Shown: one piece after another, positions 1-64,000 of the stretch
How positions within the stretch are numbered: the first letter of the stretch is position 1
Layout: each line of letters begins with the position of its first letter
NCBI RefSeq assembly: GCF_011806425.1
Contig: NZ_JAATOV010000003.1
Span: 434,001 to 498,000, forward strand
Reading direction: 5' to 3'
DNA: 64,000 nt
Origin: Thalassospira lucentensis
Lineage (GTDB): Bacteria; Pseudomonadota; Alphaproteobacteria; Rhodospirillales; Thalassospiraceae
The notes under the pieces: model-generated
What the model was told of the DNA's origin: nothing
The model's input: only the letters and a program-made list of their open reading frames with translations
Database searches by the model: none
Made by a program: the position numbers and the translations under genes

Positions 1-651
1 CTGCCCGGCGGCGGGTGTATGTTTGCGATCGGTCTTCCAGCTTTGCGTGCTGGCAATCTGTTTTTCAGCCGCCGCTGCGTATTCTTGTGGCTTGATCCCG
101 GGTGTTGGAATGTTGCCGCCATCGGTTGGTTCAACGCGGGTTGCGACCGTCGTTGGACGCGCTGGCGTGCTCGGCGCGGAACGTTGCTTGGTCGGCACAC
201 TGACCGTCTGGCGTTTGCCACCAATCGTCACACTTTTGGTTCTGGTGCTTGATGCAGTACGGGTCGTTGATTTGGACGTAGGTTTAGACGATGCCACCGC
301 AGTGGATGGTGGTGCACTGTCATAATCGGCCTGCCAAGGCGGCAAGACCAACCGTTGACCAGGATAAATGATATAAGGCGCGCGCAGGTCGTTTCGGCTT
401 GTGAACCGCTGAAAATCGGCACTATAGCGTGCGGTCAACTGCGAAACAGTGTCGCCAGGTTCAACCGTGATAACGCGTTCGCCATTCTTGAGTTTCGGCA
501 TGCTGTACGGGCTATAACTTGCGCCATCGCCATACACCACCGGTACCGGGGTAGAATTTAGCAAACAGCCGCTTAGCGCCGCCGTTGTCATGCAGACAAG
601 CAGCAGGTTTCTTCCACGTTGAAAAGCCTGTGTGACACAATTTTCCATCAT
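1..651 (-). CDS. LysM-domain lipoprotein, NlpD-like, 3' end beyond the window
   Basis: An open frame runs leftward from two adjacent ATG codons (651 and 648) through the window edge, giving 217 codons without a stop. The N-terminus has a short hydrophobic stretch ending in the lipobox LSGC, so a secreted lipoprotein is expected. A LysM-like module follows at about residues 60-105, with a GDTVSQL segment and a YPGQRL segment typical of peptidoglycan-binding LysM. A Ser/Thr/Pro-rich linker comes after it. In many proteobacteria the gene after surE-pcm is nlpD, an M23-domain activator of cell-wall amidases. The M23 domain would lie outside the window, so NlpD is inferred from position and the LysM. 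Gene lies 110 bp after pcm on the same strand. Confidence 0.8.
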   Translation of the reverse strand, partial: MMENCVTQAFQRGRNLLLVCMTTAALSGCLLNSTPVPVVYGDGASYSPYSMPKLKNGERVITVEPGDTVSQLTARYSADFQRFTSRNDLRAPYIIYPGQRLVLPPWQADYDSAPPSTAVASSKPTSKSTTRTASSTRTKSVTIGGKRQTVSVPTKQRSAPSTPARPTTVATRVEPTDGGNIPTPGIKPQEYAAAAEKQIASTQSWKTDRKHTPAAGQ

Positions 652-761
652 GGAAATCAGTGTCCATGATTAGCGGTTAACAATCCGTAAGGACCGCTGC
701 TTTTAAGTCGAATTTTCGATGATTTCTGATCAGACCTGGCACAACGCGAAGAATGCCTGGC

Positions 762-1415
762 CTAGAATTCTTCGGTGCCCGGCAGCATTGGCACAAACCG
801 CACCGGCATCAATTCGGTGACTTCGACGCCACTTGGCGTTCTCAGCACGCGCAACAACAGCTGCGTATGCGACACCTCGCCCACTGGCACGACCATAATC
901 CCCCCAACGGCAAGCTGATCGACAAGAACCGGCGGAACGTCTTGGGCGGCGGCGGTCACAATGATCCGATCAAACGGTGCCTGTGCTTTCCAGCCAAGCC
1001 CACCATCCCCGTGCAGGGTTGAAATGGTATGCAGGCCAAGCTGACGGAATTTATCTTCGGCCTCACGCAGCAGCGGTTTATGCCGTTCTAGCGTATAAAC
1101 ACGGCGGGCAAGCTTTGCCAAAATGGCCGCCTGATAGCCAGACCCAGTACCGACCTCTAAGACCTTCATGCGGTCATTCAGCTCAAGCGCCTGCGTCATT
1201 AACGCAACGATATAGGGCTGTGAAATTGTTTGTCCCTTGCTGATCGGCAAGGCGACGTTTTCCCACGCACGGGACATAAACGGTTCAGCGACGAATATTT
1301 CGCGGGGAATATCGGCCAGCGCGCGCAACACGGTCTCGTCATGAATGCCATCATCACGAAGAACGTCAAGCAGGTTGGCTATTTTTGTTTCACGCGTAAT
1401 GACCGGCTCGTTCAC
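762..1415 (-). CDS. pcm: protein-L-isoaspartate O-methyltransferase
   Basis: This 217-residue protein methylates L-isoaspartyl residues with S-adenosylmethionine, starting repair of aged proteins in the cytosol. The SAM motif I VLEVGTGSGYQ is at residues 85-95, preceded by the family signature GQTISQPYIV near residue 61. The length matches the family. Translation starts at a GTG whose last two bases belong to the TGA stop of surE (GTGA overlap), which argues for translational coupling. The surE-pcm pair is a classic stationary-phase survival couple. A second, divergent family member lies at 25158-25811. Confidence 0.95.
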   Translation of the reverse strand: MNEPVITRETKIANLLDVLRDDGIHDETVLRALADIPREIFVAEPFMSRAWENVALPISKGQTISQPYIVALMTQALELNDRMKVLEVGTGSGYQAAILAKLARRVYTLERHKPLLREAEDKFRQLGLHTISTLHGDGGLGWKAQAPFDRIIVTAAAQDVPPVLVDQLAVGGIMVVPVGEVSHTQLLLRVLRTPSGVEVTELMPVRFVPMLPGTEEF

Positions 1416-2179
1416 GTAAATGCTTTCGTCAGTTTTTCGTGCGTTTCGTAATGGGTAAAATCAAGACTGATCGGCGTTACCGAAATATCGCCTTGTTCGA
1501 TTACCCGCAAGTCTGCATTTGGGTCTTCGGGCAAATCAGACAGAATTGCTCCAATCCAATAATACGGCTCACCGCGCGGATCATGGCGTTCGGCGATGTG
1601 ATCGCCAATTTGACGCTGACCTTGCGTTGAGACGCGGACACGCGCCCCACCCTGTGCTTCTTGTTCCGGAAAGTTCACATTGATCAAAACACCCTTTGGC
1701 CAAGTTGCCTCAACCAAGGACTTGGTCACGTCATTAAGATGTTTTTCCGCCGTGGTCCAATTGATCATTTCACCGGAAAAATACTGCGAAAATGCAATCG
1801 CAGGCACGTTTAGAAGTGTGGCTTCCATCGCCGCGGCGATCGTTCCGGAATAGGTCACGTCTTCACCAAGGTTTCCACCCCGGTTAATCCCCGACAAAAC
1901 AATATCAGGTGGCGTATCACGCATGATCTGCTGCAAGCCCAAAAGAATGCAGTCCGTTGGCGTCCCATCAACCGCATAATGGCGGTCATCGCGTTTATGA
2001 ATGCGAAGCGGACGACGCAGGGTTAAAGAATGCCCTGCGCCGCTTTGTTCCATGGACGGTGCAATCACCCAAACATCGTCGGAAAATTGCCGTGCCAACT
2101 GCTCAAGCAGCTTGATCCCCGGCGCATCGATGCCGTCATCATTACTAATCAGGATGCGTGCGTTGGATAGATCAATCAT
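1412..2179 (-). CDS. surE: 5'/3'-nucleotidase SurE
   Basis: SurE is a metal-dependent phosphatase acting on nucleoside monophosphates, 255 residues here as usual for the family. The ligands are visible: D14 and D15 in NDDGIDAP, S46 in the SMEQSGAGHS segment, and N99 in SGINRGGNLG. The gene follows serS by 11 bp and overlaps pcm by 4 bp, so serS-surE-pcm probably form one transcript. Confidence 0.96.
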   Translation of the reverse strand: MIDLSNARILISNDDGIDAPGIKLLEQLARQFSDDVWVIAPSMEQSGAGHSLTLRRPLRIHKRDDRHYAVDGTPTDCILLGLQQIMRDTPPDIVLSGINRGGNLGEDVTYSGTIAAAMEATLLNVPAIAFSQYFSGEMINWTTAEKHLNDVTKSLVEATWPKGVLINVNFPEQEAQGGARVRVSTQGQRQIGDHIAERHDPRGEPYYWIGAILSDLPEDPNADLRVIEQGDISVTPISLDFTHYETHEKLTKAFT

Positions 2180-2190
2180 GCCAAGATGCC

Positions 2191-3468
2191 TTAGTCGCGC
2201 GGTGAGATAACCTCGACCCCGCCCATATACGGTTTAAGCGCATCCGGAACCCGGATAGAGCCATCTGCCTGCTGATAGTTTTCCATCACCGCAATAAGGC
2301 AACGTCCAACCGCAAGACCAGACCCATTCAGGGTATGCACAAACTGGGTCTTTTTGTCGCCAGCTGCACGATACCGTGCATTCATGCGACGTGCTTGGAA
2401 GTCACGCGTGTTCGAGCACGATGAAATCTCGCGGTATTTGCCCTGCCCCGGAAGCCATACTTCAATGTCATATGTCTTGCAGGCCGAGAATCCGATATCA
2501 CCAGTGCACAAAATAACCGTGCGATATGGCAATCCAAGACGTTCAAGGACCGTCTCAGCACAGCGGGTTTTACGCGTAAGTTCTTCGTCGGACTTTTCCG
2601 CCTCGACAACCGACACCATTTCGACTTTCGAAAACTGGTGCTGACGGATCATGCCGCGCGTGTCACGCCCTGCCGAACCGGCTTCTGAGCGGAAACACTG
2701 CGTCAATGCGGTGTAGCGCAGCGGAAGTTTTGCCTGATCGATAATATCGCCAGCCACCTGATTGGTCAGCGTGACCTCAGATGTCGGGATCAACCAGTAA
2801 TCATTCGTGGTTTTAAACGAATCTTCGGCAAATTTCGGCAACTGGCCGGTTCCGAACATGGCGCTATCACGCACCAGCATCGGAGTAATGGTTTCTTCGT
2901 AGCCATGCTCGGTGGTGTGCAGATCAATCATGAACTGCGCCAAAGCACGTTCAAGCTTGGCCAAACCAGCTCGCAATACAACAAACCGCGCACCTGAAAG
3001 TTTGGCTGCGGTTTCAAAGTCCATCATACCCAGTTTTTCTCCGATCTCGAAATGTTCGATCGGTTGGAAATCAAAGGTGGTGGGTTCGCCCCAACGATTG
3101 ACCTCGACATTGTCGTCTTCGTCTTCACCAACCGGCACTTGCGGATCAAGAATATTGGGGAACGACGACAAAAGCAGATCAAGATGTTCGTTCAGGTCAG
3201 CCTGACCATCTTCGGCGGACTTGATCTTGTCCTTGAGCGCGCCCATTTCGGCCATCAGTTCATCAGCATTCTCGCCATTTTTGCGAAGCTTGCCAATTTC
3301 ACCGGAAATCGTTTTGCGGCGTGCCAGCATTTCCTGATGTTCGGTCATCAGTTTGCGACGTTCAACGTCAATGTCGATCAGACGTTGTGCCGTAATTTCC
3401 TGCTTTCGTGCGGTCATCGCCGCGTCAAAAGCCTCGGGGTTGTCCCGAATCCATTTTATGTCGTGCAT
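2191..3468 (-). CDS. serS: seryl-tRNA synthetase
   Basis: This 425-residue class II synthetase charges tRNA-Ser. The N-terminal 110 residues form the expected antiparallel coiled-coil tRNA-binding arm, rich in charged heptads. Motif 2 ([15 protein letters not shown]) begins near residue 259. Motif 3 ([14 protein letters not shown]) is near residue 388. It lies between tatC and surE on the same strand, an arrangement common in alphaproteobacteria. Confidence 0.97.
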
Positions 3469-3501
3469 CGAACAGCACCCTGTCAGTCAAATATGTGTGG
3501 C

Positions 3502-3537
3502 TTTATACGATGGGGTGCACACAAGGTCCACCCCATC
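3502..3537 (-). promoter_or_regulatory. candidate serS promoter inside an inverted repeat
   Basis: Read leftward, TGGACC (3525-3530), a 17-base spacer and TATAAA (3502-3507) form a plausible sigma70 promoter 34 bases before the serS start. The 9-bp arms GATGGGGTG (3509-3517) and CACCCCATC (3529-3537) overlap it. No T-run follows, so it does not look like an intrinsic terminator for tatC. Confidence 0.4.
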
Positions 3538-3567
3538 AAATCAGACGGTTGGAGGTGATAATTTCAA

Positions 3568-4569
3568 TTAACGTGCGTCATTGAAATCGTCTTCTCCGTC
3601 ATCGGCGCGTGACGGTCCGGACAAGCGCGGTGCATCATCATCCGATGATGAACGCGTCAGTGACGTCTGCCCATCATCATAGGATGCACTTGCTGCCGCG
3701 GCACCTTGTTCGTCAACGCTATCATCGGACTTGGCAACGGAACTGCCACCAGAAGGATCATCTTCCGGATCATCATCATTTTCCGCCTCGGCTTCCGCTT
3801 CTTCGGCTGCTTCGCGTTTTGCGCGTTTGCGTTCCGAAATACGGGCCATAAAGATGGAAATTTCATACAGAATAATGATCGGAATACCCAACCCAACCTG
3901 TGAAATCAGATCAGGTGGCGTCAAAACTGCGGCAAAAACGAATGCAATCACAACCGCATAGCGGCGTTTCTTTGCCAAGCCATCTGCGGTCACAATCCCA
4001 GCACGTGCCATCAGTGTCAGCAACACCGGCAACTGGAAACACAAGCCGAATGCAAAAATCAGCTTCATCACCAAGGACAGATATTCATCCACCTTGGCTT
4101 CAAGCTGAATTGCAAGGCTAGACGCCCCACCCGCTTGTTCGAAACTCAGGAAGAACTTCCATGCCAGCGGCATGATGAAGTAGTACACCAGCGCCCCACC
4201 CGCCAAAAACAAGATGGGTGTTGCAAACAGAAACGGCATGAATGCCGACCGTTCATTTTTGTACAATCCCGGCGCGACGAATGCCCAGAACTGCGACAAA
4301 AACACCGGGGCGGAAATGAAACAGGCAGCAAAGAACGACACTTTGACATAGGTGAAGAACACCTCGGTCAAAGCGGTATAAATCATGCGGCGATCCGGCC
4401 CCATGATGTCTGCCAACGGCTTGACGAGGAACCCATAGATATCCTCGACGAAGTAATAGCAGAGACCAAAGGTCAAAAAGAGCGCCAAGACAGCCCATGT
4501 AAGGCGATTTCTTAGCTCTATCAGATGCTCCATGATCGGCATCTGTTGGTCATGCGATTGCATGTTCAC
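3568..4569 (-). CDS. tatC: Sec-independent translocase subunit TatC with long acidic tail
   Basis: TatC is the six-helix membrane receptor that recognises twin-arginine signal peptides. The N-terminal MPIMEHLIELRNRL motif and the conserved membrane segments fill about residues 1-250. The protein is 333 residues, longer than the usual 250-260, because of a cytoplasmic tail from about residue 252 that is very rich in Glu, Asp and Ser. The tail has no recognisable domain. The start overlaps the tatB stop by 4 bp. The order tatA-tatB-tatC is intact. Confidence 0.96.
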   Translation of the reverse strand: MNMQSHDQQMPIMEHLIELRNRLTWAVLALFLTFGLCYYFVEDIYGFLVKPLADIMGPDRRMIYTALTEVFFTYVKVSFFAACFISAPVFLSQFWAFVAPGLYKNERSAFMPFLFATPILFLAGGALVYYFIMPLAWKFFLSFEQAGGASSLAIQLEAKVDEYLSLVMKLIFAFGLCFQLPVLLTLMARAGIVTADGLAKKRRYAVVIAFVFAAVLTPPDLISQVGLGIPIIILYEISIFMARISERKRAKREAAEEAEAEAENDDDPEDDPSGGSSVAKSDDSVDEQGAAAASASYDDGQTSLTRSSSDDDAPRLSGPSRADDGEDDFNDAR

Positions 4570-4982
4570 GCCTGGCTCTCCGGCTGGTCTTTCTTTTTAC
4601 TGTCATCAGCAGCGGTCGCTTTGCTTTCTGACGACTTACTTTCGGAGGCAGCCGGTTTTTCGGCCTGACCATCGGTCTTGGCCGCGTTACCAGAAGACGC
4701 TTTTGCGTCTTTTGCCTTTTCATCGGTCTTAGGACTGCCGATGGTTTTTTCCATAAAGTCGGTTGGGTTGGTATGGGCGCTGCTGACTTGCTTACGCAGA
4801 TCATCCAATTCCGCTTCGCGGATGATGTCATCAATACCACTTTGGAATTCGCGCGCCATTCCGCGCACTTTTTTCCAGTAACCCGCTAACTTGTAAAGAA
4901 GATGCGGAAGCTCCTTGGGGCCGACGACAAATAATGCCACCAAGGCCACAAGAGCCATTTCGGTCCAGCCGATATCAAACAT
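4566..4982 (-). CDS. tatB: Sec-independent translocase subunit TatB
   Basis: TatB works with TatC in binding twin-arginine substrates. Residues 1-20 contain the single membrane helix (MFDIGWTEMALVALVALFVV) followed by the GPKELP hinge and an amphipathic helix. The C-terminal half is a low-complexity Lys/Ser/Ala/Asp stretch, normal for TatB. The gene lies 35 bp after tatA and overlaps tatC by 4 bp. Confidence 0.95.
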   Translation of the reverse strand: MFDIGWTEMALVALVALFVVGPKELPHLLYKLAGYWKKVRGMAREFQSGIDDIIREAELDDLRKQVSSAHTNPTDFMEKTIGSPKTDEKAKDAKASSGNAAKTDGQAEKPAASESKSSESKATAADDSKKKDQPESQA

Positions 4983-5017
4983 ATGACACGCCTATCTGAA
5001 GGAAACCCGACAGACGA

Positions 5018-5254
5018 TCAGGATTTCACAGAATCCTTGTCTTTGCTTTCGGATGAAACCGATGCAGAGGTCGTATTTTCGATGGTTTTGGCCGAAGCGC
5101 CAGCATCGTTTTCTTCGTCTTTTTCGTTAATGCCCGCTTTAAAGCTCTTGATGCCCTTACCCATGTCGCCCATCACTTTTGGCAGTTTACCTGCGCCAAA
5201 GATGATCAGAACGATCGCAAGAATAAGAACAATTTGCCAAACGCCAATACCCAT
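5018..5254 (-). CDS. tatA: Sec-independent translocase subunit TatA
   Basis: TatA multimerises to form the Tat translocation pore. I start it at the ATG at 5254 (78 residues) because a GGAGAAAGAAG ribosome site lies just upstream and the N-terminus MGIGVWQIVLILAIVLIIFG is the standard TatA helix. A longer in-frame start at 5323 would add 23 unrelated residues. FGAGKLP marks the hinge before the amphipathic helix. Confidence 0.95.
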   Translation of the reverse strand: MGIGVWQIVLILAIVLIIFGAGKLPKVMGDMGKGIKSFKAGINEKDEENDAGASAKTIENTTSASVSSESKDKDSVKS

Positions 5255-5429
5255 AACTTCTTTCTCCAAAGATCCAATCTGCCTTCCGGCGTTATGCACG
5301 GATAATGGCAGAAAGCCCCCCACTGTGCAATGCGACGGATACGTTAAAACCCGGCATCACAATCCAACTTTAATATAACAGTGATTAGGCGGTCTGTTCC
5401 GGTTGGATGTGAAGGAACAGTTGGCCATA

Positions 5430-6473
5430 TCAAGACATAGGAAACACGAAGGTCATCTCAGGATCAAGCGTAATAGCAACGGAATTCTGATTTAATGTCG
5501 AAAACCGCCGCGGCACACGCGCATGAATGTGCCCGCCCTTCTGCAATGTCAAATGCATCAGGTTGACTTCCCCCAGTGCCCGAACGGCATCCACATTGGC
5601 CATAATGTCGTGGCCATTAACCGCATCGGCGATGTGAAGGCCTTCAGGACGCACCAAAACATCCACCTCGGTGCCATCGCTGTAATCTTCGGCTTTGATC
5701 TGGCCAACCGGGGTATCAATTACGCCGTTATGCACGGTTGACGAAAACTGGTTCACCTCGCCAAAGAAGGACGCCACGAAACGATTTTCCGGACGGAAAT
5801 AAAGTGATTCCGGTGTGCCGTCCTGCATCACCTCGCCGGCATTCATCACAATGATCCGGTCGCCCATATACATGGCTTCTTGCGGATCGTGGGTCACCAT
5901 GATCGTGGCAATGCCAGCATTTTTAAGAACATGAAGCGTGGTATCACGCAAATCCGCCCGCCGTGCGACATCCAACCCAGAAAATGGCTCATCAAGCAAC
6001 ATGATCTGCGGACGCGGAGCCAGAGCACGCGCCAAGGCAATGCGCTGTTGCTGCCCACCTGAAAGTTCATGCGGATAGGCATCCGAATAGCCAGACATCC
6101 CGACCTGTGCCAACGCATTTGTAACCGCCTCTTGGCGTTCCGCCTCGCTAAAATGCTTAAGGCCAAAGCCGATATTTTTCGCAACGGTTAGGTGCGGGAA
6201 CAGGGCATAATCCTGAAAGACCATGCCAACGCCACGTTTTTCCGGCTCCACATAATCACCTGCGTGGGCAACCACCTGACCGTTAATCGAAATATGCCCG
6301 GATTGCAGCTTTTCCAAGCCGGCCGCCAAACGAAGAGCCGTCGTTTTGCCGCAGCCAGATGGCCCCAGCAAACAAACAATTTCTCCTGGGGCGACATCGA
6401 AACTAACGTCGTGCAGAACCCGGTTGGAACCGAATTCGTGACTGACATTCGACATCCTCAAACCGTCGGGCAT
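5430..6473 (-). CDS. ABC transporter ATP-binding protein, FbpC/PotA-like
   Basis: This is a cytosolic ATPase of an importer, about 347 residues. It has Walker A GPSGCGKTT, Q-loop FQDYALFPH, signature LSGGQQQRIALARAL, Walker B IMLLDEPFSGLD and the H-loop THD. The C-terminal roughly 100 residues look like a TOBE regulatory domain. The N-terminal half resembles iron(III) or polyamine importer ATPases. No permease or binding protein is adjacent, so the substrate is unknown. I prefer the ATG at 6473. A GTG at 6512 would add 13 residues. It sits alone between scpB and tatA, an orphan ATPase. Confidence 0.85.
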   Translation of the reverse strand: MPDGLRMSNVSHEFGSNRVLHDVSFDVAPGEIVCLLGPSGCGKTTALRLAAGLEKLQSGHISINGQVVAHAGDYVEPEKRGVGMVFQDYALFPHLTVAKNIGFGLKHFSEAERQEAVTNALAQVGMSGYSDAYPHELSGGQQQRIALARALAPRPQIMLLDEPFSGLDVARRADLRDTTLHVLKNAGIATIMVTHDPQEAMYMGDRIIVMNAGEVMQDGTPESLYFRPENRFVASFFGEVNQFSSTVHNGVIDTPVGQIKAEDYSDGTEVDVLVRPEGLHIADAVNGHDIMANVDAVRALGEVNLMHLTLQKGGHIHARVPRRFSTLNQNSVAITLDPEMTFVFPMS

Positions 6474-6622
6474 CAACAAACTCTTTATGTGAACGCGACC
6501 TGACCAAGACACAGGTGCAAATGATTAGCGAAATCTTTCACAGAACTTAAGTCCCCGCGCCCATTCTTGCAAGGCGCAGATTGACTTTGCACACAGATCA
6601 ACGTGAACGGCCGCGTGCGCGC

Positions 6623-7393
6623 TCAGGACTGCGCGTTTTCGCTATCATCCAAAAGATTAGGATTGTCGGAATAAATCGTCTCGTCAAGCTCTTCTAGATT
6701 GCGCGACGTTAATGCTTCTTCGACGACATTATCGGTGACGTCCCCGTCATCAACAAGGTCAGGCAGCGCTTCGTCATCGGAATTGGCACCATATCGGCCC
6801 ATTCCCGGGCGACTATCAAGCAACCCAGCGGCCTTAAGGTCGGCAAGACCGGGCAAATCATCACGATGTTCAAGGCCAAAGTGATCCAGGAATTCATCCG
6901 TCGTCGCCCAAAGAACCGGACGCCCCGGAACGCGTTTACGCCCACGCGGACGGATCCACTTGGCTTCTAGCAGAATATCAAGTGTGCCTTTTGACAGCGC
7001 CACACCGCGGATTTCTTCGACTTCGGAACGTGTAACTGGCTCGTGATAAGCAATAATCGCAAGGGTTTCCAACGTCGCCCGCGTCATTTTCTTGGCTTTT
7101 TCAACCTCGATATGCAGATCACCGGCAAGATCAAATGCCGTACGAAACGCCCATTTATCGCCAACCCGGTTCAAATTCACCCCGCGCGATGCATAGGTTT
7201 CCTGCAATGCATTTAAAACTGCCGCGATATCAGTATTTTCGGGCAAACGGGCGGCAATGACGCGTTCGCTAACCGGCTCGGCCGAGGCAAACAAAACGGC
7301 CTCAACAATTCGCACATGCTGAAAATCAACCTGCGGGCCGGCTTGCACGCCTTCGATTTCAAGCTGCGCGTCAGTGTCTTTATCATTTGCCAT
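6623..7393 (-). CDS. scpB: segregation and condensation protein B
   Basis: ScpB, a double winged-helix kleisin partner, joins ScpA and SMC in chromosome condensation. The family core runs from about residue 25 to 185, including the segments RATLETLAIIAYHEPVTRSEVEEIRG and GRPVLWATTDEFLDHFGL. A variable acidic tail follows to residue 256. It is encoded 20 bp after scpA. Confidence 0.95.
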   Translation of the reverse strand: MANDKDTDAQLEIEGVQAGPQVDFQHVRIVEAVLFASAEPVSERVIAARLPENTDIAAVLNALQETYASRGVNLNRVGDKWAFRTAFDLAGDLHIEVEKAKKMTRATLETLAIIAYHEPVTRSEVEEIRGVALSKGTLDILLEAKWIRPRGRKRVPGRPVLWATTDEFLDHFGLEHRDDLPGLADLKAAGLLDSRPGMGRYGANSDDEALPDLVDDGDVTDNVVEEALTSRNLEELDETIYSDNPNLLDDSENAQS

Positions 7394-7413
7394 TCACGTA
7401 TCCCTGCCCGTTA

Positions 7414-8283
7414 TCAACCGGTCAAATCATCATAAGGTCGATCATTGCGTGGCAAATCGCCTTCGCGCGGTTTTTGCGGTGACCGCAACATGATCGGACC
7501 AAATGTTTCTTCCTGCGAAATTTCCAATTCCCCATCGCGGCACATTTCAAGGCTGGCGACGAAATGGGCCGCCAAGGCCGAACGCGCCTTAAGGGGCGAA
7601 CCGAGCCCGTGGGGCATAAATTCAAGTAACTTGGTCCATGTCGGGACAACCCGACGACCAAACAGATCGCGCAGTCGCCGGATCGCGTCATCCATGGCGT
7701 ATAAATCGAATGCTTCGATTTCCAGCGTCTTGGCTTCTGACGTCAACATGATCTGCGCATAGGATTTCAACAAATCATACAGGGATGCATCATAGACCGA
7801 CGCAGTTGTGACCCGAACTTCTTCAGGTGCGCCGCGTGCAAAGAAATCACGCCCAAGATTTGGCTGTGCCAGAAGCTTTTCACCCGCCGCCTTCATCGCC
7901 TCAAGCCGTTTTAGCTGGAAGGCAAGAAGCTCGGCCAGTTCTTCGGCACTCAGCTCATCCTCTTCGCTATCTTGTTTGGGCAGCAAAAGCCGAGATTTCA
8001 GGTAGGCCAACCATGCAGCCATCACCAAATAATCCGCCGCCAGTTCAAGCCGAAGCCCCTGCGCGGTATTGATGAATTCCAGATATTGTTCGGCAAGATC
8101 AAGGATCGAAATCTTGATGATATCGACCTTTTGGTCGCGTGCCAGTTCAAGCAGAACATCAAGCGGGCCTTCAAACCCGTCCAAATCCAGGATCAAACGT
8201 TCGGCAAGGCTCGGCGCGTCATCATCGACCGGCTTTTTGTCGAACACCTCATCTGGAATTTCCAACTCAAACTGGTCTGCCAT
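7414..8283 (-). CDS. scpA: segregation and condensation protein A
   Basis: ScpA is the kleisin bridging the SMC heads. FEGPLDVLLELARDQKVDI near residue 34 is the diagnostic N-terminal signature. The C-terminal winged-helix region contains the FVASLEMCRDGELEISQEETFGPI segment. I start at the ATG at 8283 behind AAGGGG; the frame extends one TTG codon upstream. The length of 289 residues fits the family. Confidence 0.95.
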   Translation of the reverse strand: MADQFELEIPDEVFDKKPVDDDAPSLAERLILDLDGFEGPLDVLLELARDQKVDIIKISILDLAEQYLEFINTAQGLRLELAADYLVMAAWLAYLKSRLLLPKQDSEEDELSAEELAELLAFQLKRLEAMKAAGEKLLAQPNLGRDFFARGAPEEVRVTTASVYDASLYDLLKSYAQIMLTSEAKTLEIEAFDLYAMDDAIRRLRDLFGRRVVPTWTKLLEFMPHGLGSPLKARSALAAHFVASLEMCRDGELEISQEETFGPIMLRSPQKPREGDLPRNDRPYDDLTG

Positions 8284-8322
8284 CAAATCCCCTTGCCGGC
8301 CACCCGCACATCAATCTGGCTA

Positions 8323-9006
8323 TCAGATAATGATTGCCGTCAAAAAATGAACCAGTTCTCTGGCCGGTGTAATCACCAACCACTGAAAGATCGGAAGGTA
8401 GATGCCAAGCTTTTCGGTCACATAGGGCAGCAAAAACACCACACCGATCAAAATGATCATGCCGGTTTTTTCCATACGCGCCAAGACCCGCGCAATCGGA
8501 AGCGGCGAAATCGCTGTTAAGACCCTGCCCCCATCCAGCGGCGGGATCGGCAGCATGTTAAACACCGCCAAAATACAGTTCAGCCAAATCGACTGGTTAA
8601 GCATGGTGGCAAGCCAGTCATTGACGGCTGGTGAGAAGCTCGGCAACCAGACCATCAACAAAATCGATAAGATCGCCAACCCAACATTGGTAAGCGGCCC
8701 CGCCACGGCAACGCACACAACGCCAAGACGTTGCGGATTAAGGCGCTGAAAGGCCACTGGCACCGGCTTGGCATAGCCAAACAAAAACGGTGCGCCGGTA
8801 ATCAGCAGCAAGGCCGGGATCAAAATCGTGCCGATCGGGTCGATGTGACGAATGGGGTTTAAGCTTAACCGACCAAGGCGCTGCGCGGTATCATCGCCAA
8901 ACATTTTGGCGGCAAACCCGTGCGCTGCTTCATGCAGGGTCACGGCAAGCAAGACCGGCACCACCCATGTGGTGGCCGAAATAATCACGTCGATCATATG
9001 GTTCAC
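8323..9006 (-). CDS. site-2 protease family (M50) membrane metalloprotease
   Basis: This is a multi-pass zinc protease of the compact M50B type without a PDZ domain. The zinc site HEAAH lies in the first membrane helix, and a second motif PPLDGGR supplies the third ligand. A GTG at 9006 overlaps the nagZ TGA stop as GTGA and has GAGGAAA upstream, so I use it. The longest frame would begin at 9066 inside nagZ, and an ATG at 8997 is also possible. This peptidase between nagZ and scpA is typical of alphaproteobacteria; its substrate is not known from the sequence. Confidence 0.88.
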   Translation of the reverse strand: MNHMIDVIISATTWVVPVLLAVTLHEAAHGFAAKMFGDDTAQRLGRLSLNPIRHIDPIGTILIPALLLITGAPFLFGYAKPVPVAFQRLNPQRLGVVCVAVAGPLTNVGLAILSILLMVWLPSFSPAVNDWLATMLNQSIWLNCILAVFNMLPIPPLDGGRVLTAISPLPIARVLARMEKTGMIILIGVVFLLPYVTEKLGIYLPIFQWLVITPARELVHFLTAIII

Positions 9007-10088
9007 GCGCCGGTTTCCTCTGCCCGCCAAACCGGTGCCAAAAGGTCGGCCAGACGCATCTGCCAATCGGTCAACTGGGTTGGTGATGGTTTATCGGTTT
9101 TGAAACCGGAAATCTGATTGGTAAAGGTCTGCGCCCGTTCAAGGGCGGGCCCAGACAGCAGCGGCGTCATTGACACCACTTCTTCCATCTCGGTCCGCTT
9201 GCCATTGCAATGAAGGGCAACGTCACACCCTGCCGTCAGGCAGGCATGCGTGCGGCTTGCGATAGAACCGCCAAGGGCCTCCATCGACAAGTCATCGCTG
9301 ATCAACAGGTTGTTAAACCCAATGTCATCGCGAATGACGTCATCGATAACCGTCTTTGAAACCGTACCGGGCCGCTGATCATCGATATCGGTAAACAGCA
9401 AATGCGCAGACATGGCGGCCAGAACGTCTTTCATTTGACGAAATGGCACAAAATCAAGCTCGGAAAGCTCCGCCCGTGACGCGCTGACAATCGGAAGGTC
9501 TTTGTGACTATCAACCGACGCACGTCCGTGACCGGGAATATGTTTGATAATCGGTGCAATCCCGCCATCAAGCAAACCGGCGGCAACCGCACTGGCCAGA
9601 ATGACCACACGCGATACATCCGCACCGTAGGACCGATCACCGACAACGTCGCTCATGCCCGGAAAACGAAGGTCAAGAACCGGCGCGCACGTAGTGTTAA
9701 ACCCGGCATCCCGCAAATCGGCTGCCATGAGACGGGCATTGATATAGGCCGCTTCGCGGGCATCTTCCGGCGCGCTATCAAAAAGCTCACCAAACACACC
9801 GGCAGCTGGGATTTTTCGCCAATGCGGCGGTTTAAGGCGCATGACGCGCCCGCCTTCTTGGTCGACAAGGATCGGAACATTGGTTTTGCCAACAATGTCG
9901 CGCAACTGATCGGTAAGGGCGCGAACCTGATCAGGATTTTCAACATTGCGGGCAAACAGGATAAAGCCATAAGGATCCGCTTCGCGAAAGAAGCCCTTTT
10001 CCCAATTGCTCAGTTCCGTTCCATCAACGCCCAGAATACAGGCGCGCGATTTTCTAACTTCAAGGCCGGACAATGAGGCACCCCACAT
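9003..10088 (-). CDS. nagZ: beta-N-acetylhexosaminidase (GH3)
   Basis: NagZ removes GlcNAc from anhydro-muropeptides during peptidoglycan recycling in the cytosol. The KHIPGHGRASVDSHKDLP segment carries the His-Asp general acid/base dyad. The nucleophile Asp is in ISDDLSMEALGG. The length is 361 residues. The start overlaps the end of the SPOR gene by 29 bp, which suggests coupling. Confidence 0.94.
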   Translation of the reverse strand: MWGASLSGLEVRKSRACILGVDGTELSNWEKGFFREADPYGFILFARNVENPDQVRALTDQLRDIVGKTNVPILVDQEGGRVMRLKPPHWRKIPAAGVFGELFDSAPEDAREAAYINARLMAADLRDAGFNTTCAPVLDLRFPGMSDVVGDRSYGADVSRVVILASAVAAGLLDGGIAPIIKHIPGHGRASVDSHKDLPIVSASRAELSELDFVPFRQMKDVLAAMSAHLLFTDIDDQRPGTVSKTVIDDVIRDDIGFNNLLISDDLSMEALGGSIASRTHACLTAGCDVALHCNGKRTEMEEVVSMTPLLSGPALERAQTFTNQISGFKTDKPSPTQLTDWQMRLADLLAPVWRAEETGA

Positions 10089-10950
10089 TGCGTTGTTTCA
10101 AATCAGCACACAGCTTTTCAGCACTCGCCGCATCGGCAAGCGGACCTGCCTGAAGGCGGTAATAAACGCCCTTGCCTTCAATTTCCGTGCGCTGCACGAA
10201 CATCTTAAGATTACCAAGCAAGTCTTTGTTTTTCGATGACAATCTTTTCCACTCGGCCGCGGCACGGTCTTTTTCACGCAAGGACGCCATCTGAATACGG
10301 AAATCCCCAGTGGCGGCGCTTTCCGTCGCACTTGCGGTCGTGTTTTGTGCGGGCTTTGACGGTGCAGTTGCTTCGGGTGTTTGGTTGGCCCGTGCGTTCG
10401 CAGCAGCAATTGCCTTCTGCGCATCGCTTAAGGTTTCTGGTTCCGAAATTTCGGGTGCTTTTATTTCCGATGACCCGGCGGGCACGTCGGCAGCAGTTGC
10501 CGCCTCGCCCGCATCAACATCATCCGCTGCACCACCTGCATCCTTATCCGCCGTTGCAGCATCAGATTCTTTTGGTGAAGTTGGCACAACATCGGGTGCG
10601 CGCGGCATGTCGGGCAATTCCTGCAACACGACATCCGCATCCGGATCAACATCGCTTAGCTGATCGTAAACTGTGGTGTTGCGATGCGGGACTTCCATCC
10701 CACCCGGATCTTCGGGTCGAAGTTTGATCGGGGATGGATCAGGCAGAAGGATCGGTAATTTCCCATCGTCCTGAATAGGCTGGCCCTGATTATAAAACCA
10801 GTAACCAGCCGCACCAAGGCCGCCAATCACGACAGCCGCCCCCAAGAACACAGTCAGAACGCCCTTCGTTTTGCTTTTTCCGGCGTCTGGCTCGCCACCA
10901 TAATGGCCGGAACGCTCTGCATGAAGGTCATTACCGTGTTCTTCATTCAT
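10060..10950 (-). CDS. SPOR-domain membrane protein
   Basis: This is a 296-residue bitopic protein. A short cytoplasmic N-terminus precedes a membrane helix at about residues 30-52 (VLTVFLGAAVVIGGLGAAGYWF). A long Pro/Ala/Asp-rich periplasmic linker leads to a C-terminal SPOR domain from about residue 215, with FRIQMASLREKDRAAAEWKRL and YRLQAGPL segments. SPOR domains bind glycan strands lacking stem peptides at division septa. The gene starts 3 bp after argS and overlaps nagZ. Confidence 0.9.
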   Translation of the reverse strand: MNEEHGNDLHAERSGHYGGEPDAGKSKTKGVLTVFLGAAVVIGGLGAAGYWFYNQGQPIQDDGKLPILLPDPSPIKLRPEDPGGMEVPHRNTTVYDQLSDVDPDADVVLQELPDMPRAPDVVPTSPKESDAATADKDAGGAADDVDAGEAATAADVPAGSSEIKAPEISEPETLSDAQKAIAAANARANQTPEATAPSKPAQNTTASATESAATGDFRIQMASLREKDRAAAEWKRLSSKNKDLLGNLKMFVQRTEIEGKGVYYRLQAGPLADAASAEKLCADLKQRNVGCLIVRP

Positions 10951-10953
10951 ATC

Positions 10954-12705
10954 TTACATCTCCTCGACAGGCGTCACACCAAGCACCTCAAGCCCCGATG
11001 CAATTACCGTCGCAACGGAACGGATCATTGCAAGACGCGCCAAGGTCGCAGGCAGATCATCAGCAATGATAAAGCGAAGCTCGGTGTTATCGCGTCCTTT
11101 GTTCCACAATCCATGGAATTCAGCCGCAATTTCTGTCAGGAAAAAGGCGATACGATGGGGTTCATGCGCAGTTGCCGCCTGTTCGATAATACGCGGCCAT
11201 TCCGCCATACGGCGCACCAGAAGCTTTTCATCTTCTGACGTCAACAAGGACAAATCGGCATCTTTAAGGGCTGCGACGGACAAATCCTGCTCTGGGAATG
11301 CTTCCGCCGCCTGACGGAACACCGAATTGATCCGCGCATGCGCGTACTGAACATAAAATACCGGGTTGTCGCGCGACTGTTCGGTCACCTTGGCGAAATC
11401 AAACTCAAGTGCAGCGTCATTTTTGCGGGTCAGCATGATGAAACGCACAACGTCCTTGCCAACACGCTCGACAACGTCGCGCAACGTCACAAAGGTACCG
11501 GCACGCTTAGACATTTTAACCGGTTCGCCATTATCGAACAGACTGACCAACTGACAAAGTTTAACGTCCAGATCGCCTTCTCCGGCGGTAATCGCCTTGG
11601 TGGCAGCCTTCATGCGTTTGACGTAACCACCGTGATCGGCACCCAAGACGTCGATCATCAGGTTAAAGCCGCGCTCGTACTTATCAAAGTGATAGGCAAT
11701 ATCCGTCGCAAAATAGGTCCAGCTACCATCGGATTTCTTAAGCGCACGGTCAACATCGTCACCAAAGTCGGTCGCGCGGAACAAGGTCTGTGGGCGTGGC
11801 TCCCAATCATCGGGAGTTTTGCCTTTTGGCGGCTCAAGCACGCCGACGTAAATATCGCCTTTTTTCTCAAGATGCTCAAAGGCGGACTGCACCTTACCTG
11901 CCTTCACCAACCCGTCTTCTGACGTAAAGATATCATGCGCAACACCAAGTATGCGCAGGTCTTCTTTGATCAGCAACATCATCTCGACGATGGCAAAGGT
12001 GCGAAACTCTTCAAGCCATTCTTCTTCTGGCGCGCCAACCCATTTATCACCATCGCGATCGGCAAGTTTTTTGCCCGGTGCGACCAAATAATCGCCCGGA
12101 TAAAGCCCTTGTGGAATTTCACCAACCTCTTCGCCAAGCGCTTCGCGGTAACGGATATGAAGCGAACGGGCCAGAACATCAACCTGCGCACCGGCATCAT
12201 TGATGTAATATTCCTTGGTAACGTCGTATCCAGCCTTGCTTAGCAAGTTGGCAAGAACGTCACCGACAACTGCCCCACGGCAATGGCCAACATGCATCGG
12301 GCCGGTCGGGTTTGCCGACACATATTCGATGTTGATTTTGGCGTCCTTGCCCATGTCGCTGTTGCCGTATGCGGTACCAACTTCAAGTACCTTGGTCACC
12401 TGCGACAGCCAAAACTGATCGGCCATCCGCAGATTGATAAATCCGGGGCCAGCAATTTCGACATTGTCGATATGGTCAAGCAATCGAAGTTTCTCAGCCA
12501 GTTTCTCGGCAAGGTCGCGCGGCTTCATCCCGGCGGCCTTTGACAGAAGCATTGCGGCATTGGTTGCGGCATCCCCATGAGACGCATCGCGCGGCGGCTC
12601 CACCGTCACGCGTGAGGTATCACTTCCCTGCGGAAGAACCCCTTCATTCTCAAGGGCAACAAGCTGTTTCTCGATGTCGCTTTTCAACAGGCTGAAAACA
12701 TTCAT
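10954..12705 (-). CDS. argS: arginyl-tRNA synthetase
   Basis: This class I synthetase charges tRNA-Arg. The HIGH-type motif is HVGH within [15 protein letters not shown]. The KMSKS-type motif is [10 protein letters not shown]. An N-terminal additional domain and a C-terminal DALR-type anticodon-binding domain bracket the catalytic core. I start at the ATG at 12705 (583 residues, [15 protein letters not shown]) because the 26 residues added by the longer frame do not resemble the family. It heads the long leftward operon. Confidence 0.96.
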
Positions 12706-12819
12706 AACTTTGGTCTTTGCATATTTTTGTTTGTGGTCAATCGGACCATGTGACTGCGGCTGTTTTGAGACATTTCGCATCAAAAGGCAAGCAACGGGTA
12801 TTTTGAATGCTTACAGGTT

Positions 12820-12847
12820 TTGACATTTCAGCCATGCACGCTAAATA
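12820..12847 (+). promoter_or_regulatory. candidate erpA promoter
   Basis: A perfect TTGACA (12820-12825) is followed after 16 bases by TAAATA (12842-12847). A separate extended -10 element, TG-N-TATGAT (12874-12882), offers a second start closer to erpA. Both lie in the 241-bp region between argS and erpA. Confidence 0.5.
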
Positions 12848-12946
12848 GTGGCTTAAAGACTACGATCCGAACGTGCTATGATGTGCGCCATGGATCGTGA
12901 CTGTCCCCGCTGGTTCTCTGGCGGATTGAAGACCAAGGAGTGTTGA

Positions 12947-13288
12947 ATGACTGAAGCTTCACGGCAAGTCCAAATGACCGAAAGTGCTGCAAAACGTGTT
13001 CAGGAACTGATCGCAAGCGAAGGTGCTTCGAACACAATGCTGCGCTTGCAGGTTTCTGGTGGCGGTTGCAGTGGTTTTCAGTATGAATTCTCGCTGGATG
13101 ACAAAACCGGCGAAGAAGACTGCATTTTCGAAAACCACGGTGCGAAAATGGTGATCGACGAAGTATCGCTCGATCTTTTGGGCGGTGCAGAGATTGATTT
13201 CGTGCGCGAATTGGTGGGGGCTGCCTTTCGCGTCAACAATCCCAATGCGACATCGTCTTGCGGCTGTGGATCAAGTTTCTCAATTTGA
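12947..13288 (+). CDS. erpA: iron-sulfur cluster insertion protein ErpA
   Basis: ErpA is an A-type carrier that delivers [Fe-S] clusters to apo-enzymes. The three conserved cysteines are C41 (GGGCSGF), C105 and C107 (SCGCGSSF at the C-terminus). The length of 113 residues is standard. An AAGGAG ribosome site stands 6 bases before the ATG. It is divergent from argS and ends in a clear terminator. Confidence 0.95.
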   Translation: MTEASRQVQMTESAAKRVQELIASEGASNTMLRLQVSGGGCSGFQYEFSLDDKTGEEDCIFENHGAKMVIDEVSLDLLGGAEIDFVRELVGAAFRVNNPNATSSCGCGSSFSI

Positions 13289-13315
13289 TCCATCGCGAAA
13301 AAACGATTTATAAAG

Positions 13316-13348
13316 CGGGGTCCGTTTACTGCGGACCCCGTTTTGTTT
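13316..13348 (+). terminator. intrinsic terminator after erpA
   Basis: A 9-bp perfect stem CGGGGTCCG/CGGACCCCG with a 7-base loop is followed by TTTTGTTT. Confidence 0.9.
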
Positions 13349-13387
13349 GACCCGACTTATCTGACACACCCTAGAATCGAGGCCTGA

Positions 13388-14167
13388 ATGAAAATCGCCA
13401 CCTGGAACGTCAACTCGATCAAGGCGCGCCTGCCCAATATCATTGAGTGGCTGCAAGAAGCCAAACCCGATGTTGTCCTGTTACAGGAAACCAAAACGGT
13501 TGATGACGCCTTCCCGGCGATGGAAATCGAGGATCTCGGCTATAACATCGCGATCCACGGCCAAAAAACCTATAACGGCGTTGCCATTCTCTCGAAATAC
13601 CCGATCGAGGATGTTGAACGCGGCCTTCCAGGCAATGATGATGACGCCCAGGCGCGCTACATCGAAGCAACCATCAGTTCGCCGAACCCAGTGCGCGTCG
13701 CGTCAATCTATGTGCCAATGGGAACCGCTGTTGGTGATGAAAAATTCCATTACAAACTAAATTTCCTTGATCGCTTGATCACCCGGTTTGAAAAAATCCA
13801 TCAAAGCGGCGAAGCAGCCGTCATGGGCGGCGATTACAATATCGCGCCAGACGATTCGGATGTCTATGACCCGGCCAAACTCCGTGAAATGGTTTTGTGC
13901 TCGACCACCGAACGCAAACTTCTTCTCTCCCTCATTCCTCTTTTCTACACCGACGCGTTCCCTACCTTCTTTCCCAAAGGCCATCAATATAGCTGGTGGG
14001 ACTACCGTGCTGGTGCATGGAACAAGGATAATGGTCTGCGCATCGACCATCTTCTTTTGACCCCGGCCGCCGCCGATCGTCTGAGCGCCTCTGACATTGA
14101 CCGTGATCCACGCGGCAAGGAAAAGGCATCGGATCACACACCAGTCTGGTGCATGATCGACGACTAA
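13388..14167 (+). CDS. xthA: exodeoxyribonuclease III
   Basis: This AP endonuclease/3' exonuclease acts in base excision repair. Family motifs are in order: KIATWNVNSIKARL at the start, LLQETK with the metal-binding Glu, GGDYNIAPDDSDVYDP, WWDYRAGAWNKDNGLRIDHLL and the catalytic SDHTPVW near the end. The length of 259 residues is normal. It is a monocistronic unit flanked by two terminators. Confidence 0.96.
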   Translation: MKIATWNVNSIKARLPNIIEWLQEAKPDVVLLQETKTVDDAFPAMEIEDLGYNIAIHGQKTYNGVAILSKYPIEDVERGLPGNDDDAQARYIEATISSPNPVRVASIYVPMGTAVGDEKFHYKLNFLDRLITRFEKIHQSGEAAVMGGDYNIAPDDSDVYDPAKLREMVLCSTTERKLLLSLIPLFYTDAFPTFFPKGHQYSWWDYRAGAWNKDNGLRIDHLLLTPAAADRLSASDIDRDPRGKEKASDHTPVWCMIDD

Positions 14168-14206
14168 GCGCTCTAAGCGGCGGATTACAGATTTATCGAA
14201 TACGCC

Positions 14207-14243
14207 AAAGGGCAGCACCATTTCGGGCTGCCCTTTGTGTTTG
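14207..14243 (+). terminator. intrinsic terminator after xthA
   Basis: A 10-bp stem AAAGGGCAGC/GCTGCCCTTT is followed by GTGTTTG. The T-run is imperfect but the stem is strong. Confidence 0.75.
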
Positions 14244-14279
14244 ATCTCGGTTTTTAGTCACGCCGCAATTTAACGCACT

Positions 14280-14948
14280 TTATTCTGCGGCCTGCTGCAT
14301 CGCCATGCGATAGGCAACGATGTCTTCGATGCTGATAACGACCATGTCATGTTGCTTGGCATAGGCGATCAACTCTGGCAAACGCGCCATGGTGCCGTCC
14401 GGGTTTGTGATTTCGCACAACACACCTGACGGTTTCAGGCCCGCCAAACGCATCAAATCAACCGTCCCTTCGGTATGGCCGCGGCGCTCCAAAACACCGC
14501 CGGCCCGCGCACGCAGCGGAAACACATGCCCCGGACGCGCCAAATCAGACGCCTTGGCACCATCAGCAATCGCTGTTTTCACCGTGGTCACACGATCGGC
14601 TGCCGATACACCCGTGGTAACACCCACCTTGGCTTCGATGGTGACAGTAAAGCCCGTGCCCATGCTTGATGTGTTGTCCGCAACCATCGGCGGCAAATCG
14701 AGCGATGTTGCGGCTTCATCTGTCAGACACAGACAAACAATGCCGCTGCAATCGCGGATCATCATCGCCATCTGTTCATTTGTCAGATTTTCTGCGGAAA
14801 AAATAAGATCGCCTTCGTTTTCGCGATCTTCGTCATCGACAACCAGTACACCTTTACCTTGGCGGATATCAGCAAGTGCACGTTCCATACGTGCAGTCGC
14901 ATCGCCAAAGATCGAAAGATCTGATTCCTGATGAACACTCTGATTCAT
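14280..14948 (-). CDS. ribB: 3,4-dihydroxy-2-butanone-4-phosphate synthase
   Basis: RibB converts ribulose 5-phosphate to dihydroxybutanone phosphate and formate, feeding riboflavin synthesis. Visible motifs are [11 protein letters not shown] (metal-binding acids), [19 protein letters not shown] and [11 protein letters not shown]. At 222 residues it is the stand-alone form, without the RibA domain often fused in other bacteria. A strong GAGGAGG site precedes the ATG. An FMN riboswitch lies in its leader, so it is expected to be repressed by FMN. Confidence 0.95.
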
Positions 14949-15080
14949 AACCGTCCTCCTCGGATGGCGGCTTACGAATCAGGGCACAAAAGAAAGGCCC
15001 GACGTCATGGCGCACCGCGCCAATCACCGGTCGTAGACAAAAAGCATCGCACCCCATCGGGGCAACGTTACCTGTCACGC

Positions 15081-15235
15081 GTTATCCTCTCCCATCCGGA
15101 CTATTACCGTCGGCTCCGGAGTTACACCGGATCTGCTGACCCTGCCGACCCAAACGGATCAACAGGCGCTCGCGGGCTTTCCAGATAACTGGATTTACCG
15201 CCGGTAGGGATTTGCACCCTGCCCTGAGAATAAGC
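15081..15235 (-). ncRNA. FMN riboswitch (RFN element)
   Basis: Read leftward, the conserved RFN blocks appear in order: AGGGCAGGGTGCAAATCCC, TACCGGCGGTAAATCC, AAGCCCGCGAGCG, GATCCGGTGTAACTCCGGAG, CCGACGGTAATAGTCCGGAT and GGGAGAGGATAAC. It begins about 40 bases after the predicted transcription start and ends 132 bases before ribB. A C4/G4 hairpin with five T about 8 bases beyond it (around 15039-15062) may be part of the expression platform. Binding of FMN should reduce ribB expression. Confidence 0.95.
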
Positions 15236-15281
15236 GCCGTGTTTAAACGACAAGCTTGATCAAAATCGATCAAGCAAAGGC

Positions 15282-15310
15282 ACTTTAGAAAAGCATAGAC
15301 CGCTTGTCAA
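15282..15310 (-). promoter_or_regulatory. ribB promoter
   Basis: Read leftward, a perfect TTGACA (15305-15310), a 17-base spacer and TAAAGT (15282-15287) lie immediately before the riboswitch. The inverted repeat CTTGATC/GATCAAG (15255-15274) falls at the expected 5' end of the transcript. Confidence 0.75.
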
Positions 15311-15350
15311 ACCAGATAAAACCATGACAGCCGCCTGCGAAACCAACGGT

Positions 15351-16628
15351 TTACACCTCTGATAGCACTTTTCCGGCCCGGAAATGAAAATCGCATCCGT
15401 TTTTGCGCGCTTCACGTGGTGCCCATTGGCATACGGCACACCGTTTATCAGACGAACGCTTTTGCGCTTGGCATTCGCGGTTTAAATATGGGCCAAGCAG
15501 CGCGTCGATATAGGTGCCCTGAAAGGCATCCACACCAAGACTACGCCCCATACGAAGCGCCGTGCGGCTGTCACACCGTGTCAGGATCAAGTTTTGATCC
15601 GAAAACAGGTTGGCAAACTCGCGCAACCGTTCGGTGACTTCGCTGCGCCGCGATCCGATAATATTTTGGTCCCAGATGACCTTGATAAAATCGACATTCA
15701 TTTTGTTTGCCGACAAAAACTCCAACGCTGGCAGCGTGATGCGATCCAACCCTGCACGGATGCCAACCGATTGCAGGAATTCACAGGCATCTTCAAATTC
15801 CCACCAATTGGCAATCGCGTTCTCCATCGAAAATTCAATCGCCATATTCTCAATCAGCGCACCATCATCCGATCCGATAAAATCGGAAAAGGCCTCACTC
15901 AGAACGGTTTGCACCTGCATGTTCAAATGTAACCGGTCGGGTAAAATGGATGACGCTTTGCTGCGCGTGACATCCATCACTTTTTCATCAAGAACCCGCG
16001 ACAGGATTTCAATCTCGCCCGGCCCTTCAAGCAGAAAACTCGCCAGATGGTACTGCCGCAGATAATCGAGCGAGCAATAAAGCTCATGACCAAGCACTTC
16101 GCGGCGGCTGTTTTGCATACTGACGATGGCCTGACGGCGACACGAATCAAAAACCGCATCCAACGAAATGGCATTTCGCAACATTTCGGCCAGATCAAAC
16201 CGCTCAGACGGCTGGTTCGATGATTGCCCGACATGCGGCAGCCCAAGGGTTTCTAAAACCTGTTGTTCGTCTTTTGGCCATTCGAACCGCTGCCAAAGAT
16301 TTACCGGAATATGCCCAAGGCCCTGACGTTCAATAACCTCGTCTAGCGTTTCACGTACATGCGCGACAAAGCTATCGTCATTTTCGGCCCATTTGGCACC
16401 TCGAACAAACGCCACCATCCCATTTTCAAGACGGTACAGCTGCGTGTATTCGGGCAGATGGTGAAATGCATCCCGGCTGATGGCCTGATAATCTTCGCTC
16501 GTCAGACGCAAATCCATCGGGATATCCAGAATGCCAAGGTGTGGCTTTTTACCATTGGCGGAATGCTTGTGAAGACGATCTATAAAACGGCTAAGCGGGA
16601 CGGCTGGTTTGGCGGCAGGAATAGTCAT
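15351..16628 (-). CDS. degenerate EAL-like protein with C-terminal Cys/His cluster
   Basis: This 425-residue protein is only weakly recognisable. From about residue 165 the order of segments follows the EAL phosphodiesterase fold: GHELYCSLDYL where active enzymes have the E-x-L motif region, MAIEFSMENAIAN in the place of LEITE, AGLDRITLPALEFL with NVDFIKVIW, then RSLGVDAFQGTYI like the terminal GxxxxQG. Most catalytic acids are replaced, so c-di-GMP hydrolysis is unlikely. The tail has C-x10-C-x2-C-x11-C-x2-H spacing, which suggests a metal site. It lies 58 bp downstream of pabC on the same strand and may be co-transcribed. The assignment is inference. Confidence 0.6.
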   Translation of the reverse strand: MTIPAAKPAVPLSRFIDRLHKHSANGKKPHLGILDIPMDLRLTSEDYQAISRDAFHHLPEYTQLYRLENGMVAFVRGAKWAENDDSFVAHVRETLDEVIERQGLGHIPVNLWQRFEWPKDEQQVLETLGLPHVGQSSNQPSERFDLAEMLRNAISLDAVFDSCRRQAIVSMQNSRREVLGHELYCSLDYLRQYHLASFLLEGPGEIEILSRVLDEKVMDVTRSKASSILPDRLHLNMQVQTVLSEAFSDFIGSDDGALIENMAIEFSMENAIANWWEFEDACEFLQSVGIRAGLDRITLPALEFLSANKMNVDFIKVIWDQNIIGSRRSEVTERLREFANLFSDQNLILTRCDSRTALRMGRSLGVDAFQGTYIDALLGPYLNRECQAQKRSSDKRCAVCQWAPREARKNGCDFHFRAGKVLSEV

Positions 16629-16686
16629 TCGGCGATCCTGATCTTAAGGCAAGATCGCGATCCTGACAGTCATTTATTAACTAAAT

Positions 16687-17550
16687 CTAAAGCCACATAC
16701 CATCGCATAGTTTTGCATCTACCATTTGGGATATTCTTGCGAATAAGGTATGTATTTCCGATGGGGCGCCGATTGGCTTACCGTCCAGCGTAGCCACCCG
16801 CCTTAATCCCTGCAACGCGTTGACCGTAAACAGAAAATCCATGTCGCCAAGTTCATCGGGTGACTTCGCTTCAAAACCAACATCAACTCTGTTGGCGCGC
16901 GCCAAATTAATCACAAATGTACGCGCCAAGCCGCACAAAATTCCGGTTGCGGCATCCGGCGTCCAAAGAACGCCGTCCTTAATACCAAACAGGTTGGCAA
17001 TTGTGGTTTCGGCCACGGATCCATCCACCGACAGGATCAAGGCATCATCACCACCCGCCTGATCGGCTTCCTGTTTGGCGACGATATTATCAAGATAGTT
17101 CAGACTTTTGATTGTCCCTGCCACAGACCAGGGATTGCGGCGAATTTTTTGCGCTGTAATCAGCCGCAATCCGTCCGACGTTGCAGCCGGGGCAAAGGGC
17201 GCAACCGTAATCAATACCGTTGGTGTCGGTGTTTCTGGCGGTAACAAACCGCGTGGGCCACTGCCCCGTGACACCGATATTCGAACAACCGCACTGCTTA
17301 AATCTGCCTGCGTACAAAGCTTTGCGACAATCGCCGTAACATCTGCTTGGGCTGGCAACAGGTTTGCAGGCAGGCCAACCATATCGGCATGTTTGGCCAA
17401 CCGTTCCATGTGCGCTGGCAGCCACGCGACCACACCGCGATGGGCACGCATGGTTTCAAAAAAGCCATCGCCCAGCAAAAAACCGCGATCGGTTACCGCA
17501 ACAACCGCATCATCAGCATTTTGGTATTCACCGTTTAGCCAGACGTGCAT
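16687..17550 (-). CDS. pabC: aminodeoxychorismate lyase (class IV aminotransferase)
   Basis: PabC is a PLP enzyme that releases pyruvate from aminodeoxychorismate to give p-aminobenzoate for folate. The Schiff-base lysine is K148 in the TIKSLNYLDN segment. The N-terminal DRGFLLGDGFFETMR motif is typical of class IV enzymes. The operon with pabB and pabA favours PabC over a branched-chain or D-amino-acid aminotransferase. It overlaps pabA by 16 bp. Confidence 0.88.
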   Translation of the reverse strand: MHVWLNGEYQNADDAVVAVTDRGFLLGDGFFETMRAHRGVVAWLPAHMERLAKHADMVGLPANLLPAQADVTAIVAKLCTQADLSSAVVRISVSRGSGPRGLLPPETPTPTVLITVAPFAPAATSDGLRLITAQKIRRNPWSVAGTIKSLNYLDNIVAKQEADQAGGDDALILSVDGSVAETTIANLFGIKDGVLWTPDAATGILCGLARTFVINLARANRVDVGFEAKSPDELGDMDFLFTVNALQGLRRVATLDGKPIGAPSEIHTLFARISQMVDAKLCDGMWL

Positions 17551-18143
17551 GACTGCTCACCCTTTGCTTCCTTAAACGCTGCTGCCAGTTTAAGGAAATT
17601 GGCCAACAAGTCATGCCCCTGCTCTGTCAAAACGGCTTCTGGATGAAATTGCACGCCATAAATTGGCAGTGATGCATGGGCAAATGCCATCACTTCCCCC
17701 TCTGGCCCGGTGGCGGTCTGTTCCAGGGTTCCGTCACCAGGAAGATCGACGATTAACGAATGATACCGCGTCACCGACAATGGCTGCTTTAACCCGGCAA
17801 ACAAGCCATCACCATCATGCTTAATATCAGATGTCATACCATGCACCGGACGTGATGCCCGGCGCACTTTGCCCCCAAAAGCCTGCGCAATCGATTGGTG
17901 CCCCAAACAGACACCCAGCATCGGAAAATCCCCCGCCAGATCACGGATCAGCGCAAGACTATTACCTGCCTCATCCGGTCCGCACGGTCCGGGGGAAAAC
18001 ACCAGGGCATCCGGGCCTAACGCCCGCACCATGTCGGCGGTAATCTCGTCATTTCGAACGACCTGAACATCTTGATCAAGCTCACGCAGGTAGCGCGCAA
18101 GATTGAACACGAACGAATCATAATTATCGATCAGCAGGATCAT
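17535..18143 (-). CDS. pabA: aminodeoxychorismate synthase glutamine amidotransferase
   Basis: This class I glutamine amidotransferase passes ammonia to PabB. The triad is C79 (LGVCLGHQ), H167 and E169 (VQFHPEA). The oxyanion SPGPCGPDEAG segment is at about residues 50-60. TrpG has the same architecture; the neighbours PabB (with its PIKGT lysine) and PabC decide the name. It overlaps pabB by 4 bp (ATGA). Confidence 0.9.
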   Translation of the reverse strand: MILLIDNYDSFVFNLARYLRELDQDVQVVRNDEITADMVRALGPDALVFSPGPCGPDEAGNSLALIRDLAGDFPMLGVCLGHQSIAQAFGGKVRRASRPVHGMTSDIKHDGDGLFAGLKQPLSVTRYHSLIVDLPGDGTLEQTATGPEGEVMAFAHASLPIYGVQFHPEAVLTEQGHDLLANFLKLAAAFKEAKGEQSCTSG

Positions 18144-19609
18144 GGCGCAATCCCCAGTGCTTCAAACACTTTGGCCGCCTTGACCATGGTTTCGTCGTAT
18201 TCATGCCCCGGCTCGCTATTGGCAACGATACCGCCGCCCACGTTAAAGGCCAGTTTGCCCTTATTCATGCAAATGGTTCGAATGGCGATGTTGGTGTCCA
18301 TAGCACCATCAAACCCGATATAACCAATGGCGCCGCAATACGCACCGCGGGTGGTTTGCTCAAGTTCAGTGATGATTTCCATGGCACGTATTTTCGGTGC
18401 CCCGGTGATTGACCCGCCCGGAAAACACGCCGCCAAAAGATCAATCGCATTTGCGCCATCGGCAAGTTCACCAGTCACTGTCGACACCAAATGATGCACA
18501 TTGGCATAGCTTTCCAGCGCACAAATTGCAGGCGTCTTCACCGAATGCGGCTGACACACTTTGGAAAGATCATTCCGCAAAAGATCAACAATCATAACGT
18601 TTTCTGCACGATCTTTTGCAGACCACATTAATTCTTGTGCAAGTTCCGCATCTTGAACCGGCATCTCGCCGCGCGGACGGGTTCCCTTGATCGGTCGGGT
18701 TTCAACATGCCCGTCTGTGACCTTTAAAAATCGTTCTGGTGAATTCGACAGAACCGCAACATCTCCGAAATTCAAAAACGCCCCGAACGGTGCCGAACTT
18801 ACCGACGATAGACGCCGATACATCGCAAAACGTTGCGGGATATTATCGGCCGCGTATTCCGCCCGGAAACTTTGCGACAAGTTCGCCTGAAAAATATCGC
18901 CCGCATAAATGTAATCAATCACCGTCTGAACAGACTGCTGATAAGCATCCCGATCAAAGTTGGATGCCCACCCCATCACATCGGGCTGATGCGGAACATC
19001 GGGAATATCAGAAAGCGGCCGCGCCAATCGAAGATATTTGCGCATCATGGCCAACCGGACTGCCGCCCTGTGATCTCTTTCTTCCGGGGTCTGTTCAGGC
19101 ATGCCGGTGGACACCAGCCACATCCGGCGCTGCTTTAAATCAAATGCAATCACCAGATCGTAAATGCCAACCGCCATATCGGGCATGTCCAGCCAATCTT
19201 GGCTGGCAACGGGCAGTTTTTCGGTCTGGCGGGCTAATTCATATCCGAAATAGCCAACAGCGCCGCCCTGAAACGGTGGCAGGTCATCACGGGGTTCTTG
19301 CTGATAGCGCGCCATAAGGTCGGCTAAAACGTCAAACGGATTGCCGGGTACGGGGAAACCATCCAGCTTCACCTGCCCGTTCTTTGCCGTCAGCTTATGG
19401 AACGGTGATACCGCGATATAGGAATACCGATCCCTGTCCCCGGAATCGAGGAACTGGCTGTCGGCATACGGCGCAAACGCACTGTAAGCATCGACCGGTT
19501 CAATAAAGGGGCATTCTTCAATCAACATGGGCAAAGCCGTCTTGCGCGGTGATGGGCCAAAGATCGACGCAGCGCCCGCTTTCGGGCGAACAGCGTCAAC
19601 CATTTGCAT
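18140..19609 (-). CDS. pabB: aminodeoxychorismate synthase component I
   Basis: This chorismate-binding enzyme of 489 residues aminates chorismate at C4. The PIKGT motif at residues 306-310 carries the lysine typical of PabB, where anthranilate synthases have PIAGT. The C-terminal FPGGSITGAPKIRAMEI and GGGIVANSEPGHEYDET segments are family hallmarks. It starts the pabB-pabA-pabC operon just after the valS terminator. Confidence 0.93.
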   Translation of the reverse strand: MQMVDAVRPKAGAASIFGPSPRKTALPMLIEECPFIEPVDAYSAFAPYADSQFLDSGDRDRYSYIAVSPFHKLTAKNGQVKLDGFPVPGNPFDVLADLMARYQQEPRDDLPPFQGGAVGYFGYELARQTEKLPVASQDWLDMPDMAVGIYDLVIAFDLKQRRMWLVSTGMPEQTPEERDHRAAVRLAMMRKYLRLARPLSDIPDVPHQPDVMGWASNFDRDAYQQSVQTVIDYIYAGDIFQANLSQSFRAEYAADNIPQRFAMYRRLSSVSSAPFGAFLNFGDVAVLSNSPERFLKVTDGHVETRPIKGTRPRGEMPVQDAELAQELMWSAKDRAENVMIVDLLRNDLSKVCQPHSVKTPAICALESYANVHHLVSTVTGELADGANAIDLLAACFPGGSITGAPKIRAMEIITELEQTTRGAYCGAIGYIGFDGAMDTNIAIRTICMNKGKLAFNVGGGIVANSEPGHEYDETMVKAAKVFEALGIAP

Positions 19610-19692
19610 AAGGTTGGCGACAATCTAAGCGATTCGGGATCATCACGGGGAAGATTTTTATCTGCCCCGACATGGCATTAATTTCGCCCAAT

Positions 19693-19723
19693 AAAAAAGG
19701 GCCAACCACTTGGATTGACCCTT
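19693..19723 (-). terminator. intrinsic terminator after valS
   Basis: Read leftward, AAGGGTCAATC pairs with GGTTGGCCCTT (11 bp with two G-U pairs) and is followed by six T. Confidence 0.85.
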
Positions 19724-19749
19724 AATTTTAGTGCATTTTCGGCAACGGG

Positions 19750-22416
19750 TTACATTGCGGCAATACGTTCATAAGCTTCATTGAGTTTGGCAAGCGTATC
19801 TTTTGCTTCCTCAAGTTTGGCTTTTTCCGTTGCGACAATGTGATCCGGGGCGCGGCTGACGAAGTTTTCATTCGACAGCTTGCCTTCCTGACCCTTGATG
19901 TATTTGGCTTTGCCCTGGATTTCTTTTTCCAGACGGGACTTTTCCGCCGCCACATCAATGAAATCAGCAACCGAGACAAACACCGTCACACCGTCAACGA
20001 CGGTCTGAATAGCACCCTTGGCAATGGCTTCGACGTCGCCCTGCCCTTTGAACGCGATATCAGCCACACGTGCCAGACGCTTAACTTGTGCTTCTTGGGC
20101 GGTAACGGCCGCCTTCATCGCATCGGTCGCATCCACCAGATAGATCGGAACTTCTGCCGACGGCGGCACATTCATTTCTGAACGCACACCACGGATATCC
20201 CCAATCAGACGGATCGACAGATCAACTTCTGCCTCGGCAGCGCGATCAATCAACGCGTCGGCAAATTTCGGATAGCTTTCTGACATCAGCATGTTGGCGC
20301 GATTGTCGGAAATCTTTTCCCAAAGTTCTTCAGTGATGAACGGCATGATCGGATGCAGGATCAACAAAATCTGGTCCAAAACCCACGCCGTTACAGCGCG
20401 AATTTCCGCCTTGGCTTCTTCGTCCTCACCCATCAGAACCGGCTTGGCCAGTTCCAGATACCAGTCACAGAACGCGCCCCAAACAAACTGATAGGCGCTG
20501 CTTGCAGCATCGTTAAAGCGATAGGTTTCAATGCCCGTCGCAACCGATTTGGACGCTTCAACCGTTTTCCCAACAATCCAACGACCCAAGGTCGATTTCA
20601 CATTGGCCGGATCAAAACCATCAACCGGTTTGCATTCATTCATCTCGGCAAAGCGGGCTGCATTCCAAAGCTTGGTCGCGAAGTTGCGATAGCCTTCGAC
20701 ACGGGATGCGGCAAGTTTGATGTCACGACCCTGTGCGGCAAGTGCCGTCAGGGTAAAGCGCAATGCATCACAGCCATATTCGTCGATGATCTCCAATGGA
20801 TCGATGACGTTGCCCTTGGATTTGGACATTTTCTGGCCGTGTTCATCGCGCACCAGCGCATGGATATAGATATCCTTGAACGGGATTTTACCGTCCATGA
20901 AGTGCATACCCATCATGATCATCCGGGCAACCCAGAAGAAGATGATGTCAAAACCGGTCACCAACACGTCACCCGGATAATATTTATCCAGTTCCGGGGT
21001 CTGTTCAGGCCAGCCAAGTGTTGAATACGGCCACAATGCCGACGAGAACCACGTATCAAGAACGTCGGTTTCCTGGGTCAGTTCAACGTCTTTGCCGTAA
21101 TGGGCTTTGGCGGCTGCAATGGCTTCTTCTTCGGTTTCTTCAACAAAGAACTCACCATCCGGGCCGAACCATGCCGGGATGCGATGTCCCCACCACAGCT
21201 GGCGTGAAATACACCACGGCTGAATGTTGCGCATCCACTCGAAATAGGTGTTTTCCCAGTTTTTGGGCACAAAGCGAATACGACCATCTTCAACGGCTTC
21301 GGTGGCTGGTTTTGCCAGAACTTCGGCGTTCACAAACCACTGGTCGGTCAGATACGGCTCGATGACGACGTTCGAACGGTCGCCATACGGCACCATATGA
21401 ACGGTGTCTTCGATTTTCTCAAGCAGGCCAAGCTCGTCCATCTTGGCAACAAGAAGCTTACGTGCCTCAAACCGGTCAAGGCCGCGATATTCTTCGGGTG
21501 CTTCGTCGTTGATGCGCGCATGGTCATCAAGAATGTTGATCTTTTCCAGACCTGCACGTTTGCCGACTTCAAAGTCATTGAAATCATGGGCCGGGGTAAT
21601 TTTAACCGCACCCGATCCTTTTTCCGGATCGGCATATTCATCGGCAACGATTTTAATCCGACGGCCAACAATCGGCAGGATGCAATATTTTCCAACAAGG
21701 TCTTTGTACCGCTCATCTTCGGGATGAACAGCAACACCGGTATCACCCAGCATGGTTTCCGGGCGCGTCGTCGCAACGGTGATGAACTCACCCTCACGGC
21801 CTTCGATCGGATACTTAAAGTGCCAGTAATGACCTTTAACTTCTTTCTGAACGACTTCAAGATCGGAAATCGCGGTCAAAAGTTTCGGATCCCAGTTGAC
21901 CAAGCGCTTATCGCGGTAAATCAGGTCCTGTTTGTGCAACGTCACGAAAACTTTGCGAACAGCGGCTGAAAGCCCCTCGTCCATGGTGAACCGTTCGCGG
22001 TCCCAATCCGGGGATGCGCCAAGGCGCCGCAGTTGGTTGGTGATCGTACCGCCCGACTGCTCTTTCCATTCCCAGACTTTTTCGACAAACTTTTCGCGGC
22101 CCAAATCATGGCGCGTAACGTTCTGTTCGCCAAGCTGGCGTTCGACAACCATCTGGGTTGCGATGCCGGCGTGGTCGGTACCGGGCTGCCACAGGGTATC
22201 CTTGCCGTTCATACGGTTATACCGCACAAGAATGTCCTGAAGCGTAAAGGTCAGCGCATGCCCCATATGGAGGCTGCCGGTCACGTTGGGCGGCGGCATC
22301 ATGATGACATAGGGATCGGCCTTTGACGGCGTGTCACAGGCAAATGCCCCTGACTGTTCCCATTTTTTATAAAGCCTGTCTTCAACTTCGGCCGGGCTGT
22401 AGGTCTTCTCCAACAT
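19750..22416 (-). CDS. valS: valyl-tRNA synthetase
   Basis: This class I synthetase of about 888 residues has the HIGH-type HMGH in NVTGSLHMGHALT and KMSKS in GQKMSKSKGNVIDP. A CP1 editing domain lies between them. The C-terminal 70 residues form the coiled coil typical of ValRS (KSRLEKEIQGKAKYIKGQEG). I start at the ATG at 22416; an ATG at 22443 would add nine residues. A strong terminator lies just 35 bases upstream, so expression may involve attenuation or read-through from popZ. Confidence 0.96.
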   Translation of the reverse strand: MLEKTYSPAEVEDRLYKKWEQSGAFACDTPSKADPYVIMMPPPNVTGSLHMGHALTFTLQDILVRYNRMNGKDTLWQPGTDHAGIATQMVVERQLGEQNVTRHDLGREKFVEKVWEWKEQSGGTITNQLRRLGASPDWDRERFTMDEGLSAAVRKVFVTLHKQDLIYRDKRLVNWDPKLLTAISDLEVVQKEVKGHYWHFKYPIEGREGEFITVATTRPETMLGDTGVAVHPEDERYKDLVGKYCILPIVGRRIKIVADEYADPEKGSGAVKITPAHDFNDFEVGKRAGLEKINILDDHARINDEAPEEYRGLDRFEARKLLVAKMDELGLLEKIEDTVHMVPYGDRSNVVIEPYLTDQWFVNAEVLAKPATEAVEDGRIRFVPKNWENTYFEWMRNIQPWCISRQLWWGHRIPAWFGPDGEFFVEETEEEAIAAAKAHYGKDVELTQETDVLDTWFSSALWPYSTLGWPEQTPELDKYYPGDVLVTGFDIIFFWVARMIMMGMHFMDGKIPFKDIYIHALVRDEHGQKMSKSKGNVIDPLEIIDEYGCDALRFTLTALAAQGRDIKLAASRVEGYRNFATKLWNAARFAEMNECKPVDGFDPANVKSTLGRWIVGKTVEASKSVATGIETYRFNDAASSAYQFVWGAFCDWYLELAKPVLMGEDEEAKAEIRAVTAWVLDQILLILHPIMPFITEELWEKISDNRANMLMSESYPKFADALIDRAAEAEVDLSIRLIGDIRGVRSEMNVPPSAEVPIYLVDATDAMKAAVTAQEAQVKRLARVADIAFKGQGDVEAIAKGAIQTVVDGVTVFVSVADFIDVAAEKSRLEKEIQGKAKYIKGQEGKLSNENFVSRAPDHIVATEKAKLEEAKDTLAKLNEAYERIAAM

Positions 22417-22450
22417 GGTCTTTTGTCCGCTGCGGGTTTTCATCAATCTT

Positions 22451-22487
22451 AAAAGAAAAAAGCGGCGCACCGTGGGGCGCGCCGCTT
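22451..22487 (-). terminator. terminator between popZ and valS
   Basis: Read leftward, AAGCGGCGC/GCGCCGCTT is a 9-bp stem followed by TTTTTTCTTTT. It leaves about 34 bases before the valS ATG, too few for an independent promoter. Confidence 0.9.
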
Positions 22488-22507
22488 AAATTCGAATGTC
22501 GGCTCGC

Positions 22508-23170
22508 CTACAGGTCTTCGGCGCGGCTCACAATCCGCTCGATTTCCTTTTTCACAAGGCGTTCGATCATATAGGGCAGGTTTTCGTCAAGCCATTCCTT
22601 AAGAAGCGGGCGCAACATATCGCGCACCAAATCTTCAAGGGTAATGTGGCCAGCATTCAGGCCAAGGGCAACTGCGCGTTTCTTTGCAACAGCTTGCGCC
22701 AGTTCCGAAATCGTCCCGGTCGCAGATGATTCCGTCATATTGGAAATAAGCGGCTCTTCATCTTCTTCGTCGTCATAGACAGCCGGGATAGCCGGTTCTG
22801 GCTCTGGTGCTGGCTCTTCAAATTCGTCTTCAATCGGCTCTGGTGCCGGTTCTTCCTCAAGCGGAGTCTCATCGAAATCGAGCATATCGTCGAGCTCAAG
22901 CTCTTCTTCAGGCTCGTCAAGTTCCAGCTCTTCGGGTTCTTCGTCGAACTCAAGCTCTTCTGGCTCTTCATCAAGAACGAGTTCGTCGATTTCTTCCTCA
23001 GGTTCCGGCTCCGGCGCGGGGGCCGGTTCGGGCTCGGGTTCTGGTTCCGGCTCTGGCGCTGGTTCAGGCGCGGGTTCCTGCTTTTTCTCTTCATCGCCTT
23101 CATCAGCAAGAATTTTGCGGATGGACTGGAGGATATCCTCCATTGAAGGTTCTTGTTGCCCGTCACTCAT
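22508..23170 (-). CDS. popZ: polar organising protein PopZ-like (DUF2497)
   Basis: PopZ forms a polar matrix that anchors ParB-parS and the cell-cycle machinery. The N-terminal helix EPSMEDILQSIRKIL and the C-terminal helices TLEDLVRDMLRPLLKEWLDENLPYMIERLVKKEI are the two conserved ends. Between them residues 30-140 are an acidic Pro/Glu linker, mostly PEPEPEP and EELE runs. The length is 220 residues. Its position before valS is the standard alphaproteobacterial one. Confidence 0.88.
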   Translation of the reverse strand: MSDGQQEPSMEDILQSIRKILADEGDEEKKQEPAPEPAPEPEPEPEPEPAPAPEPEPEEEIDELVLDEEPEELEFDEEPEELELDEPEEELELDDMLDFDETPLEEEPAPEPIEDEFEEPAPEPEPAIPAVYDDEEDEEPLISNMTESSATGTISELAQAVAKKRAVALGLNAGHITLEDLVRDMLRPLLKEWLDENLPYMIERLVKKEIERIVSRAEDL

Positions 23171-23220
23171 AATTAAACTTCCGCACTAGTGTCATTACCC
23201 AGACCAACCCGTCCCCTGTT

Positions 23221-23253
23221 TTGGGATGGAATACGGTTCATATTCCATCCCAA
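23221..23253. repeat. 13-bp perfect inverted repeat between tolC and popZ
   Basis: TTGGGATGGAATA (23221-23233) and TATTCCATCCCAA (23241-23253) are perfect complements around a 7-base loop. Neither strand has a T-run after it, so it is not a standard intrinsic terminator. Confidence 0.85.
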
Positions 23254-23264
23254 TGTCTAACAGG

Positions 23265-24617
23265 TCAGTCGGTTCCCCACCACTGGTCCTTGACTTTATT
23301 ATAGTTGGACTCAGTGTCGTATACTTCCACTGGAAGGCCAAGAACCTGCGCATTCAATGCGCCCATCGCGGCCTTTACCTGAAACTCTGCCACCGCCGCA
23401 TCACGACGCGATCCGACAAGGTTCACACGTGCCTGCAACAGTTCCTGTTCCTGATCAAGAACATCAAGAACGGTACGCGACCCAACAGAAGCTTCACGCT
23501 GCACACCGTCAAGTGCGACTTCCGCGGACGAAACCTGTGCCTGTTGTGATTCGATACTTGCACGTGCCGTTACAAGGGTTTCCCAAGCGCTGGTGGCATT
23601 TTCGATCACGGCACGGCGTGCTTCATCAACCTGAATGCGCGCCTGTCCTGCCGTTTCCTTTGCCGCCCGAACCGAAGAATACACCGCACCCTGCTGATAA
23701 AGCGGGACCGAAACCGATGCGATGATATCCGCACTGTCGGTGGTCATATCTTCGTTCGATGCTTCATGCGTACGGTCAACACCGGCCGAAAGCTTAACTT
23801 CCGGATACAAGGATCCTTCGTTCACACGAATATCGGATCTTGCGGCTTGTTCGGTATACATCGCCTGCAAAACTTCCGGATGTTGATCCTGGGCAATTGC
23901 CAAAACGTCGGCAATGCTGGTCGGCAAACCGATAAGCGGGTTCGGAATTTCAAGATTGGCGGGCGGATTACCCACCAGTCGTTCGTATTGCGCCCGCGTA
24001 TTGGCCAACGCACCCTGTGCTGAAATCAGGTCGGCTTTCGACCCGGCAAGGCGTGCTTCGGCCTGCGAAACGTCCGTACGGGTGACTTCACCCACTTCGA
24101 AACGATCACTGGTCGCCTGAAGCTGACGGTCAAGAACACGCGTGTTGTTCTGATTAAGCTCAACAACAGCCATATCGCGCAGCACATTGAAATACGCCGT
24201 TGCGACGTTCAACAATACATCCTGCTCGGTCTCGCGAAGGGCCGCACGTTGCGCCAAAACCCGCGCTTCTGCACGATCTGTCTGGGCAACAGTTCTGCCA
24301 CCGCGATAGATCGGCTGCGTCACATTAAGACCAACGGTATAAGGTGTAAGGCTGTTATCGGTATCAACACCATTTACCTCGGTGCTGTTTTCACGGAATC
24401 CCGCGTCACCATTCAAGGTAACACTCGGACGCCAGTTTGACAGAGCCTGCGAAATTTCTTCATCGGTCGAACGCAATGCGGCACGACCGGCTTCAAGTGT
24501 CGGGTTGCTCTGGTATGCCTTAATAAGAGCGTCCTCAAGGCTTTCTGCAGAAGCACCTTGGGCAACCAATCCGCCGGTTGCCAGTATACTGCAGGTCAGC
24601 AAGAACCGTTTTATCAT
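23265..24617 (-). CDS. tolC: TolC family outer-membrane channel
   Basis: This 450-residue outer-membrane exit duct serves type I secretion and efflux pumps. A signal peptide covers about residues 1-24, ending in ASA before ESLEDALIKAYQSNPTLEAGRAALR. The protein then shows two internally similar halves of helical coiled coils and strands (the QAEARLAGSKADLI and DQEQELLQARVNLVGSRRDA segments), as in TolC. The upstream order methyltransferase-rhodanese-tolC recurs in alphaproteobacteria. A TTGGAA/TACCAT promoter with 17-base spacing lies in the preceding gap. Confidence 0.92.
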   Translation of the reverse strand: MIKRFLLTCSILATGGLVAQGASAESLEDALIKAYQSNPTLEAGRAALRSTDEEISQALSNWRPSVTLNGDAGFRENSTEVNGVDTDNSLTPYTVGLNVTQPIYRGGRTVAQTDRAEARVLAQRAALRETEQDVLLNVATAYFNVLRDMAVVELNQNNTRVLDRQLQATSDRFEVGEVTRTDVSQAEARLAGSKADLISAQGALANTRAQYERLVGNPPANLEIPNPLIGLPTSIADVLAIAQDQHPEVLQAMYTEQAARSDIRVNEGSLYPEVKLSAGVDRTHEASNEDMTTDSADIIASVSVPLYQQGAVYSSVRAAKETAGQARIQVDEARRAVIENATSAWETLVTARASIESQQAQVSSAEVALDGVQREASVGSRTVLDVLDQEQELLQARVNLVGSRRDAAVAEFQVKAAMGALNAQVLGLPVEVYDTESNYNKVKDQWWGTD

Positions 24618-24762
24618 TTATCTACCCTTGTAAAATCCTACACCAAGTCCCGACCCCGGCGCAGTTTCACGTATGGTAACGACGGAACGAAAATTTTCCA
24701 ACAAAAGAGGCATTTGCACTTAAAAAAAAGTCATCAGCCTATTTTCACCATCGTCGCGACCA

Positions 24763-25086
24763 TCAATCATAGCGCGTCATATCTGGTTCCACTTCAAGCG
24801 CCCAGATATCTATACCGCCCGTAACATTAAAAACATCTTTAAATCCGCATTGTTCAAGAAGCATCCCCGCATGGCGACTGCGAACGCCATGATGACAAAT
24901 CACCGCAAGCGGCAATTCTGGGCTTAACTCCCCGACCCTGCCATGCAATTCCGATAATGGAATATGCCGGGCACGATCAATCATGCAGATTTCGACTTCC
25001 CAATCTTCACGTACGTCCAACAAGGCCAAAGGCTGCGTTCCCGAAAGACTGGCAGCAAGTTCTCGACAACTGATGTCTCGGACCAT
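24763..25086 (-). CDS. rhodanese-like domain protein
   Basis: This is a single rhodanese domain of 107 residues. The active-site loop CHHGVRS has the sulfur-carrying cysteine at residue 64. LLDVREDWE and HIPLSEL are the other family motifs. It is likely a cytosolic persulfide carrier or sulfurtransferase with unknown acceptor. It lies between a Pcm-like methyltransferase and tolC on the same strand. Confidence 0.9.
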   Translation of the reverse strand: MVRDISCRELAASLSGTQPLALLDVREDWEVEICMIDRARHIPLSELHGRVGELSPELPLAVICHHGVRSRHAGMLLEQCGFKDVFNVTGGIDIWALEVEPDMTRYD

Positions 25087-25157
25087 TCTTTAAACCTGTT
25101 ACACCATACGCAAAGAAGAAGATGCCCGACCAAAAGCCGGGCATTTCGAACCGAAAA

Positions 25158-25811
25158 TCAGAACACAAAGCTTTCGCTTGGTTCAAATCCCGGAAGATAC
25201 GGAATGTTGGCATCGAACAAATCGCGATGACCAATAACGCCGTTCTCACGTTCGTACAAACGTGCGATCCCGACTTTTCCTTCCTCACGGATAACCGCCA
25301 AAAGACGACCACCTTCTGAAACCTGCTCAAGCACAGCCGCCGGTACTTCCGTCACTGCGCCATCAAACACAATCACATTATATGGGGCTTGCTTGGCATA
25401 GCCCTGGGCCAAATCACCTTCGACGACAATCACGTTATCGTAATTGACACTCTGGAAGGTGGCTTCGGCCGCAGCCGTCATGTCCTTGTCGCTTTCAACA
25501 GCAACAACCGTCTCAGCAACGCGCGACAAAAGTGCCGCGCCATAACCGTAACCGGCACCAATAATAAGGGCGACATCCGTTTCGGCAATTTCGGCGCTCT
25601 GCATCAGGCGCGCGATAACCATCGGCTCCATTGCATATCGGCCGCCGCCAACAGGAATATCTTCGTCTACATAGGCAACGCCGCGTTTTGCTTCGGGCAG
25701 GAACAGTTCGCGTGGAACTTCCTCCATCGCAGCGATGACCAAGGGGTCGGTAACCTTGTTGGTCCGAACCTGATTTTCCACCATGTTATGGCGCGCGATT
25801 TGGTAATCCAT
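25158..25811 (-). CDS. Pcm-like protein-L-isoaspartate methyltransferase homologue
   Basis: This is a Rossmann-fold SAM methyltransferase of 217 residues starting MDYQIARHNMVENQVRTNKV. Motif I is LIIGAGYGYGAALL, and FVDEDIPVGGG-like sequence replaces the canonical QTISQP of true Pcm. Isoaspartate repair is therefore uncertain. The longest frame begins at 25871, but the 20 extra residues do not match the family. It is the first gene of a conserved trio with the rhodanese and tolC. Confidence 0.82.
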   Translation of the reverse strand: MDYQIARHNMVENQVRTNKVTDPLVIAAMEEVPRELFLPEAKRGVAYVDEDIPVGGGRYAMEPMVIARLMQSAEIAETDVALIIGAGYGYGAALLSRVAETVVAVESDKDMTAAAEATFQSVNYDNVIVVEGDLAQGYAKQAPYNVIVFDGAVTEVPAAVLEQVSEGGRLLAVIREEGKVGIARLYERENGVIGHRDLFDANIPYLPGFEPSESFVF

Positions 25812-26293
25812 GTTTATCTGACCTGAAAGTTCTCGCGAGAAAAACACCGCAGCCATCTTCATTGTCCCCAAAGGCGCCTGCGATCATTGCCCTGTTTATA
25901 GTCAGCACATAAGCACCTGACAACATCCGATCAATGGCAAAGCGTTAAATGCGCAATAAAAACGACAATATACCCCCACCCCAACGCGCCTGACGTTCAT
26001 TCGAGGACCTCAATTTCAAAAAACCGGCTTGTAACGCGTGGCGCAAAAATCAGCACATCTCCCCTGCTGCATCCATAAAGTGTGATGCAAAATATAGCAT
26101 TGTCAGTCTTGTAAAGCGTTTGGAAGGCAACAACATGACCAACTGAGCGCAACCTTGGGGTTTATTGCGCCGACCCTATTAACCAAAGGGAACTCGGGAT
26201 TTTCAGCCAATAGAGAGCATAAGCTTAGAAAACCGTTCAGTTGATCTATTGAACCGCCTAGACGGAAGATGATTAGTAAGGGGCATCCAAACC
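25812..26293. other. non-coding gap between two divergent genes
   Basis: I see no credible gene here. The stretch holds the promoters of the leftward methyltransferase and the rightward chemoreceptor. A GCGCAA/TTGCGC inverted repeat (about 26139-26164) and a GTTCA/TGAAC pair about 60 bases before the chemoreceptor are visible but unassigned. Confidence 0.5.
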
Positions 26294-28738
26294 ATGCGTG
26301 ACAATGGTCCGGTGACAAACCGCGAAGTCGTAATGAAGGACAAGGATATCCTTGTTTCCGGGACAGATACCGGGGGTCGCATCAGATTTACGAATAAATC
26401 CTTCGTCGATATCAGTGGCTTCACCGAAGATGAATTAATCGACTCTCCGCATAACCTTGTGCGTCACCCCGATATGCCAAAGGAAGCATTCGCCAACCTT
26501 TGGGAAACCATCAAGGCTGGCCTTCCATGGCAAGGTTTTGTCAAAAACCGCGCCAAAAATGGCGATCATTATTGGGTGCGGGCCAACGTCACCCCCGTTA
26601 TCAATGACGGCACCGTTGAAGGATATGTTTCCATTCGCACAAAACCGTCTGAGGCGGAAAAACAACGTGCAGAACACGTCTATGCGGACCTTCGCAACGG
26701 CAAGGCACAAAATATCGGCCTCGAACAAGGCGAGATTATCGCAACCGGCCCCGCCGCAAAGTTCTCTAATTTCTTTTCTAGTATTAAAGGCAGCCTCGCC
26801 CTTGCATTCGGCGCTTTGGTTCTGCTCATCCTGATCATCGGCCTTTACGGTCTTTGGGGGGAATACAAAACCGAAAAGTCACTGATTAACCTGTATGAAC
26901 AGCGTGTTCGCCCGCTTAATATGCTGAAACAAATTTCGGACGATTATGCGATCACGATCGTCGACGCGACCCACAAAGTCCGAAACGGCAACTTCACGTG
27001 GCAGCAAGGCATTGAAAACCTTGGCACCGCCCAAAACCGCATTGCCGAAAACCTGACCAAGTACCTTTCCCATGACATGGGCCCAAAAGAAAAACCAATC
27101 GTTGCGGAAATCCAGCAGATTCTACCTGCTGCAGATGCGCTGGTTGCCCGCCTTAAAACAATCTTTGAAAACGAAGACACCGCTGCCCTAGAAGCTGTGA
27201 TTCGCGACGAGCTTTATCAAACAATTGATCCCATGACGGGACTTATTGGCAACCTGTCGGTTCTTCAGAACGAATTGGCCGAAAAAAATATTGAGGTAGC
27301 AAAAGCAAGCTTTGTCTTCACCGCTATTTTTCAAGCCGTCCTCATCACGCTCGCAATCGCCTTTGGCATATTATTTACCGCCTTGATGGTCCGAAAGCTC
27401 CGTCGTCCTCTTGCGGCGATGGAAGTGCACTTTGATGCCATTGCCCGCTCAGACACCACCCACGTCATTGACCTTCCGAAAATCCCGGACTTTAAACCCG
27501 CGACCCAGCAGCTCCGTGCTTTGCATGCAAAAATTTGTTACGCCAAGCTTGAGCGCGAAGAGAACGAGCTAAGAGCGAACTCTCAACGTGTGGGTGCGCT
27601 GCGCGGTCTTGCCGAAACCGTCGAAAAAGAACTGCAACGCGTGGTGCAATCCATTATTGATCAGACACGCCGCCTAAATGATTCAGCCAGCGACATGGCG
27701 GGATCGTCTGAACGTGTCTCGCACAACTCCGAAAGTGTGGCCGCCGCCGCCCACGAAGCTTTGGCAAATGCTGAAACCGTTTCTGGCGCGTCCGAAGAAC
27801 TCGCTGCCTCCATCCGCGAGATCACCCGCCAAATTGAAGAAGCCACCACTCTTACCGCTGAGGCAAATCAGGCAGGTGAAACCGCCGAAACAACCGTAAG
27901 CTCGCTTAAAGACAGTGTTGACCGCATCGGCGAGGTTGCCGAGCTGATTGGCGACATTGCCGCCCAAACCAACCTTCTTGCGTTAAACGCCACAATCGAA
28001 GCTGCACGCGCCGGTGACGCGGGCAAGGGTTTTGCTGTCGTCGCACAAGAGGTCAAAAACCTGGCCAACCAAACGGCCAAATCAACCGATGAAATCACCC
28101 GTCAACTCGGTGAAATTCAAAATGTCACCGGCTCTGTGGTTTCTACGGTACAGCAGATGACCGAAAGCATTCGCCGCGTTGACGAAGTCGCATCCAACGT
28201 CGCGGTTAATGTCCGTCAACAAGATGACGCAACGCAGGAAATTGCCCGCAACGTCGTCCAAACAGCCGAAGCATCCAACGAAGTAACCGAAAAAATCGGC
28301 AATGTGGCCAGCGAAGCCGAGGACAATCTGGCACGTTCGGCAGAAATGAACAAAATCGCAGAAGAAGTTGATGTCAGCATTGCAGAACTTCGTGAAACGC
28401 TTGTTCGAATCGTCCGCACGGCAACACCGGAAGTCAACCGCCGCGGCGACCCACGCTTTGACGTTCAGCTTCCTGTGACGCTGACCATTGGCAGCACGTC
28501 GATTAAAGGCGAGACGATTGACCTTTCAAAAGGTGGCACGAAAGTAAACCTTACCGACGAAATCCCGAAAGGCGCGAAAGGCCAAATTAAAATCGAAGGC
28601 CCGAACGTTACCCTTCCGTTCGAAGCCGAAAACGTGCTGAGCACCATCGCCAATCTTGATTTTGGTCCGAACACCGAACGCGAAGAAAAACTTGGACCTT
28701 GGCTAAAACAGCGTTTTGGCGACAAAGCCACGGCGTAA
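26294..28738 (+). CDS. Aer-like PAS chemoreceptor with C-terminal PilZ domain
   Basis: This 814-residue methyl-accepting receptor has, in order, an N-terminal PAS domain (residues 15-120; [25 protein letters not shown] as in Aer), a membrane helix near 165-190, a periplasmic four-helix region, a second helix near 343-370, and the cytoplasmic signalling hairpin ([20 protein letters not shown] near 555-575). A PilZ domain then runs from about 714, with R717-x3-R721 and D743-x-S-x-x-G as in c-di-GMP binders. It probably senses redox or energy state and receives a second-messenger input. It is monocistronic and ends in a terminator. Confidence 0.9.
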
Positions 28739-28772
28739 ACCACAACCGTCACGCAATATGACGCAGCCTTTC

Positions 28773-28806
28773 AAACCGTCCGGGATTGCTTTCCGGGCGG
28801 TTTTTC
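28773..28806 (+). terminator. intrinsic terminator after the PAS-MCP-PilZ gene
   Basis: ACCGTCCGG/CCGGGCGGT (9 bp, one G-U) is followed by TTTTTCG. Confidence 0.88.
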
Positions 28807-28858
28807 GTGTTTTGGGTATAAAATCAACACGCTGGTCAAAAAATGTCGAATTGGGTGC

Positions 28859-28888
28859 TTGACGGGTCAGGTTCTATAGGGCTATACA
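28859..28888 (+). promoter_or_regulatory. tRNA-Cys/tRNA-Asn promoter
   Basis: TTGACG (28859-28864), an 18-base spacer and TATACA (28883-28888) lie 19 bases before the tRNA-Cys 5' end. Confidence 0.75.
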
Positions 28889-28906
28889 CCCGCCAGCCAA
28901 CGCGAA

Positions 28907-28980
28907 GGCGCGATGGCGGAGTGGTTACGCAGAGGACTGCAAATCCTTGCACGCCGGTTCGATTCCGGCTCGCGCCTCCA
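28907..28980 (+). tRNA. tRNA-Cys (GCA)
   Basis: A complete cloverleaf with acceptor GGCGCGA/TCGCGCC, anticodon loop CTGCAAA giving GCA, T-loop GGTTCGATTCC and an encoded CCA end. It is 74 bases long and 4 bases before a tRNA-Asn. Confidence 0.97.
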
Positions 28981-28984
28981 CTGA

Positions 28985-29060
28985 TCCGGCATAGCTCAGT
29001 TGGTAGAGCAAATGACTGTTAATCATTGGGTCGCAGGTTCGAGTCCTGCTGCCGGAGCCA
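28985..29060 (+). tRNA. tRNA-Asn (GTT), copy 1
   Basis: Acceptor TCCGGCA/TGCCGGA, D-arm AGCTCAGTTGGTAGAGC, anticodon loop CTGTTAA giving GTT, T-arm CAGGTTCGAGTCCTG and encoded CCA. It is probably co-transcribed with tRNA-Cys. Confidence 0.98.
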
Positions 29061-29096
29061 AAAAACCCTGGAACTTTGTTCCGGGGTTTTTTGCTT
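29061..29096 (+). terminator. intrinsic terminator after tRNA-Asn copy 1
   Basis: AACCCTGGAA/TTCCGGGGTT with a short loop and a TTTTTTGCTTTTT tail starts directly after the CCA end. Confidence 0.93.
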
Positions 29097-29469
29097 TTTG
29101 GCCCAAACAAACAACAGCCGACAAAATCAAATCCCACAGGACCAAATCCGGTCGCCTCGACTTTATCCGCCACCATAATATCGGTTTGCAGGAATAGTTC
29201 GGCACGCACATACCTTTAAAGTGGGCTTTGCATTCGTCATGACGTTGGCGATGCCCCTCACCGCCTGATTTTGCCAACGATCGCATCACAATCGTTTCGC
29301 AACCCAACCCCATTTTCGACCGACCGCATTTAAAGCCCAAACCTAGTAAAGCGTAATCCCCCTCAACCACACTTCCACATATAAACGTCAACGGATTAAC
29401 CCCAACGCGCCAGACACTTGAAAATTCTCGAAAACTCAAAAAATTGGTCATTTTTTCGCAAAAAAGGTC
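29097..29469. other. non-coding stretch between tRNA operons
   Basis: I see no supportable gene in this 370-base spacer; the short frames here are not credible. It separates two identical tRNA-Asn genes, each with its own promoter and terminator. Confidence 0.5.
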
Positions 29470-29498
29470 TTGCGGGGTTTCAGTGGTTTGATTATACA
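29470..29498 (+). promoter_or_regulatory. promoter of tRNA-Asn copy 2
   Basis: TTGCGG (29470-29475), a 17-base spacer and TATACA (29493-29498), with the same TATACACC block as the first tRNA promoter. Confidence 0.7.
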
Positions 29499-29533
29499 CC
29501 TGCCACGCGCTTCGAACGGGGCGCACTACCTGA

Positions 29534-29609
29534 TCCGGCATAGCTCAGTTGGTAGAGCAAATGACTGTTAATCATTGGGTCGCAGGTTCGAGTCCTGCTG
29601 CCGGAGCCA
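29534..29609 (+). tRNA. tRNA-Asn (GTT), copy 2
   Basis: All 76 bases are identical to copy 1 at 28985-29060, including the encoded CCA and the GTT anticodon. Confidence 0.98.
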
Positions 29610-29613
29610 ATTT

Positions 29614-29652
29614 AAAAGGGGCCGAACATTTTGTTCGGTCCCTTTTGCTTTT
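29614..29652 (+). terminator. intrinsic terminator after tRNA-Asn copy 2
   Basis: AAAAGGGGCCGAAC pairs with GTTCGGTCCCTTTT (14 bp, one G-U) and is followed by GCTTTT. It lies 30 bases before the next gene. Confidence 0.92.
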
Positions 29653-29682
29653 AGCCCTCCTGACTGTTGAAGGCCCACCATC

Positions 29683-30000
29683 ATGAAAACAGCGAAAATC
29701 GAATTGCGTGAAGTCAAACTCGGCACGTTGTCTGGTGCCAGTCAGGGCTGGTTGATTATCGGTGAAGATGACGTCATTCACGGAATGGCCCACCCGATTG
29801 ATGGCGACCTGTTTACCATTTCATCGACGACCGATCCGCGCATTCAGGCATTTGGCTGGTGCCCGATGTTTGACAGCCTCGCCCACATTCAGAACGATCT
29901 TGAAATCGCCCTGGCGATGAAAAGTGCGGCCGAAGTCGAAGAATGGCTCGAACAATCCGAACGCTATGACGATGACAGCCATCAGGGCCACCTGCACTAA
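29683..30000 (+). CDS. small protein of unknown function
   Basis: I do not recognise this 105-residue protein. It is acidic and soluble, with no signal peptide or membrane helix. The first 60 residues look like beta strands (KIELREVKLGTLSGASQGWLIIGEDDVIHG) and the last 40 look helical, ending DDDSHQGHLH. Only 30 bases separate it from the tRNA terminator, so a dedicated promoter is not obvious. Coding is supported by the clean frame and wobble-biased codon use. Confidence 0.65.
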   Translation: MKTAKIELREVKLGTLSGASQGWLIIGEDDVIHGMAHPIDGDLFTISSTTDPRIQAFGWCPMFDSLAHIQNDLEIALAMKSAAEVEEWLEQSERYDDDSHQGHLH

Positions 30001-30049
30001 CCTGCACGACCACGTCTATGCTTTTGAGACGCGGCGAAGCGGTGCTTTG

Positions 30050-30125
30050 CACATAAGTTATGTGACACTTGCATAAAAACTTCGCCGCCTCAGTGCTTTA
30101 TTGATGCAAAGCAAATCAATATAAT
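30050..30125 (+). promoter_or_regulatory. palindrome and candidate promoter upstream of the Pat-like gene
   Basis: The palindrome CACATAA-G-TTATGTG occupies 30050-30064. A perfect TATAAT stands at 30120-30125 with only a weak -35 (TTTATT, 30097-30102), which suggests an activator-dependent promoter. Further inverted repeats GCGGCGAAG/CTTCGCCGC (30031-30088) and TGCTTTGC/GCAAAGCA (30043-30113) overlap it. Confidence 0.5.
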
Positions 30126-30243
30126 TTGGCCTGACATACCATCCCGCAGCTGTAAGAATGGTGTTGGACGCTATCACGTCAACCTTGCACGTGATATCTA
30201 CTGACGCATCGAACCGGCCCAGACATAACGCGGGAACACGGCC

Positions 30244-32934
30244 ATGAGCACGATCAACCTCGACCATCTTTTCAAACCAAAATCCGTCGCCGTCATTGGT
30301 GCTTCGAACCGTCCACAATCCGTCGGACAGGTGATGATGCGCAACCTTCTGGCGGGCGGCTTCAAAGGGCCGATCATGCCCGTCAATCCGCACAGCGAGT
30401 CAATTGGCGGCGTATTGGCCTACCCCACCGTTGACAGCCTGCCGGTCACGCCAGAGCTTGCGGTCATTTGCGTGCCGCCAAAGGCGGTTGTACCGACCAT
30501 GGAATGCCTTGCGGAAAAAGGATGCCTTGCCGCCATCGTTTTAACAGCAGGCCTTGGCGCAGAAGCCTATGACGACACGCGCTCGGTCAAGCAAGCAATG
30601 CTCGACATCGCAGCAGCTCATAAAATGCGCTTATTGGGACCAAACTGTCTTGGCCTTATGGTGCCGGGCATCGGCCTCAACGCCAGCTTTAGCCACCAAA
30701 GCATCGAAAACGGTAAAATCGCCTTTGTCTCGCAATCGGGTGCGCTCTGCACGGCTGTACTTGACTGGGCAGCGGCCCGCGGGATCGGCTTCTCGCACTT
30801 CATCTCCCTGGGCGAATGTGACGACGTCGATTTTGGCGATGTGATTGACTATCTTGGTTCTGATCCGCAGACCCGCGCGATCATGCTCTATATCGAATCC
30901 ATTCACGAACGCCGCAGCTTTATCTCTGCTGCGCGCGCCGCATCGCGCAACAAACCAATCCTCTGCATTAAATCCGGTCGCTTTGCCGAGGGTGCCGCCG
31001 CCGCCGCGTCCCATACCGGCGCGCTGGCCGGGGCCGATGATGTATTTGATGCTGCTATCAAACGTGCCGGCGTGCTGCGCGTTTACACTGTCAGCGAAAT
31101 GTTCTCTGCTGCCGAAACACTGTCGCGTATGCGTCCGTTCCGTGGTGACAAGCTTGGTATTGTGACCAATGGTGGCGGTATCGGGGTTTTGGCGGTTGAT
31201 GCCCTGATCGAACGTAACGGCCATCTGGCAGAATTAAGCGACGATACCATTGGCGCCCTGAACAAGGTCCTGCCAACCACATGGTCGCATTCCAACCCGG
31301 TCGATATTATCGGGGATGCACCCGGTGACCGCTACGCCAAGACGATTGATTGCGTTTTAAAAGACAACAATATCGACAGCCTGCTGGTCATGCACGCCCC
31401 AACCGCGATCACCGATCCGGTCGAAGTTGCCCAGGGCGTGATTGACGTCATTAAAACCAGCAAGAAAAACATCCTGACCAACTGGGTCGGTGAAGCCACG
31501 GTGGCCGAAGCACGCAACATGTTCTATGCCGCAGGTATTCCGACCTATCGCACGCCGGAAAACGCCGTGGCTGCGTTCCAGCACATGGTCAATTACCGCA
31601 AATTACAAGACCTGCTGATGGAAACGCCGCCATCGATGCCACGCGATTTCACCCCGCAGATCGACAAAGCGCGCGAAATCATTCACACCGCCATTCATGC
31701 TGGCCGTGACATGCTCACCGAACCCGAAGCCAAGGCGGTTCTGGAATGCTATGGCATCCCAACGGTGAAAACATTGGCCGCAAGCTCTGTCGACGAAGCG
31801 GTGCGCATTGCCGATGAGATTGGCTATCCGGTGGCGCTTAAAATCCTGTCTGATGACATCAGCCATAAGTCAGATATCGGTGGCGTTGCCCTTAACCTTG
31901 ATAGCGCCGATGAAGTCAAAAATGCCGCCACCAAGATGCTGCGCAATGTCGAAAAGGTCTATCCCGATGCCCGGGTGCGCGGCTTTACCGTTCAGGAAAT
32001 GGTCAAACGGTCCGGCGCACGCGAACTGATTGTCGGCATGACCACGGACCCGATTTTCGGTCCGGTGATCTTGTTCGGCCATGGCGGGGTTGAGGTCGAA
32101 GTCGTGCGTGACCGTGCGATGGCCTTGCCACCCTTAAACATGAAGCTCGCCCGCGAACTTGTTGAAAGCACACGGATTTACAACCTTCTCAAAGGCTACC
32201 GTGATGTGCCGCCGGTCAATCTTGAAGACCTCTATATGACGCTGGTCAAGCTTTCACAGCTTGTGGTGCATCTTGGCGAAGTGCTTGAACTTGATATGAA
32301 CCCGCTTCTTGCTGACAAGGATGGCGTGATCGCCCTTGATGCCCGCATCAAGGTCACCCCAAAAGTCATCAGCGACGATAAACGCCTGGCCATTCATCCT
32401 TATCCGCGCCACCTGAAAAAGGAACTGGTGCTGGATGATGGCACCACCTATTTGCTGCGCCCGATCAAACCCGAAGATGAACCGGCCCACTACCAGTTCA
32501 TGTCCAAACTGACCCCTGAAGACATTCATTTCAGGTTCTTCGGATCTGTGCGCGAATTGCCGCATTCGGAAATGGCCCGACAGACCCAGCTTGATTATGA
32601 CCGTGACATGGCCTTTCTTGCCATCGTACCAAGCGGTCCTGAACAAGGCCAAATCCACGGCATGGTGCAGGTGGTGATTGACCCGAACAATGAACATGCC
32701 GAATACGCTGTCATGGTTCGGTCCGACATTAAGGGACGCGGCCTTGGCCGGGTTCTGATGGAACAAATGATCGAATTCTGCCGCCGCAAAGGCACAGAAA
32801 CCTTCATCGGTCAGGTCCTGCCCAATAATCGGCGCATGCTGACCTTGTGCGAAAAACTCGGCTTTAGCCGCAAATACCTCGCCGACGAAGAAGTCTTCGA
32901 AGTCACCCTGCCCTTGCAGCGCGACCCGGACTAA
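30244..32934 (+). CDS. Pat-like NDP-forming acyl-CoA synthetase fused to GNAT acetyltransferase
   Basis: This 896-residue protein has a CoA-binding Rossmann domain (residues 1-130), ligase-CoA domains to about 460, an ATP-grasp domain (about 490-710) and a C-terminal GNAT domain (about 730-890) with the acetyl-CoA loop RSDIKGRGLGRVL. The layout is that of the protein lysine acetyltransferase Pat/PatZ, which inactivates acetyl-CoA synthetase. Unlike what is reported for Salmonella Pat, the SHTGALAG motif keeps a histidine at position 257, where ADP-forming acetyl-CoA synthetases carry the phospho-histidine. It may therefore keep synthetase activity. It is a single gene with a terminator. Confidence 0.9.
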   Translation: MSTINLDHLFKPKSVAVIGASNRPQSVGQVMMRNLLAGGFKGPIMPVNPHSESIGGVLAYPTVDSLPVTPELAVICVPPKAVVPTMECLAEKGCLAAIVLTAGLGAEAYDDTRSVKQAMLDIAAAHKMRLLGPNCLGLMVPGIGLNASFSHQSIENGKIAFVSQSGALCTAVLDWAAARGIGFSHFISLGECDDVDFGDVIDYLGSDPQTRAIMLYIESIHERRSFISAARAASRNKPILCIKSGRFAEGAAAAASHTGALAGADDVFDAAIKRAGVLRVYTVSEMFSAAETLSRMRPFRGDKLGIVTNGGGIGVLAVDALIERNGHLAELSDDTIGALNKVLPTTWSHSNPVDIIGDAPGDRYAKTIDCVLKDNNIDSLLVMHAPTAITDPVEVAQGVIDVIKTSKKNILTNWVGEATVAEARNMFYAAGIPTYRTPENAVAAFQHMVNYRKLQDLLMETPPSMPRDFTPQIDKAREIIHTAIHAGRDMLTEPEAKAVLECYGIPTVKTLAASSVDEAVRIADEIGYPVALKILSDDISHKSDIGGVALNLDSADEVKNAATKMLRNVEKVYPDARVRGFTVQEMVKRSGARELIVGMTTDPIFGPVILFGHGGVEVEVVRDRAMALPPLNMKLARELVESTRIYNLLKGYRDVPPVNLEDLYMTLVKLSQLVVHLGEVLELDMNPLLADKDGVIALDARIKVTPKVISDDKRLAIHPYPRHLKKELVLDDGTTYLLRPIKPEDEPAHYQFMSKLTPEDIHFRFFGSVRELPHSEMARQTQLDYDRDMAFLAIVPSGPEQGQIHGMVQVVIDPNNEHAEYAVMVRSDIKGRGLGRVLMEQMIEFCRRKGTETFIGQVLPNNRRMLTLCEKLGFSRKYLADEEVFEVTLPLQRDPD

Positions 32935-32953
32935 ATGAACCTCGACCAAACAC

Positions 32954-32984
32954 AAAAGCCCGGCAATCCTGCCGGGCTTTTTGC
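32954..32984. terminator. bidirectional terminator between the Pat-like gene and the MerR gene
   Basis: AAAAGCCCGGC/GCCGGGCTTTTT with a 6-base loop has T-runs on both strands and can end both convergent transcripts. Confidence 0.92.
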
Positions 32985-33035
32985 GTATTATGTTTTATCA
33001 CGGGCGCGAGGATGCCGTTTTGCAGGCTTGGCTTT

Positions 33036-33464
33036 CTAAGACACCAACTTGCTGCGGATATCGGCCAGTGCCTTTTCCGGATCGATGCCCTTTTCGTTCA
33101 GCGTCTGAACTGCTTCGCTTTCGATCTGGCGCAATTCACCAAGGGTCGTTTGCACGTCTTCAAGCTGTTGTTCCAACTCGGAAATGCGACGGCGACCAAC
33201 CAGCATTAAGTGCGCAAGCTGTTCGGTTCGGGTACGATCCGCGTCATAAAGGTCGATATATTCCTTGATGTCTTCTAGTGAAAACCCAAGGCGTTTTCCG
33301 CGCAACACAAGCATCAAGCGCGCACGATCACGGTAATTATACACACGCGTCGCACCGGCACGCTGGGGTGCCAAAAGACCCTTGGTTTCGTAAAAACGGA
33401 TTGCGCGCGGGGTGATGTCGAACTCTTCGGCCAGCTCGGTAATACTGTAAAGTTTATCGTTCAT
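33036..33464 (-). CDS. MerR family transcriptional regulator
   Basis: A 142-residue regulator with an N-terminal winged helix (YSITELAEEFDITPRAIRFYETKGLL) and a C-terminal dimerisation coiled coil (about residues 80-115). There is no cysteine cluster of metal sensors. The sequence resembles the LiuR-type MerR regulators that control branched-chain amino-acid or acyl-CoA catabolism, but no such operon is adjacent, so that is only a suggestion. It stands alone. Confidence 0.88.
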   Translation of the reverse strand: MNDKLYSITELAEEFDITPRAIRFYETKGLLAPQRAGATRVYNYRDRARLMLVLRGKRLGFSLEDIKEYIDLYDADRTRTEQLAHLMLVGRRRISELEQQLEDVQTTLGELRQIESEAVQTLNEKGIDPEKALADIRSKLVS

Positions 33465-33484
33465 GATTTTTCTTGTTTGTTAAA

Positions 33485-33545
33485 TGCGATATCGCACCAT
33501 CGCAACATTCAGACAGGTCAGTCAATATATTTACGCTAACGTCAC
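33485..33545. promoter_or_regulatory. palindromes upstream of the MerR gene
   Basis: The perfect palindrome TGCGATATCGCA is at 33485-33496. The imperfect repeat TTTACGCTAACGTCA is at 33530-33544. Either could be the regulator's own operator. Confidence 0.4.
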
Positions 33546-33628
33546 CATAAACCATCCCTATCGCAAGCTGACGACAACGTCGTAAAACCACCTACCCATG
33601 CCCTACCCGCATCAAAACATTGGTGTTT

Positions 33629-35104
33629 TTAAATCAGACTTCGAATGTAGTCCAAATCCGTCGGCACAAAATCTGGCCCCATAAATTGCCGTCCGCTGGT
33701 GATTGCACCGGGCCAACGGTCTGCCGGGCTTGTCCAAACCGTCCCATCTGGCATCGGGATCGCAAAATCCGCCTCATAAGGCACCTGATAGGCGCTGCGC
33801 AGGTTAAACCGCCCGGCTAAGCCGCTCTCGAACAACGGTGTTTGCGCCGGCCGTGGATCGTGAAGCACGTCTGGATAGCGATCAAAAACGGCGGGATAGG
33901 TCGGATGATTTGCCAGATCGCCGGAAAATGTAACGGGTAAAGGCGGTACTGCCGACAGGCGCAAGCCATCTGCATCCCCGAAAAACGGCTGATCTGCTGG
34001 CATAAAGTCAGTTGGCAATGTCGATGGATCGGCGTGTTCGATTGCGTTACGCGCATTGATCAGGCCGCGTGTGGTACCCTTTTTGATGTATTTCTGACGC
34101 AGGAAAAAGCTGTTGTGAAAACAGGCGGAAACAAAGTCTGGCTGCGGCACTGAGCCGCCCTTGCCCAGCTTAAACACAGCCCCACCATTATACTCATCGC
34201 CTTCTGGTCCTGGGCGGCTATCGAACCAGCAGATATTACCAAAATAGTACCAAAAACCGCCACGCACCCCATCCTGCGAGAACAGCTTGTGGCAGTTATA
34301 AAACCGGTTTCGCCCGATCCACCAGCCAACAGCGGTTGCTTCTGGCTCGACCGGATTATCGCGTATATAGCTGAAACTATTATCAAAAATTCGGACGTCT
34401 CGGTTAAATGTGCCGATGGGGGCGCTTAGATTCTCCGATGAGACATCCATGCGAATACCGTTATAGCAATCGCGAATATCATTGCGCGCAATCAGGACAT
34501 TTCCGCTGATGTCATCGGCGCCGAAAAACGCGCCATTCAGATATCGAAACGGTGCCTTTCCATCCGGGTGACGGTCGCCGTCATGGATGTCATCCCACCG
34601 AATGCCCCGCCACATGGTTTCATCCTGCACCCAACGACATTGCGTGATTTCAATGGCTTGGGTCGCCATACCTGTTGCATAGAATGCATAGGTGCCGTCG
34701 GTGATATCTAGCCCGGCAAAGGAAAGAGCATGGCTGTTTTCGATATAAATCGCACTTGGCCACGACCGGCTGATCGACAGGTTTTCAATCCGGATATGAG
34801 CGACATTGATCAACTGAAAAGATGCGAAACGATCGCGGCCGGGATTATTCGCTGAAACTGAATAATCGGGGTTATTATTCGATGTGACCCGCACCCCGGT
34901 TTCACCCCGCAGAATGATCGGCGCGTCTTCGCAGCCAATGCGCGGGAATACCAATGGCGCGCAAAGGGTGTAATCACCGGCAATAAGACGGATCAGGTCA
35001 CCGGGCATGCTTTCGCAGACGGCCTGCTGAAGGCTTTTTGTCGGACGCAGGGCTGCATCAATCCAGCATTCCTGCGCGTTTGGCGACACATATACAATCC
35101 TCAT
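33629..35104 (-). CDS. right-handed parallel beta-helix protein, function unknown
   Basis: The 491 residues include an N-terminal segment typical of pectate-lyase-like superfamily proteins (SLQQAVCESMPGDLIRLIAGDYTL), then repeated short turns such as IRIENLSIS, LSFAGLDITDGT, IEITQCRWVQDE and VLIARNDIRDCYNGIRMD that suggest beta-helix coils. Many aromatic residues fill the later third. No signal peptide is visible. The start at 35104 has AAGGAT five bases upstream. It may act on or bind a polysaccharide; substrate and location are unknown. Confidence 0.72.
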   Translation of the reverse strand: MRIVYVSPNAQECWIDAALRPTKSLQQAVCESMPGDLIRLIAGDYTLCAPLVFPRIGCEDAPIILRGETGVRVTSNNNPDYSVSANNPGRDRFASFQLINVAHIRIENLSISRSWPSAIYIENSHALSFAGLDITDGTYAFYATGMATQAIEITQCRWVQDETMWRGIRWDDIHDGDRHPDGKAPFRYLNGAFFGADDISGNVLIARNDIRDCYNGIRMDVSSENLSAPIGTFNRDVRIFDNSFSYIRDNPVEPEATAVGWWIGRNRFYNCHKLFSQDGVRGGFWYYFGNICWFDSRPGPEGDEYNGGAVFKLGKGGSVPQPDFVSACFHNSFFLRQKYIKKGTTRGLINARNAIEHADPSTLPTDFMPADQPFFGDADGLRLSAVPPLPVTFSGDLANHPTYPAVFDRYPDVLHDPRPAQTPLFESGLAGRFNLRSAYQVPYEADFAIPMPDGTVWTSPADRWPGAITSGRQFMGPDFVPTDLDYIRSLI

Positions 35105-35412
35105 ACAATATCCTTTTCCGCGCAAAAGCCTCTGATTTTGCTCGCACGATAGCGCAAAACCGAAAAATGCAAAATGTGCCGATGAAATCGTCGGTTAAAA
35201 TCCGATTGTGAACCGTGATCGACGCAGCAGGCATCGTAGTTGTGATCATCGGTTTTCAGATGGGGTGGTTCAGAGGAATCTGTCAGATGAATTTGGGTGC
35301 GGCACAGCTTTGGTGGTGGGAGCATCTTTTGGGTCTGACGCAGACTTTTGCGAGCTGCCTGTGTTTGGGAGCTGATCCGCTATCGTTTTTACCGATTGCG
35401 GGCTTGTTAGAG
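35105..35412. other. gap between the exporter gene and the beta-helix gene
   Basis: I see no supportable gene in these 308 bases. A short hairpin CCGATGA/TCGTCGG at about 35180-35195 has no T-run, so transcription from the metal operon might continue into the beta-helix gene. Confidence 0.4.
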
Positions 35413-37722
35413 CTAGACCTGATCGCCGCTTTCGACGGGCCATCGGCTGTGGTGGCTGTCGATAACGAAACGGTGCTGATGGGTCACGGGGGGATGGAAA
35501 TGCTTGTGGCGATGGCGTGGATCGTCGGTTGCATGGTCGTGGGCGTGATCTGCGGCTTTGGCGGTGGATATTGCCGATGATTCTTGATGCGGGGCATTAA
35601 GAGTATGTGCGGTCGCATGTGTGCTGTCGGGGGCACGGCCATCAGCATCAGCATCAGCATCAGCATCAGGATCGACATGACCGTGGCTGTGGTGCGGGTC
35701 GGTGTGATCGTGCGGGTGGTCGTGCCAAAATCCCGGGTGGCTGTGATGAATGACCGTTGGATCGTTCGCAGGCCACGCGCGCAGGGCCAAAGCACCGCCG
35801 AACAGGGCCAAGCCGCCCGATACCCAAAAGGCCACGGATAGATCAAGCAAGCCACCGACCCAACCCACCACAGCATAGGCTACAAGCCAGCCGCCGTGCG
35901 ATAGCGCGAAATTGGCGGCAAAGAACGCCGATCTGTCGCCCGGGGCAGCAGAGCGTTGCACGAGCCGACCGCCCGGGGTTTGGGCAAATGTCGTCCCCGC
36001 GCCGGCAATGGCCCAAAGGGCAGCATAAAACAGCACGCTTAAGACGTTCTGGCTGCGACCCGATGCGGTTTTTGGGCGTGCTTCTTTGAGTTGATCCAAT
36101 GCAGATGTTTGGTCTGCTTCCTCAGCGCGATCCGACCCGGGTGTTGGGTATGTGGTAGCGGGATAATCCGATGCGGCGTTGCTGGAGGCAGCTTTGGCTT
36201 GGTCCAATGTGGATGTTTGGTCTGCGGCCTCAGCGCGGTCCGATCCGGGCGTTAGGTATGTGGCAGCGTGATAATCCGATGCGGCGTTTTGGTGTGCAGC
36301 GTCGGTTTGATCCAATGTGGATGTTTGGTCCTCGGTCCCAGTGCGATCCGGTCCGGGTTTTAGGAATGGCGCAGCGGTGTGGTCCGGTGCGGCGTTTTGC
36401 GATGCGGCAGCGGGCCGATAGAGCGCGGATTTTGCGTCCGTGAATGCAGTGCGATCCGATACCGGTTTTAGGTATGCGGGCGCTGGATGATCAGATGGCG
36501 ATTTTTGGGATGCGGCAGTGGGGGAAACCGATTCTGCGTTTTGGGATGCGGTTTCGGGGTGATCGGATGAGGGTTTTAGATATGCTTCGGCCGCGTGATC
36601 TAATGCCAGTTGTAGGTGCGAGGCGGCGGGCTGACCTTGGGCAATCTCCCGTGCTGATCCCAAGGTGGCAGCGTGGTCTTGGTTGGTGTTTGGGTGTTCG
36701 TTGAGGTCAGAAACGAGATTGTGGTCGGAACGTACATTGCGATTAGAAGCGTGTTTTAGGTCGAAACTTTGGTTTTGGCTGGTGACGCCGTTTAAGTCCA
36801 CATGTGGGCCAAGCTCGGTCATGGATGCCGTGCCGCCGATCAGCATCGCCAAAGCGGCGAGGAAGACACCTGAGAGCATCAAGCGGCGTTCGCCGAGGCG
36901 GTCAATGATCCGGGGGATTAGGAAGGCGGCGATCATGGACCCTGCCCCGGCACAGGCCAGAAAGGCGGTTGTCATCATGTCACTGCCGCCCAAGACCGAC
37001 TGGGTGAGGACAACCGTGTTGACGATGATCATGGCGCCAACACATGACACCGCGAAATAAACCGCCAACAGCCCACGCAGGCGCGGCGTTTTAAGATAGG
37101 CCACGACCCCAAACAGCGTGTTTTCATAAATCCCGCCCACCCGATCAGTTTGGGCAGGTTTTGGAATGGTGGCGGTCACGATCAGGATGGCTGAGAGCAG
37201 AAACGTTACGCCGTTAACCAAGAACAAGCTGTCAAATTGCCAGACAAACAGCAAAACCGCGGCCAAGGCCGGGCTGGCAAGGTTTTCAAGATCATAGGCA
37301 AACCGGGCATATGAAAGGCCCTTGGTGTAAGTTTCTTCATCGTCGAGCAGTTCGGGAATGATCGCCTGAAACACCGGGGTAAAAGCCGCCGACGCAGCAT
37401 TGATGACAAACACCAACACGAAAATCTGCCAGATTTGGTCAACAAATGGCAAACACAAGACGATCGCCGCGCGCACAACATCCAATGCCACCAGATAAAT
37501 CCGGCGTGGTACGCGATGGGCCAGACCACCGGCAACGGGGGCGATCAGAAGATAAGCGACCATTTTAAAGGTCAGCACAGAACCCAGCACCAGACCGGCA
37601 TTCTGCCCGGCCAGATCATAAGCCAAAAGCGACAGCGCAACCGTTGTCAGCCCCGTCCCGACCAAGGATGTGATCTGTGCGCCGAAGAGATGGCGAAAGG
37701 CTGAAACGGAAAACGGTGACAT
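35413..37722 (-). CDS. NreB-like MFS metal exporter with repeat insertion and His-rich tail
   Basis: This 769-residue protein has a 12-helix MFS core. Nine membrane segments lie in residues 14-298 and three in 557-648. A roughly 255-residue insertion (301-556) splits them and includes five tandem 36-residue repeats (373-552). By topology the insertion would be periplasmic. The C-terminal 115 residues contain about 30 histidines, including HDHPHDH and HHSHGH, and a DADADADAD run. Such tails occur in NreB-type nickel exporters. It is the last gene of the cobalamin-riboswitch operon, 28 bp after cbiO, so Co or Ni efflux is inferred. Confidence 0.8.
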   Translation of the reverse strand: MSPFSVSAFRHLFGAQITSLVGTGLTTVALSLLAYDLAGQNAGLVLGSVLTFKMVAYLLIAPVAGGLAHRVPRRIYLVALDVVRAAIVLCLPFVDQIWQIFVLVFVINAASAAFTPVFQAIIPELLDDEETYTKGLSYARFAYDLENLASPALAAVLLFVWQFDSLFLVNGVTFLLSAILIVTATIPKPAQTDRVGGIYENTLFGVVAYLKTPRLRGLLAVYFAVSCVGAMIIVNTVVLTQSVLGGSDMMTTAFLACAGAGSMIAAFLIPRIIDRLGERRLMLSGVFLAALAMLIGGTASMTELGPHVDLNGVTSQNQSFDLKHASNRNVRSDHNLVSDLNEHPNTNQDHAATLGSAREIAQGQPAASHLQLALDHAAEAYLKPSSDHPETASQNAESVSPTAASQKSPSDHPAPAYLKPVSDRTAFTDAKSALYRPAAASQNAAPDHTAAPFLKPGPDRTGTEDQTSTLDQTDAAHQNAASDYHAATYLTPGSDRAEAADQTSTLDQAKAASSNAASDYPATTYPTPGSDRAEEADQTSALDQLKEARPKTASGRSQNVLSVLFYAALWAIAGAGTTFAQTPGGRLVQRSAAPGDRSAFFAANFALSHGGWLVAYAVVGWVGGLLDLSVAFWVSGGLALFGGALALRAWPANDPTVIHHSHPGFWHDHPHDHTDPHHSHGHVDPDADADADADGRAPDSTHATAHTLNAPHQESSAISTAKAADHAHDHATDDPRHRHKHFHPPVTHQHRFVIDSHHSRWPVESGDQV
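35641..35670. repeat. hexanucleotide tandem repeat in the exporter gene
   Basis: Four copies of ATCAGC plus a variant ATCAGG encode the Asp-Ala run of the cytoplasmic tail (residues 686-694). Confidence 0.9.
36067..36606 (-). repeat. five tandem 108-bp repeats encoding 36-residue units
   Basis: The units occupy residues 373-408, 409-444, 445-480, 481-516 and 517-552 of the MFS protein, with no gaps. The shared pattern is a (S/P)D(H/Y) near the start, YLxPxSDR around unit positions 9-16, DQTSxLDQ around 21-28, and an AxxxNA end. The last two units are the most alike, which suggests recent duplication. Confidence 0.85.
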
Positions 37723-37750
37723 GGCTTAAACCGTTAAATGAGGATGCTGG

Positions 37751-38587
37751 TCATGCTTGTCCGGCGACCGGGCTGATGTCGGGTCTGGTATTGGGTTTTG
37801 GAACCGCCCCCGGATTGGCAGAGGACTTTACGCTGGCGCTGGCGCTGGCATCGGCGTTGTCCGGAGCGTTTGCATCAGGGTTGGCTTCCATCACCTCGGC
37901 CTTGGCGCGTTCCGCGGCACTGCATTTTTTGGCCGGGCGCGTCGATAAGATGCCGCCGCGCAATTCAAGTGTGCGGGTGGCGAGTTTGCGCCGGAAATGC
38001 GGATCGTGGGAAATCAGGATCATGGCCTGTGGCAGGCCGAGCAAGATGTCTTCGAGGCGTTCGAGGTTTTCTTCGTCAAGCGCGTTGGTTGGTTCATCGA
38101 GCAGCAAAACATCCGGGCGCATTGCCAAAACAGCAGCGACCGAGACCAAGCGTTTTTCACCGCCCGAGAGTTCATGGGTGATGCGATCACGCAAATGGCG
38201 CAGATGGAGTTGATCAAGCACCTCGTCCACGATGGCCAAGGCTTCGTCCCGGCTGGCACCAAGATTAAGCGGGCCAAAGGCGATGTCTTCGACCACGGTT
38301 GGACAAAATAGCTGATCATCAGGGTCCTGAACAATGAAGCCGACCCGGCAGCGCAATTCGTGAAAATCCGCCTCGGAGACGCAGACCTTGCCAAAAGCAG
38401 ATACACGTCCGGAATGCGGTTTGATCAGGCCAACCAAAATGCGCAAAAGCGTACTTTTCCCGGCCCCGTTTGGCCCGGTGATAAACAGGCGTTCGTCGGC
38501 ATTTAGGGACAGGTTCACGCGATCAAGGACCTTTTGCCCGGATCGGTAGCCATACGAAATGTCGTTGAGGTCAATAAGCGAAGACAT
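37751..38587 (-). CDS. cbiO: cobalt/nickel ECF transporter ATPase CbiO
   Basis: This is the ATPase of an energy-coupling-factor importer. Walker A is GPNGAGKST, the signature LSGGEKRLVSVAAVLA, Walker B VLLLDEPTNALD, and the H-loop ISHD. I start at the ATG at 38587 (MSSLIDLNDISYGYRSGQ), which overlaps cbiQ by 17 bp. The last 60 residues are an unusual Ala/Asp/Asn/Pro-rich extension beyond the ATPase fold. In naming by Ni homologues this is NikO. Confidence 0.93.
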   Translation of the reverse strand: MSSLIDLNDISYGYRSGQKVLDRVNLSLNADERLFITGPNGAGKSTLLRILVGLIKPHSGRVSAFGKVCVSEADFHELRCRVGFIVQDPDDQLFCPTVVEDIAFGPLNLGASRDEALAIVDEVLDQLHLRHLRDRITHELSGGEKRLVSVAAVLAMRPDVLLLDEPTNALDEENLERLEDILLGLPQAMILISHDPHFRRKLATRTLELRGGILSTRPAKKCSAAERAKAEVMEANPDANAPDNADASASASVKSSANPGAVPKPNTRPDISPVAGQA

Positions 38588-39368
38588 ACATGCGATCCAA
38601 AAGGACAAAGGCGAAAATAAGTGCAACAAAGCCGACGCCAAACAGGACGTCGCGCGATTTAAATTCCAAATGATCAATCATCGGGAAATGGCCACTAAAA
38701 CCACGGCATTTCATCGCATCAAGCACGCGTTCGGCCCGTTCAAGCGAGCGTACAAGCAGCATCCCGAAAAGATAGCCAAACGAGCGATAGGTATGAAACG
38801 TATTGCGGGCGCGAAACCCGCGCAGCTTCATCGCCATGCGCAGACGGTGATATTCATCATGCAGCACCGAAATATAGCGCACGGTAAACATCATCAAATG
38901 CACCAACGCCGCCGGGCATTTTAAACGATATAGCGTATGGCCCAAGGCCACCGGCGACAGGCCAGAGAGCAAACACAGCATCATCAAGACGACCGCATTG
39001 GCCCGCACCCCGATCAAAACCGCATGCATCAGGCCTTCTTTGCTGGCATCGGCACCAAACAGGGAAAACATCGGGGTGCCGGGTGTTGTAAAGGGCAACA
39101 TCACCAGCATCACGATGATAAACCCATCCATCGCCGCCATGCGTTTTAAGGTCAAACGCAGCGGGAGGTCGGTCAGAAAGACAGTGCCAAAGGCGACAAG
39201 AAACGCGCCAAAAGCAAATTCCACCTGATGCAAAGCCACCACCATGATGGCAAACAGGCCTGCCGCAACCACGCGCACACGCGGATCAAATGATCCGACA
39301 AAAGACGGCGCGGTGCCGCTGCTTGCCTGTGCGCCCAGTGGTTGGTCATGCCCGAAAAGGTGGCTCAT
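38571..39368 (-). CDS. cbiQ: cobalt/nickel ECF transporter transmembrane protein CbiQ
   Basis: CbiQ is the T-component membrane scaffold, with about five or six helices in 265 residues. The cytoplasmic coupling segments MKLRGFRARN and LERAERVLDAMKCRGFSGHF are the paired motifs that touch the ATPases. It overlaps cbiL by 4 bp and cbiO by 17 bp. Confidence 0.93.
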   Translation of the reverse strand: MSHLFGHDQPLGAQASSGTAPSFVGSFDPRVRVVAAGLFAIMVVALHQVEFAFGAFLVAFGTVFLTDLPLRLTLKRMAAMDGFIIVMLVMLPFTTPGTPMFSLFGADASKEGLMHAVLIGVRANAVVLMMLCLLSGLSPVALGHTLYRLKCPAALVHLMMFTVRYISVLHDEYHRLRMAMKLRGFRARNTFHTYRSFGYLFGMLLVRSLERAERVLDAMKCRGFSGHFPMIDHLEFKSRDVLFGVGFVALIFAFVLLDRMYVFAY

Positions 39369-40036
39369 GCGTGTTTATCTTTGGCTCTTAGACGACGTGC
39401 TGCGATGTAAAACGCAATCCCGAAGAAGCCAAATATATAGCCAATCGCCCCAAGAATCGATTGAAGATCGTTCTTTTCCTTATAGGCGGCAATTTCGCGA
39501 CGCAGCGGGCGCACTTCGTCGCGCACGATGGCGGCAATCGTGGCTTCTTCTTGCGCGGTCAGGGCCACGTGTCCTGTGCTTGGTGCTGAGCTTGTTTCTG
39601 CCCCCTGCTCAGTCTCAGTCATCGAGGGGGTTGCATTTACATCGCCTGCAACAGCACCGTTGTCAGTTTTCGGTGTGGCTGGCTGTGTGGTTTGAGGATT
39701 GGTCAAGACTGAGGACATTTCGGAAATGTCGAAAACGACCTTGGCAATATGGCCCGCCCCAAGATCGGCGCGAAACACATGATTGACCATCTTGGTTGGG
39801 GGATAGACGAAGAAACCATCTTCGTCTGTTTTTGCCTCGCCAAGTTTGGTGCCGTCCTCGTCAAAGACTTGGACAAGGGTGTTGGCGGCCATATCGCCGT
39901 TCGAAAAGCCAATTTCGCCTTCGATATTTGTGCCGCTGGCGAACACCGATGCGATGACCTTGTGCGCCTGGGCCGGTCCGCACACCGCACCGAGCAAAAG
40001 AACTGCCAGTGCAAAGAAGGCCCCAAGCTTAGCCAT
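39365..40036 (-). CDS. cbiL: CbiL/NikL-type auxiliary component of the metal importer
   Basis: The protein has a signal peptide (MAKLGAFFALAVLLLGAVCGPAQA), then a mature N-terminus HKVIASVF with an accessible histidine, a carboxypeptidase-regulatory-like beta domain (residues 24-110), a Thr/Pro linker and a C-terminal membrane helix (about 190-215). NikL/CbiL proteins replace CbiN in some importers. The start at 40036 overlaps the cbiM stop by 8 bp; a longer frame from 40105 would bury the signal peptide. Confidence 0.83.
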   Translation of the reverse strand: MAKLGAFFALAVLLLGAVCGPAQAHKVIASVFASGTNIEGEIGFSNGDMAANTLVQVFDEDGTKLGEAKTDEDGFFVYPPTKMVNHVFRADLGAGHIAKVVFDISEMSSVLTNPQTTQPATPKTDNGAVAGDVNATPSMTETEQGAETSSAPSTGHVALTAQEEATIAAIVRDEVRPLRREIAAYKEKNDLQSILGAIGYIFGFFGIAFYIAARRLRAKDKHA

Positions 40037-40715
40037 TGCTGGCCTCGTGCGCGGTTGTTGCGGTTTGAGGGGAAGCAGGCGCGTCAAATGCCGGTTCATG
40101 GGCAATATCGGCCGTATCCGTGCGCAGCAATTCTGGTTTGGCTTTGCAAATCAGGAAAACGGCAGCGGCTGAAATCAGGCCTTCGATGATCATGATCGGG
40201 ATATGGGCAAAGAATACCAGCTTGGCGGCGGGTATGAACCCCTCGCCGCTGAGGCCCAATGAAATCGCGACAAAAATGGTTGTGACCGCAATTGATGCCG
40301 CCCCGGCAATGCCGCCCCAGATGGCGGCGACTTTGGGCGTGCTTCGCGCGACCAAACCGCGGAAGGTCAAACCAATCAGCACCGCCGGCATGGCGATATT
40401 GACGGTGTTGACCCCCAACACCGTCAAGCCGCCAAAGCCAAAGAAGACCGCCTGAAGCAGCAGGCCGACAAACAAGGCCGGAAACGCCGCCCAGCCCAGC
40501 ACAAGACCGGCAAGGCCACTCATGATCAGATGCACACTTGTCGGCCCGACGGGCACATGGATAAGGGATGCAACAAAGAATGTTGCCGACAGGACACCGG
40601 TTGCCGGAATTTTATCGATTGGCAGTTTGCGCAGACCAAGGCCAAGCCCCGCGACCGCAATAACCCCACCACCAATCAAAACTTCTGGGGCCAGTGCCCC
40701 GTCGACGATATGCAT
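40029..40715 (-). CDS. cbiM: cobalt/nickel ECF transporter substrate-binding protein CbiM
   Basis: CbiM is the S-component that captures the metal. The N-terminus MHIVDGALAPEVL has the His2 and free amino end that coordinate Co or Ni in this family. Residues 40-75 (HVPVGPTSVHLIMSGLAGLVLG) give further conserved His residues. About seven helices fill 228 residues. The ATG overlaps the TAA of the upstream DUF4198 gene by one base (TAATG). Confidence 0.94.
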   Translation of the reverse strand: MHIVDGALAPEVLIGGGVIAVAGLGLGLRKLPIDKIPATGVLSATFFVASLIHVPVGPTSVHLIMSGLAGLVLGWAAFPALFVGLLLQAVFFGFGGLTVLGVNTVNIAMPAVLIGLTFRGLVARSTPKVAAIWGGIAGAASIAVTTIFVAISLGLSGEGFIPAAKLVFFAHIPIMIIEGLISAAAVFLICKAKPELLRTDTADIAHEPAFDAPASPQTATTAHEASNG

Positions 40716-41524
40716 TATTCTGTTCCTACACCCAGATCATAGGCGCGCACCCAAAGGACGGCGTCCTGTGACAGTTCTTTGCCTTCATATTCAGTATCAG
40801 GACCGCTGCCAAGCGCAGCAAAGCCCCAAAAACCGGCCTTAGGAATGCCAAACGTAAAGTAGCCGTTGTCATCAGACACCGCGACAAGCGCGCCACCGGG
40901 CATCGGCGATGCGGTCGGCTGTTGCGGTGCGTTTTTGGCCATATCCGGTTCGGCGGCCATATATTCGATTTCAATTTCAATCCCGGCGGCCGGTTTGCCA
41001 TCGGTCAAAACCCGACCGGTAAAGGTCGAACCAGTTACAATATTGGTCGGACGGTTGAGCGGCAGAATTTCAGTTTTCAGCCCCTGCGGTTCCATCCAAT
41101 CGGTCGGGATTTCATTGCGGTTAACGTACGATTTGGTGATCTGCTGGATATAGATATCTTCGCTTTGTTCATAGTAAGGTTCAGGCACGACCACCATGAC
41201 GTAATCGCCACTGCGTTTAAGCGTCAGGGTGCCTTCAAAGGCCTTACCACTATTCTCAGCGCCGTTGAACACAATCGGCGAAAGCGTTGATTTCAAATCC
41301 ATTTTTTCGCCGCGATGAATGGCATAAAATTCACGTGGCGGAGCCATATCCATGACATGTCCGTTTTCAAACGGATGCCAAAAGATCAGTTTAACCGTCT
41401 GATCGCCCGCCTTGCTGACATTGACATCGGGCGTATAGGCCAACTGAAAATGCGCCTGCGCAGATCCAGAAGCCAACAAACTACAGACGGCTGCAACAGC
41501 AAGCCTTTTTGGTATTTTAAACAT
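40715..41524 (-). CDS. DUF4198 periplasmic protein, NikK-like
   Basis: A signal peptide ending SAQA precedes the mature start HFQLAYTPDVNV, with His right after the cleavage site as in NikK. The 245-residue mature protein is beta-rich, and its last third resembles a carboxypeptidase-regulatory domain (FTGRVLTDGKPAAGIEIEIEY). NikK is thought to help deliver Ni or Co to NikM. It is the first gene of the operon, behind AAGGAAGAG and the cobalamin riboswitch. Confidence 0.85.
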   Translation of the reverse strand: MFKIPKRLAVAAVCSLLASGSAQAHFQLAYTPDVNVSKAGDQTVKLIFWHPFENGHVMDMAPPREFYAIHRGEKMDLKSTLSPIVFNGAENSGKAFEGTLTLKRSGDYVMVVVPEPYYEQSEDIYIQQITKSYVNRNEIPTDWMEPQGLKTEILPLNRPTNIVTGSTFTGRVLTDGKPAAGIEIEIEYMAAEPDMAKNAPQQPTASPMPGGALVAVSDDNGYFTFGIPKAGFWGFAALGSGPDTEYEGKELSQDAVLWVRAYDLGVGTE

Positions 41525-41696
41525 GGTATCGTCTCTTCCTTAAACGACGTGCGCGGGCATTGCCCAAACACACAGGGTCAGAGAACGATAGGATGGCTGG
41601 AAGCAGATACCGGGATCGATCAAGAAACCGCATTCCCCTGCAACCTGACGCTCACCCCGGCGTCCAACAGTTTGGCACCGGCCGATATGCGGCTGG

Positions 41697-41872
41697 CGGT
41701 CTAAGGCAGGTCTCCTGGCTTACGGTTTTAAGAACATTACGCCTTCCCGGCCAAAACCAGTGGCATGTGTAATATTCAAGACCGCTTACAGTTGCGGGGG
41801 CAGCCGTGGCATTGTCAGGGGTTTGACCCGAAACGCACCACGTTCCCTTTTAAGTCGATCTGATAAGGACCG
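41697..41872 (-). ncRNA. cobalamin riboswitch
   Basis: Read leftward, the conserved parts appear in order: AAAAGGGAA, GGTGCGTTTCGGGTCAA, TGCCACGGCTGCCCCCGC, AACTGTAAGCGG, the B12 box GCCACTGG, GGGAAGGC and GTAAGCCAGGAGACCTGCC. The ends CGGTC/GACCG close a P1 helix. It lies 173 bases before the DUF4198 gene. Adenosylcobalamin should shut down the downstream metal operon, which points to cobalt rather than nickel as the imported metal. Confidence 0.95.
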
Positions 41873-41889
41873 ACACCAAAGACAGCGCC

Positions 41890-41918
41890 ATAATCCATCG
41901 GCGGTGTTGGGGTGTCAA
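41890..41918 (-). promoter_or_regulatory. promoter of the cobalamin-riboswitch operon
   Basis: Read leftward, TTGACA (41913-41918), a 17-base spacer and GATTAT (41890-41895) place the transcription start about 10 bases before the riboswitch. Confidence 0.7.
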
Positions 41919-42082
41919 CCATTACCATTCATACGTTTCGATATTTCGTCATACCAGCATGGGAACAGTGACAGCCCCCTCGACGTTCGGGGATGCCAAG
42001 ATTAAGATTGCCACCATTGACGCCGACACGGTCGGAGAACACCCCCCGTTCACACGGGTGCAAAACAAGGAATGCGTGGGAT

Positions 42083-42625
42083 ATGAACCCGGAAGACGTT
42101 TTAAAGTTCTGGTTTAAGGAACTCGGTCAAAAGCAATGGTTTGAAAAAGATGAGTCGCTTGATCGGCACATCACAGAACGGTTTTCAGATTTCCATACCG
42201 CCGCCCGTGCCGGGGAATTTTATGGCTGGCGCACGACCGCCAAGGGACGCCTAGCCGAGATCATTGTGCTTGATCAGTTTTCGCGAAACATGTTCCGCGA
42301 CAGCCCCGCGGCATTTGAAAACGATCCGATGTCGCTTGCCCTTGCGCAAGAAGCCGTGGCGGCCGGAGCGGATAAAAAGCTTTTGAAAAGTGAAGAACGG
42401 GCGTTTTTATATATGCCCTATATGCATTCGGAATCAGAGCTGATCCACGAGATCGCGATGGAGCTTTTTGATCAGCCCGGACTTGAAAATAACCTTGAAT
42501 TTGAAATCAAGCATAAGCGGATCATCGACCGATTTGGCCGCTACCCACACCGAAATGACATACTGGGCCGAACATCAACGCCCGAAGAAATTGCGTTTTT
42601 AAAAGAACCGAATTCGTCATTTTAG
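42083..42625 (+). CDS. DUF924 family protein
   Basis: A 180-residue cytosolic protein beginning MNPEDVLKFWFKELG, the standard DUF924 start. The LAEIIVLDQFSRNMFRDSPAAFENDP and AFLYMPYMHSESELIHE segments are family hallmarks of a TPR-like helical fold. The function is unknown. The frame is open 30 codons upstream into the riboswitch promoter region, but those residues do not belong to the family. It is divergent from the metal operon. Confidence 0.9.
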   Translation: MNPEDVLKFWFKELGQKQWFEKDESLDRHITERFSDFHTAARAGEFYGWRTTAKGRLAEIIVLDQFSRNMFRDSPAAFENDPMSLALAQEAVAAGADKKLLKSEERAFLYMPYMHSESELIHEIAMELFDQPGLENNLEFEIKHKRIIDRFGRYPHRNDILGRTSTPEEIAFLKEPNSSF

Positions 42626-42631
42626 GCATGC

Positions 42632-42663
42632 AAAAAGGGACGCAAAGCGTCCCTTTTTCTTTG
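42632..42663. terminator. bidirectional terminator between DUF924 and ybiB genes
   Basis: AAAAAGGGACGC/GCGTCCCTTTTT with a 3-base loop has T-runs on both strands. Confidence 0.92.
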
Positions 42664-42711
42664 ATTTGGCAAGGCCATAGGATGGTGATGGCTGGTTACG
42701 CTTGGATCGGC

Positions 42712-43770
42712 TTAGCCGACTTCCTTGTTGCGGTTGTCCCACCAGCCTTCGATGAGTGTTTCCGCCTCGTCCATATAGTCGGCTTTGCCCGCCAGAAACG
42801 CGCCCATGGCCGCACTGCCCTTGATCCGGGCGATGGCAGCGGCGTCTTCGACCTCGCCGCGCCAAACAGCAAGAAAATGCGCCAAGGTAACGGGGCTTTG
42901 TTCTTCTTGTTCTTTTTCGGTGCGGGGCAACAGTGCCGGCCAGCGCACGTCTGACAATTCGCCATCGACCAGCATGCGCAGATCGACATGTTTGAACGGG
43001 GTGCGTTCGGCTTCGCCGCCGCCGCCCTTGATCACGCCAATGCGCGGCAGATCAAGCAATTTGCCGGTTTCGCGATGCACGTCCAAAAAGGCCGGATGAA
43101 ACACCCCCAAAAAGGCCGAGCGGGCCTGAAGCGGGTTAAGAAGTCGCAGCAAGGTATTTACCGGACTGCGCAAGCCCAAAAGTGAGCGCAACCCGATCAG
43201 TTCGCGCAATTTGGGATGCATATGACGCAGCGGAAGATAGGCAAAGCCGTTTGACGCGATGTCAGAACGGGCTTCTTCGGCGGACATGGCCACGGGCAGT
43301 TTCATGGCCTTGACCGCGGCCTCGGTGCCGACACCATTTGCCAGATGCGAATTATAGCCGTGCATCAAAACCGGCACGCCATTTTGCGACAAAAGATGGG
43401 CCGAGAGCACAAACCACGGCAAACCACGCGATCGGCCCGCCGCATAAGACGGCCAATCAAGCATTGGCTGGCCTTCGGTGTCGGTTTCTTCCTCGCCATC
43501 GAGGCGGGCGGCTTTGCGTACCGCATCAATCATGCCTGCCAGTTCTTCGGGCGTTTCGGCACGATAGCGCAGCATCAGCAAGAACGCGCCAAGCTGGATG
43601 GGTTCAACCTCATCGCGCAGGATCATTGAAAAGGCGTCAAAGGCCTCATCGCGGGTCAGGCTGCGTGAACGGCCCGGCCCCCGAAAGAAAGTCCGCAGAT
43701 ACCCCGAAAAAGGATGGGCTTCGGGTAAATCGTTTTCTTCCTCGAGCTGTTCAAGATGCTCGTCGGTCAT
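42712..43770 (-). CDS. ybiB: TrpD2/YbiB-like glycosyl transferase family protein
   Basis: The 352 residues follow the anthranilate phosphoribosyltransferase fold: an N-terminal helical domain (RDEAFDAFSMILRDEVEPIQLGAFLLMLRYRAETPEELAGMIDA) and a C-terminal domain with VIKGGGGEAERTPFKHV. The PRPP-binding GTGGD motif of true TrpD is missing (HGYNSHLANGVGTEAA occupies the region). YbiB homologues bind nucleic acid and belong to the SOS response in E. coli rather than making tryptophan. I prefer the ATG at 43770; a GTG at 43779 is possible. Confidence 0.85.
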   Translation of the reverse strand: MTDEHLEQLEEENDLPEAHPFSGYLRTFFRGPGRSRSLTRDEAFDAFSMILRDEVEPIQLGAFLLMLRYRAETPEELAGMIDAVRKAARLDGEEETDTEGQPMLDWPSYAAGRSRGLPWFVLSAHLLSQNGVPVLMHGYNSHLANGVGTEAAVKAMKLPVAMSAEEARSDIASNGFAYLPLRHMHPKLRELIGLRSLLGLRSPVNTLLRLLNPLQARSAFLGVFHPAFLDVHRETGKLLDLPRIGVIKGGGGEAERTPFKHVDLRMLVDGELSDVRWPALLPRTEKEQEEQSPVTLAHFLAVWRGEVEDAAAIARIKGSAAMGAFLAGKADYMDEAETLIEGWWDNRNKEVG

Positions 43771-43837
43771 GTCTGTCACCGAATTTGTTGCCAGTCGTTT
43801 TAGATAATGTGTCTGTTAAAGCGCGATCAGATTTTTA

Positions 43838-44611
43838 TCAATCATGAACGCGGGTAAAGACCCACTCGGTATCGGTGGAAAGATCATCCTGATAGCGATA
43901 GCCATCGGTATCGAACTTTTTAAGGTCTTGTGGGTTTTCAAGACGGTTATCAATCATGTAGCGCGCCATCATGCCGCGCGCACGCTTGGCCGAGAAACCA
44001 ATCACCTTGGCCACCCCTGCTTTGACTTCTTTAAAGACCGGGGTGATGATCGGACCATCAAGGACGTCTTTTTTGACCGATTTGAAATATTCGTTCGACG
44101 CCAGATTGATCAGGCTGCGGTCTTTGTGGCCCTTGGTCAGGGTATTGATCTGTTGGGCGATTTTATCGCCCCAGAACGCATACAGATCCTTGCCGCGATC
44201 ATTTGACAGGCGCGTGCCCATTTCAAGACGATACGGCTGCATCAAATCGCGCGGGCCCAGCAGGCCATACAGGCCCGACAGCATGCGAAAATGATCTTCG
44301 GCCCATTCGATGTCTTTGGGTTTCATGGTGTCGGCATCAAGCCCAACATAGGTATCACCGCGAAACGCAAACATTGCCGGTTTGGCGTTTGTGCGATCGA
44401 ACGGCACAGAAAAATGCTGGAAACGCTGATAATTCAGATCTGCCAGATTTTCACTGATTCCCATCAGCTTCATGAGGTCGCTGCGGCTTTTTTTGCGCGC
44501 AACTTCAATCAGCTCCTGCGTGTCATCAAGAAACACAGGTTGGGAAACCGCCATTTCTGGTGCGTCTGTTTCGAAATCCAGTTTCTTTGCCGGGGACACA
44601 ACAGCAAGCAT
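43838..44611 (-). CDS. yaaA: peroxide stress protein YaaA
   Basis: YaaA (DUF328) limits free iron during peroxide stress and binds DNA. The protein begins MLAVVSPAKKLDFE and has FQHFSVPFDRTNAKPAMFAFRGDTYVGLDA, LYGLLGPRDLMQPYRLEMGTRL and NLASNEYFKSV, all family signatures. It is 257 residues, as usual. It is divergent from the parvulin gene across a 193-bp region with an inverted repeat. Confidence 0.94.
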   Translation of the reverse strand: MLAVVSPAKKLDFETDAPEMAVSQPVFLDDTQELIEVARKKSRSDLMKLMGISENLADLNYQRFQHFSVPFDRTNAKPAMFAFRGDTYVGLDADTMKPKDIEWAEDHFRMLSGLYGLLGPRDLMQPYRLEMGTRLSNDRGKDLYAFWGDKIAQQINTLTKGHKDRSLINLASNEYFKSVKKDVLDGPIITPVFKEVKAGVAKVIGFSAKRARGMMARYMIDNRLENPQDLKKFDTDGYRYQDDLSTDTEWVFTRVHD

Positions 44612-44690
44612 ATATCTGCCTCTTCTCTTTCATCTCGGTTCAATTTGTCGTAACAAGCCACAAGGCATGGGCAATGTCTAGGGTTCAAGC

Positions 44691-44720
44691 CCATGTACAG
44701 GCCTATACACATGTACATGG
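44691..44720. promoter_or_regulatory. inverted repeat in the yaaA/parvulin divergent promoter region
   Basis: CCATGTACA (44691-44699) and TGTACATGG (44712-44720) are perfect 9-bp inverted arms with centres 21 bp apart, two helical turns. It looks like an operator but the regulator is unknown. Confidence 0.5.
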
Positions 44721-44804
44721 TTTTGGACCCTTGGCTTTATCCATAGTTTCTAATCTTGCAGAAAAACCGCCAAAAGCAAGCCATTGGCGGAGAAAGGACC
44801 CATT

Positions 44805-45125
44805 ATGAGTGAACAAGTTCGCGCGTCGCATATTCTTCTGATGTATGCCGGTTCGGCACGGTCGACCGCCACCCGTACCAAAGAAGAAGCACAGACCGAA
44901 ATCAACAGCCTTAAAGACCAGGTTGCCAAAGGTGCTGATTTCGCTGAGCTGGCCAAAGCCAATTCCGATTGCCCGTCTGGTCAACAGGGTGGCGATCTTG
45001 GCTTCTTTGGCCGTGGTATGATGGTTCCGGAATTTGATGCCGCTGCTTTCAGCATGGAAGTTGGCGAGACGTCTGACGTTGTGGAAACCGATTTCGGTTA
45101 TCACATTCTGCAGCGCACCGCCTAA
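44805..45125 (+). CDS. parvulin-type peptidyl-prolyl cis-trans isomerase
   Basis: This is a free-standing parvulin domain of 106 residues without signal peptide, so probably cytosolic like PpiC. The segments RASHILL, GADFAELAKANSDCPSGQQGGDLGFFGRGMMVPEFDAAAFSM and TDFGYHILQ are the full family core. The start at 44805 has AAAGGA upstream; the frame extends 7 codons further without a better site. Confidence 0.94.
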   Translation: MSEQVRASHILLMYAGSARSTATRTKEEAQTEINSLKDQVAKGADFAELAKANSDCPSGQQGGDLGFFGRGMMVPEFDAAAFSMEVGETSDVVETDFGYHILQRTA

Positions 45126-45153
45126 GGCGACGCGTTCAGACGCAAAAGACGAT

Positions 45154-45188
45154 AAAAGGCTGGCGCAATGGTGCCAGCCTTTTTTTAT
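45154..45188 (+). terminator. intrinsic terminator after the parvulin gene
   Basis: AAAAGGCTGGC/GCCAGCCTTTTTTT with an 8-base loop. Confidence 0.93.
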
Positions 45189-45226
45189 TGGGTCGCAATG
45201 CATCTCAGCGGCTTTAAAAACCGGTT

Positions 45227-45577
45227 TTAGAAATCGACGATTGGCGCATCGAGTTCATATTGGCTTTTGTGATCTTCGATTTCGAGCACCCAGATATCGC
45301 GGTCAAAGGCGACCTGTTTTCGCCAATATTCATCGCAGTTAAATTCGGTTTCGCGGCCACCATCCGGGCCGCCAGCGACCTGCATCCAGCCGGTATCGCC
45401 ATCAAGGGTCGTGACCCTCGAATAGACAAAACACCCATCGGCAAAACGGTTGAGCTTAACCAGCACCGCGCCTGCGTCTTCGTTGCCCATATGGGCGATC
45501 ATGGCGATGATCGAGGCCGACTGGCAAATCGCAATTTGCCCGCGCACCCAAAGCCCGGCCTTTAAACGCGGTTGCAT
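45227..45577 (-). CDS. DUF1491 family protein
   Basis: A 116-residue cytosolic protein of the DUF1491 family, found mainly in alphaproteobacteria. Diagnostic segments are MQPRLKAGLWVRGQI, DAGAVLVKLNRFADGCFVYSR, TGWMQVAGG and DIWVLEIEDHKSQYELDAPI. The function is unknown. It lies 3 bp after the M23 gene. Confidence 0.88.
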   Translation of the reverse strand: MQPRLKAGLWVRGQIAICQSASIIAMIAHMGNEDAGAVLVKLNRFADGCFVYSRVTTLDGDTGWMQVAGGPDGGRETEFNCDEYWRKQVAFDRDIWVLEIEDHKSQYELDAPIVDF

Positions 45578-45580
45578 GGC

Positions 45581-46393
45581 TTAGGCCCCTTCCCGGCTGG
45601 CTTCGACATTTTCGGGCATCTGCAAGATCAGGTTGGGGTTGGGGCAAATGCTGCTCCAGATGTCCCACTGGGATGGTTTGGCCGCGCCAAAGAAATCGCC
45701 TTCGCGGCCCAGCATGTCAAAAATGATCTGAAAATGCAGATGCGGGATCCAGTCGCCATTGATCGGAAAATCGCCAAACCGGCAGACAAGATCGCCTTTG
45801 TTAAAGGCCTTGCCCGGATGCAGGCCATCAAGCGATTCTTTGCTAAGGTGGCCATATAGCGTGAAGAACGTGATGCCCGGTTCGGGCGAATGTTGCAATA
45901 TGATGGTCGGGCCGTAATCCAGATGCAGGTTGTTGTCCGCAAAGCTGTGCACGATGCCATCAAGTGGGGCAAAAACCGGGGTGCCCGCCGGCGCAAACAG
46001 ATCAATGCCCAGATGCTGGCTGCGGGCTTCGCCGTCATTTTTAAACTGTTCGGATTGATAGCAGACCCGATCTTCGCGGTAGCGCCCGATGCCGACCGGC
46101 GCGTTGGCGTTTGCAAGCTGCTGCCACATGATGTCGGTTTGGTGGGCTGGGTCGCTTTTATCGCCGATGACGACATCGCCATCCTTTGAAAAATCATAGA
46201 CGATTTTTGCGCAGGTTTTCAAATCACATTCCATCACCGCGCCAAAATCATCGGCATGATCGACCAACCATTTCCGCAAGTTCACAGCGTCTGCCATCGG
46301 TTCTTGGCCGCGTGCGTGACGATCCAGATAGGATTGAAAGCGGTTGGTCGCATCAAGAAGGTTTTGGTCAGATGGCATGTGGTTTGGTGTCAT
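45581..46393 (-). CDS. M23-type metallopeptidase domain protein
   Basis: An M23/LytM-like domain occupies the C-terminal 150 residues: HLGIDLFAPAGTPVFAPLDGIV gives the His and Asp zinc ligands, and PHLHFQII gives the HxH motif. The N-terminal 110 residues are unfamiliar, and no signal peptide is seen. The absence of an export signal means a role other than periplasmic peptidoglycan cleavage is possible. The longest frame begins at 46477, but an intrinsic terminator at 46425-46456 lies inside that extension, so I start at 46393; 46378 is also possible. Confidence 0.78.
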   Translation of the reverse strand: MTPNHMPSDQNLLDATNRFQSYLDRHARGQEPMADAVNLRKWLVDHADDFGAVMECDLKTCAKIVYDFSKDGDVVIGDKSDPAHQTDIMWQQLANANAPVGIGRYREDRVCYQSEQFKNDGEARSQHLGIDLFAPAGTPVFAPLDGIVHSFADNNLHLDYGPTIILQHSPEPGITFFTLYGHLSKESLDGLHPGKAFNKGDLVCRFGDFPINGDWIPHLHFQIIFDMLGREGDFFGAAKPSQWDIWSSICPNPNLILQMPENVEASREGA

Positions 46394-46424
46394 TTGCGCG
46401 GGCAAAATCTTGGCTCCGAAACAG

Positions 46425-46456
46425 AAAAAGGCAGAGGTTTGATCCCCTGCCTTTTT
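46425..46456 (-). terminator. intrinsic terminator after the acidic protein gene
   Basis: AAAAAGGCAG/CTGCCTTTTT (10 bp) with T-runs on both strands. Confidence 0.85.
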
Positions 46457-46501
46457 GCGTACATATATTTCGGCCAAACGGCAAGCGTTGGCTTGGCGCT
46501 G

Positions 46502-46987
46502 TTACCAGTTGGTGACTTCGTATTCGCACGACACGTCATCATCGTCGGTGTCGGTCAGGGCGACCGTCAGACGGCGCATCTGCGGATTGAAGCGTTTGAT
46601 GAAGTTCAGCAACAACAGAGCTTCTTCGGAAAGCTCGCCGGCGTCTTCGTCATCGGCATCAAGTTCGCACAGCTCAACCAGCTCCAGGAACAGGGCACCC
46701 AGTGCGCGTTTGACATCTTCGCCGCCCTTAAGGCCGCCGGTAAGCTCGCCAAGCGGCGACAGGTCAAGCTCAAGCTTGCGCAGATCGCGGCTCATTTGGT
46801 CGATGGCGTCTTCGTCCAGCACCATCTCAGCAGCGATCATGTGGGTGCCGACTTCGTTGATGTTCATAAAGCCGACAAACTCGAACAGATCGTCCTTGGT
46901 GCGGCCCTCTGTCAGCAGTTTTTCGGTATGAGATTCGAAATCATCGAAATCAATGTCTTCGCCAAGATCGTTCTCGAGTTCGCTCAT
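46502..46987 (-). CDS. acidic soluble protein of unknown function
   Basis: I do not recognise this 161-residue protein. It starts MSELENDLGEDIDFDDFESH behind a good GGAGAG site, is strongly acidic, and has helical segments (SEEALLLLNFIKRFN) but no membrane helix. A longer frame from 47065 lacks a ribosome site. It is a single-gene unit with a clear terminator. Confidence 0.75.
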   Translation of the reverse strand: MSELENDLGEDIDFDDFESHTEKLLTEGRTKDDLFEFVGFMNINEVGTHMIAAEMVLDEDAIDQMSRDLRKLELDLSPLGELTGGLKGGEDVKRALGALFLELVELCELDADDEDAGELSEEALLLLNFIKRFNPQMRRLTVALTDTDDDDVSCEYEVTNW

Positions 46988-47100
46988 GTCACTCTCCAAT
47001 GAAAATTTGCGCTGCTGATACTCTGGATTGCGGGAAAACTCAACCCGAACTGGCGATATAGCCATCAGCTATGCAGATTGCACATTCCGTTGGCCCCGAT

Positions 47101-47150
47101 TTGGGTCGGTTTGGTTCTGTTTGGTTCTGTTTGGTTCTGTTTGGGGCGGT
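47101..47150. repeat. 10-bp tandem repeats in an intergenic region
   Basis: Three exact copies of TTGGTTCTGT (47111-47140) are flanked by variants TTGGGTCGGT and TTGGGGCGGT. The 334-bp gap 46988-47321 holds nothing else I can support; the repeat sits 172 bp before the next gene. Confidence 0.9.
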
Positions 47151-47321
47151 TTGTTTGGCTGTGCCGATTACAATGCCCACATTAAGATGCCACACAATGC
47201 GCGGCAAAGAAGATTGCTAAGATCAATAAGAAGTCAGTAGGATGCAGCCCAACGCGCCCCTTAAAGACACGTAACGTAACGTCACGATACATCATTGCAC
47301 GGACCACAGACGGACCAAACT

Positions 47322-47999
47322 ATGCCCGAATTTATCATTCTTGATGTTGTTGCACTTTGTTGGGCGTTTGCCTGGTGGATTGGATATACGCTTTTTGCTG
47401 ATGCAGGCCCGCGCAAGCGCAATTCGATTTCGGCCCATATGGCGCGCAATCGCCATCGCTGGATGGAGCAGATGCTTAAACGCAATATGCGCATGGTCGA
47501 TACATCGATTGCGGGCAACCTGATTAACGGTATCAGCTTTTTCTCGTCGACGACCATTCTGGTGTTGATCGGTTTGATGGCGTTGCTGGGCTATACCGAC
47601 AAGGCCATCGAAACCATGTCCGCCCTGCCCTATGCCGAGGTTACAAGCCCGGCGGTGTGGGAATGCAAGGTCGTGTTGCTGATTGTGATTTTCATCTATG
47701 CGTTCTTTAAGTTCACCTGGGCGTTTCGCCTGTCGAACTATTTGTCGATCCTGATTGGTGCCGCCCCGGATGAAAGTGACCCGGATGCGGCGCGTGCGGC
47801 AGCCCGGGCATCGCGCATGAGCATGATGTCGGCCCATCACTTTAACCGCGGTATTCGCGCCTATTTCTTTGCGCTGTCGGCCTTGGCATGGTTTTACCAT
47901 CCGGTGGCCTTTATCGTCTGTGCGACTTGGGTGACGCTGGTGCTGTATAATCGCGAATTTCGATCCCATGCGCTAGATATCCTGACCGGGCATCACTGA
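47322..47999 (+). CDS. DUF599 family membrane protein
   Basis: A 225-residue membrane protein with about four helices: residues 1-22, 68-95, 117-142 and 185-215. The segments NRHRWMEQMLKRNMRMVDTSIAGNLINGISFFSSTTILVLIG and FKFTWAFRLSNYLSILIGAAP are typical of DUF599, whose role is unknown. A TTG nine codons upstream could also start the frame. Confidence 0.88.
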   Translation: MPEFIILDVVALCWAFAWWIGYTLFADAGPRKRNSISAHMARNRHRWMEQMLKRNMRMVDTSIAGNLINGISFFSSTTILVLIGLMALLGYTDKAIETMSALPYAEVTSPAVWECKVVLLIVIFIYAFFKFTWAFRLSNYLSILIGAAPDESDPDAARAAARASRMSMMSAHHFNRGIRAYFFALSALAWFYHPVAFIVCATWVTLVLYNREFRSHALDILTGHH

Positions 48000-48021
48000 G
48001 GGCAGCATTCAGACCACAACG

Positions 48022-48057
48022 AAAAAAGGGCCGCACATGCGGCCCTTTGTTGTTTTG
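48022..48057. terminator. terminator after the DUF599 gene
   Basis: AAAGGGCCGCA/TGCGGCCCTTT with a 2-base loop, followed by GTTGTTTT; the opposite strand has six T, so it also serves the MFS gene. Confidence 0.9.
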
Positions 48058-48075
48058 GGTTGTTTTGGGATGATC

Positions 48076-49263
48076 TTAGGCGACCTGACGTCGGCGGCGC
48101 AGGGAATAGACGGATACCACCAGCAAGACCAAACCAACCGGCACCGCCGCACTATAGAGCAGCGTGATCCAGCCGGACGCGGCATAGATGCTGCCGGCAC
48201 TAAGCGACCCGACCGCAACGGTGCCAAAGACCACGAACTCATTGACGGCCTGCACGCGCGCCTGTTCCGACGGGCGGTAATTTTCGGTCAGGAAGGTGGT
48301 CGCGCCGACAAACATGAAGTTCCACGCCACACCGAGGATCATCAACGCCACCCAGAAATTGCCCAACAGATCCTGCCCGGCCAAGCCAACCGCCAAGCAG
48401 ATGAAATTCAGGACCGCACCGACTTGGATAATCCTAAGCGCGCCAAACCGTTTGATCAGATTGCCGGTAAAGAAGCCCGGCGCATACATGCCGACCACAT
48501 GCCACTGAATGATAAAGGCGGCATCGCCAAAGGCGTAATTACAATCAAGGATCGCAAGCGGGGTTGCAGTCATAACAAAACTCATCACCGCATAGCCAAG
48601 GGCGCCGGCAAAGATGGCAATGATGATGGCCGGCTGCCCCAACACTGTTTTAAGGGCACGCGCCGGTTCGACATGCTCGACCCCGCGCGCATCAGGCAGA
48701 CGCAGCTGACCAATGGCGATCACCAACAAAACCTGAAGCCCGATCAAGGCAACAAAGGTGCCCAAGAACGGCACGGTTTCAAACCAGTTGCGCGCAAAGC
48801 TTGCCAAATTCGGCCCGATAAAGGCCGATAACAAGCCGCCCAGCATGGTGTAAGAAATCGCACGGGCGCGAAATTCAGGCGGGGCTGCCTCGGCCGCGGC
48901 AAAGCGGTACTGCATGGCAATGGCGTTACCCGCCCCGATGCAGGCACAGGCGGCACAGAGAAGCCAAAAATTACCGTAATAGACCGACCCCATGCCCGAA
49001 ACAGCGCCCATCATCGCAATGGCCGATCCCATCCAGAACCCGAACCGACGGCCAAACTTGGCCATCACAACCGCCGAGGGGGCGGTCATTGCCATCATGG
49101 CAATCATCATGCAGGCCACAGGCAAGGTCGAAAGCGACTTGTCGCTGGCAAGTGAAAAGCCAATGACGGCAGCGACGGTGAAAATCAGCGACATGGCGCT
49201 GGCCGACAGGGCCACGCATAAGCTTAGGACAATGATGTTCCGGCGAACTTCCGGGCTGGACAT
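48076..49263 (-). CDS. MFS transporter, substrate unknown
   Basis: A 395-residue 12-helix major facilitator. The loop 2-3 motif appears as VVMAKFGRRFGFWMG. The N- and C-terminal halves are both recognisable, including LTENYRPSEQARVQAVNEF between helices 10 and 11. Nothing nearby indicates the substrate. It is divergent from thrS. Confidence 0.88.
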   Translation of the reverse strand: MSSPEVRRNIIVLSLCVALSASAMSLIFTVAAVIGFSLASDKSLSTLPVACMMIAMMAMTAPSAVVMAKFGRRFGFWMGSAIAMMGAVSGMGSVYYGNFWLLCAACACIGAGNAIAMQYRFAAAEAAPPEFRARAISYTMLGGLLSAFIGPNLASFARNWFETVPFLGTFVALIGLQVLLVIAIGQLRLPDARGVEHVEPARALKTVLGQPAIIIAIFAGALGYAVMSFVMTATPLAILDCNYAFGDAAFIIQWHVVGMYAPGFFTGNLIKRFGALRIIQVGAVLNFICLAVGLAGQDLLGNFWVALMILGVAWNFMFVGATTFLTENYRPSEQARVQAVNEFVVFGTVAVGSLSAGSIYAASGWITLLYSAAVPVGLVLLVVSVYSLRRRRQVA

Positions 49264-49399
49264 GTGGGGCTCCCTTTTGGCGGTGGTGACGCGCCGTTAT
49301 TTTATCGGTTTAAACCCCGCATCTGCTTTGCCAATAAGGACATCGCCCGCAACGGGTTAGCGCATGGATCGCAAGTTGCATTAAATCTTGTCTTGGATA

Positions 49400-49427
49400 T
49401 TGCGATGTGCGTTTCACCTGTTATATT
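49400..49427 (+). promoter_or_regulatory. candidate thrS promoter
   Basis: TTGCGA (49400-49405), a 16-base spacer and TATATT (49422-49427). It would produce a leader of about 240 bases before thrS. Confidence 0.45.
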
Positions 49428-49454
49428 GGCGGATCACGAAACGGGAAAGCATCA

Positions 49455-49568
49455 ATGCACGGCCAAGCCGACAAAAAGTTGATCTTTAAAGCAACCCCTG
49501 TGCGCCATGATGGTGTTACAGCGCTTTTTGCTGCCCCGAATATCGCTTTTTTCAAAGAGCGAACTTGA
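49455..49568 (+). CDS. possible 37-codon leader ORF upstream of thrS
   Basis: A short frame starting MHGQADKKLIFKATPVRHDG lies just after the candidate promoter and ends 108 bases before thrS. It has only three Thr codons, not clustered, so classical attenuation by threonine is not evident. Coding is uncertain. Confidence 0.25.
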   Translation: MHGQADKKLIFKATPVRHDGVTALFAAPNIAFFKERT

Positions 49569-49598
49569 CCTCATCCTGAAATTCCTTTTCTTGTGCAT

Positions 49599-49653
49599 TG
49601 TGCCCGCATAAACATGCGGGTTCGAGAATGTGCAATTCACTTATGTGCCCGCA
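49599..49653 (+). promoter_or_regulatory. alternative hairpins in the thrS leader
   Basis: CCCGCAT (49603-49609) pairs with ATGCGGG (49614-49620) around a 4-base loop. The same TGTGCCCGCA block recurs at 49644-49653, so ATGCGGG could instead pair with the second copy, close to the ribosome site. Confidence 0.5.
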
Positions 49654-49676
49654 GTTAAAACAGAGTTGAGCCAACC

Positions 49677-51614
49677 ATGATTGCCCTGACCCTTCCCGAT
49701 GGCGCCGTACGCGAATTCGACGGTCCCGTATCGGGTTTCGATGTCGCAAAAAGCATCAGTTCTTCACTGGCGAAAAAATCATTCGCCATCATCGTCAACG
49801 GCGAAGTGCGCGACCTTGCGCGTGAGATCGACACCGATGCGACTATCGAAATCGTGACCAAGGGGCATCAAGAGGTTCTGCCCCTGATCCGTCACGATTG
49901 CGCGCATGTGATGGCCGAAGCCGTTCAGGAACTTTATCCCGATACGCAGGTCACGATTGGCCCGTCCATCGAAAACGGCTTTTATTACGATTTCGCCCGC
50001 GAAACCCCGTTCACGCCCGACGATCTGGTGAAGATCGAAAAGCAGATGCACAAGATTATCGAGCGCAATGAACCGATTGTGCGCGAAGTCTGGGACCGCG
50101 ATGAAGCGATCAAATTCTTCCTTGAAAAAGGCGAGAAATATAAAGCCGAGATCATCCGCGATCTGCCGGAAACGGAAACCATTACCTGTTATCGCCAAGG
50201 CGATTTCATTGACCTTTGCCGTGGCCCGCATGCGCCGTCGACGGGTAAAATCGGAAAGGCCTTCAAACTGATGAAGGTTGCCGGTGCCTATTGGCGTGGC
50301 AATTCCGATAATGAAATGCTGCAGCGTATTTACGGCACGGCGTGGGAAAGCAAAGAAGACCTTGATGCATATCTGCATATGCTCGAAGAAGCCGAGAAAC
50401 GCGATCACCGTCGCCTTGGCCGCGAGATGGACCTGTTCCATATGCAAGAAGAAGCCCAAGGGTCTGTTTTCTGGCATGACAAAGGCCTGAAACTGTATCG
50501 TAAGGTCGAAACCTATATCCGTGAACGCCTTGATGCGGGCGGGTATCAGGAAGTCCGCACACCACAGCTTGTGGACCGTGTGCTTTGGGAAAAATCCGGT
50601 CACTGGGAAAAGTTCCGCGAGAACATGTTCACCACCACCCCGGATGAAGATGATCCCGAAAAGGTTCTGGCGCTTAAGCCGATGAACTGCCCATGCCACG
50701 TTCAGATTTTCCGTCTGGGCAGCAAATCATACCGTGATTTGCCGCTGCGTATGGCAGAATTTGGCTGCTGCCACCGGAATGAACCATCTGGCGGCCTGCA
50801 TGGCATCATGCGCGTGCGCCAGTTCATTCAGGATGACGCCCATATCTTCTGCACCGAAGACCAGATCGTTTCAGAAACCAAGATTTTCTGTGACCTTTTG
50901 AAATCGGTTTATAAGGATTTCGGCTTTACCGACATTCTTGTGAAATTCTCGGACCGTCCTGAAGTCCGCGCGGGTTCAGACGAAATCTGGGACAAGGCGG
51001 AATCTTCGCTTCGTGAAGCGGCAGAAGAAGCGGGTCTTGCGCTTGAAGTTAATCCGGGTGAAGGCGCGTTTTACGGGCCGAAACTTGAATTTGTTCTCCG
51101 CGATGCGATTGGCCGTGACTGGCAGTGTGGCACGCTTCAGACCGACTTTGTTCTGCCCGAACGTCTTGACGCATCCTATATGGGTGAAGACGGCGAGAAA
51201 CATCGCCCGGTCATGTTGCACCGCGCGATTTTGGGATCGCTTGAGCGTTTCATCGGTATCTTGATCGAAAACTATGCCGGTCGTCTGCCGCTGTGGCTGT
51301 CGCCGGTTCATGCGGTGATCTGCACCATTACCAATGAAGCAGATGACTACGCACAGGAAGTCAAAGCCGCCCTTGCGGCCAAGGGGCTGAATGTCGAAGT
51401 CGACACCCGCAATGAAAAGATCAACTACAAGGTCCGTGAGCATAGCCACGCAAAGATCCCGATGATCCTGGCCCTTGGCAAACGCGAAGCCGAGGAAAAG
51501 ACCGCATCGGTTCGCCGCATCGGGTTCAAGCATCAGAAAACGTTTGGCATTGATGAAATTGCCGAAAAAATGGCTGCTGAAATTCGGGATCGCGTGATCG
51601 AAGCAGAATTCTGA
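49677..51614 (+). CDS. thrS: threonyl-tRNA synthetase
   Basis: This 645-residue class II synthetase has an N-terminal TGS domain (residues 1-60), an editing domain with the [10 protein letters not shown] zinc-like motif and CRGPH near residue 182, a catalytic core with [10 protein letters not shown] and [21 protein letters not shown], and a C-terminal anticodon-binding domain ([16 protein letters not shown] onward). No strong ribosome site precedes the ATG, consistent with translational control. It ends in a terminator. Confidence 0.97.
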
Positions 51615-51636
51615 TCTGCCCCAAGATACCAATCAC

Positions 51637-51675
51637 AAAAAGCCCGCAGGAACAATTTCTTGCGGGCTTTTTCTT
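51637..51675. terminator. bidirectional terminator after thrS
   Basis: AAAAAGCCCGCA/TGCGGGCTTTTT with a 15-base loop region; T-runs on both strands. Confidence 0.9.
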
Positions 51676-51713
51676 TATGTTATTTATGAATCTATCAGCC
51701 GCTTTACAGACTG

Positions 51714-52430
51714 TTATTTCGGATCACTGGGCGGCAGATTTTGGGGTTCCCCTGCCCCGGAAAGATCAATTTGGCGCGAACCATCTGGCGTTGCTGCATT
51801 TTGGCCTGCACGCGCCTGATGATAGGCCGTAGCCGGATGGCGGGCATTGCCGAACACGTCGCGGATAAAGCGCCAGATTTTCGGCACCAACCAAATCAAC
51901 AGCAACACAAACACCGCAAACAGCACGAAAAACACCACCGGGTGAAACACGACCGTATAAAGCGCGCCAAAGACAGCGACATCCTCGGTCACGGAGGCAG
52001 CACTGTTTGATACCGGTTCAGGAGAAGTGTTAATCGCGGCCCGGCTTCCGGCCTTGGCGAAATGGCTGCTGGCGGCGATCGTGCCACCGACCAAAAGGGC
52101 GAGGATGGTTTGGAATTCATCCCCCATGCCGGTATCAAGGCCGCTTATGGCACCAGCGGCCAACAGCGCACCGGCCGGAATGCGGATAAAGGTATGGATG
52201 GCGTCCCACACGCTGTCGACCAGCGGGATTTTATCGGCGATAAATTCGATCAGATAGAACAGAACCGCAAAGGTCAAAACCCACCACGATGTCAGGATTT
52301 GCAAATCAGGTGGTAGCGTGATCAGGCCGAAATTATCCATCACCCCCAGCACGACAACCGTACCATAAAGATTGATACCGCTGGCCCACGCACCGCCGAT
52401 TGCCAGTGCAAGTGTTTCGATCAAACCCAA
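51714..52430 (-). CDS. DUF4126 membrane protein
   Basis: A 238-residue membrane protein of the DUF4126 type: SGINLYGTVVVLGVMDNFG near the start and FIADKIPLVDSVWDAIHTFIRIPAGALLAAGA are family segments. About five helices are visible, then a Pro/Ser/Gln-rich tail. The start is a TTG at 52430 with AAAGGG nine bases upstream; no ATG fits. The function is unknown. Confidence 0.85.
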   Translation of the reverse strand: MGLIETLALAIGGAWASGINLYGTVVVLGVMDNFGLITLPPDLQILTSWWVLTFAVLFYLIEFIADKIPLVDSVWDAIHTFIRIPAGALLAAGAISGLDTGMGDEFQTILALLVGGTIAASSHFAKAGSRAAINTSPEPVSNSAASVTEDVAVFGALYTVVFHPVVFFVLFAVFVLLLIWLVPKIWRFIRDVFGNARHPATAYHQARAGQNAATPDGSRQIDLSGAGEPQNLPPSDPK

Positions 52431-52563
52431 CGCACACGCCCTTTAAATGTCACAATTTTCACCAACATGTGATCTCGTAAAACCTACAGCTATGATACAT
52501 CAGAAATACGTCGCGTCCCACCGACGACATTAAAAAATGACGACGAACTGGAAAGGTACGAAG

Positions 52564-53031
52564 ATGCCCTTTAGCGGTAAAACCCCGAAGATTATGATGA
52601 CGGCGGCGATGGTTATGATGTTTGCTGCGCCGATGACGGCGACAAGCGCAATGGCCATGGGCAATAGCAGCTCGTGGAGTTCGGATGATACCGACCTTTC
52701 AGAAGTTTCCGAACTGGTCGATGGTGGCAAATACGACGAAGCAATCACCAAAATTAAGGGCATGTTGAAAGACAATCCCGAGAATGCCGACCTTTTCAAC
52801 TATCTTGCCTATAGCCAGCGTAAAACCGGTGATTTTGACAGTGCAGCACAGAATTACGAACGTGCCCTGATGATTGATCCGGAGCATGTCGGCGCGCTTG
52901 AATATCAGGGGGAATTGTTCCTTCAGACCGGCAAGCCCGATATGGCGCGTGAAAATCTGGCGCGGCTTAAGGAAGTCTGCGGCACGTCTTGCGAAGAATA
53001 TACCGAGCTTGCGTCGAAAATCGACAAGTAA
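52564..53031 (+). CDS. secreted TPR-repeat protein
   Basis: A 155-residue protein with a signal peptide to about residue 32 (Met/Ala-rich, ending SAMA) and about two to three TPR units from residue 45 (FNYLAYSQRKTGDFDSAAQNYERALMIDPEHVGALEYQGELFLQTGKPDMARENL). TPRs act as protein-binding scaffolds, here in the periplasm. Two cysteines near the end (CGTSC) could form a disulfide. An AAGG site precedes the ATG at 52564. Confidence 0.85.
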   Translation: MPFSGKTPKIMMTAAMVMMFAAPMTATSAMAMGNSSSWSSDDTDLSEVSELVDGGKYDEAITKIKGMLKDNPENADLFNYLAYSQRKTGDFDSAAQNYERALMIDPEHVGALEYQGELFLQTGKPDMARENLARLKEVCGTSCEEYTELASKIDK

Positions 53032-53177
53032 GCCGCGATGAGGCATCCGACATCCAAGCCGCTGCAAGCATCTTAGGACCGTAACGGTAATGAGATTTAT
53101 TCGTTAGGATAGCTTATCATCTTCTTCCATAAGTGCCATTTATGGGTGACTTACGGGAAAGGGAGTACGGTTAAGCG

Positions 53178-53579
53178 ATGTCGGATGCAATCATGCGCAA
53201 AAGCTTTACGGTGGTGTGTGTCCGCACGACCGGAGAAGAGCGGGAGCTGGAAACCGTTCCAGACTTCAATGCGGCGGTTAACACCGCCAAAGAAGCGCTG
53301 ACCAATAAGAAAAACAGCGAAGTCCGCGTTGTTGAAAACAATTACGATTCCGCCACTCGCAAAGATAAAAAGCAGGTCGTTAAAATCTTTGTCGCGGAAA
53401 CTTCGCGATCAGGTGGTTCGCACGGTTCTGGCGCACGCCGGAAACCCGACCATTCAAACACCCCCCGCCCGATGAGCCGCGAAGTCGCAAACAAAGCCAG
53501 CAAAAGCATTGCTTACCTTGTCATGGCGGCCACTGTGATGGTCGTTCTGATTGCCATTATCGTCACACTTGTTGATTAG
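53178..53579 (+). CDS. small tail-anchored membrane protein, function unknown
   Basis: I do not recognise this 133-residue protein. Residues 1-75 look like a compact alpha/beta domain, residues 76-105 are a basic Ser/Gly/Arg linker, and residues 108-132 form a C-terminal membrane helix (SIAYLVMAATVMVVLIAIIVTLV). This is a tail-anchor topology. An AAAGGGAG site lies 12 bases upstream. Confidence 0.7.
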   Translation: MSDAIMRKSFTVVCVRTTGEERELETVPDFNAAVNTAKEALTNKKNSEVRVVENNYDSATRKDKKQVVKIFVAETSRSGGSHGSGARRKPDHSNTPRPMSREVANKASKSIAYLVMAATVMVVLIAIIVTLVD

Positions 53580-53793
53580 CATCAGGACCTAAGCAACCAA
53601 TCGCCCCCGCGCCGTAAGCCTGGCTTTGCTTAGATCTTTTGCCCCCAACTATTGCCGTATCATCACCTTTCACCGATCCGCGACACTGCGTGCGCGGTGC
53701 TTGACAGTATACCGAGTGATTGCGACAGTTGCCTTTCCCCGCAAAGGGCAATAAACAATCGTATATGCAATTACAGTGATCATCAGGTGAAGT

Positions 53794-55188
53794 GTGAAAA
53801 TCAGGTCTGCGGAAACCGTCGGTAAATCATCGCGAACAAAGGGTTGGTTGACGATCGCAGCGCTTATCCCGCTTTTGGCGGGGTGCAGTTCATCTGACAT
53901 GTCTGGTTTCTGGTTTGGCAGCGACGATCAAACACGGTCATCGTCCTCGGAAATGCCAGCTGATACGACCGATGGCGAACGCGTCGCCCTTGATCGCGCG
54001 GCCTGCGGATTGTTTTTCAATCAGGACCCAGTCCCCGCCGCAGTAAACAATGCAGCCGCCGCGCCCGATGCACGGCCCATATCCCTTGATGCCACGCCGC
54101 AAGATAATCTGCTTAAGGCGATTTCATATGATCTGGACGGCGATTATGAAGATGCCCGCCGACTTTATGTCTGGCTGACTGCGTCATCGCCGGATGTGAA
54201 AATTGATCTGGATTGCGGCCATGGCATTCACCTTTCGGGCAGCATCACCAGCTTGGCGCAGCGCCGTCTGGCAGCCCTTGATACCAGCAAACCACAATTT
54301 GCCCGTTCTGAGGAAATCGAAACCGCAGTGGCGACCGCGACCGTTGCCCCTGGTCCCGACCTTCCGAACCCGCCGCAGGTCAAACGCAATCTTGATTTTT
54401 ACAAGCAAGGTGGCGTGGTGGATGCGGAGCCAGAAGACCGCACGTCGTTCAGCCCACGCATGGATATGCCGGTTAGCGAAAACACAGCCCGTCTGACATC
54501 GGTTGATAAGCGCGGAACATCGCCATCAGAAGCCGCCAATGTCGCAGAGCCGGTCATTCCAGAGCCAAAGCCAAGCGAGGCGGTTGTCGCTGCCCCCACC
54601 CCGACTGAGGCCGCGCCAGAAGCAACAAAGGCAGCCGAGCCTGAGCCCGCATCACCGTCAGGATATTCTGGACCCGCCGACGAGATGACGGCACCGAGCA
54701 TTGCCGGATCGCAGGAAGGCACGAACCATAGCGGAGTGGTTGTTCAAACCAATTCCCGCCCCATCGAGCAAGGCACGCTGGAAATTGATGAGGACGCACC
54801 AGCAACGACCATGATCGAAGTGCCGATGGCATCGAAGGCCGCGCCAGAAGCAGCGACAGCGGAGCCAGTGGCAACAGCCGCACCCGCGCAGCAGCCCGCA
54901 CCCCAAGCAGCAGCAGCAGTCGCGCCAAATGCGCCCTACTACACCGTGCAGCTTGCAGCCTATCGGTCGCGGGAACGTGCGGAGGCCGCATGGCCCAAGT
55001 TTCAGTCACGATCAAACGGCGTTCTGAGTTCTGCCGCGCATGAGGTCACAACCATTGTGATTGATGGCAAGGGCCTGTTTTTCCGTTTGATGACCGGACA
55101 ATATGCGGGCAAAAGCGACGCCAGTCAGGCATGCAGCACACTTAAAGCGCAAGGTGTTGATTGCCTGATCCGACGGGTAACGCCTTAA
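53794..55188 (+). CDS. SPOR-domain lipoprotein
   Basis: The 464 residues begin at a GTG with AGGTGA upstream. A signal sequence ends in the lipobox LLAGC at about residue 31, so the protein is expected to be lipid-anchored. Residues 85-135 contain a Sel1-like segment (NLLKAISYDLDGDYEDARRLYVWLTA). A long Ala/Pro/Glu linker (about 250-375) leads to a C-terminal SPOR domain (APYYTVQLAAYRSRERAEAAW to the end) that binds septal peptidoglycan. This is the second SPOR protein in the window. Confidence 0.87.
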   Translation: MKIRSAETVGKSSRTKGWLTIAALIPLLAGCSSSDMSGFWFGSDDQTRSSSSEMPADTTDGERVALDRAACGLFFNQDPVPAAVNNAAAAPDARPISLDATPQDNLLKAISYDLDGDYEDARRLYVWLTASSPDVKIDLDCGHGIHLSGSITSLAQRRLAALDTSKPQFARSEEIETAVATATVAPGPDLPNPPQVKRNLDFYKQGGVVDAEPEDRTSFSPRMDMPVSENTARLTSVDKRGTSPSEAANVAEPVIPEPKPSEAVVAAPTPTEAAPEATKAAEPEPASPSGYSGPADEMTAPSIAGSQEGTNHSGVVVQTNSRPIEQGTLEIDEDAPATTMIEVPMASKAAPEAATAEPVATAAPAQQPAPQAAAAVAPNAPYYTVQLAAYRSRERAEAAWPKFQSRSNGVLSSAAHEVTTIVIDGKGLFFRLMTGQYAGKSDASQACSTLKAQGVDCLIRRVTP

Positions 55189-55198
55189 TCCACGGCCC

Positions 55199-55567
55199 TT
55201 AACGATCAATCGCGGACTTTGCGTCGGTGTGGACTGTCAGTGTGGATGTATTTTTCCGGCGCAGACGCAGCAACACGTCCGGGCGGGTGCGATGTCCGTG
55301 TTTTCGAAGGAATTTCGGCAATCGGGCCATCAGGTATTCGACTTTGGCGTTGTGGCGATAATGGCGCCATCGCATGAATTGGATAAAGCGTCGGGTACGT
55401 TTTGACCCAGCAGCCAACATCGGAATTCCCGCAGCCAGAAAAACCATGCCAAAAAACGGCGGCGGCAAGGGCAAAAACACCAGCCCGATGACAAGACACA
55501 GAATGCCGCCGATCATTAAAATCGTCGATTTTAACTGTTTAAGCCGCTTCGCCATCCATTCGGCCAT
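55199..55567 (-). CDS. small two-helix membrane protein, PGPGW-like
   Basis: A 122-residue protein with a basic start ([13 protein letters not shown]), two membrane helices (about 14-33 and 39-55) joined by PLPPPFFG, and a very basic cytoplasmic tail. The Pro-rich hinge resembles PGPGW/DUF454 small membrane proteins, but the match is weak. The ATG at 55567 has AAGGA six bases upstream; a longer frame from 55723 would run antisense into the msrA leader. Confidence 0.6.
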
Positions 55568-55737
55568 CGATTTCCTTAAAGATCGTATCGCGGTTGGGCG
55601 ATGCGGAACATGGCAAATTATGGTTGGCGGACGTCCCGTTTCCAAAAGAACGTTCAAAGACATTTTACCATCAGGGGAATTGCTATTGCCGCGCTGTGAG
55701 CTACATTGCAGAACAGAAAACAAAATTTGATCAGGTG

Positions 55738-56388
55738 ATGAAAATGCTTTCCGCGCTTATGTCTGATAAATCGAAAATGCCGACCGCCGAAACGGCCCTG
55801 CCCGGCCGCGATGAAGAAATTCCGGTTTCGGACCGTCATGTTGTGACCGGAAACCCGATCAAGGGCCCATTTCCCGATGGTCTTGAGACCGCGGTATTTG
55901 GCATGGGATGTTTCTGGGGTGCTGAACGGTTGTTCTGGAAAATTCCGGGCGTTTACAGCACGGCTGTTGGCTATGCCGGTGGTTTTACCAAGAACCCGAC
56001 CTATCGCGAGGTATGTGGCGGTATGACCGGCCACGCCGAAGTCGTTTTGGTGGTGTTTGATCCAAGTGTGGTTTCCTATACGTCACTGTTGAAAGTGTTT
56101 TGGGAAAGCCACGATCCGACCCAGGGCATGCGCCAAGGCAATGACATCGGCACCCAGTATCGTTCAACCATCTATACGATGAATGATGCGCAGGCCGAAG
56201 CCGCCGAAACGTCGCGCGCACAGTATCTTGACGCGCTTGGCAAAGCCGGGCTTTCAGATATCACAACTGAAATCACCGCAGCCCCGACCTTCTATTATGC
56301 CGAAGATTTCCATCAGCAATATCTGCATAAAAATCCGGATGGATATTGCGGAATTGGTGGCACCGGCGTTTCGTGCCCCGGCATGTAA
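55738..56388 (+). CDS. msrA: peptide methionine sulfoxide reductase A
   Basis: MsrA reduces methionine-S-sulfoxide in proteins. The catalytic cysteine is in [41 protein letters not shown] and [23 protein letters not shown] are the other family blocks. C-terminal cysteines (YCGIG and VSCPG) can resolve the disulfide. I start at the ATG at 55738 (216 residues) behind AGGTG; the frame is open further upstream without a family match. Confidence 0.93.
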
Positions 56389-56406
56389 TGCTGCCCTTAA
56401 AGTCAT

Positions 56407-56446
56407 GTCCTTTCACCGCCACGCGCGTGGTAAAAGGACGTTTTTG
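56407..56446 (+). terminator. intrinsic terminator after msrA
   Basis: GTCCTTTCACC pairs with GGTAAAAGGAC with one mismatch, followed by GTTTTTG. Confidence 0.75.
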
Positions 56447-56451
56447 ACCAT

Positions 56452-57213
56452 CTAGACTGGCATGCCGCCATATTCGCGGCTTAGATCGGCACAGACCCGC
56501 CTGATTTTCAGGCCAAACTGTTCAATCCGGTCATTTGGAATGCGCGCTGCTGGCCCCGATAGTGACAAGGCGGCAATTGGCGTTCCGGTTTCATCACGCA
56601 CCACCCCCGCCACACAGCGCAGACCAACGGCGTGTTCTTCGTCATCAAGGGCATAGCCAAGCTGACGCGAACGTTCCAAATCCTTTTTAAGGGCTGTTTT
56701 GGTGGTCAGGGTACGCTCTGTGACCTTTGGCAGGCCGTGGGCTTCTATGACGGCGAGAAGTTCCTCGTCGGGCAGAAACGCAAGTAACGCCTTGCCCACG
56801 CCGGAACAATGCATCAAGGCACGCCGCCCCGGCGTAACAAGGGCGCGCATCATTTTGCGGCATTCGACTTGCGACAGGAAAATGACCTCCCCCCCGTCGG
56901 CGACCGCAAGATTGACGGTTTCGCCGCTGTCTTCCATCAAGGCGCGCATATAAGGCCGGGCGATTTGGCTTAGATTGCGGTTTTTGGTGAAGGCGTTTCC
57001 AACACTAAAGGCCTGAACACCGACGAACCACAAGGTGCGTTCGCTATCAAACGCGACGTAACGTTCATGTTGCATGGTGGTCAGCAGGCGATGCACGGTT
57101 GAGGGAGGTAATTTAACCTGACCCGCAATTTCGGTCAGCGTCATGCCATCGTCGCTTTCGGCAAGCGCATTTAGGATGCTTAACGCCCTGACCAGTGACT
57201 GTACCTGCTGCAT
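56452..57213 (-). CDS. IclR family transcriptional regulator
   Basis: The 253-residue protein has an N-terminal winged helix (LVRALSILNALAESDDGMTLTEIAGQVKLPPSTVHRLLTTM) and a C-terminal IclR effector domain (GETVNLAVADGGEVIFLSQV, ALMHCSGVGKALLAFLP, GLRCVAGVVRDETGTPIAALSLSGP). The effector and targets are unknown. No catabolic operon is adjacent, and it is followed upstream by a 71-bp gap to a membrane protein on the same strand. Confidence 0.92.
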   Translation of the reverse strand: MQQVQSLVRALSILNALAESDDGMTLTEIAGQVKLPPSTVHRLLTTMQHERYVAFDSERTLWFVGVQAFSVGNAFTKNRNLSQIARPYMRALMEDSGETVNLAVADGGEVIFLSQVECRKMMRALVTPGRRALMHCSGVGKALLAFLPDEELLAVIEAHGLPKVTERTLTTKTALKKDLERSRQLGYALDDEEHAVGLRCVAGVVRDETGTPIAALSLSGPAARIPNDRIEQFGLKIRRVCADLSREYGGMPV

Positions 57214-57284
57214 GCAGATTGAACTCCCCTGAGATGGCCGCGTTTTGGGCCATTATTATCGTTTTATCCCCTGATCATATGAAA

Positions 57285-58097
57285 TCAGCCCGGTGCTTGC
57301 ACGGACTTTCGCCGCAGCCAGACGAAAGTGGAATAAGCAATCAGATACACCGTCGCGATGCCAAATGCCGCCAATGTACCAAGCGTAAGCCCGATCACCG
57401 GGTACGCCAGCGACACGGTCACGACATAGACCCAAAGTGCGCCCATCCCGCGCGGGAAGTTACGGATCAAGGTATGAACGGGTGCGGTGCCATAGGTAAA
57501 ATGCAAGATCAGCATGATCGGATACAAGGTCACCGGGAAGCCCGATAACAGCCCCGCCCAGCGCGGCCCGATCCAGGCGGCAAGGCCACTGATGACAAGG
57601 AGGATGACCGCAGCCAACGCCGCACGCAGCAGCACAACCGATTTGGTCAGGCGAACGCGGTTTAAGATGACTTGATTTTCGATTTTCCGAAACAGCACCA
57701 GTGCGACAAAAATGCCAACCAGCAAGATCAAGGCCGCCTGTGTTAGCGACATCTGGGCAAGCTGAAACAGCCAAGAAACGCCCAGAAACGCAGCAAAGCC
57801 CGACAGCGAGCACAGCAGAATTTGCGGCAAGACCGGAAGCGTCCCCAAAACCCGTGATGCCAGAAAATAGGCATAAAGAAACGACAAGGTCGCGATCAAC
57901 CCGGGCAGCGCATATACCGCACTTTTGCTGGCGAATTCGATGCCCTGCTCAATGCCTATGAAATACAGCAAGATTGCCGTTCCCAAAGGATAGCCGGCCA
58001 AAACACCGGCAACGCGTGGGCCGGCACGTTCGGCCAGAACCGACAGGCCAAGGACCACGCCAATCGAAACTGCCAGCTTGGCCAAAATCAGCGTCAC
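57285..58097 (-). CDS. integral membrane protein with internal duplication
   Basis: A 270-residue protein with about eight membrane helices. Two similar segments are visible, AGPRVAGVLAGYPLGTAILL near residue 25 and IGPRWAGLLSGFPVTLYPIM near residue 177, so it probably arose by duplication of a four-helix half. The GPR-x-AGxLxG-x-P motif recalls GlpM-like small membrane proteins, which is inference. A GTG start has GGAGG upstream. Transport is possible; the substrate is unknown. Confidence 0.7.
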   Translation of the reverse strand: MTLILAKLAVSIGVVLGLSVLAERAGPRVAGVLAGYPLGTAILLYFIGIEQGIEFASKSAVYALPGLIATLSFLYAYFLASRVLGTLPVLPQILLCSLSGFAAFLGVSWLFQLAQMSLTQAALILLVGIFVALVLFRKIENQVILNRVRLTKSVVLLRAALAAVILLVISGLAAWIGPRWAGLLSGFPVTLYPIMLILHFTYGTAPVHTLIRNFPRGMGALWVYVVTVSLAYPVIGLTLGTLAAFGIATVYLIAYSTFVWLRRKSVQAPG

Positions 58098-58376
58098 GCA
58101 AGCCTCCGTCGCCCTGTGTCCGGGCTGTCAAAAACAATTTATCGATAATCTGTCTATATCGCTATCTCCTTTGCGGTGATTAGACAAGCACGAACCAATC
58201 GCGATAGATACAATGATCGGTTGTGCGACCGCGAATGCAGCGGCGACGCACACTGTTTTTGGAGAGCGGGACTGTGCTGGGGGGTGGCTTTAACCGTCGG
58301 TCTCAATATGCGTGGCCCAAACGCAAAAAAGGGCGGGAATTGCTTCCCGCCCCCATTTTGTGAATGTCAAGCGGCC
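58098..58376. other. gap with the terminator of the soluble chemoreceptor gene
   Basis: No gene is supported. Read leftward, GGGCGGGAA/TTCCCGCCC (58331-58352) is followed by TTTTTTG, ending transcription from 58377-59474. Confidence 0.75.
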
Positions 58377-59474
58377 CTAAAGCGCCATCTGTGGGCGTTT
58401 TACAAATCCGGCATTCTTATTGACCTTATTGACGCCCGGCCGATTGGCCTGCACGGCGTCTTTTTGTGATGGTTTCTGAATGATCACACCGCGCCAGCCA
58501 AGGCCCTTATAGGTTTCAAAACCGGGCGTTAACGCATAAGCAACGATGCTGTCATCATCAAGCAGGTAGGATCCCTTCTCCGCCCCATTTAGACGCAGCG
58601 AAAGGGCTTCGCCGTTTTTGATTTTCTTATCCGAGGACGCGATCACTTTGTTATCGCGATCCACAATCAAGATGGTTGTGCGTTCAAGTTCTTCGGGCGG
58701 CAGATTAATCGAATGGACGACGGAATCTGCCTGAGCTTCCCAATCAAAGAAGATGCCCATTGCACCGATGATTTCGCCGTCAACTTCACCGCCTGCGCGA
58801 ACGGCGGTTGCGTAGGTGGCGACTTGTTTACCGCCAAGCTGTTCATTGGTTTCAATGTCGGCAACGGCATATTCGCCGCCGTCATGGGTGCCCATGGCCT
58901 GTCGGAACCAACCAGCCGAGCTGACATCTAGACCTGCGACGGCGTAACGATCCGGTCGGCCATTGGCAATCACCCGCCCGTGACGATCCGCAATCCAAAG
59001 ATCCAGATAGACGGTGTAGGAATCCAGAATGACCCCAAGGCGTTTTGAGGCCCACGTGACGGCTTTGGGATCGTCAACCTTAACGCAGCCATCGACAACG
59101 GCACTGTCGGTGGCCCACCAACGCACGTCACAGCTGCGTTCATAAAGATTTCGGTCGATCAATTCGATCACATACAAGGCAAGATCAGACAAGCGCGATC
59201 CGCGCACGGTTTGGGCCGTGGCGCGCAGATCATGTGCTTCGTCGGCAAACAGCCCCTGTAGTTCGGTCGCGATGGATGTGATTTGCTGAGAAATATTGGT
59301 GACCTCGTTGGCCACCACGGCAAACCCGCGGCCCGCGTCCCCGGCACGGGCGGCTTCGATCAGGGCGTTCATGGCCAGCATCTTGGCCAATTTGGTGACA
59401 TTTTGAATTTCACCGACTTTGGCCGTCGTCAGGTCAGACATTTTGGTAGCAGCGTTGAGAATGCGTTCTGGCAT
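58377..59474 (-). CDS. soluble chemoreceptor-like protein with inverted MCP-Cache order
   Basis: The 365 residues contain a short methyl-accepting signalling segment at the N-terminus (residues 14-75, [30 protein letters not shown]) followed by a Cache-type ligand-binding domain (about 95-330, with YLDLWIADRHGRVIANG, AGWFRQAMGTHDGGEYAVADI and GIFFDWEAQADSVV). No membrane helix or signal peptide is present, so it should be cytosolic. In usual receptors the sensor comes first. An AAGGAA site precedes the ATG. Confidence 0.82.
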   Translation of the reverse strand: MPERILNAATKMSDLTTAKVGEIQNVTKLAKMLAMNALIEAARAGDAGRGFAVVANEVTNISQQITSIATELQGLFADEAHDLRATAQTVRGSRLSDLALYVIELIDRNLYERSCDVRWWATDSAVVDGCVKVDDPKAVTWASKRLGVILDSYTVYLDLWIADRHGRVIANGRPDRYAVAGLDVSSAGWFRQAMGTHDGGEYAVADIETNEQLGGKQVATYATAVRAGGEVDGEIIGAMGIFFDWEAQADSVVHSINLPPEELERTTILIVDRDNKVIASSDKKIKNGEALSLRLNGAEKGSYLLDDDSIVAYALTPGFETYKGLGWRGVIIQKPSQKDAVQANRPGVNKVNKNAGFVKRPQMAL

Positions 59475-59907
59475 GGCGTTATTCCTTGTTCTTGTGCTCT
59501 CCCCACCACAATCGTGGGTGCAAACCGCCAGCCTGACATCTCTATTTTTTAATCCACACGCTGCTTATGTACATAAATTACTTATATTTATCAGTCAGTT
59601 GCGCTTACATTCGATTTCGTTAAATAACCTTTTCCTAAGCGTCACAAATCAACGTACCACGAACCCTTAATACAAGAGTCGATTTTGCAAAAATCAACCT
59701 ATGCTTTCACCTATACGGAGCGCTATTACAAGCAAAACGCGTATTACATTAGAAGAGGTTCAATCTTTAAAATTTCGCATAAAATGCGACTCGCAGGTTC
59801 AATTTCGCGATGAAACAGCAAAACAGACTGCTTCTTGCTGCGCTTCGTGAATGAAAATTGCAGAACCTGTGGGATGACCAATGCGCCCTGCCCGCGGCAA
59901 ATGGCGC
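59475..59907. other. AT-rich non-coding gap
   Basis: I find no supportable gene. It contains the promoter of the soluble chemoreceptor, a TCGCAT/ATGCGA hairpin (59775-59789) and a direct repeat AGGTTCAAT on each side of it (about 59755 and 59795). Confidence 0.45.
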
Positions 59908-60675
59908 TTATGCGGCGAAATGGATAATGCCGTCTGCCAGCAATTTTAAGCCGGTGATAAACAGCAGGCCGTAACATACGCGGTAAAACCACACGACATT
60001 GACCTTGTCATGCGCCCAAAGACCAAGCCATGTGCCAAACAGCGCGACGGGAATTAACACAACCGCCGTGCCCAGGTTTGACGCATCAAATTGCCCAAGG
60101 AACCAGTACGGGATCAGTTTGACGTAATTGACGACAATAAAGAACATCACCGTTGTGCCGACAAAGACAGATTTGTCCAATCGCTGGGGCAGCAGGAACA
60201 TCGAAACCGGCGGCCCACCGGCATGGGCGACAAAGCTTGTGAAGCCAGCCAAACCGCCCAGAACACTACCCTTGCCCCACGTTGCAGATTTGGGTGTGTC
60301 GCCTGCGTTTTTACCGCGCAGCCAGTGATCGAGGGTAAAGATGATCGCGATCGCCGCGATAATAAGCTTTACCGCCGCGACGCTAAGATAGCTAAAAGTC
60401 AGCGTCCCGACCAAAATGCCCAGCAATGCGGCGGGTACCAAGATCATCATGTTGCGCCGATCCCAGCGTTTGCGATAGGCCCAGACATTGGCCAGATCCA
60501 TCAAACACAGGATCGGCAGCATAATGGCCGCGGCGGCCTGCGGCGACACCGCAAGCGCCATCAATGGCACCGCCATCACCCCCAATCCACCACCAAAGCC
60601 GCTTTTTGACACGCCGGCAATCAGAACGGCCGGAATGCCAACAGCATAAAAGAACGGATCGGTGATGAATTCCAT
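59908..60675 (-). CDS. TauE/SafE family permease
   Basis: A 255-residue permease with about eight helices. The N-terminal SKSGFGGGLGVMAVPLMAL and the mid-protein GGLAGFTSFVAHAGGPPVSMFLLPQRLDK are the paired signature motifs of TauE/SafE, which move sulfite, sulfoacetate or related anions. I start at the ATG at 60675 behind GGAAG; the longest frame from 60804 overlaps moaB with unrelated residues. The substrate is not shown by the context. Confidence 0.88.
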   Translation of the reverse strand: MEFITDPFFYAVGIPAVLIAGVSKSGFGGGLGVMAVPLMALAVSPQAAAAIMLPILCLMDLANVWAYRKRWDRRNMMILVPAALLGILVGTLTFSYLSVAAVKLIIAAIAIIFTLDHWLRGKNAGDTPKSATWGKGSVLGGLAGFTSFVAHAGGPPVSMFLLPQRLDKSVFVGTTVMFFIVVNYVKLIPYWFLGQFDASNLGTAVVLIPVALFGTWLGLWAHDKVNVVWFYRVCYGLLFITGLKLLADGIIHFAA

Positions 60676-60761
60676 GGGGCTTCCAGTGTGATAAAGGCGG
60701 CTTGGATAAGCCAGCAGGACGAAAATGACGGCGCGCTGCGAGGACGCGCCTGTCGCAGAGC

Positions 60762-61292
60762 TTAGACTTCGGTCAGGCGCGGCATCAGTTCGACGAAGTT
60801 GCACGGGCGATGACGGATATCGAGTTGGTGATGCAAAATTCCATCCCAGGCATCCTTACATGCCCCGGTCGATCCGGGCAGCGCAAACATATATGTCCCA
60901 CGACAAACCCCTGCAGTGGCGCGCGATTGAACGGTTGAGGTGCCAATCGTTTGATAAGACAGCCAACGGAACAGCTCGCCAAAACCGGGGATTTCTTTTT
61001 CATAGAGCTTCCGGTGCGCTTCGACCGTGACATCGCGGCCGGTAACGCCGGTGCCGCCGGTTGTGATGATCACATCGACATCAGGCACATCACACCACGC
61101 GGACATCTGCTTAACCAGAACGTCCTGATCATCGGGCAGGATTTTCCGGTCAATCACGCAATGGCCTTTGTCGGTAATGCGCTTGGCCAGAACATCACCA
61201 GATGTGTCATTTGCCGCGGTGCGGGTGTCACTGACCGTCAGAACGGCAATGTTAATCGACACAAAAGTGCGGCTTTCATCAATACCAGCCAA
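60762..61292 (-). CDS. moaB: molybdenum cofactor biosynthesis protein B
   Basis: MoaB/Mog-type proteins adenylylate molybdopterin before metal insertion. ITTGGTGVTGRDVT and FALPGSTGACKDAWDGIL are the hallmark segments, in 176 residues. The start is a TTG with AGGAG eight bases upstream. It lies 87 bp before the TauE/SafE gene on the same strand. A sulfite-type permease beside a molybdenum gene is suggestive of sulfite oxidase metabolism, but no such enzyme is in the window. Confidence 0.92.
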   Translation of the reverse strand: MAGIDESRTFVSINIAVLTVSDTRTAANDTSGDVLAKRITDKGHCVIDRKILPDDQDVLVKQMSAWCDVPDVDVIITTGGTGVTGRDVTVEAHRKLYEKEIPGFGELFRWLSYQTIGTSTVQSRATAGVCRGTYMFALPGSTGACKDAWDGILHHQLDIRHRPCNFVELMPRLTEV

Positions 61293-61562
61293 GACGTTAT
61301 CTCCTATTTCGCAAACTACAAAGCCACCGTAATACGGCGGCCTGCAAGCGCAAGAGATTTCGTGATTACAAACAGATACCGAATGCAGCGCGAATCAGGA
61401 AGAAACAAAATACCGCCGTTTTCGGTTATATTATTATTCTGATACAGATAACAACGCGGAACCACACAAACTATTTTTCCCATCCCTAAAACAAACAATA
61501 ATCTATTAATAACAATATATTGAACTGATACCTATGACACCTCACTTTAGGAAATTTGATCG

Positions 61563-61579
61563 AATTGGTATTACCAATT
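61563..61579. promoter_or_regulatory. perfect GntR-type operator palindrome
   Basis: AATTGGTATTACCAATT matches the AATTGGT-N3-ACCAATT pattern known for PdhR/LldR-type FadR-family GntR repressors. It lies 229 bp before aacS and 271 bp from moaB, in a 515-bp region where I see no gene. Confidence 0.7.
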
Positions 61580-61807
61580 TACGACTTTGGCGTCACTATG
61601 GTTGCAGCGGGTTATTTTTCGGCTTAAAAAAGTGGTAAGAAGATACCTATTTAGCGTCCGCTCGGTCGCGCATATGGCACGAATGCCCTGCACCACCCCA
61701 AGGTGCCGCGCCGCGCCGCGCCCCCGCAGAACGACATATTCAACGATAAAAAAACACCACCGACACAGCATCCATATTCGTCACCGGCAGGAAACAAAGG
61801 ACACATC

Positions 61808-63760
61808 ATGAGCGACTTGCTTTGGCAGCCCGCGAAAGACCGTATCGAAAATGCGAACGTCACCCGTTTTCGCCGTTGGGTGAATGACAAGCATGACCTG
61901 GACCTTGCGAGTTTTACCGCACTGTATGATTGGTCGGTCGATCACCTTGATGCGTTTTGGCCAGCGATTATTGATTTTGCCGAGCTGAAAGCAGAAAGCT
62001 GGGGCGAGCGTGTGCTGATTGACGGCGACAAAATGCCCGGCGCGCAGTTCTTTCCCGATGCCCGCCTGAACTTTGCCGAAAACCTTTTGGTGCGCGATGA
62101 TAACAGTGACGCGCTGGTGTTCTGGGGCGAAGACAAAGTTAAAAGCCGCATGTCATGGGCGGAGCTGAATATTGCGGTGTCGAAATTCTCGCAAGCGTTG
62201 CGGGCCGAAGGCGTTGTCAAAGGTGACCGTGTGTGTGGCTATATGCCCAACATGATGGAAACCGTTGTTGCGATGCTGGCATCCGCGACAATTGGCGCGA
62301 CATGGTCATCGGCCTCCCCCGACTTTGGGGTTCAAGGCGTGGTGGATCGGTTTGGCCAGATCGAACCGACCATTATGATCACGGTTGATGGATACCATTA
62401 TAATGGTAAGCAACATGACATTCGCGAAAAGGTCCGCGATGTTGTCGATCGCATCGACAGCCTGAAAAAGGTCGTGATCGTGCCCTATGCGTTTGACGGG
62501 GAAAACACCACCAACATCCGTGGCGGCGTGACCTATGACGATTTTATCGCCGGGTATCACGGAACAAAGATCCAGTTCGAACAGGTCGAATTTAATCATC
62601 CGCTTTATGTGATGTTTTCGTCGGGCACGACCGGCAAACCAAAATGCATCATCCACGGCACGGGCGGGACACTTTTAAAACAGGTGTCTGAGCATGTATT
62701 GCATTGCGACGTCGCGCCAGGGGATCGGGTGTTTTACTTCACCACATGCGGTTGGATGATGTGGAACTGGCTGATGGCCGGTTTGGCAGCAGGTGCGACC
62801 CTGTTGCTATATGACGGATCGCCGTTCTATCCGAGTGGCAATATCCTGTTTGATTATGCCGATGCGGAGCGCATGACCCTGTTTGGTACGTCTGCCAAAT
62901 ATATCGATGCACTGGCCAAGGCGGATCTTAAACCCCGCCAGACACATGACCTGTCGAGTGTGCGCGCAATGACATCAACCGGATCGCCCTTGGCGCCGGA
63001 AAGCTTTGATTACGTTTATCGCGACATTAAAGAAGACATTCATCTGGCATCGATTTCGGGCGGCACCGATATCTTGGGCTGTTTTGTTCTGGCCTGCCCG
63101 GTTTTGCCGGTCAAACGCGGGGTTATTCAAACCCGTGCCCTTGGCGTGGCGGTTGACGTATTTGATGATGACGGTAAGCCGGTGCGTAATGAAAAGGGCG
63201 AACTTGTCTGTACCAAGCCCTTCCCGTCCATGCCGATTGGCTTTTGGAATGACCCGGATGGGGCGCGCTATCACAGTGCCTATTTCGATAAGTTCGATAA
63301 CATCTGGTGCCACGGCGATTATGTCGAGCTGGATGATGAAGGCGGCATGGTGATTTACGGCCGATCCGATGCCACTTTGAACCCCGGTGGTGTGCGTATC
63401 GGCACGGCCGAGATTTATCGTCAGGTGGAATTGCTACCTGAAATTCAGGAATCGATTGTCATTGGCCAAGAATGGGATAACGACGTTCGGGTGATCCTGT
63501 TTGTTGTGCTGCGCGATAATTACACGTTGGATACAGATCTGATCGATAAAATCAAAAAGCAAATCCGCAGCAACTGCACCCCACGCCACGTTCCGGCGAA
63601 GGTGATTGCGGTTGCCGATATCCCCCGCACCAAATCAGGTAAGATCACCGAATTGGCGGTGCGCGATGTGGTCCATGGTCGACCGGTTAAAAACCAAGAG
63701 GCCCTTGCAAACCCAACGGCGCTGGAACTGTTTTCCAACCTTGATGACCTGAAAAGCTAA
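61808..63760 (+). CDS. aacS: acetoacetyl-CoA synthetase
   Basis: This 650-residue acyl-adenylate-forming ligase activates acetoacetate with ATP and CoA, linking ketone body or polyhydroxybutyrate breakdown to acetyl-CoA. The AMP-binding loop YVMFSSGTTGKPKCIIHG, the FYFTTCGWMMWNW segment, the GGTDILGCF adenine-site motif and the C-terminal PRTKSGKITELAVRD with the catalytic lysine identify the family. The ATG at 61808 has AAAGGA upstream; a longer frame from 61703 lacks support. Confidence 0.95.
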   Translation: MSDLLWQPAKDRIENANVTRFRRWVNDKHDLDLASFTALYDWSVDHLDAFWPAIIDFAELKAESWGERVLIDGDKMPGAQFFPDARLNFAENLLVRDDNSDALVFWGEDKVKSRMSWAELNIAVSKFSQALRAEGVVKGDRVCGYMPNMMETVVAMLASATIGATWSSASPDFGVQGVVDRFGQIEPTIMITVDGYHYNGKQHDIREKVRDVVDRIDSLKKVVIVPYAFDGENTTNIRGGVTYDDFIAGYHGTKIQFEQVEFNHPLYVMFSSGTTGKPKCIIHGTGGTLLKQVSEHVLHCDVAPGDRVFYFTTCGWMMWNWLMAGLAAGATLLLYDGSPFYPSGNILFDYADAERMTLFGTSAKYIDALAKADLKPRQTHDLSSVRAMTSTGSPLAPESFDYVYRDIKEDIHLASISGGTDILGCFVLACPVLPVKRGVIQTRALGVAVDVFDDDGKPVRNEKGELVCTKPFPSMPIGFWNDPDGARYHSAYFDKFDNIWCHGDYVELDDEGGMVIYGRSDATLNPGGVRIGTAEIYRQVELLPEIQESIVIGQEWDNDVRVILFVVLRDNYTLDTDLIDKIKKQIRSNCTPRHVPAKVIAVADIPRTKSGKITELAVRDVVHGRPVKNQEALANPTALELFSNLDDLKS

Positions 63761-63767
63761 GCCCTGC

Positions 63768-63799
63768 ACCCCCGCCTTAACCGGCGGGGGTTTATTTTT
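63768..63799 (+). terminator. intrinsic terminator after aacS
   Basis: ACCCCCGCC/GGCGGGGGT with a 6-base loop is followed by TTATTTTT. Confidence 0.9.
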
Positions 63800-63877
63800 G
63801 GCCAAGTCTGGTTTTACCTGCGCCGTGTCGTTTTGGCCCCCTATCCATGACAAGGCCCGCACCCGCCGTGCCGATTC

Positions 63878-63908
63878 TGCACTGCAACAGTGCATGGTTT
63901 TTAACCAT
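63878..63908. promoter_or_regulatory. two adjacent palindromes near the right edge
   Basis: TGCACTG-CAA-CAGTGCA (63878-63894) and ATGGTT-TTT-AACCAT (63894-63908) are both perfect. No gene is supported from 63800 to 64000; this probably is the promoter region of a gene beyond the window. Confidence 0.55.
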
Positions 63909-64000
63909 TGCCGTCATGTGTTCTTTTTTTGATCAACGTACGTATTGTTACGAAAAAAACTTCGTGCATTTCCGTATTTTATCGCACATTCAACCAAGAG

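Follow-up and report, generated by a model that had tools for sequence, protein, structure and literature searches.

A nickel-efflux-like MFS gene at the end of a predicted cobalamin-riboswitch metal importer operon in Thalassospira

Background

The CbiMNQO cobalt importer under the control of a B12 riboswitch is the textbook case of its kind. The operon described here shares with it a cobalt-type regulation and the M, Q and O subunits, but has no CbiN, carries NikK and NikL instead, and has a putative exporter gene at its end. Zhang et al. (2009, PMC2667541) predicted that NikK1ML1QO systems behind B12 riboswitches, part of a nickel-related group, import cobalt; the Thalassospira operon resembles them in gene set, riboswitch class, occurrence in proteobacteria and predicted cobalt uptake. 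The passages of that paper on these operons leave undecided whether nickel uptake continues in the B12-linked systems, and they mention no exporter, whereas the Thalassospira operon ends in a gene for an MFS transporter.

For that transporter, the closest known systems are NreB, from Achromobacter xylosoxidans and Streptomyces mirabilis, and NirA/NcrA, from Klebsiella plasmids and the ncrABCY genes of Leptospirillum. A characterised NreB moves mainly nickel, with a slight effect on cobalt (PMC9195940). RcnA exports cobalt as well as nickel, and cobalt efflux is generally under metal-ion control and not under that of B12 (PMC7689651).

Results

Layout of the operon

The window, that is, the whole 64,000-nucleotide stretch of Thalassospira DNA that was analysed, carries the operon at 35413-41918, with every feature on the minus strand. 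A consensus scan placed a promoter-like site, TTGACA-17-GATTAT, at 41890..41918 (10 of 12 matches); as a promoter it is plausible, the four such sites observed in 34000-44000 being not significant against 7.1 +/- 2.8 in shuffled sequence. The cobalamin riboswitch aptamer at 41688..41895 scores 121.6 bits (E 5.3e-30) on RF00174, whose gathering score is 31.5, is the second strongest of the five cobalamin riboswitches in the genome, and suggests that cobalt is the operon's metal. In the leader between aptamer and nikK (41525..41687), the probable ribosome-binding site of nikK lies in a conserved and nearly invariant inverted repeat; the fold of the leader is no better than that of shuffles (z -0.33). 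An intrinsic terminator was considered as the expression platform, and none was found ahead of nikK.

Profile searches recovered a full NikKMLQO set in one operon: nikK (DUF4198; 40715..41524; PF10670), cbiM/nikM for the substrate-binding membrane subunit (40029..40715; PF01891, with NF004905 over its cut-off), nikL (39365..40036; NF058648, 189.1 bits versus a cut-off of 100), cbiQ for the T component (38571..39368; PF02361 and TIGR02454 over cut-off) and cbiO for the ATPase, which has a low-complexity C-terminal tail (37751..38590; PF00005, with TIGR01166 at 183.4 bits, under its cut-off of 211.8). Along this series neighbouring genes overlap by 1, 8, 4 and 20 bp, if ATG starts are chosen for nikL and cbiO, for which the mechanical list of open reading frames gives longer TTG starts. 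The MFS gene (35413..37722; 769 aa) starts 28 bp past the cbiO stop. Our consensus scan of the minus strand of this junction (37723..37750), where the earlier note had said that a promoter or terminator would speak against its proposal, listed neither kind of site. Together with the His-rich tail of the MFS protein, this layout is as the earlier note had read it, the promoter being only plausible. We infer that the MFS gene is co-transcribed with the importer genes.

The MFS protein

The MFS domain is well supported (PF07690, 107 bits versus a cut-off of 33.4), and PF05977 is also over its cut-off. The best family is TIGR00900, at 228.6 bits and under the cut-off of 319.6; S. mirabilis NreB is reported to match this model (PMC9195940). 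P0003, a relative without the insert and with 86% identity to the window protein, scores 238.3 bits on the same model and aligns to plasmid NirA/NcrA, whose record carries the class NICKEL, at 43.6% identity over 98%. The RcnA models PF03824 and NF007454 do not take in the window gene, an MFS. On the alignment to NirA/NcrA the protein groups with the NreB/NirA/NcrA nickel-efflux proteins, with which it has in common the MFS domain and a C-terminal VID..H..WP signature; nickel export itself is predicted.

The His-rich tail (35413..35772) bears this signature near its end in the conserved form FVID-x-HH-xx-WP, and 25 histidines fall within the last 119 residues. Of the 120 best database matches, 119, the window protein among them, have 16 or more histidines in their last 90 residues, while the tail of Klebsiella NcrA has far fewer histidines than that of the window protein. 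Plasmid NirA is accompanied by NcrB, NcrC and NcrY, none of which lies within 5 kb of the window gene. Unlike plasmid NirA, the window MFS adjoins an importer operon with a B12 riboswitch in its leader and carries an insert of about 250 residues.

This insert, which had been overlooked earlier together with the repeat inside it, is disordered, separates TM9 from TM10 (36064..36816; residues about 303-553) and contains a 108-bp repeat at 36084-36396. The idea of a repeat that is mobile or shared was dropped: among proteins, a word-limited search gave only the protein itself (P0001) and one other (P0002), and the insert had no plasmid DNA match.

The match to PF05977 could be taken to mean that the MFS belongs to uptake, by secreting an organic metallophore that aids cobalt capture, and one relative (L152) matches the enterobactin exporter EntS, at 44 bits and far under the cut-off of 324. 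Yet the closest curated group is one of nickel resistance, the near-universal His-rich tail among the best matches suggests metal ions, and the operon genes include none for chelator synthesis; we regard secretion of a metallophore as highly improbable.

Conservation within Thalassospira

The order riboswitch, importer, MFS occurs in 16 of the 29 genus genomes. The culturable species T. povalilytica (L071) shows it too. All 16 genus operons whose 5' part is complete have the MFS gene 22-70 bp past cbiO, counted from the ATG nearest the conserved N-terminus, some genes having alternative starts closer in or upstream. Because so short a gap is kept throughout, the arrangement of cbiO and MFS is not due to chance. 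Three genomes (G010, G020 and G026) have riboswitch-bearing type-B operons with no exporter after cbiO, and in G020 the MFS gene and the riboswitch operon are divergent. In all 20 importers of the other type, with NikK 31-38% identical, cbiO was followed by no MFS-, NcrB- or NcrC-like gene; for the twelve such importers of the genus, no NcrB or NcrC was listed either.

Regulators beside the MFS family

Another comparison concerns the genes around the MFS family at large, for which the best 80 of 579 loci were examined, 76 of them from outside Thalassospira. A nickel-sensing NcrB-type repressor lies within 5 kb of the MFS gene in 51 of these 76 loci; the identity is at least 45% in 49 of the 51, and 45 lie within 500 bp upstream. 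In Thalassospira, none of 18 loci (L036-L052 and L055) has an NcrB-type repressor. A nickel-responsive regulator beside an MFS of the NreB/NirA/NcrA type is usual in these loci, not universal.

The family as a whole does not habitually trail importers. Among the best 80 of 579 loci, importer genes are near only four, all from Thalassospira, and one of these four MFS genes is divergent from them. At the level of the class, 34 of 385 genomes have the MFS, which is beside CbiM in only two, both of the genus, as judged by coordinates, so that contig breaks could hide some cases. The neighbours of repressor-less MFS loci were mixed (HpaB monooxygenases, an ArsP permease and others), and we dropped them as a hint to function.

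Exporters after cbiO outside the genus

A genome survey, as the earlier note had proposed, took in 317 genomes of the order and 385 sampled from the class. The riboswitch-importer-MFS order held for Thalassospira and for two genomes of one further family (G221 and G247; family f19); it did not carry over to other families, where RcnA or RcnR-RcnA takes the place of the MFS after the importer. On a quick tree that includes 11 of the 16 genus operons, the MFS family was gained at this place at least twice, once in Thalassospira and once in the two further genomes.

Among 33 related importers from outside the genus, 11 end in a detected Ni/Co exporter, which is the MFS in 2 and RcnA in 9 (7 with RcnR). 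Behind a riboswitch, RcnA is over the NCBIfam cut-off at L162, L167, L192, L193, L196 and L197. The likeness of these loci to E. coli RcnR-RcnA and to ncrBC lies in a Ni/Co exporter, here directly after cbiO in related operons. RcnA differs in belonging to another protein family (PF03824/NF007454), seen at this place outside Thalassospira only, and in having its own metal-sensing repressor in 7 of 9 loci, whereas the window locus has an MFS and no repressor. In the remaining 22 of the 33 related importers no exporter was detected after cbiO, 'none' meaning no MFS-, NcrB- or NcrC-like gene there. Several of the genes next after cbiO belong to no known family.

These counts come from a hand-compiled table of 69 rows, for which 40 of the 74 non-genus CbiM places in the order were fetched, the other 34 being the low-identity class (43-56%). 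Dropped from it were G022 (contig starts in nikL), G248/L157 (upstream side cut, next gene with no Pfam match), L172, L173, L180 and L181 (missing or cut in cbiO or downstream of it), L186-L190 (no cbiO match, with a riboswitch in L186 and L188) and L199. Two rows were scored as 'none': L194, with a 35-residue NcrB-like stretch and no exporter found, and L171, where RcnR/RcnA is divergent beside the importer. Absence of a riboswitch in L154, L155 and L168 is by the gathering threshold alone, and L052 was left out of the scan.

The riboswitch was rejected as the cause of exporter presence: outside the genus, 8 of 30 operons with it and 3 of 11 without it have an exporter (Fisher p 1.0). The exporter tracks importer type, with 11 of 33 versus 0 of 8 when importers are divided at a CbiM identity of about 58% or more (p 0.08), and 11 of 33 versus 0 of 20 when the genus's other importer type is added (p 0.004). 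Grouping by NikK at 50% or more gives 10 of 29 versus 1 of 12 (p 0.13), and versus 1 of 24 in the wider comparison (p 0.008). One operon with RcnR-RcnA (G463; CbiM 57-58%, NikK 40%) changes sides with the criterion. Importer type is the better predictor of an exporter than the riboswitch, in a grouping drawn post hoc, after the data had been seen, and with all p values loose, neighbouring genomes being related.

Since exporter presence outside the genus does not track the riboswitch, the MFS might be a mere neighbour with its own promoter or regulator, close to cbiO through functionless read-through. The divergent gene in G020 would fit, as would a gap of 22-70 bp that exceeds the overlaps among importer genes. 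We give this little credence, as the short gap recurs in all 16 genus operons, two unrelated exporter families occupy the same place, and no promoter-like site is listed at the junction.

Discussion

The earlier note had seen here an importer and a probable exporter of one metal, a pairing that is unsupported as stated, a characterised NreB moving mainly nickel, with a slight cobalt effect (PMC9195940). The puzzle of uptake and efflux of the same metal under one switch probably dissolves on analysis, with NreB acting mainly on nickel and the riboswitch pointing to cobalt. With this specificity of NreB, joint shut-off by B12 would suit a nickel-clearing partner of a cobalt importer.

We propose, at about even confidence, that an importer of nickel type is switched on for cobalt and that the co-expressed NreB-type MFS discards the nickel that comes in with it. 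When B12 is low, the leader would permit expression of the whole operon, the MFS included. The NikKMLQO importer, of a nickel-related family, would bring in cobalt but also nickel; the MFS would export the nickel, the metal to which its characterised relatives mainly confer resistance, and the net gain would be cobalt. With ample B12, importer and MFS would go off together, harmlessly because the entry of nickel would have stopped too. The exporter's nickel-sensing repressor would thus have been swapped for a switch acting on the importer through which the nickel enters. In favour count the riboswitch with the complete NikKMLQO set, the family of the MFS and its lack of an NcrB-type neighbour, the conserved order in the genus, the repeated gain of the MFS and the RcnA genes at the same place, and the absence of MFS-, NcrB- or NcrC-like genes after importers of the other type. 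We infer the direction of export and the metals of both importer and MFS.

The MFS may instead export cobalt, as a valve that brakes high-rate uptake before the slow B12 signal takes effect. The effect of NreB on cobalt tolerance was slight in most tests, though larger with one construct (PMC9195940); RcnA, a nickel and cobalt exporter (PMC7689651), fills the same place in other families; and B12 feedback is presumably slower than metal entry. Such a valve would, however, be a futile cycle in which a scarce and wanted metal is exported, the authors' conclusion on NreB is mainly nickel transport, and the rule that cobalt efflux answers to metal ions and not B12 (PMC7689651) speaks against it. 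We think it unlikely.

Nickel clearing has difficulties of its own. Outside the genus the exporter tracks importer type and not the riboswitch, two thirds of the related importers and three riboswitch-bearing type-B operons have none detected after cbiO, and RcnA moves cobalt too. Moreover, urease needs nickel, and discarding nickel could cost urease activity. Because urease is present in all 29 genus genomes, the genus needs nickel. The importer may then feed both nickel to urease and cobalt to B12 synthesis, with the MFS balancing nickel and B12 control a compromise for a shared importer. Besides the universal urease, this would agree with G000, a genome without HupE and with a single CbiM relative at E 1e-10. 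But in a B12-rich medium a B12-controlled importer would starve urease, and other nickel importers are possible (NikABCDE, or the NicO protein that was found), so that we consider a shared importer distinctly unlikely.

Returning to nickel clearing beside cobalt uptake, we suggest more tentatively that alphaproteobacteria obtain cobalt through a nickel-type importer that discriminates poorly between cobalt and nickel, and sort the two by co-expressing an exporter of the wrong metal from the importer's B12-riboswitch transcript, with two unrelated exporters, the NreB-type MFS and RcnA, in this role; we hold this at somewhat less than even confidence. Accounts of how B12 comes to be loaded with cobalt and not nickel usually turn on importers, metal sensors and the handling of the metal by chelatases. 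If the proposal is true, part of the choice of cobalt over nickel would be a wrong-metal pump switched on with the importer, and the exporter would answer to B12, for which the wanted metal is gathered, and not to the metal that it removes. That would be an exception to the rule stated for cobalt efflux, and a clear example of an efflux gene trading a metal-sensing repressor for a vitamin riboswitch. With its recurrence in a second exporter family, and its occurrence in harmless bacteria that can be cultured, the pattern is one that others can test.

Operon layout and the exporter-like protein

In the window, a promoter-like site (41918-41890, minus strand, from a scan for such sites) and a cobalamin riboswitch (41895-41688, minus strand, 121.6 bits) precede nikK, cbiM, nikL, cbiQ and cbiO, which follow in that order on the minus strand and, with the starts chosen in our analysis, overlap one another by 1 to 20 bp. 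The MFS gene (37722-35413, minus strand, 769 residues) starts 28 bp past the cbiO stop, and no promoter- or terminator-like site is listed for the minus strand at the cbiO/MFS junction. The gene order read in an earlier note, riboswitch, importer, MFS, is thus confirmed by the riboswitch match, the family assignments and the 28-bp spacing. Its interpretation, that uptake and probable efflux of the same metal are paradoxically placed under one B12 riboswitch, is supported in part. For the reading proposed below we infer how selective the importer is, which metal the exporter moves and that one transcript covers both. The window also contains an FMN riboswitch (15080-15235, minus strand, 118.2 bits).

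The protein matches Pfam MFS_1, and its best NCBIfam model is TIGR00900, at a score under that model's cut-off; the same two models are used to describe S. mirabilis NreB in PMC9195940. An insert-free relative, P0003, is 86% identical to the window protein and shares 43.6% identity over 98% with the plasmid nickel-efflux protein NirA/NcrA, whose plasmid neighbours are NcrB, NcrC and NcrY. Of the 120 best hits, which include the window protein itself, 119 have at least 16 histidines in the last 90 residues (the window protein does too), and a C-terminal VID..H..WP, also present in NcrA, recurs with slight variation across a 27-row alignment.

Between TM9 and TM10 the window protein carries an insert of approximately 250 residues (36064-36816, minus strand) that contains 108-bp repeats and has a predicted structure with pLDDT mostly below 50. 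The usual MFS topology, if it applies, would place this loop in the periplasm. In a word-limited search against 5.8 billion proteins, the insert turned up elsewhere only in P0002, which is 98% identical to the window protein over the first 310 residues and 80% identical in the insert over 85% of its length. The insert evolves faster than the MFS core by this comparison, and looks like a disordered linker outside the mechanism.

Contrast within Thalassospira

CbiM relatives at least 78% identical to that of the window are found in 16 of the 29 Thalassospira genomes, the window's own (G000) counted, and all 16 have riboswitch, importer and MFS in the same order, with the MFS 22-70 bp after cbiO. 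In a 17th genome, G022, the contig starts inside nikL. In twelve genomes the importer is instead a diverged one (CbiM 57-60%), accompanied by a DUF924-like gene and lacking an MFS after cbiO; nine of these loci have no cobalamin riboswitch even at E 0.5, while three carry one, and in one of the three (G020) the MFS is adjacent to the importer operon but divergent. At some MFS loci (L036, L037, L041, L042, L047, L048 and L049; ~10.3-11.9 kb) a diverged NikK-like gene (32-36%) lies past the MFS on the opposite strand, accompanied in L047 and L048 by a NikL-like gene (29-30%).

The regulatory neighbourhood of the MFS gene also differs. An NcrB-type repressor lies within 5 kb at 51 of 76 non-Thalassospira MFS loci (from the best 80 of 579), in 45 cases no more than 500 bp upstream of the MFS and in 39 on its strand, versus none of 18 Thalassospira MFS loci. 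According to PMC3046157, NcrB regulates ncrA in Leptospirillum in response to nickel. Cobalt efflux is generally under the control of metal ions and not of B12, as stated in PMC7689651 and restated in PMC7917058, and the window arrangement departs from this rule. Among the matches listed from the open-licence literature, with most subscription papers outside its scope, we found no report of an exporter in a B12-riboswitch importer operon. Some NreB-like MFS genes without NcrB adjoin HpaB-type monooxygenase genes (L076, L082), and another (L112) starts 26 bp downstream of the gene for an ArsP-type permease that contains a heavy-metal domain.

Exporters after cbiO outside the genus

Among 317 Rhodospirillales genomes, genus included, the MFS is found in 44 (E 1e-60) and a CbiM relative in 95 (E 1e-20). 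Surveying for an MFS behind cbiO and a cobalamin riboswitch, as the earlier note had proposed, we found the arrangement in Thalassospira and, outside the genus, in G221 and G247 (by coordinates, then by sequence); in some other families the position is held by RcnA or RcnR-RcnA. RcnR and RcnA occupy it behind a riboswitch in G119 and G137; RcnR-RcnA follows cbiO in G235 and G236, and RcnA alone in G033, with no riboswitch at gathering score in these three. In an alphaproteobacterial sample of 385 genomes, a CbiM of this kind was present at E 1e-40 in 13 (two being genus members), and a riboswitch precedes each importer followed by RcnR-RcnA (G525, G614, G463) or RcnA (G432). RcnA was called in L154, L162, L167, L168, L192, L193, L196 and L197 from scores above the NF007454 cut-off, and in L155 by likeness to NcrC; RcnR was called by PF02583 in six loci and by likeness to NcrB in L193. 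Three loci of the cobalt-linked importer type (L154, L155, L168) have RcnR-RcnA or RcnA after cbiO and no cobalamin riboswitch at gathering score; in L154 and L155, RcnR might control the whole unit.

Outside the genus, 11 of 33 evaluable window-type importers end in a detected exporter, against 0 of 20 of the other type (the genus's twelve included), in a split by CbiM identity drawn after the fact; splitting by NikK identity gives 10 of 29 versus 1 of 24. By family code, importers behind a riboswitch occur in 15 groups, and in seven of these one or more members have an exporter; each of the genus's two importer types counts as a group. On a quick MFS tree (92 rows, among them 11 of the 16 genus operons), the label 'after cbiO' requires two changes, and starred branches force two; the two rows of G221 and G247 (family f19) are long branches whose exact placement is unsure. 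With RcnA counted, at least two unrelated exporter families are joined to the same importer type.

Proposed roles: nickel clearing or cobalt overflow

The 4.5-Mb genome G000 has four cobalamin riboswitches besides the operon's. A strong one (L056 9558-9771) lies 20 bp before the large- and small-subunit genes of class I ribonucleotide reductase, the B12-independent form; another precedes a BtuFCD-like transporter, and another lies approximately 0.6 kb before cobW-cobN. A weak match (40.8 bits; L059 6601-6809, contig C4:422600-422808) lies 23 bp before the genes of methylmalonyl-CoA mutase, a B12-dependent enzyme; the listings for many other genus genomes also contain weak matches. The presence of CobN suggests that cobalt is inserted inside the cell. 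All 29 genus genomes have urease and a NicO-family protein, whereas HupE occurs in 6 of 29, G000 not among them.

If the importer is poorly selective, an exporter would be needed while it runs, and only then, so the two would be expressed together. Clearing of co-imported nickel would account for a nickel-type exporter behind a switch that senses a cobalt product. No intrinsic terminator was found in the leader upstream of nikK, and the inverted repeat conserved around the likely ribosome-binding site of nikK hints at translational control; if so, the MFS would be affected via polarity, a weaker coupling. Against nickel clearing, exporters outside the genus do not track the riboswitch, most window-type importers there are without a detected exporter, and the urease means that nickel is more than waste to these cells. 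The main rival is still a cobalt overflow valve, in which the MFS would release cobalt itself. Nickel clearing offers a testable answer to the paradox of an importer and a probable exporter of the same metal under one B12 riboswitch.
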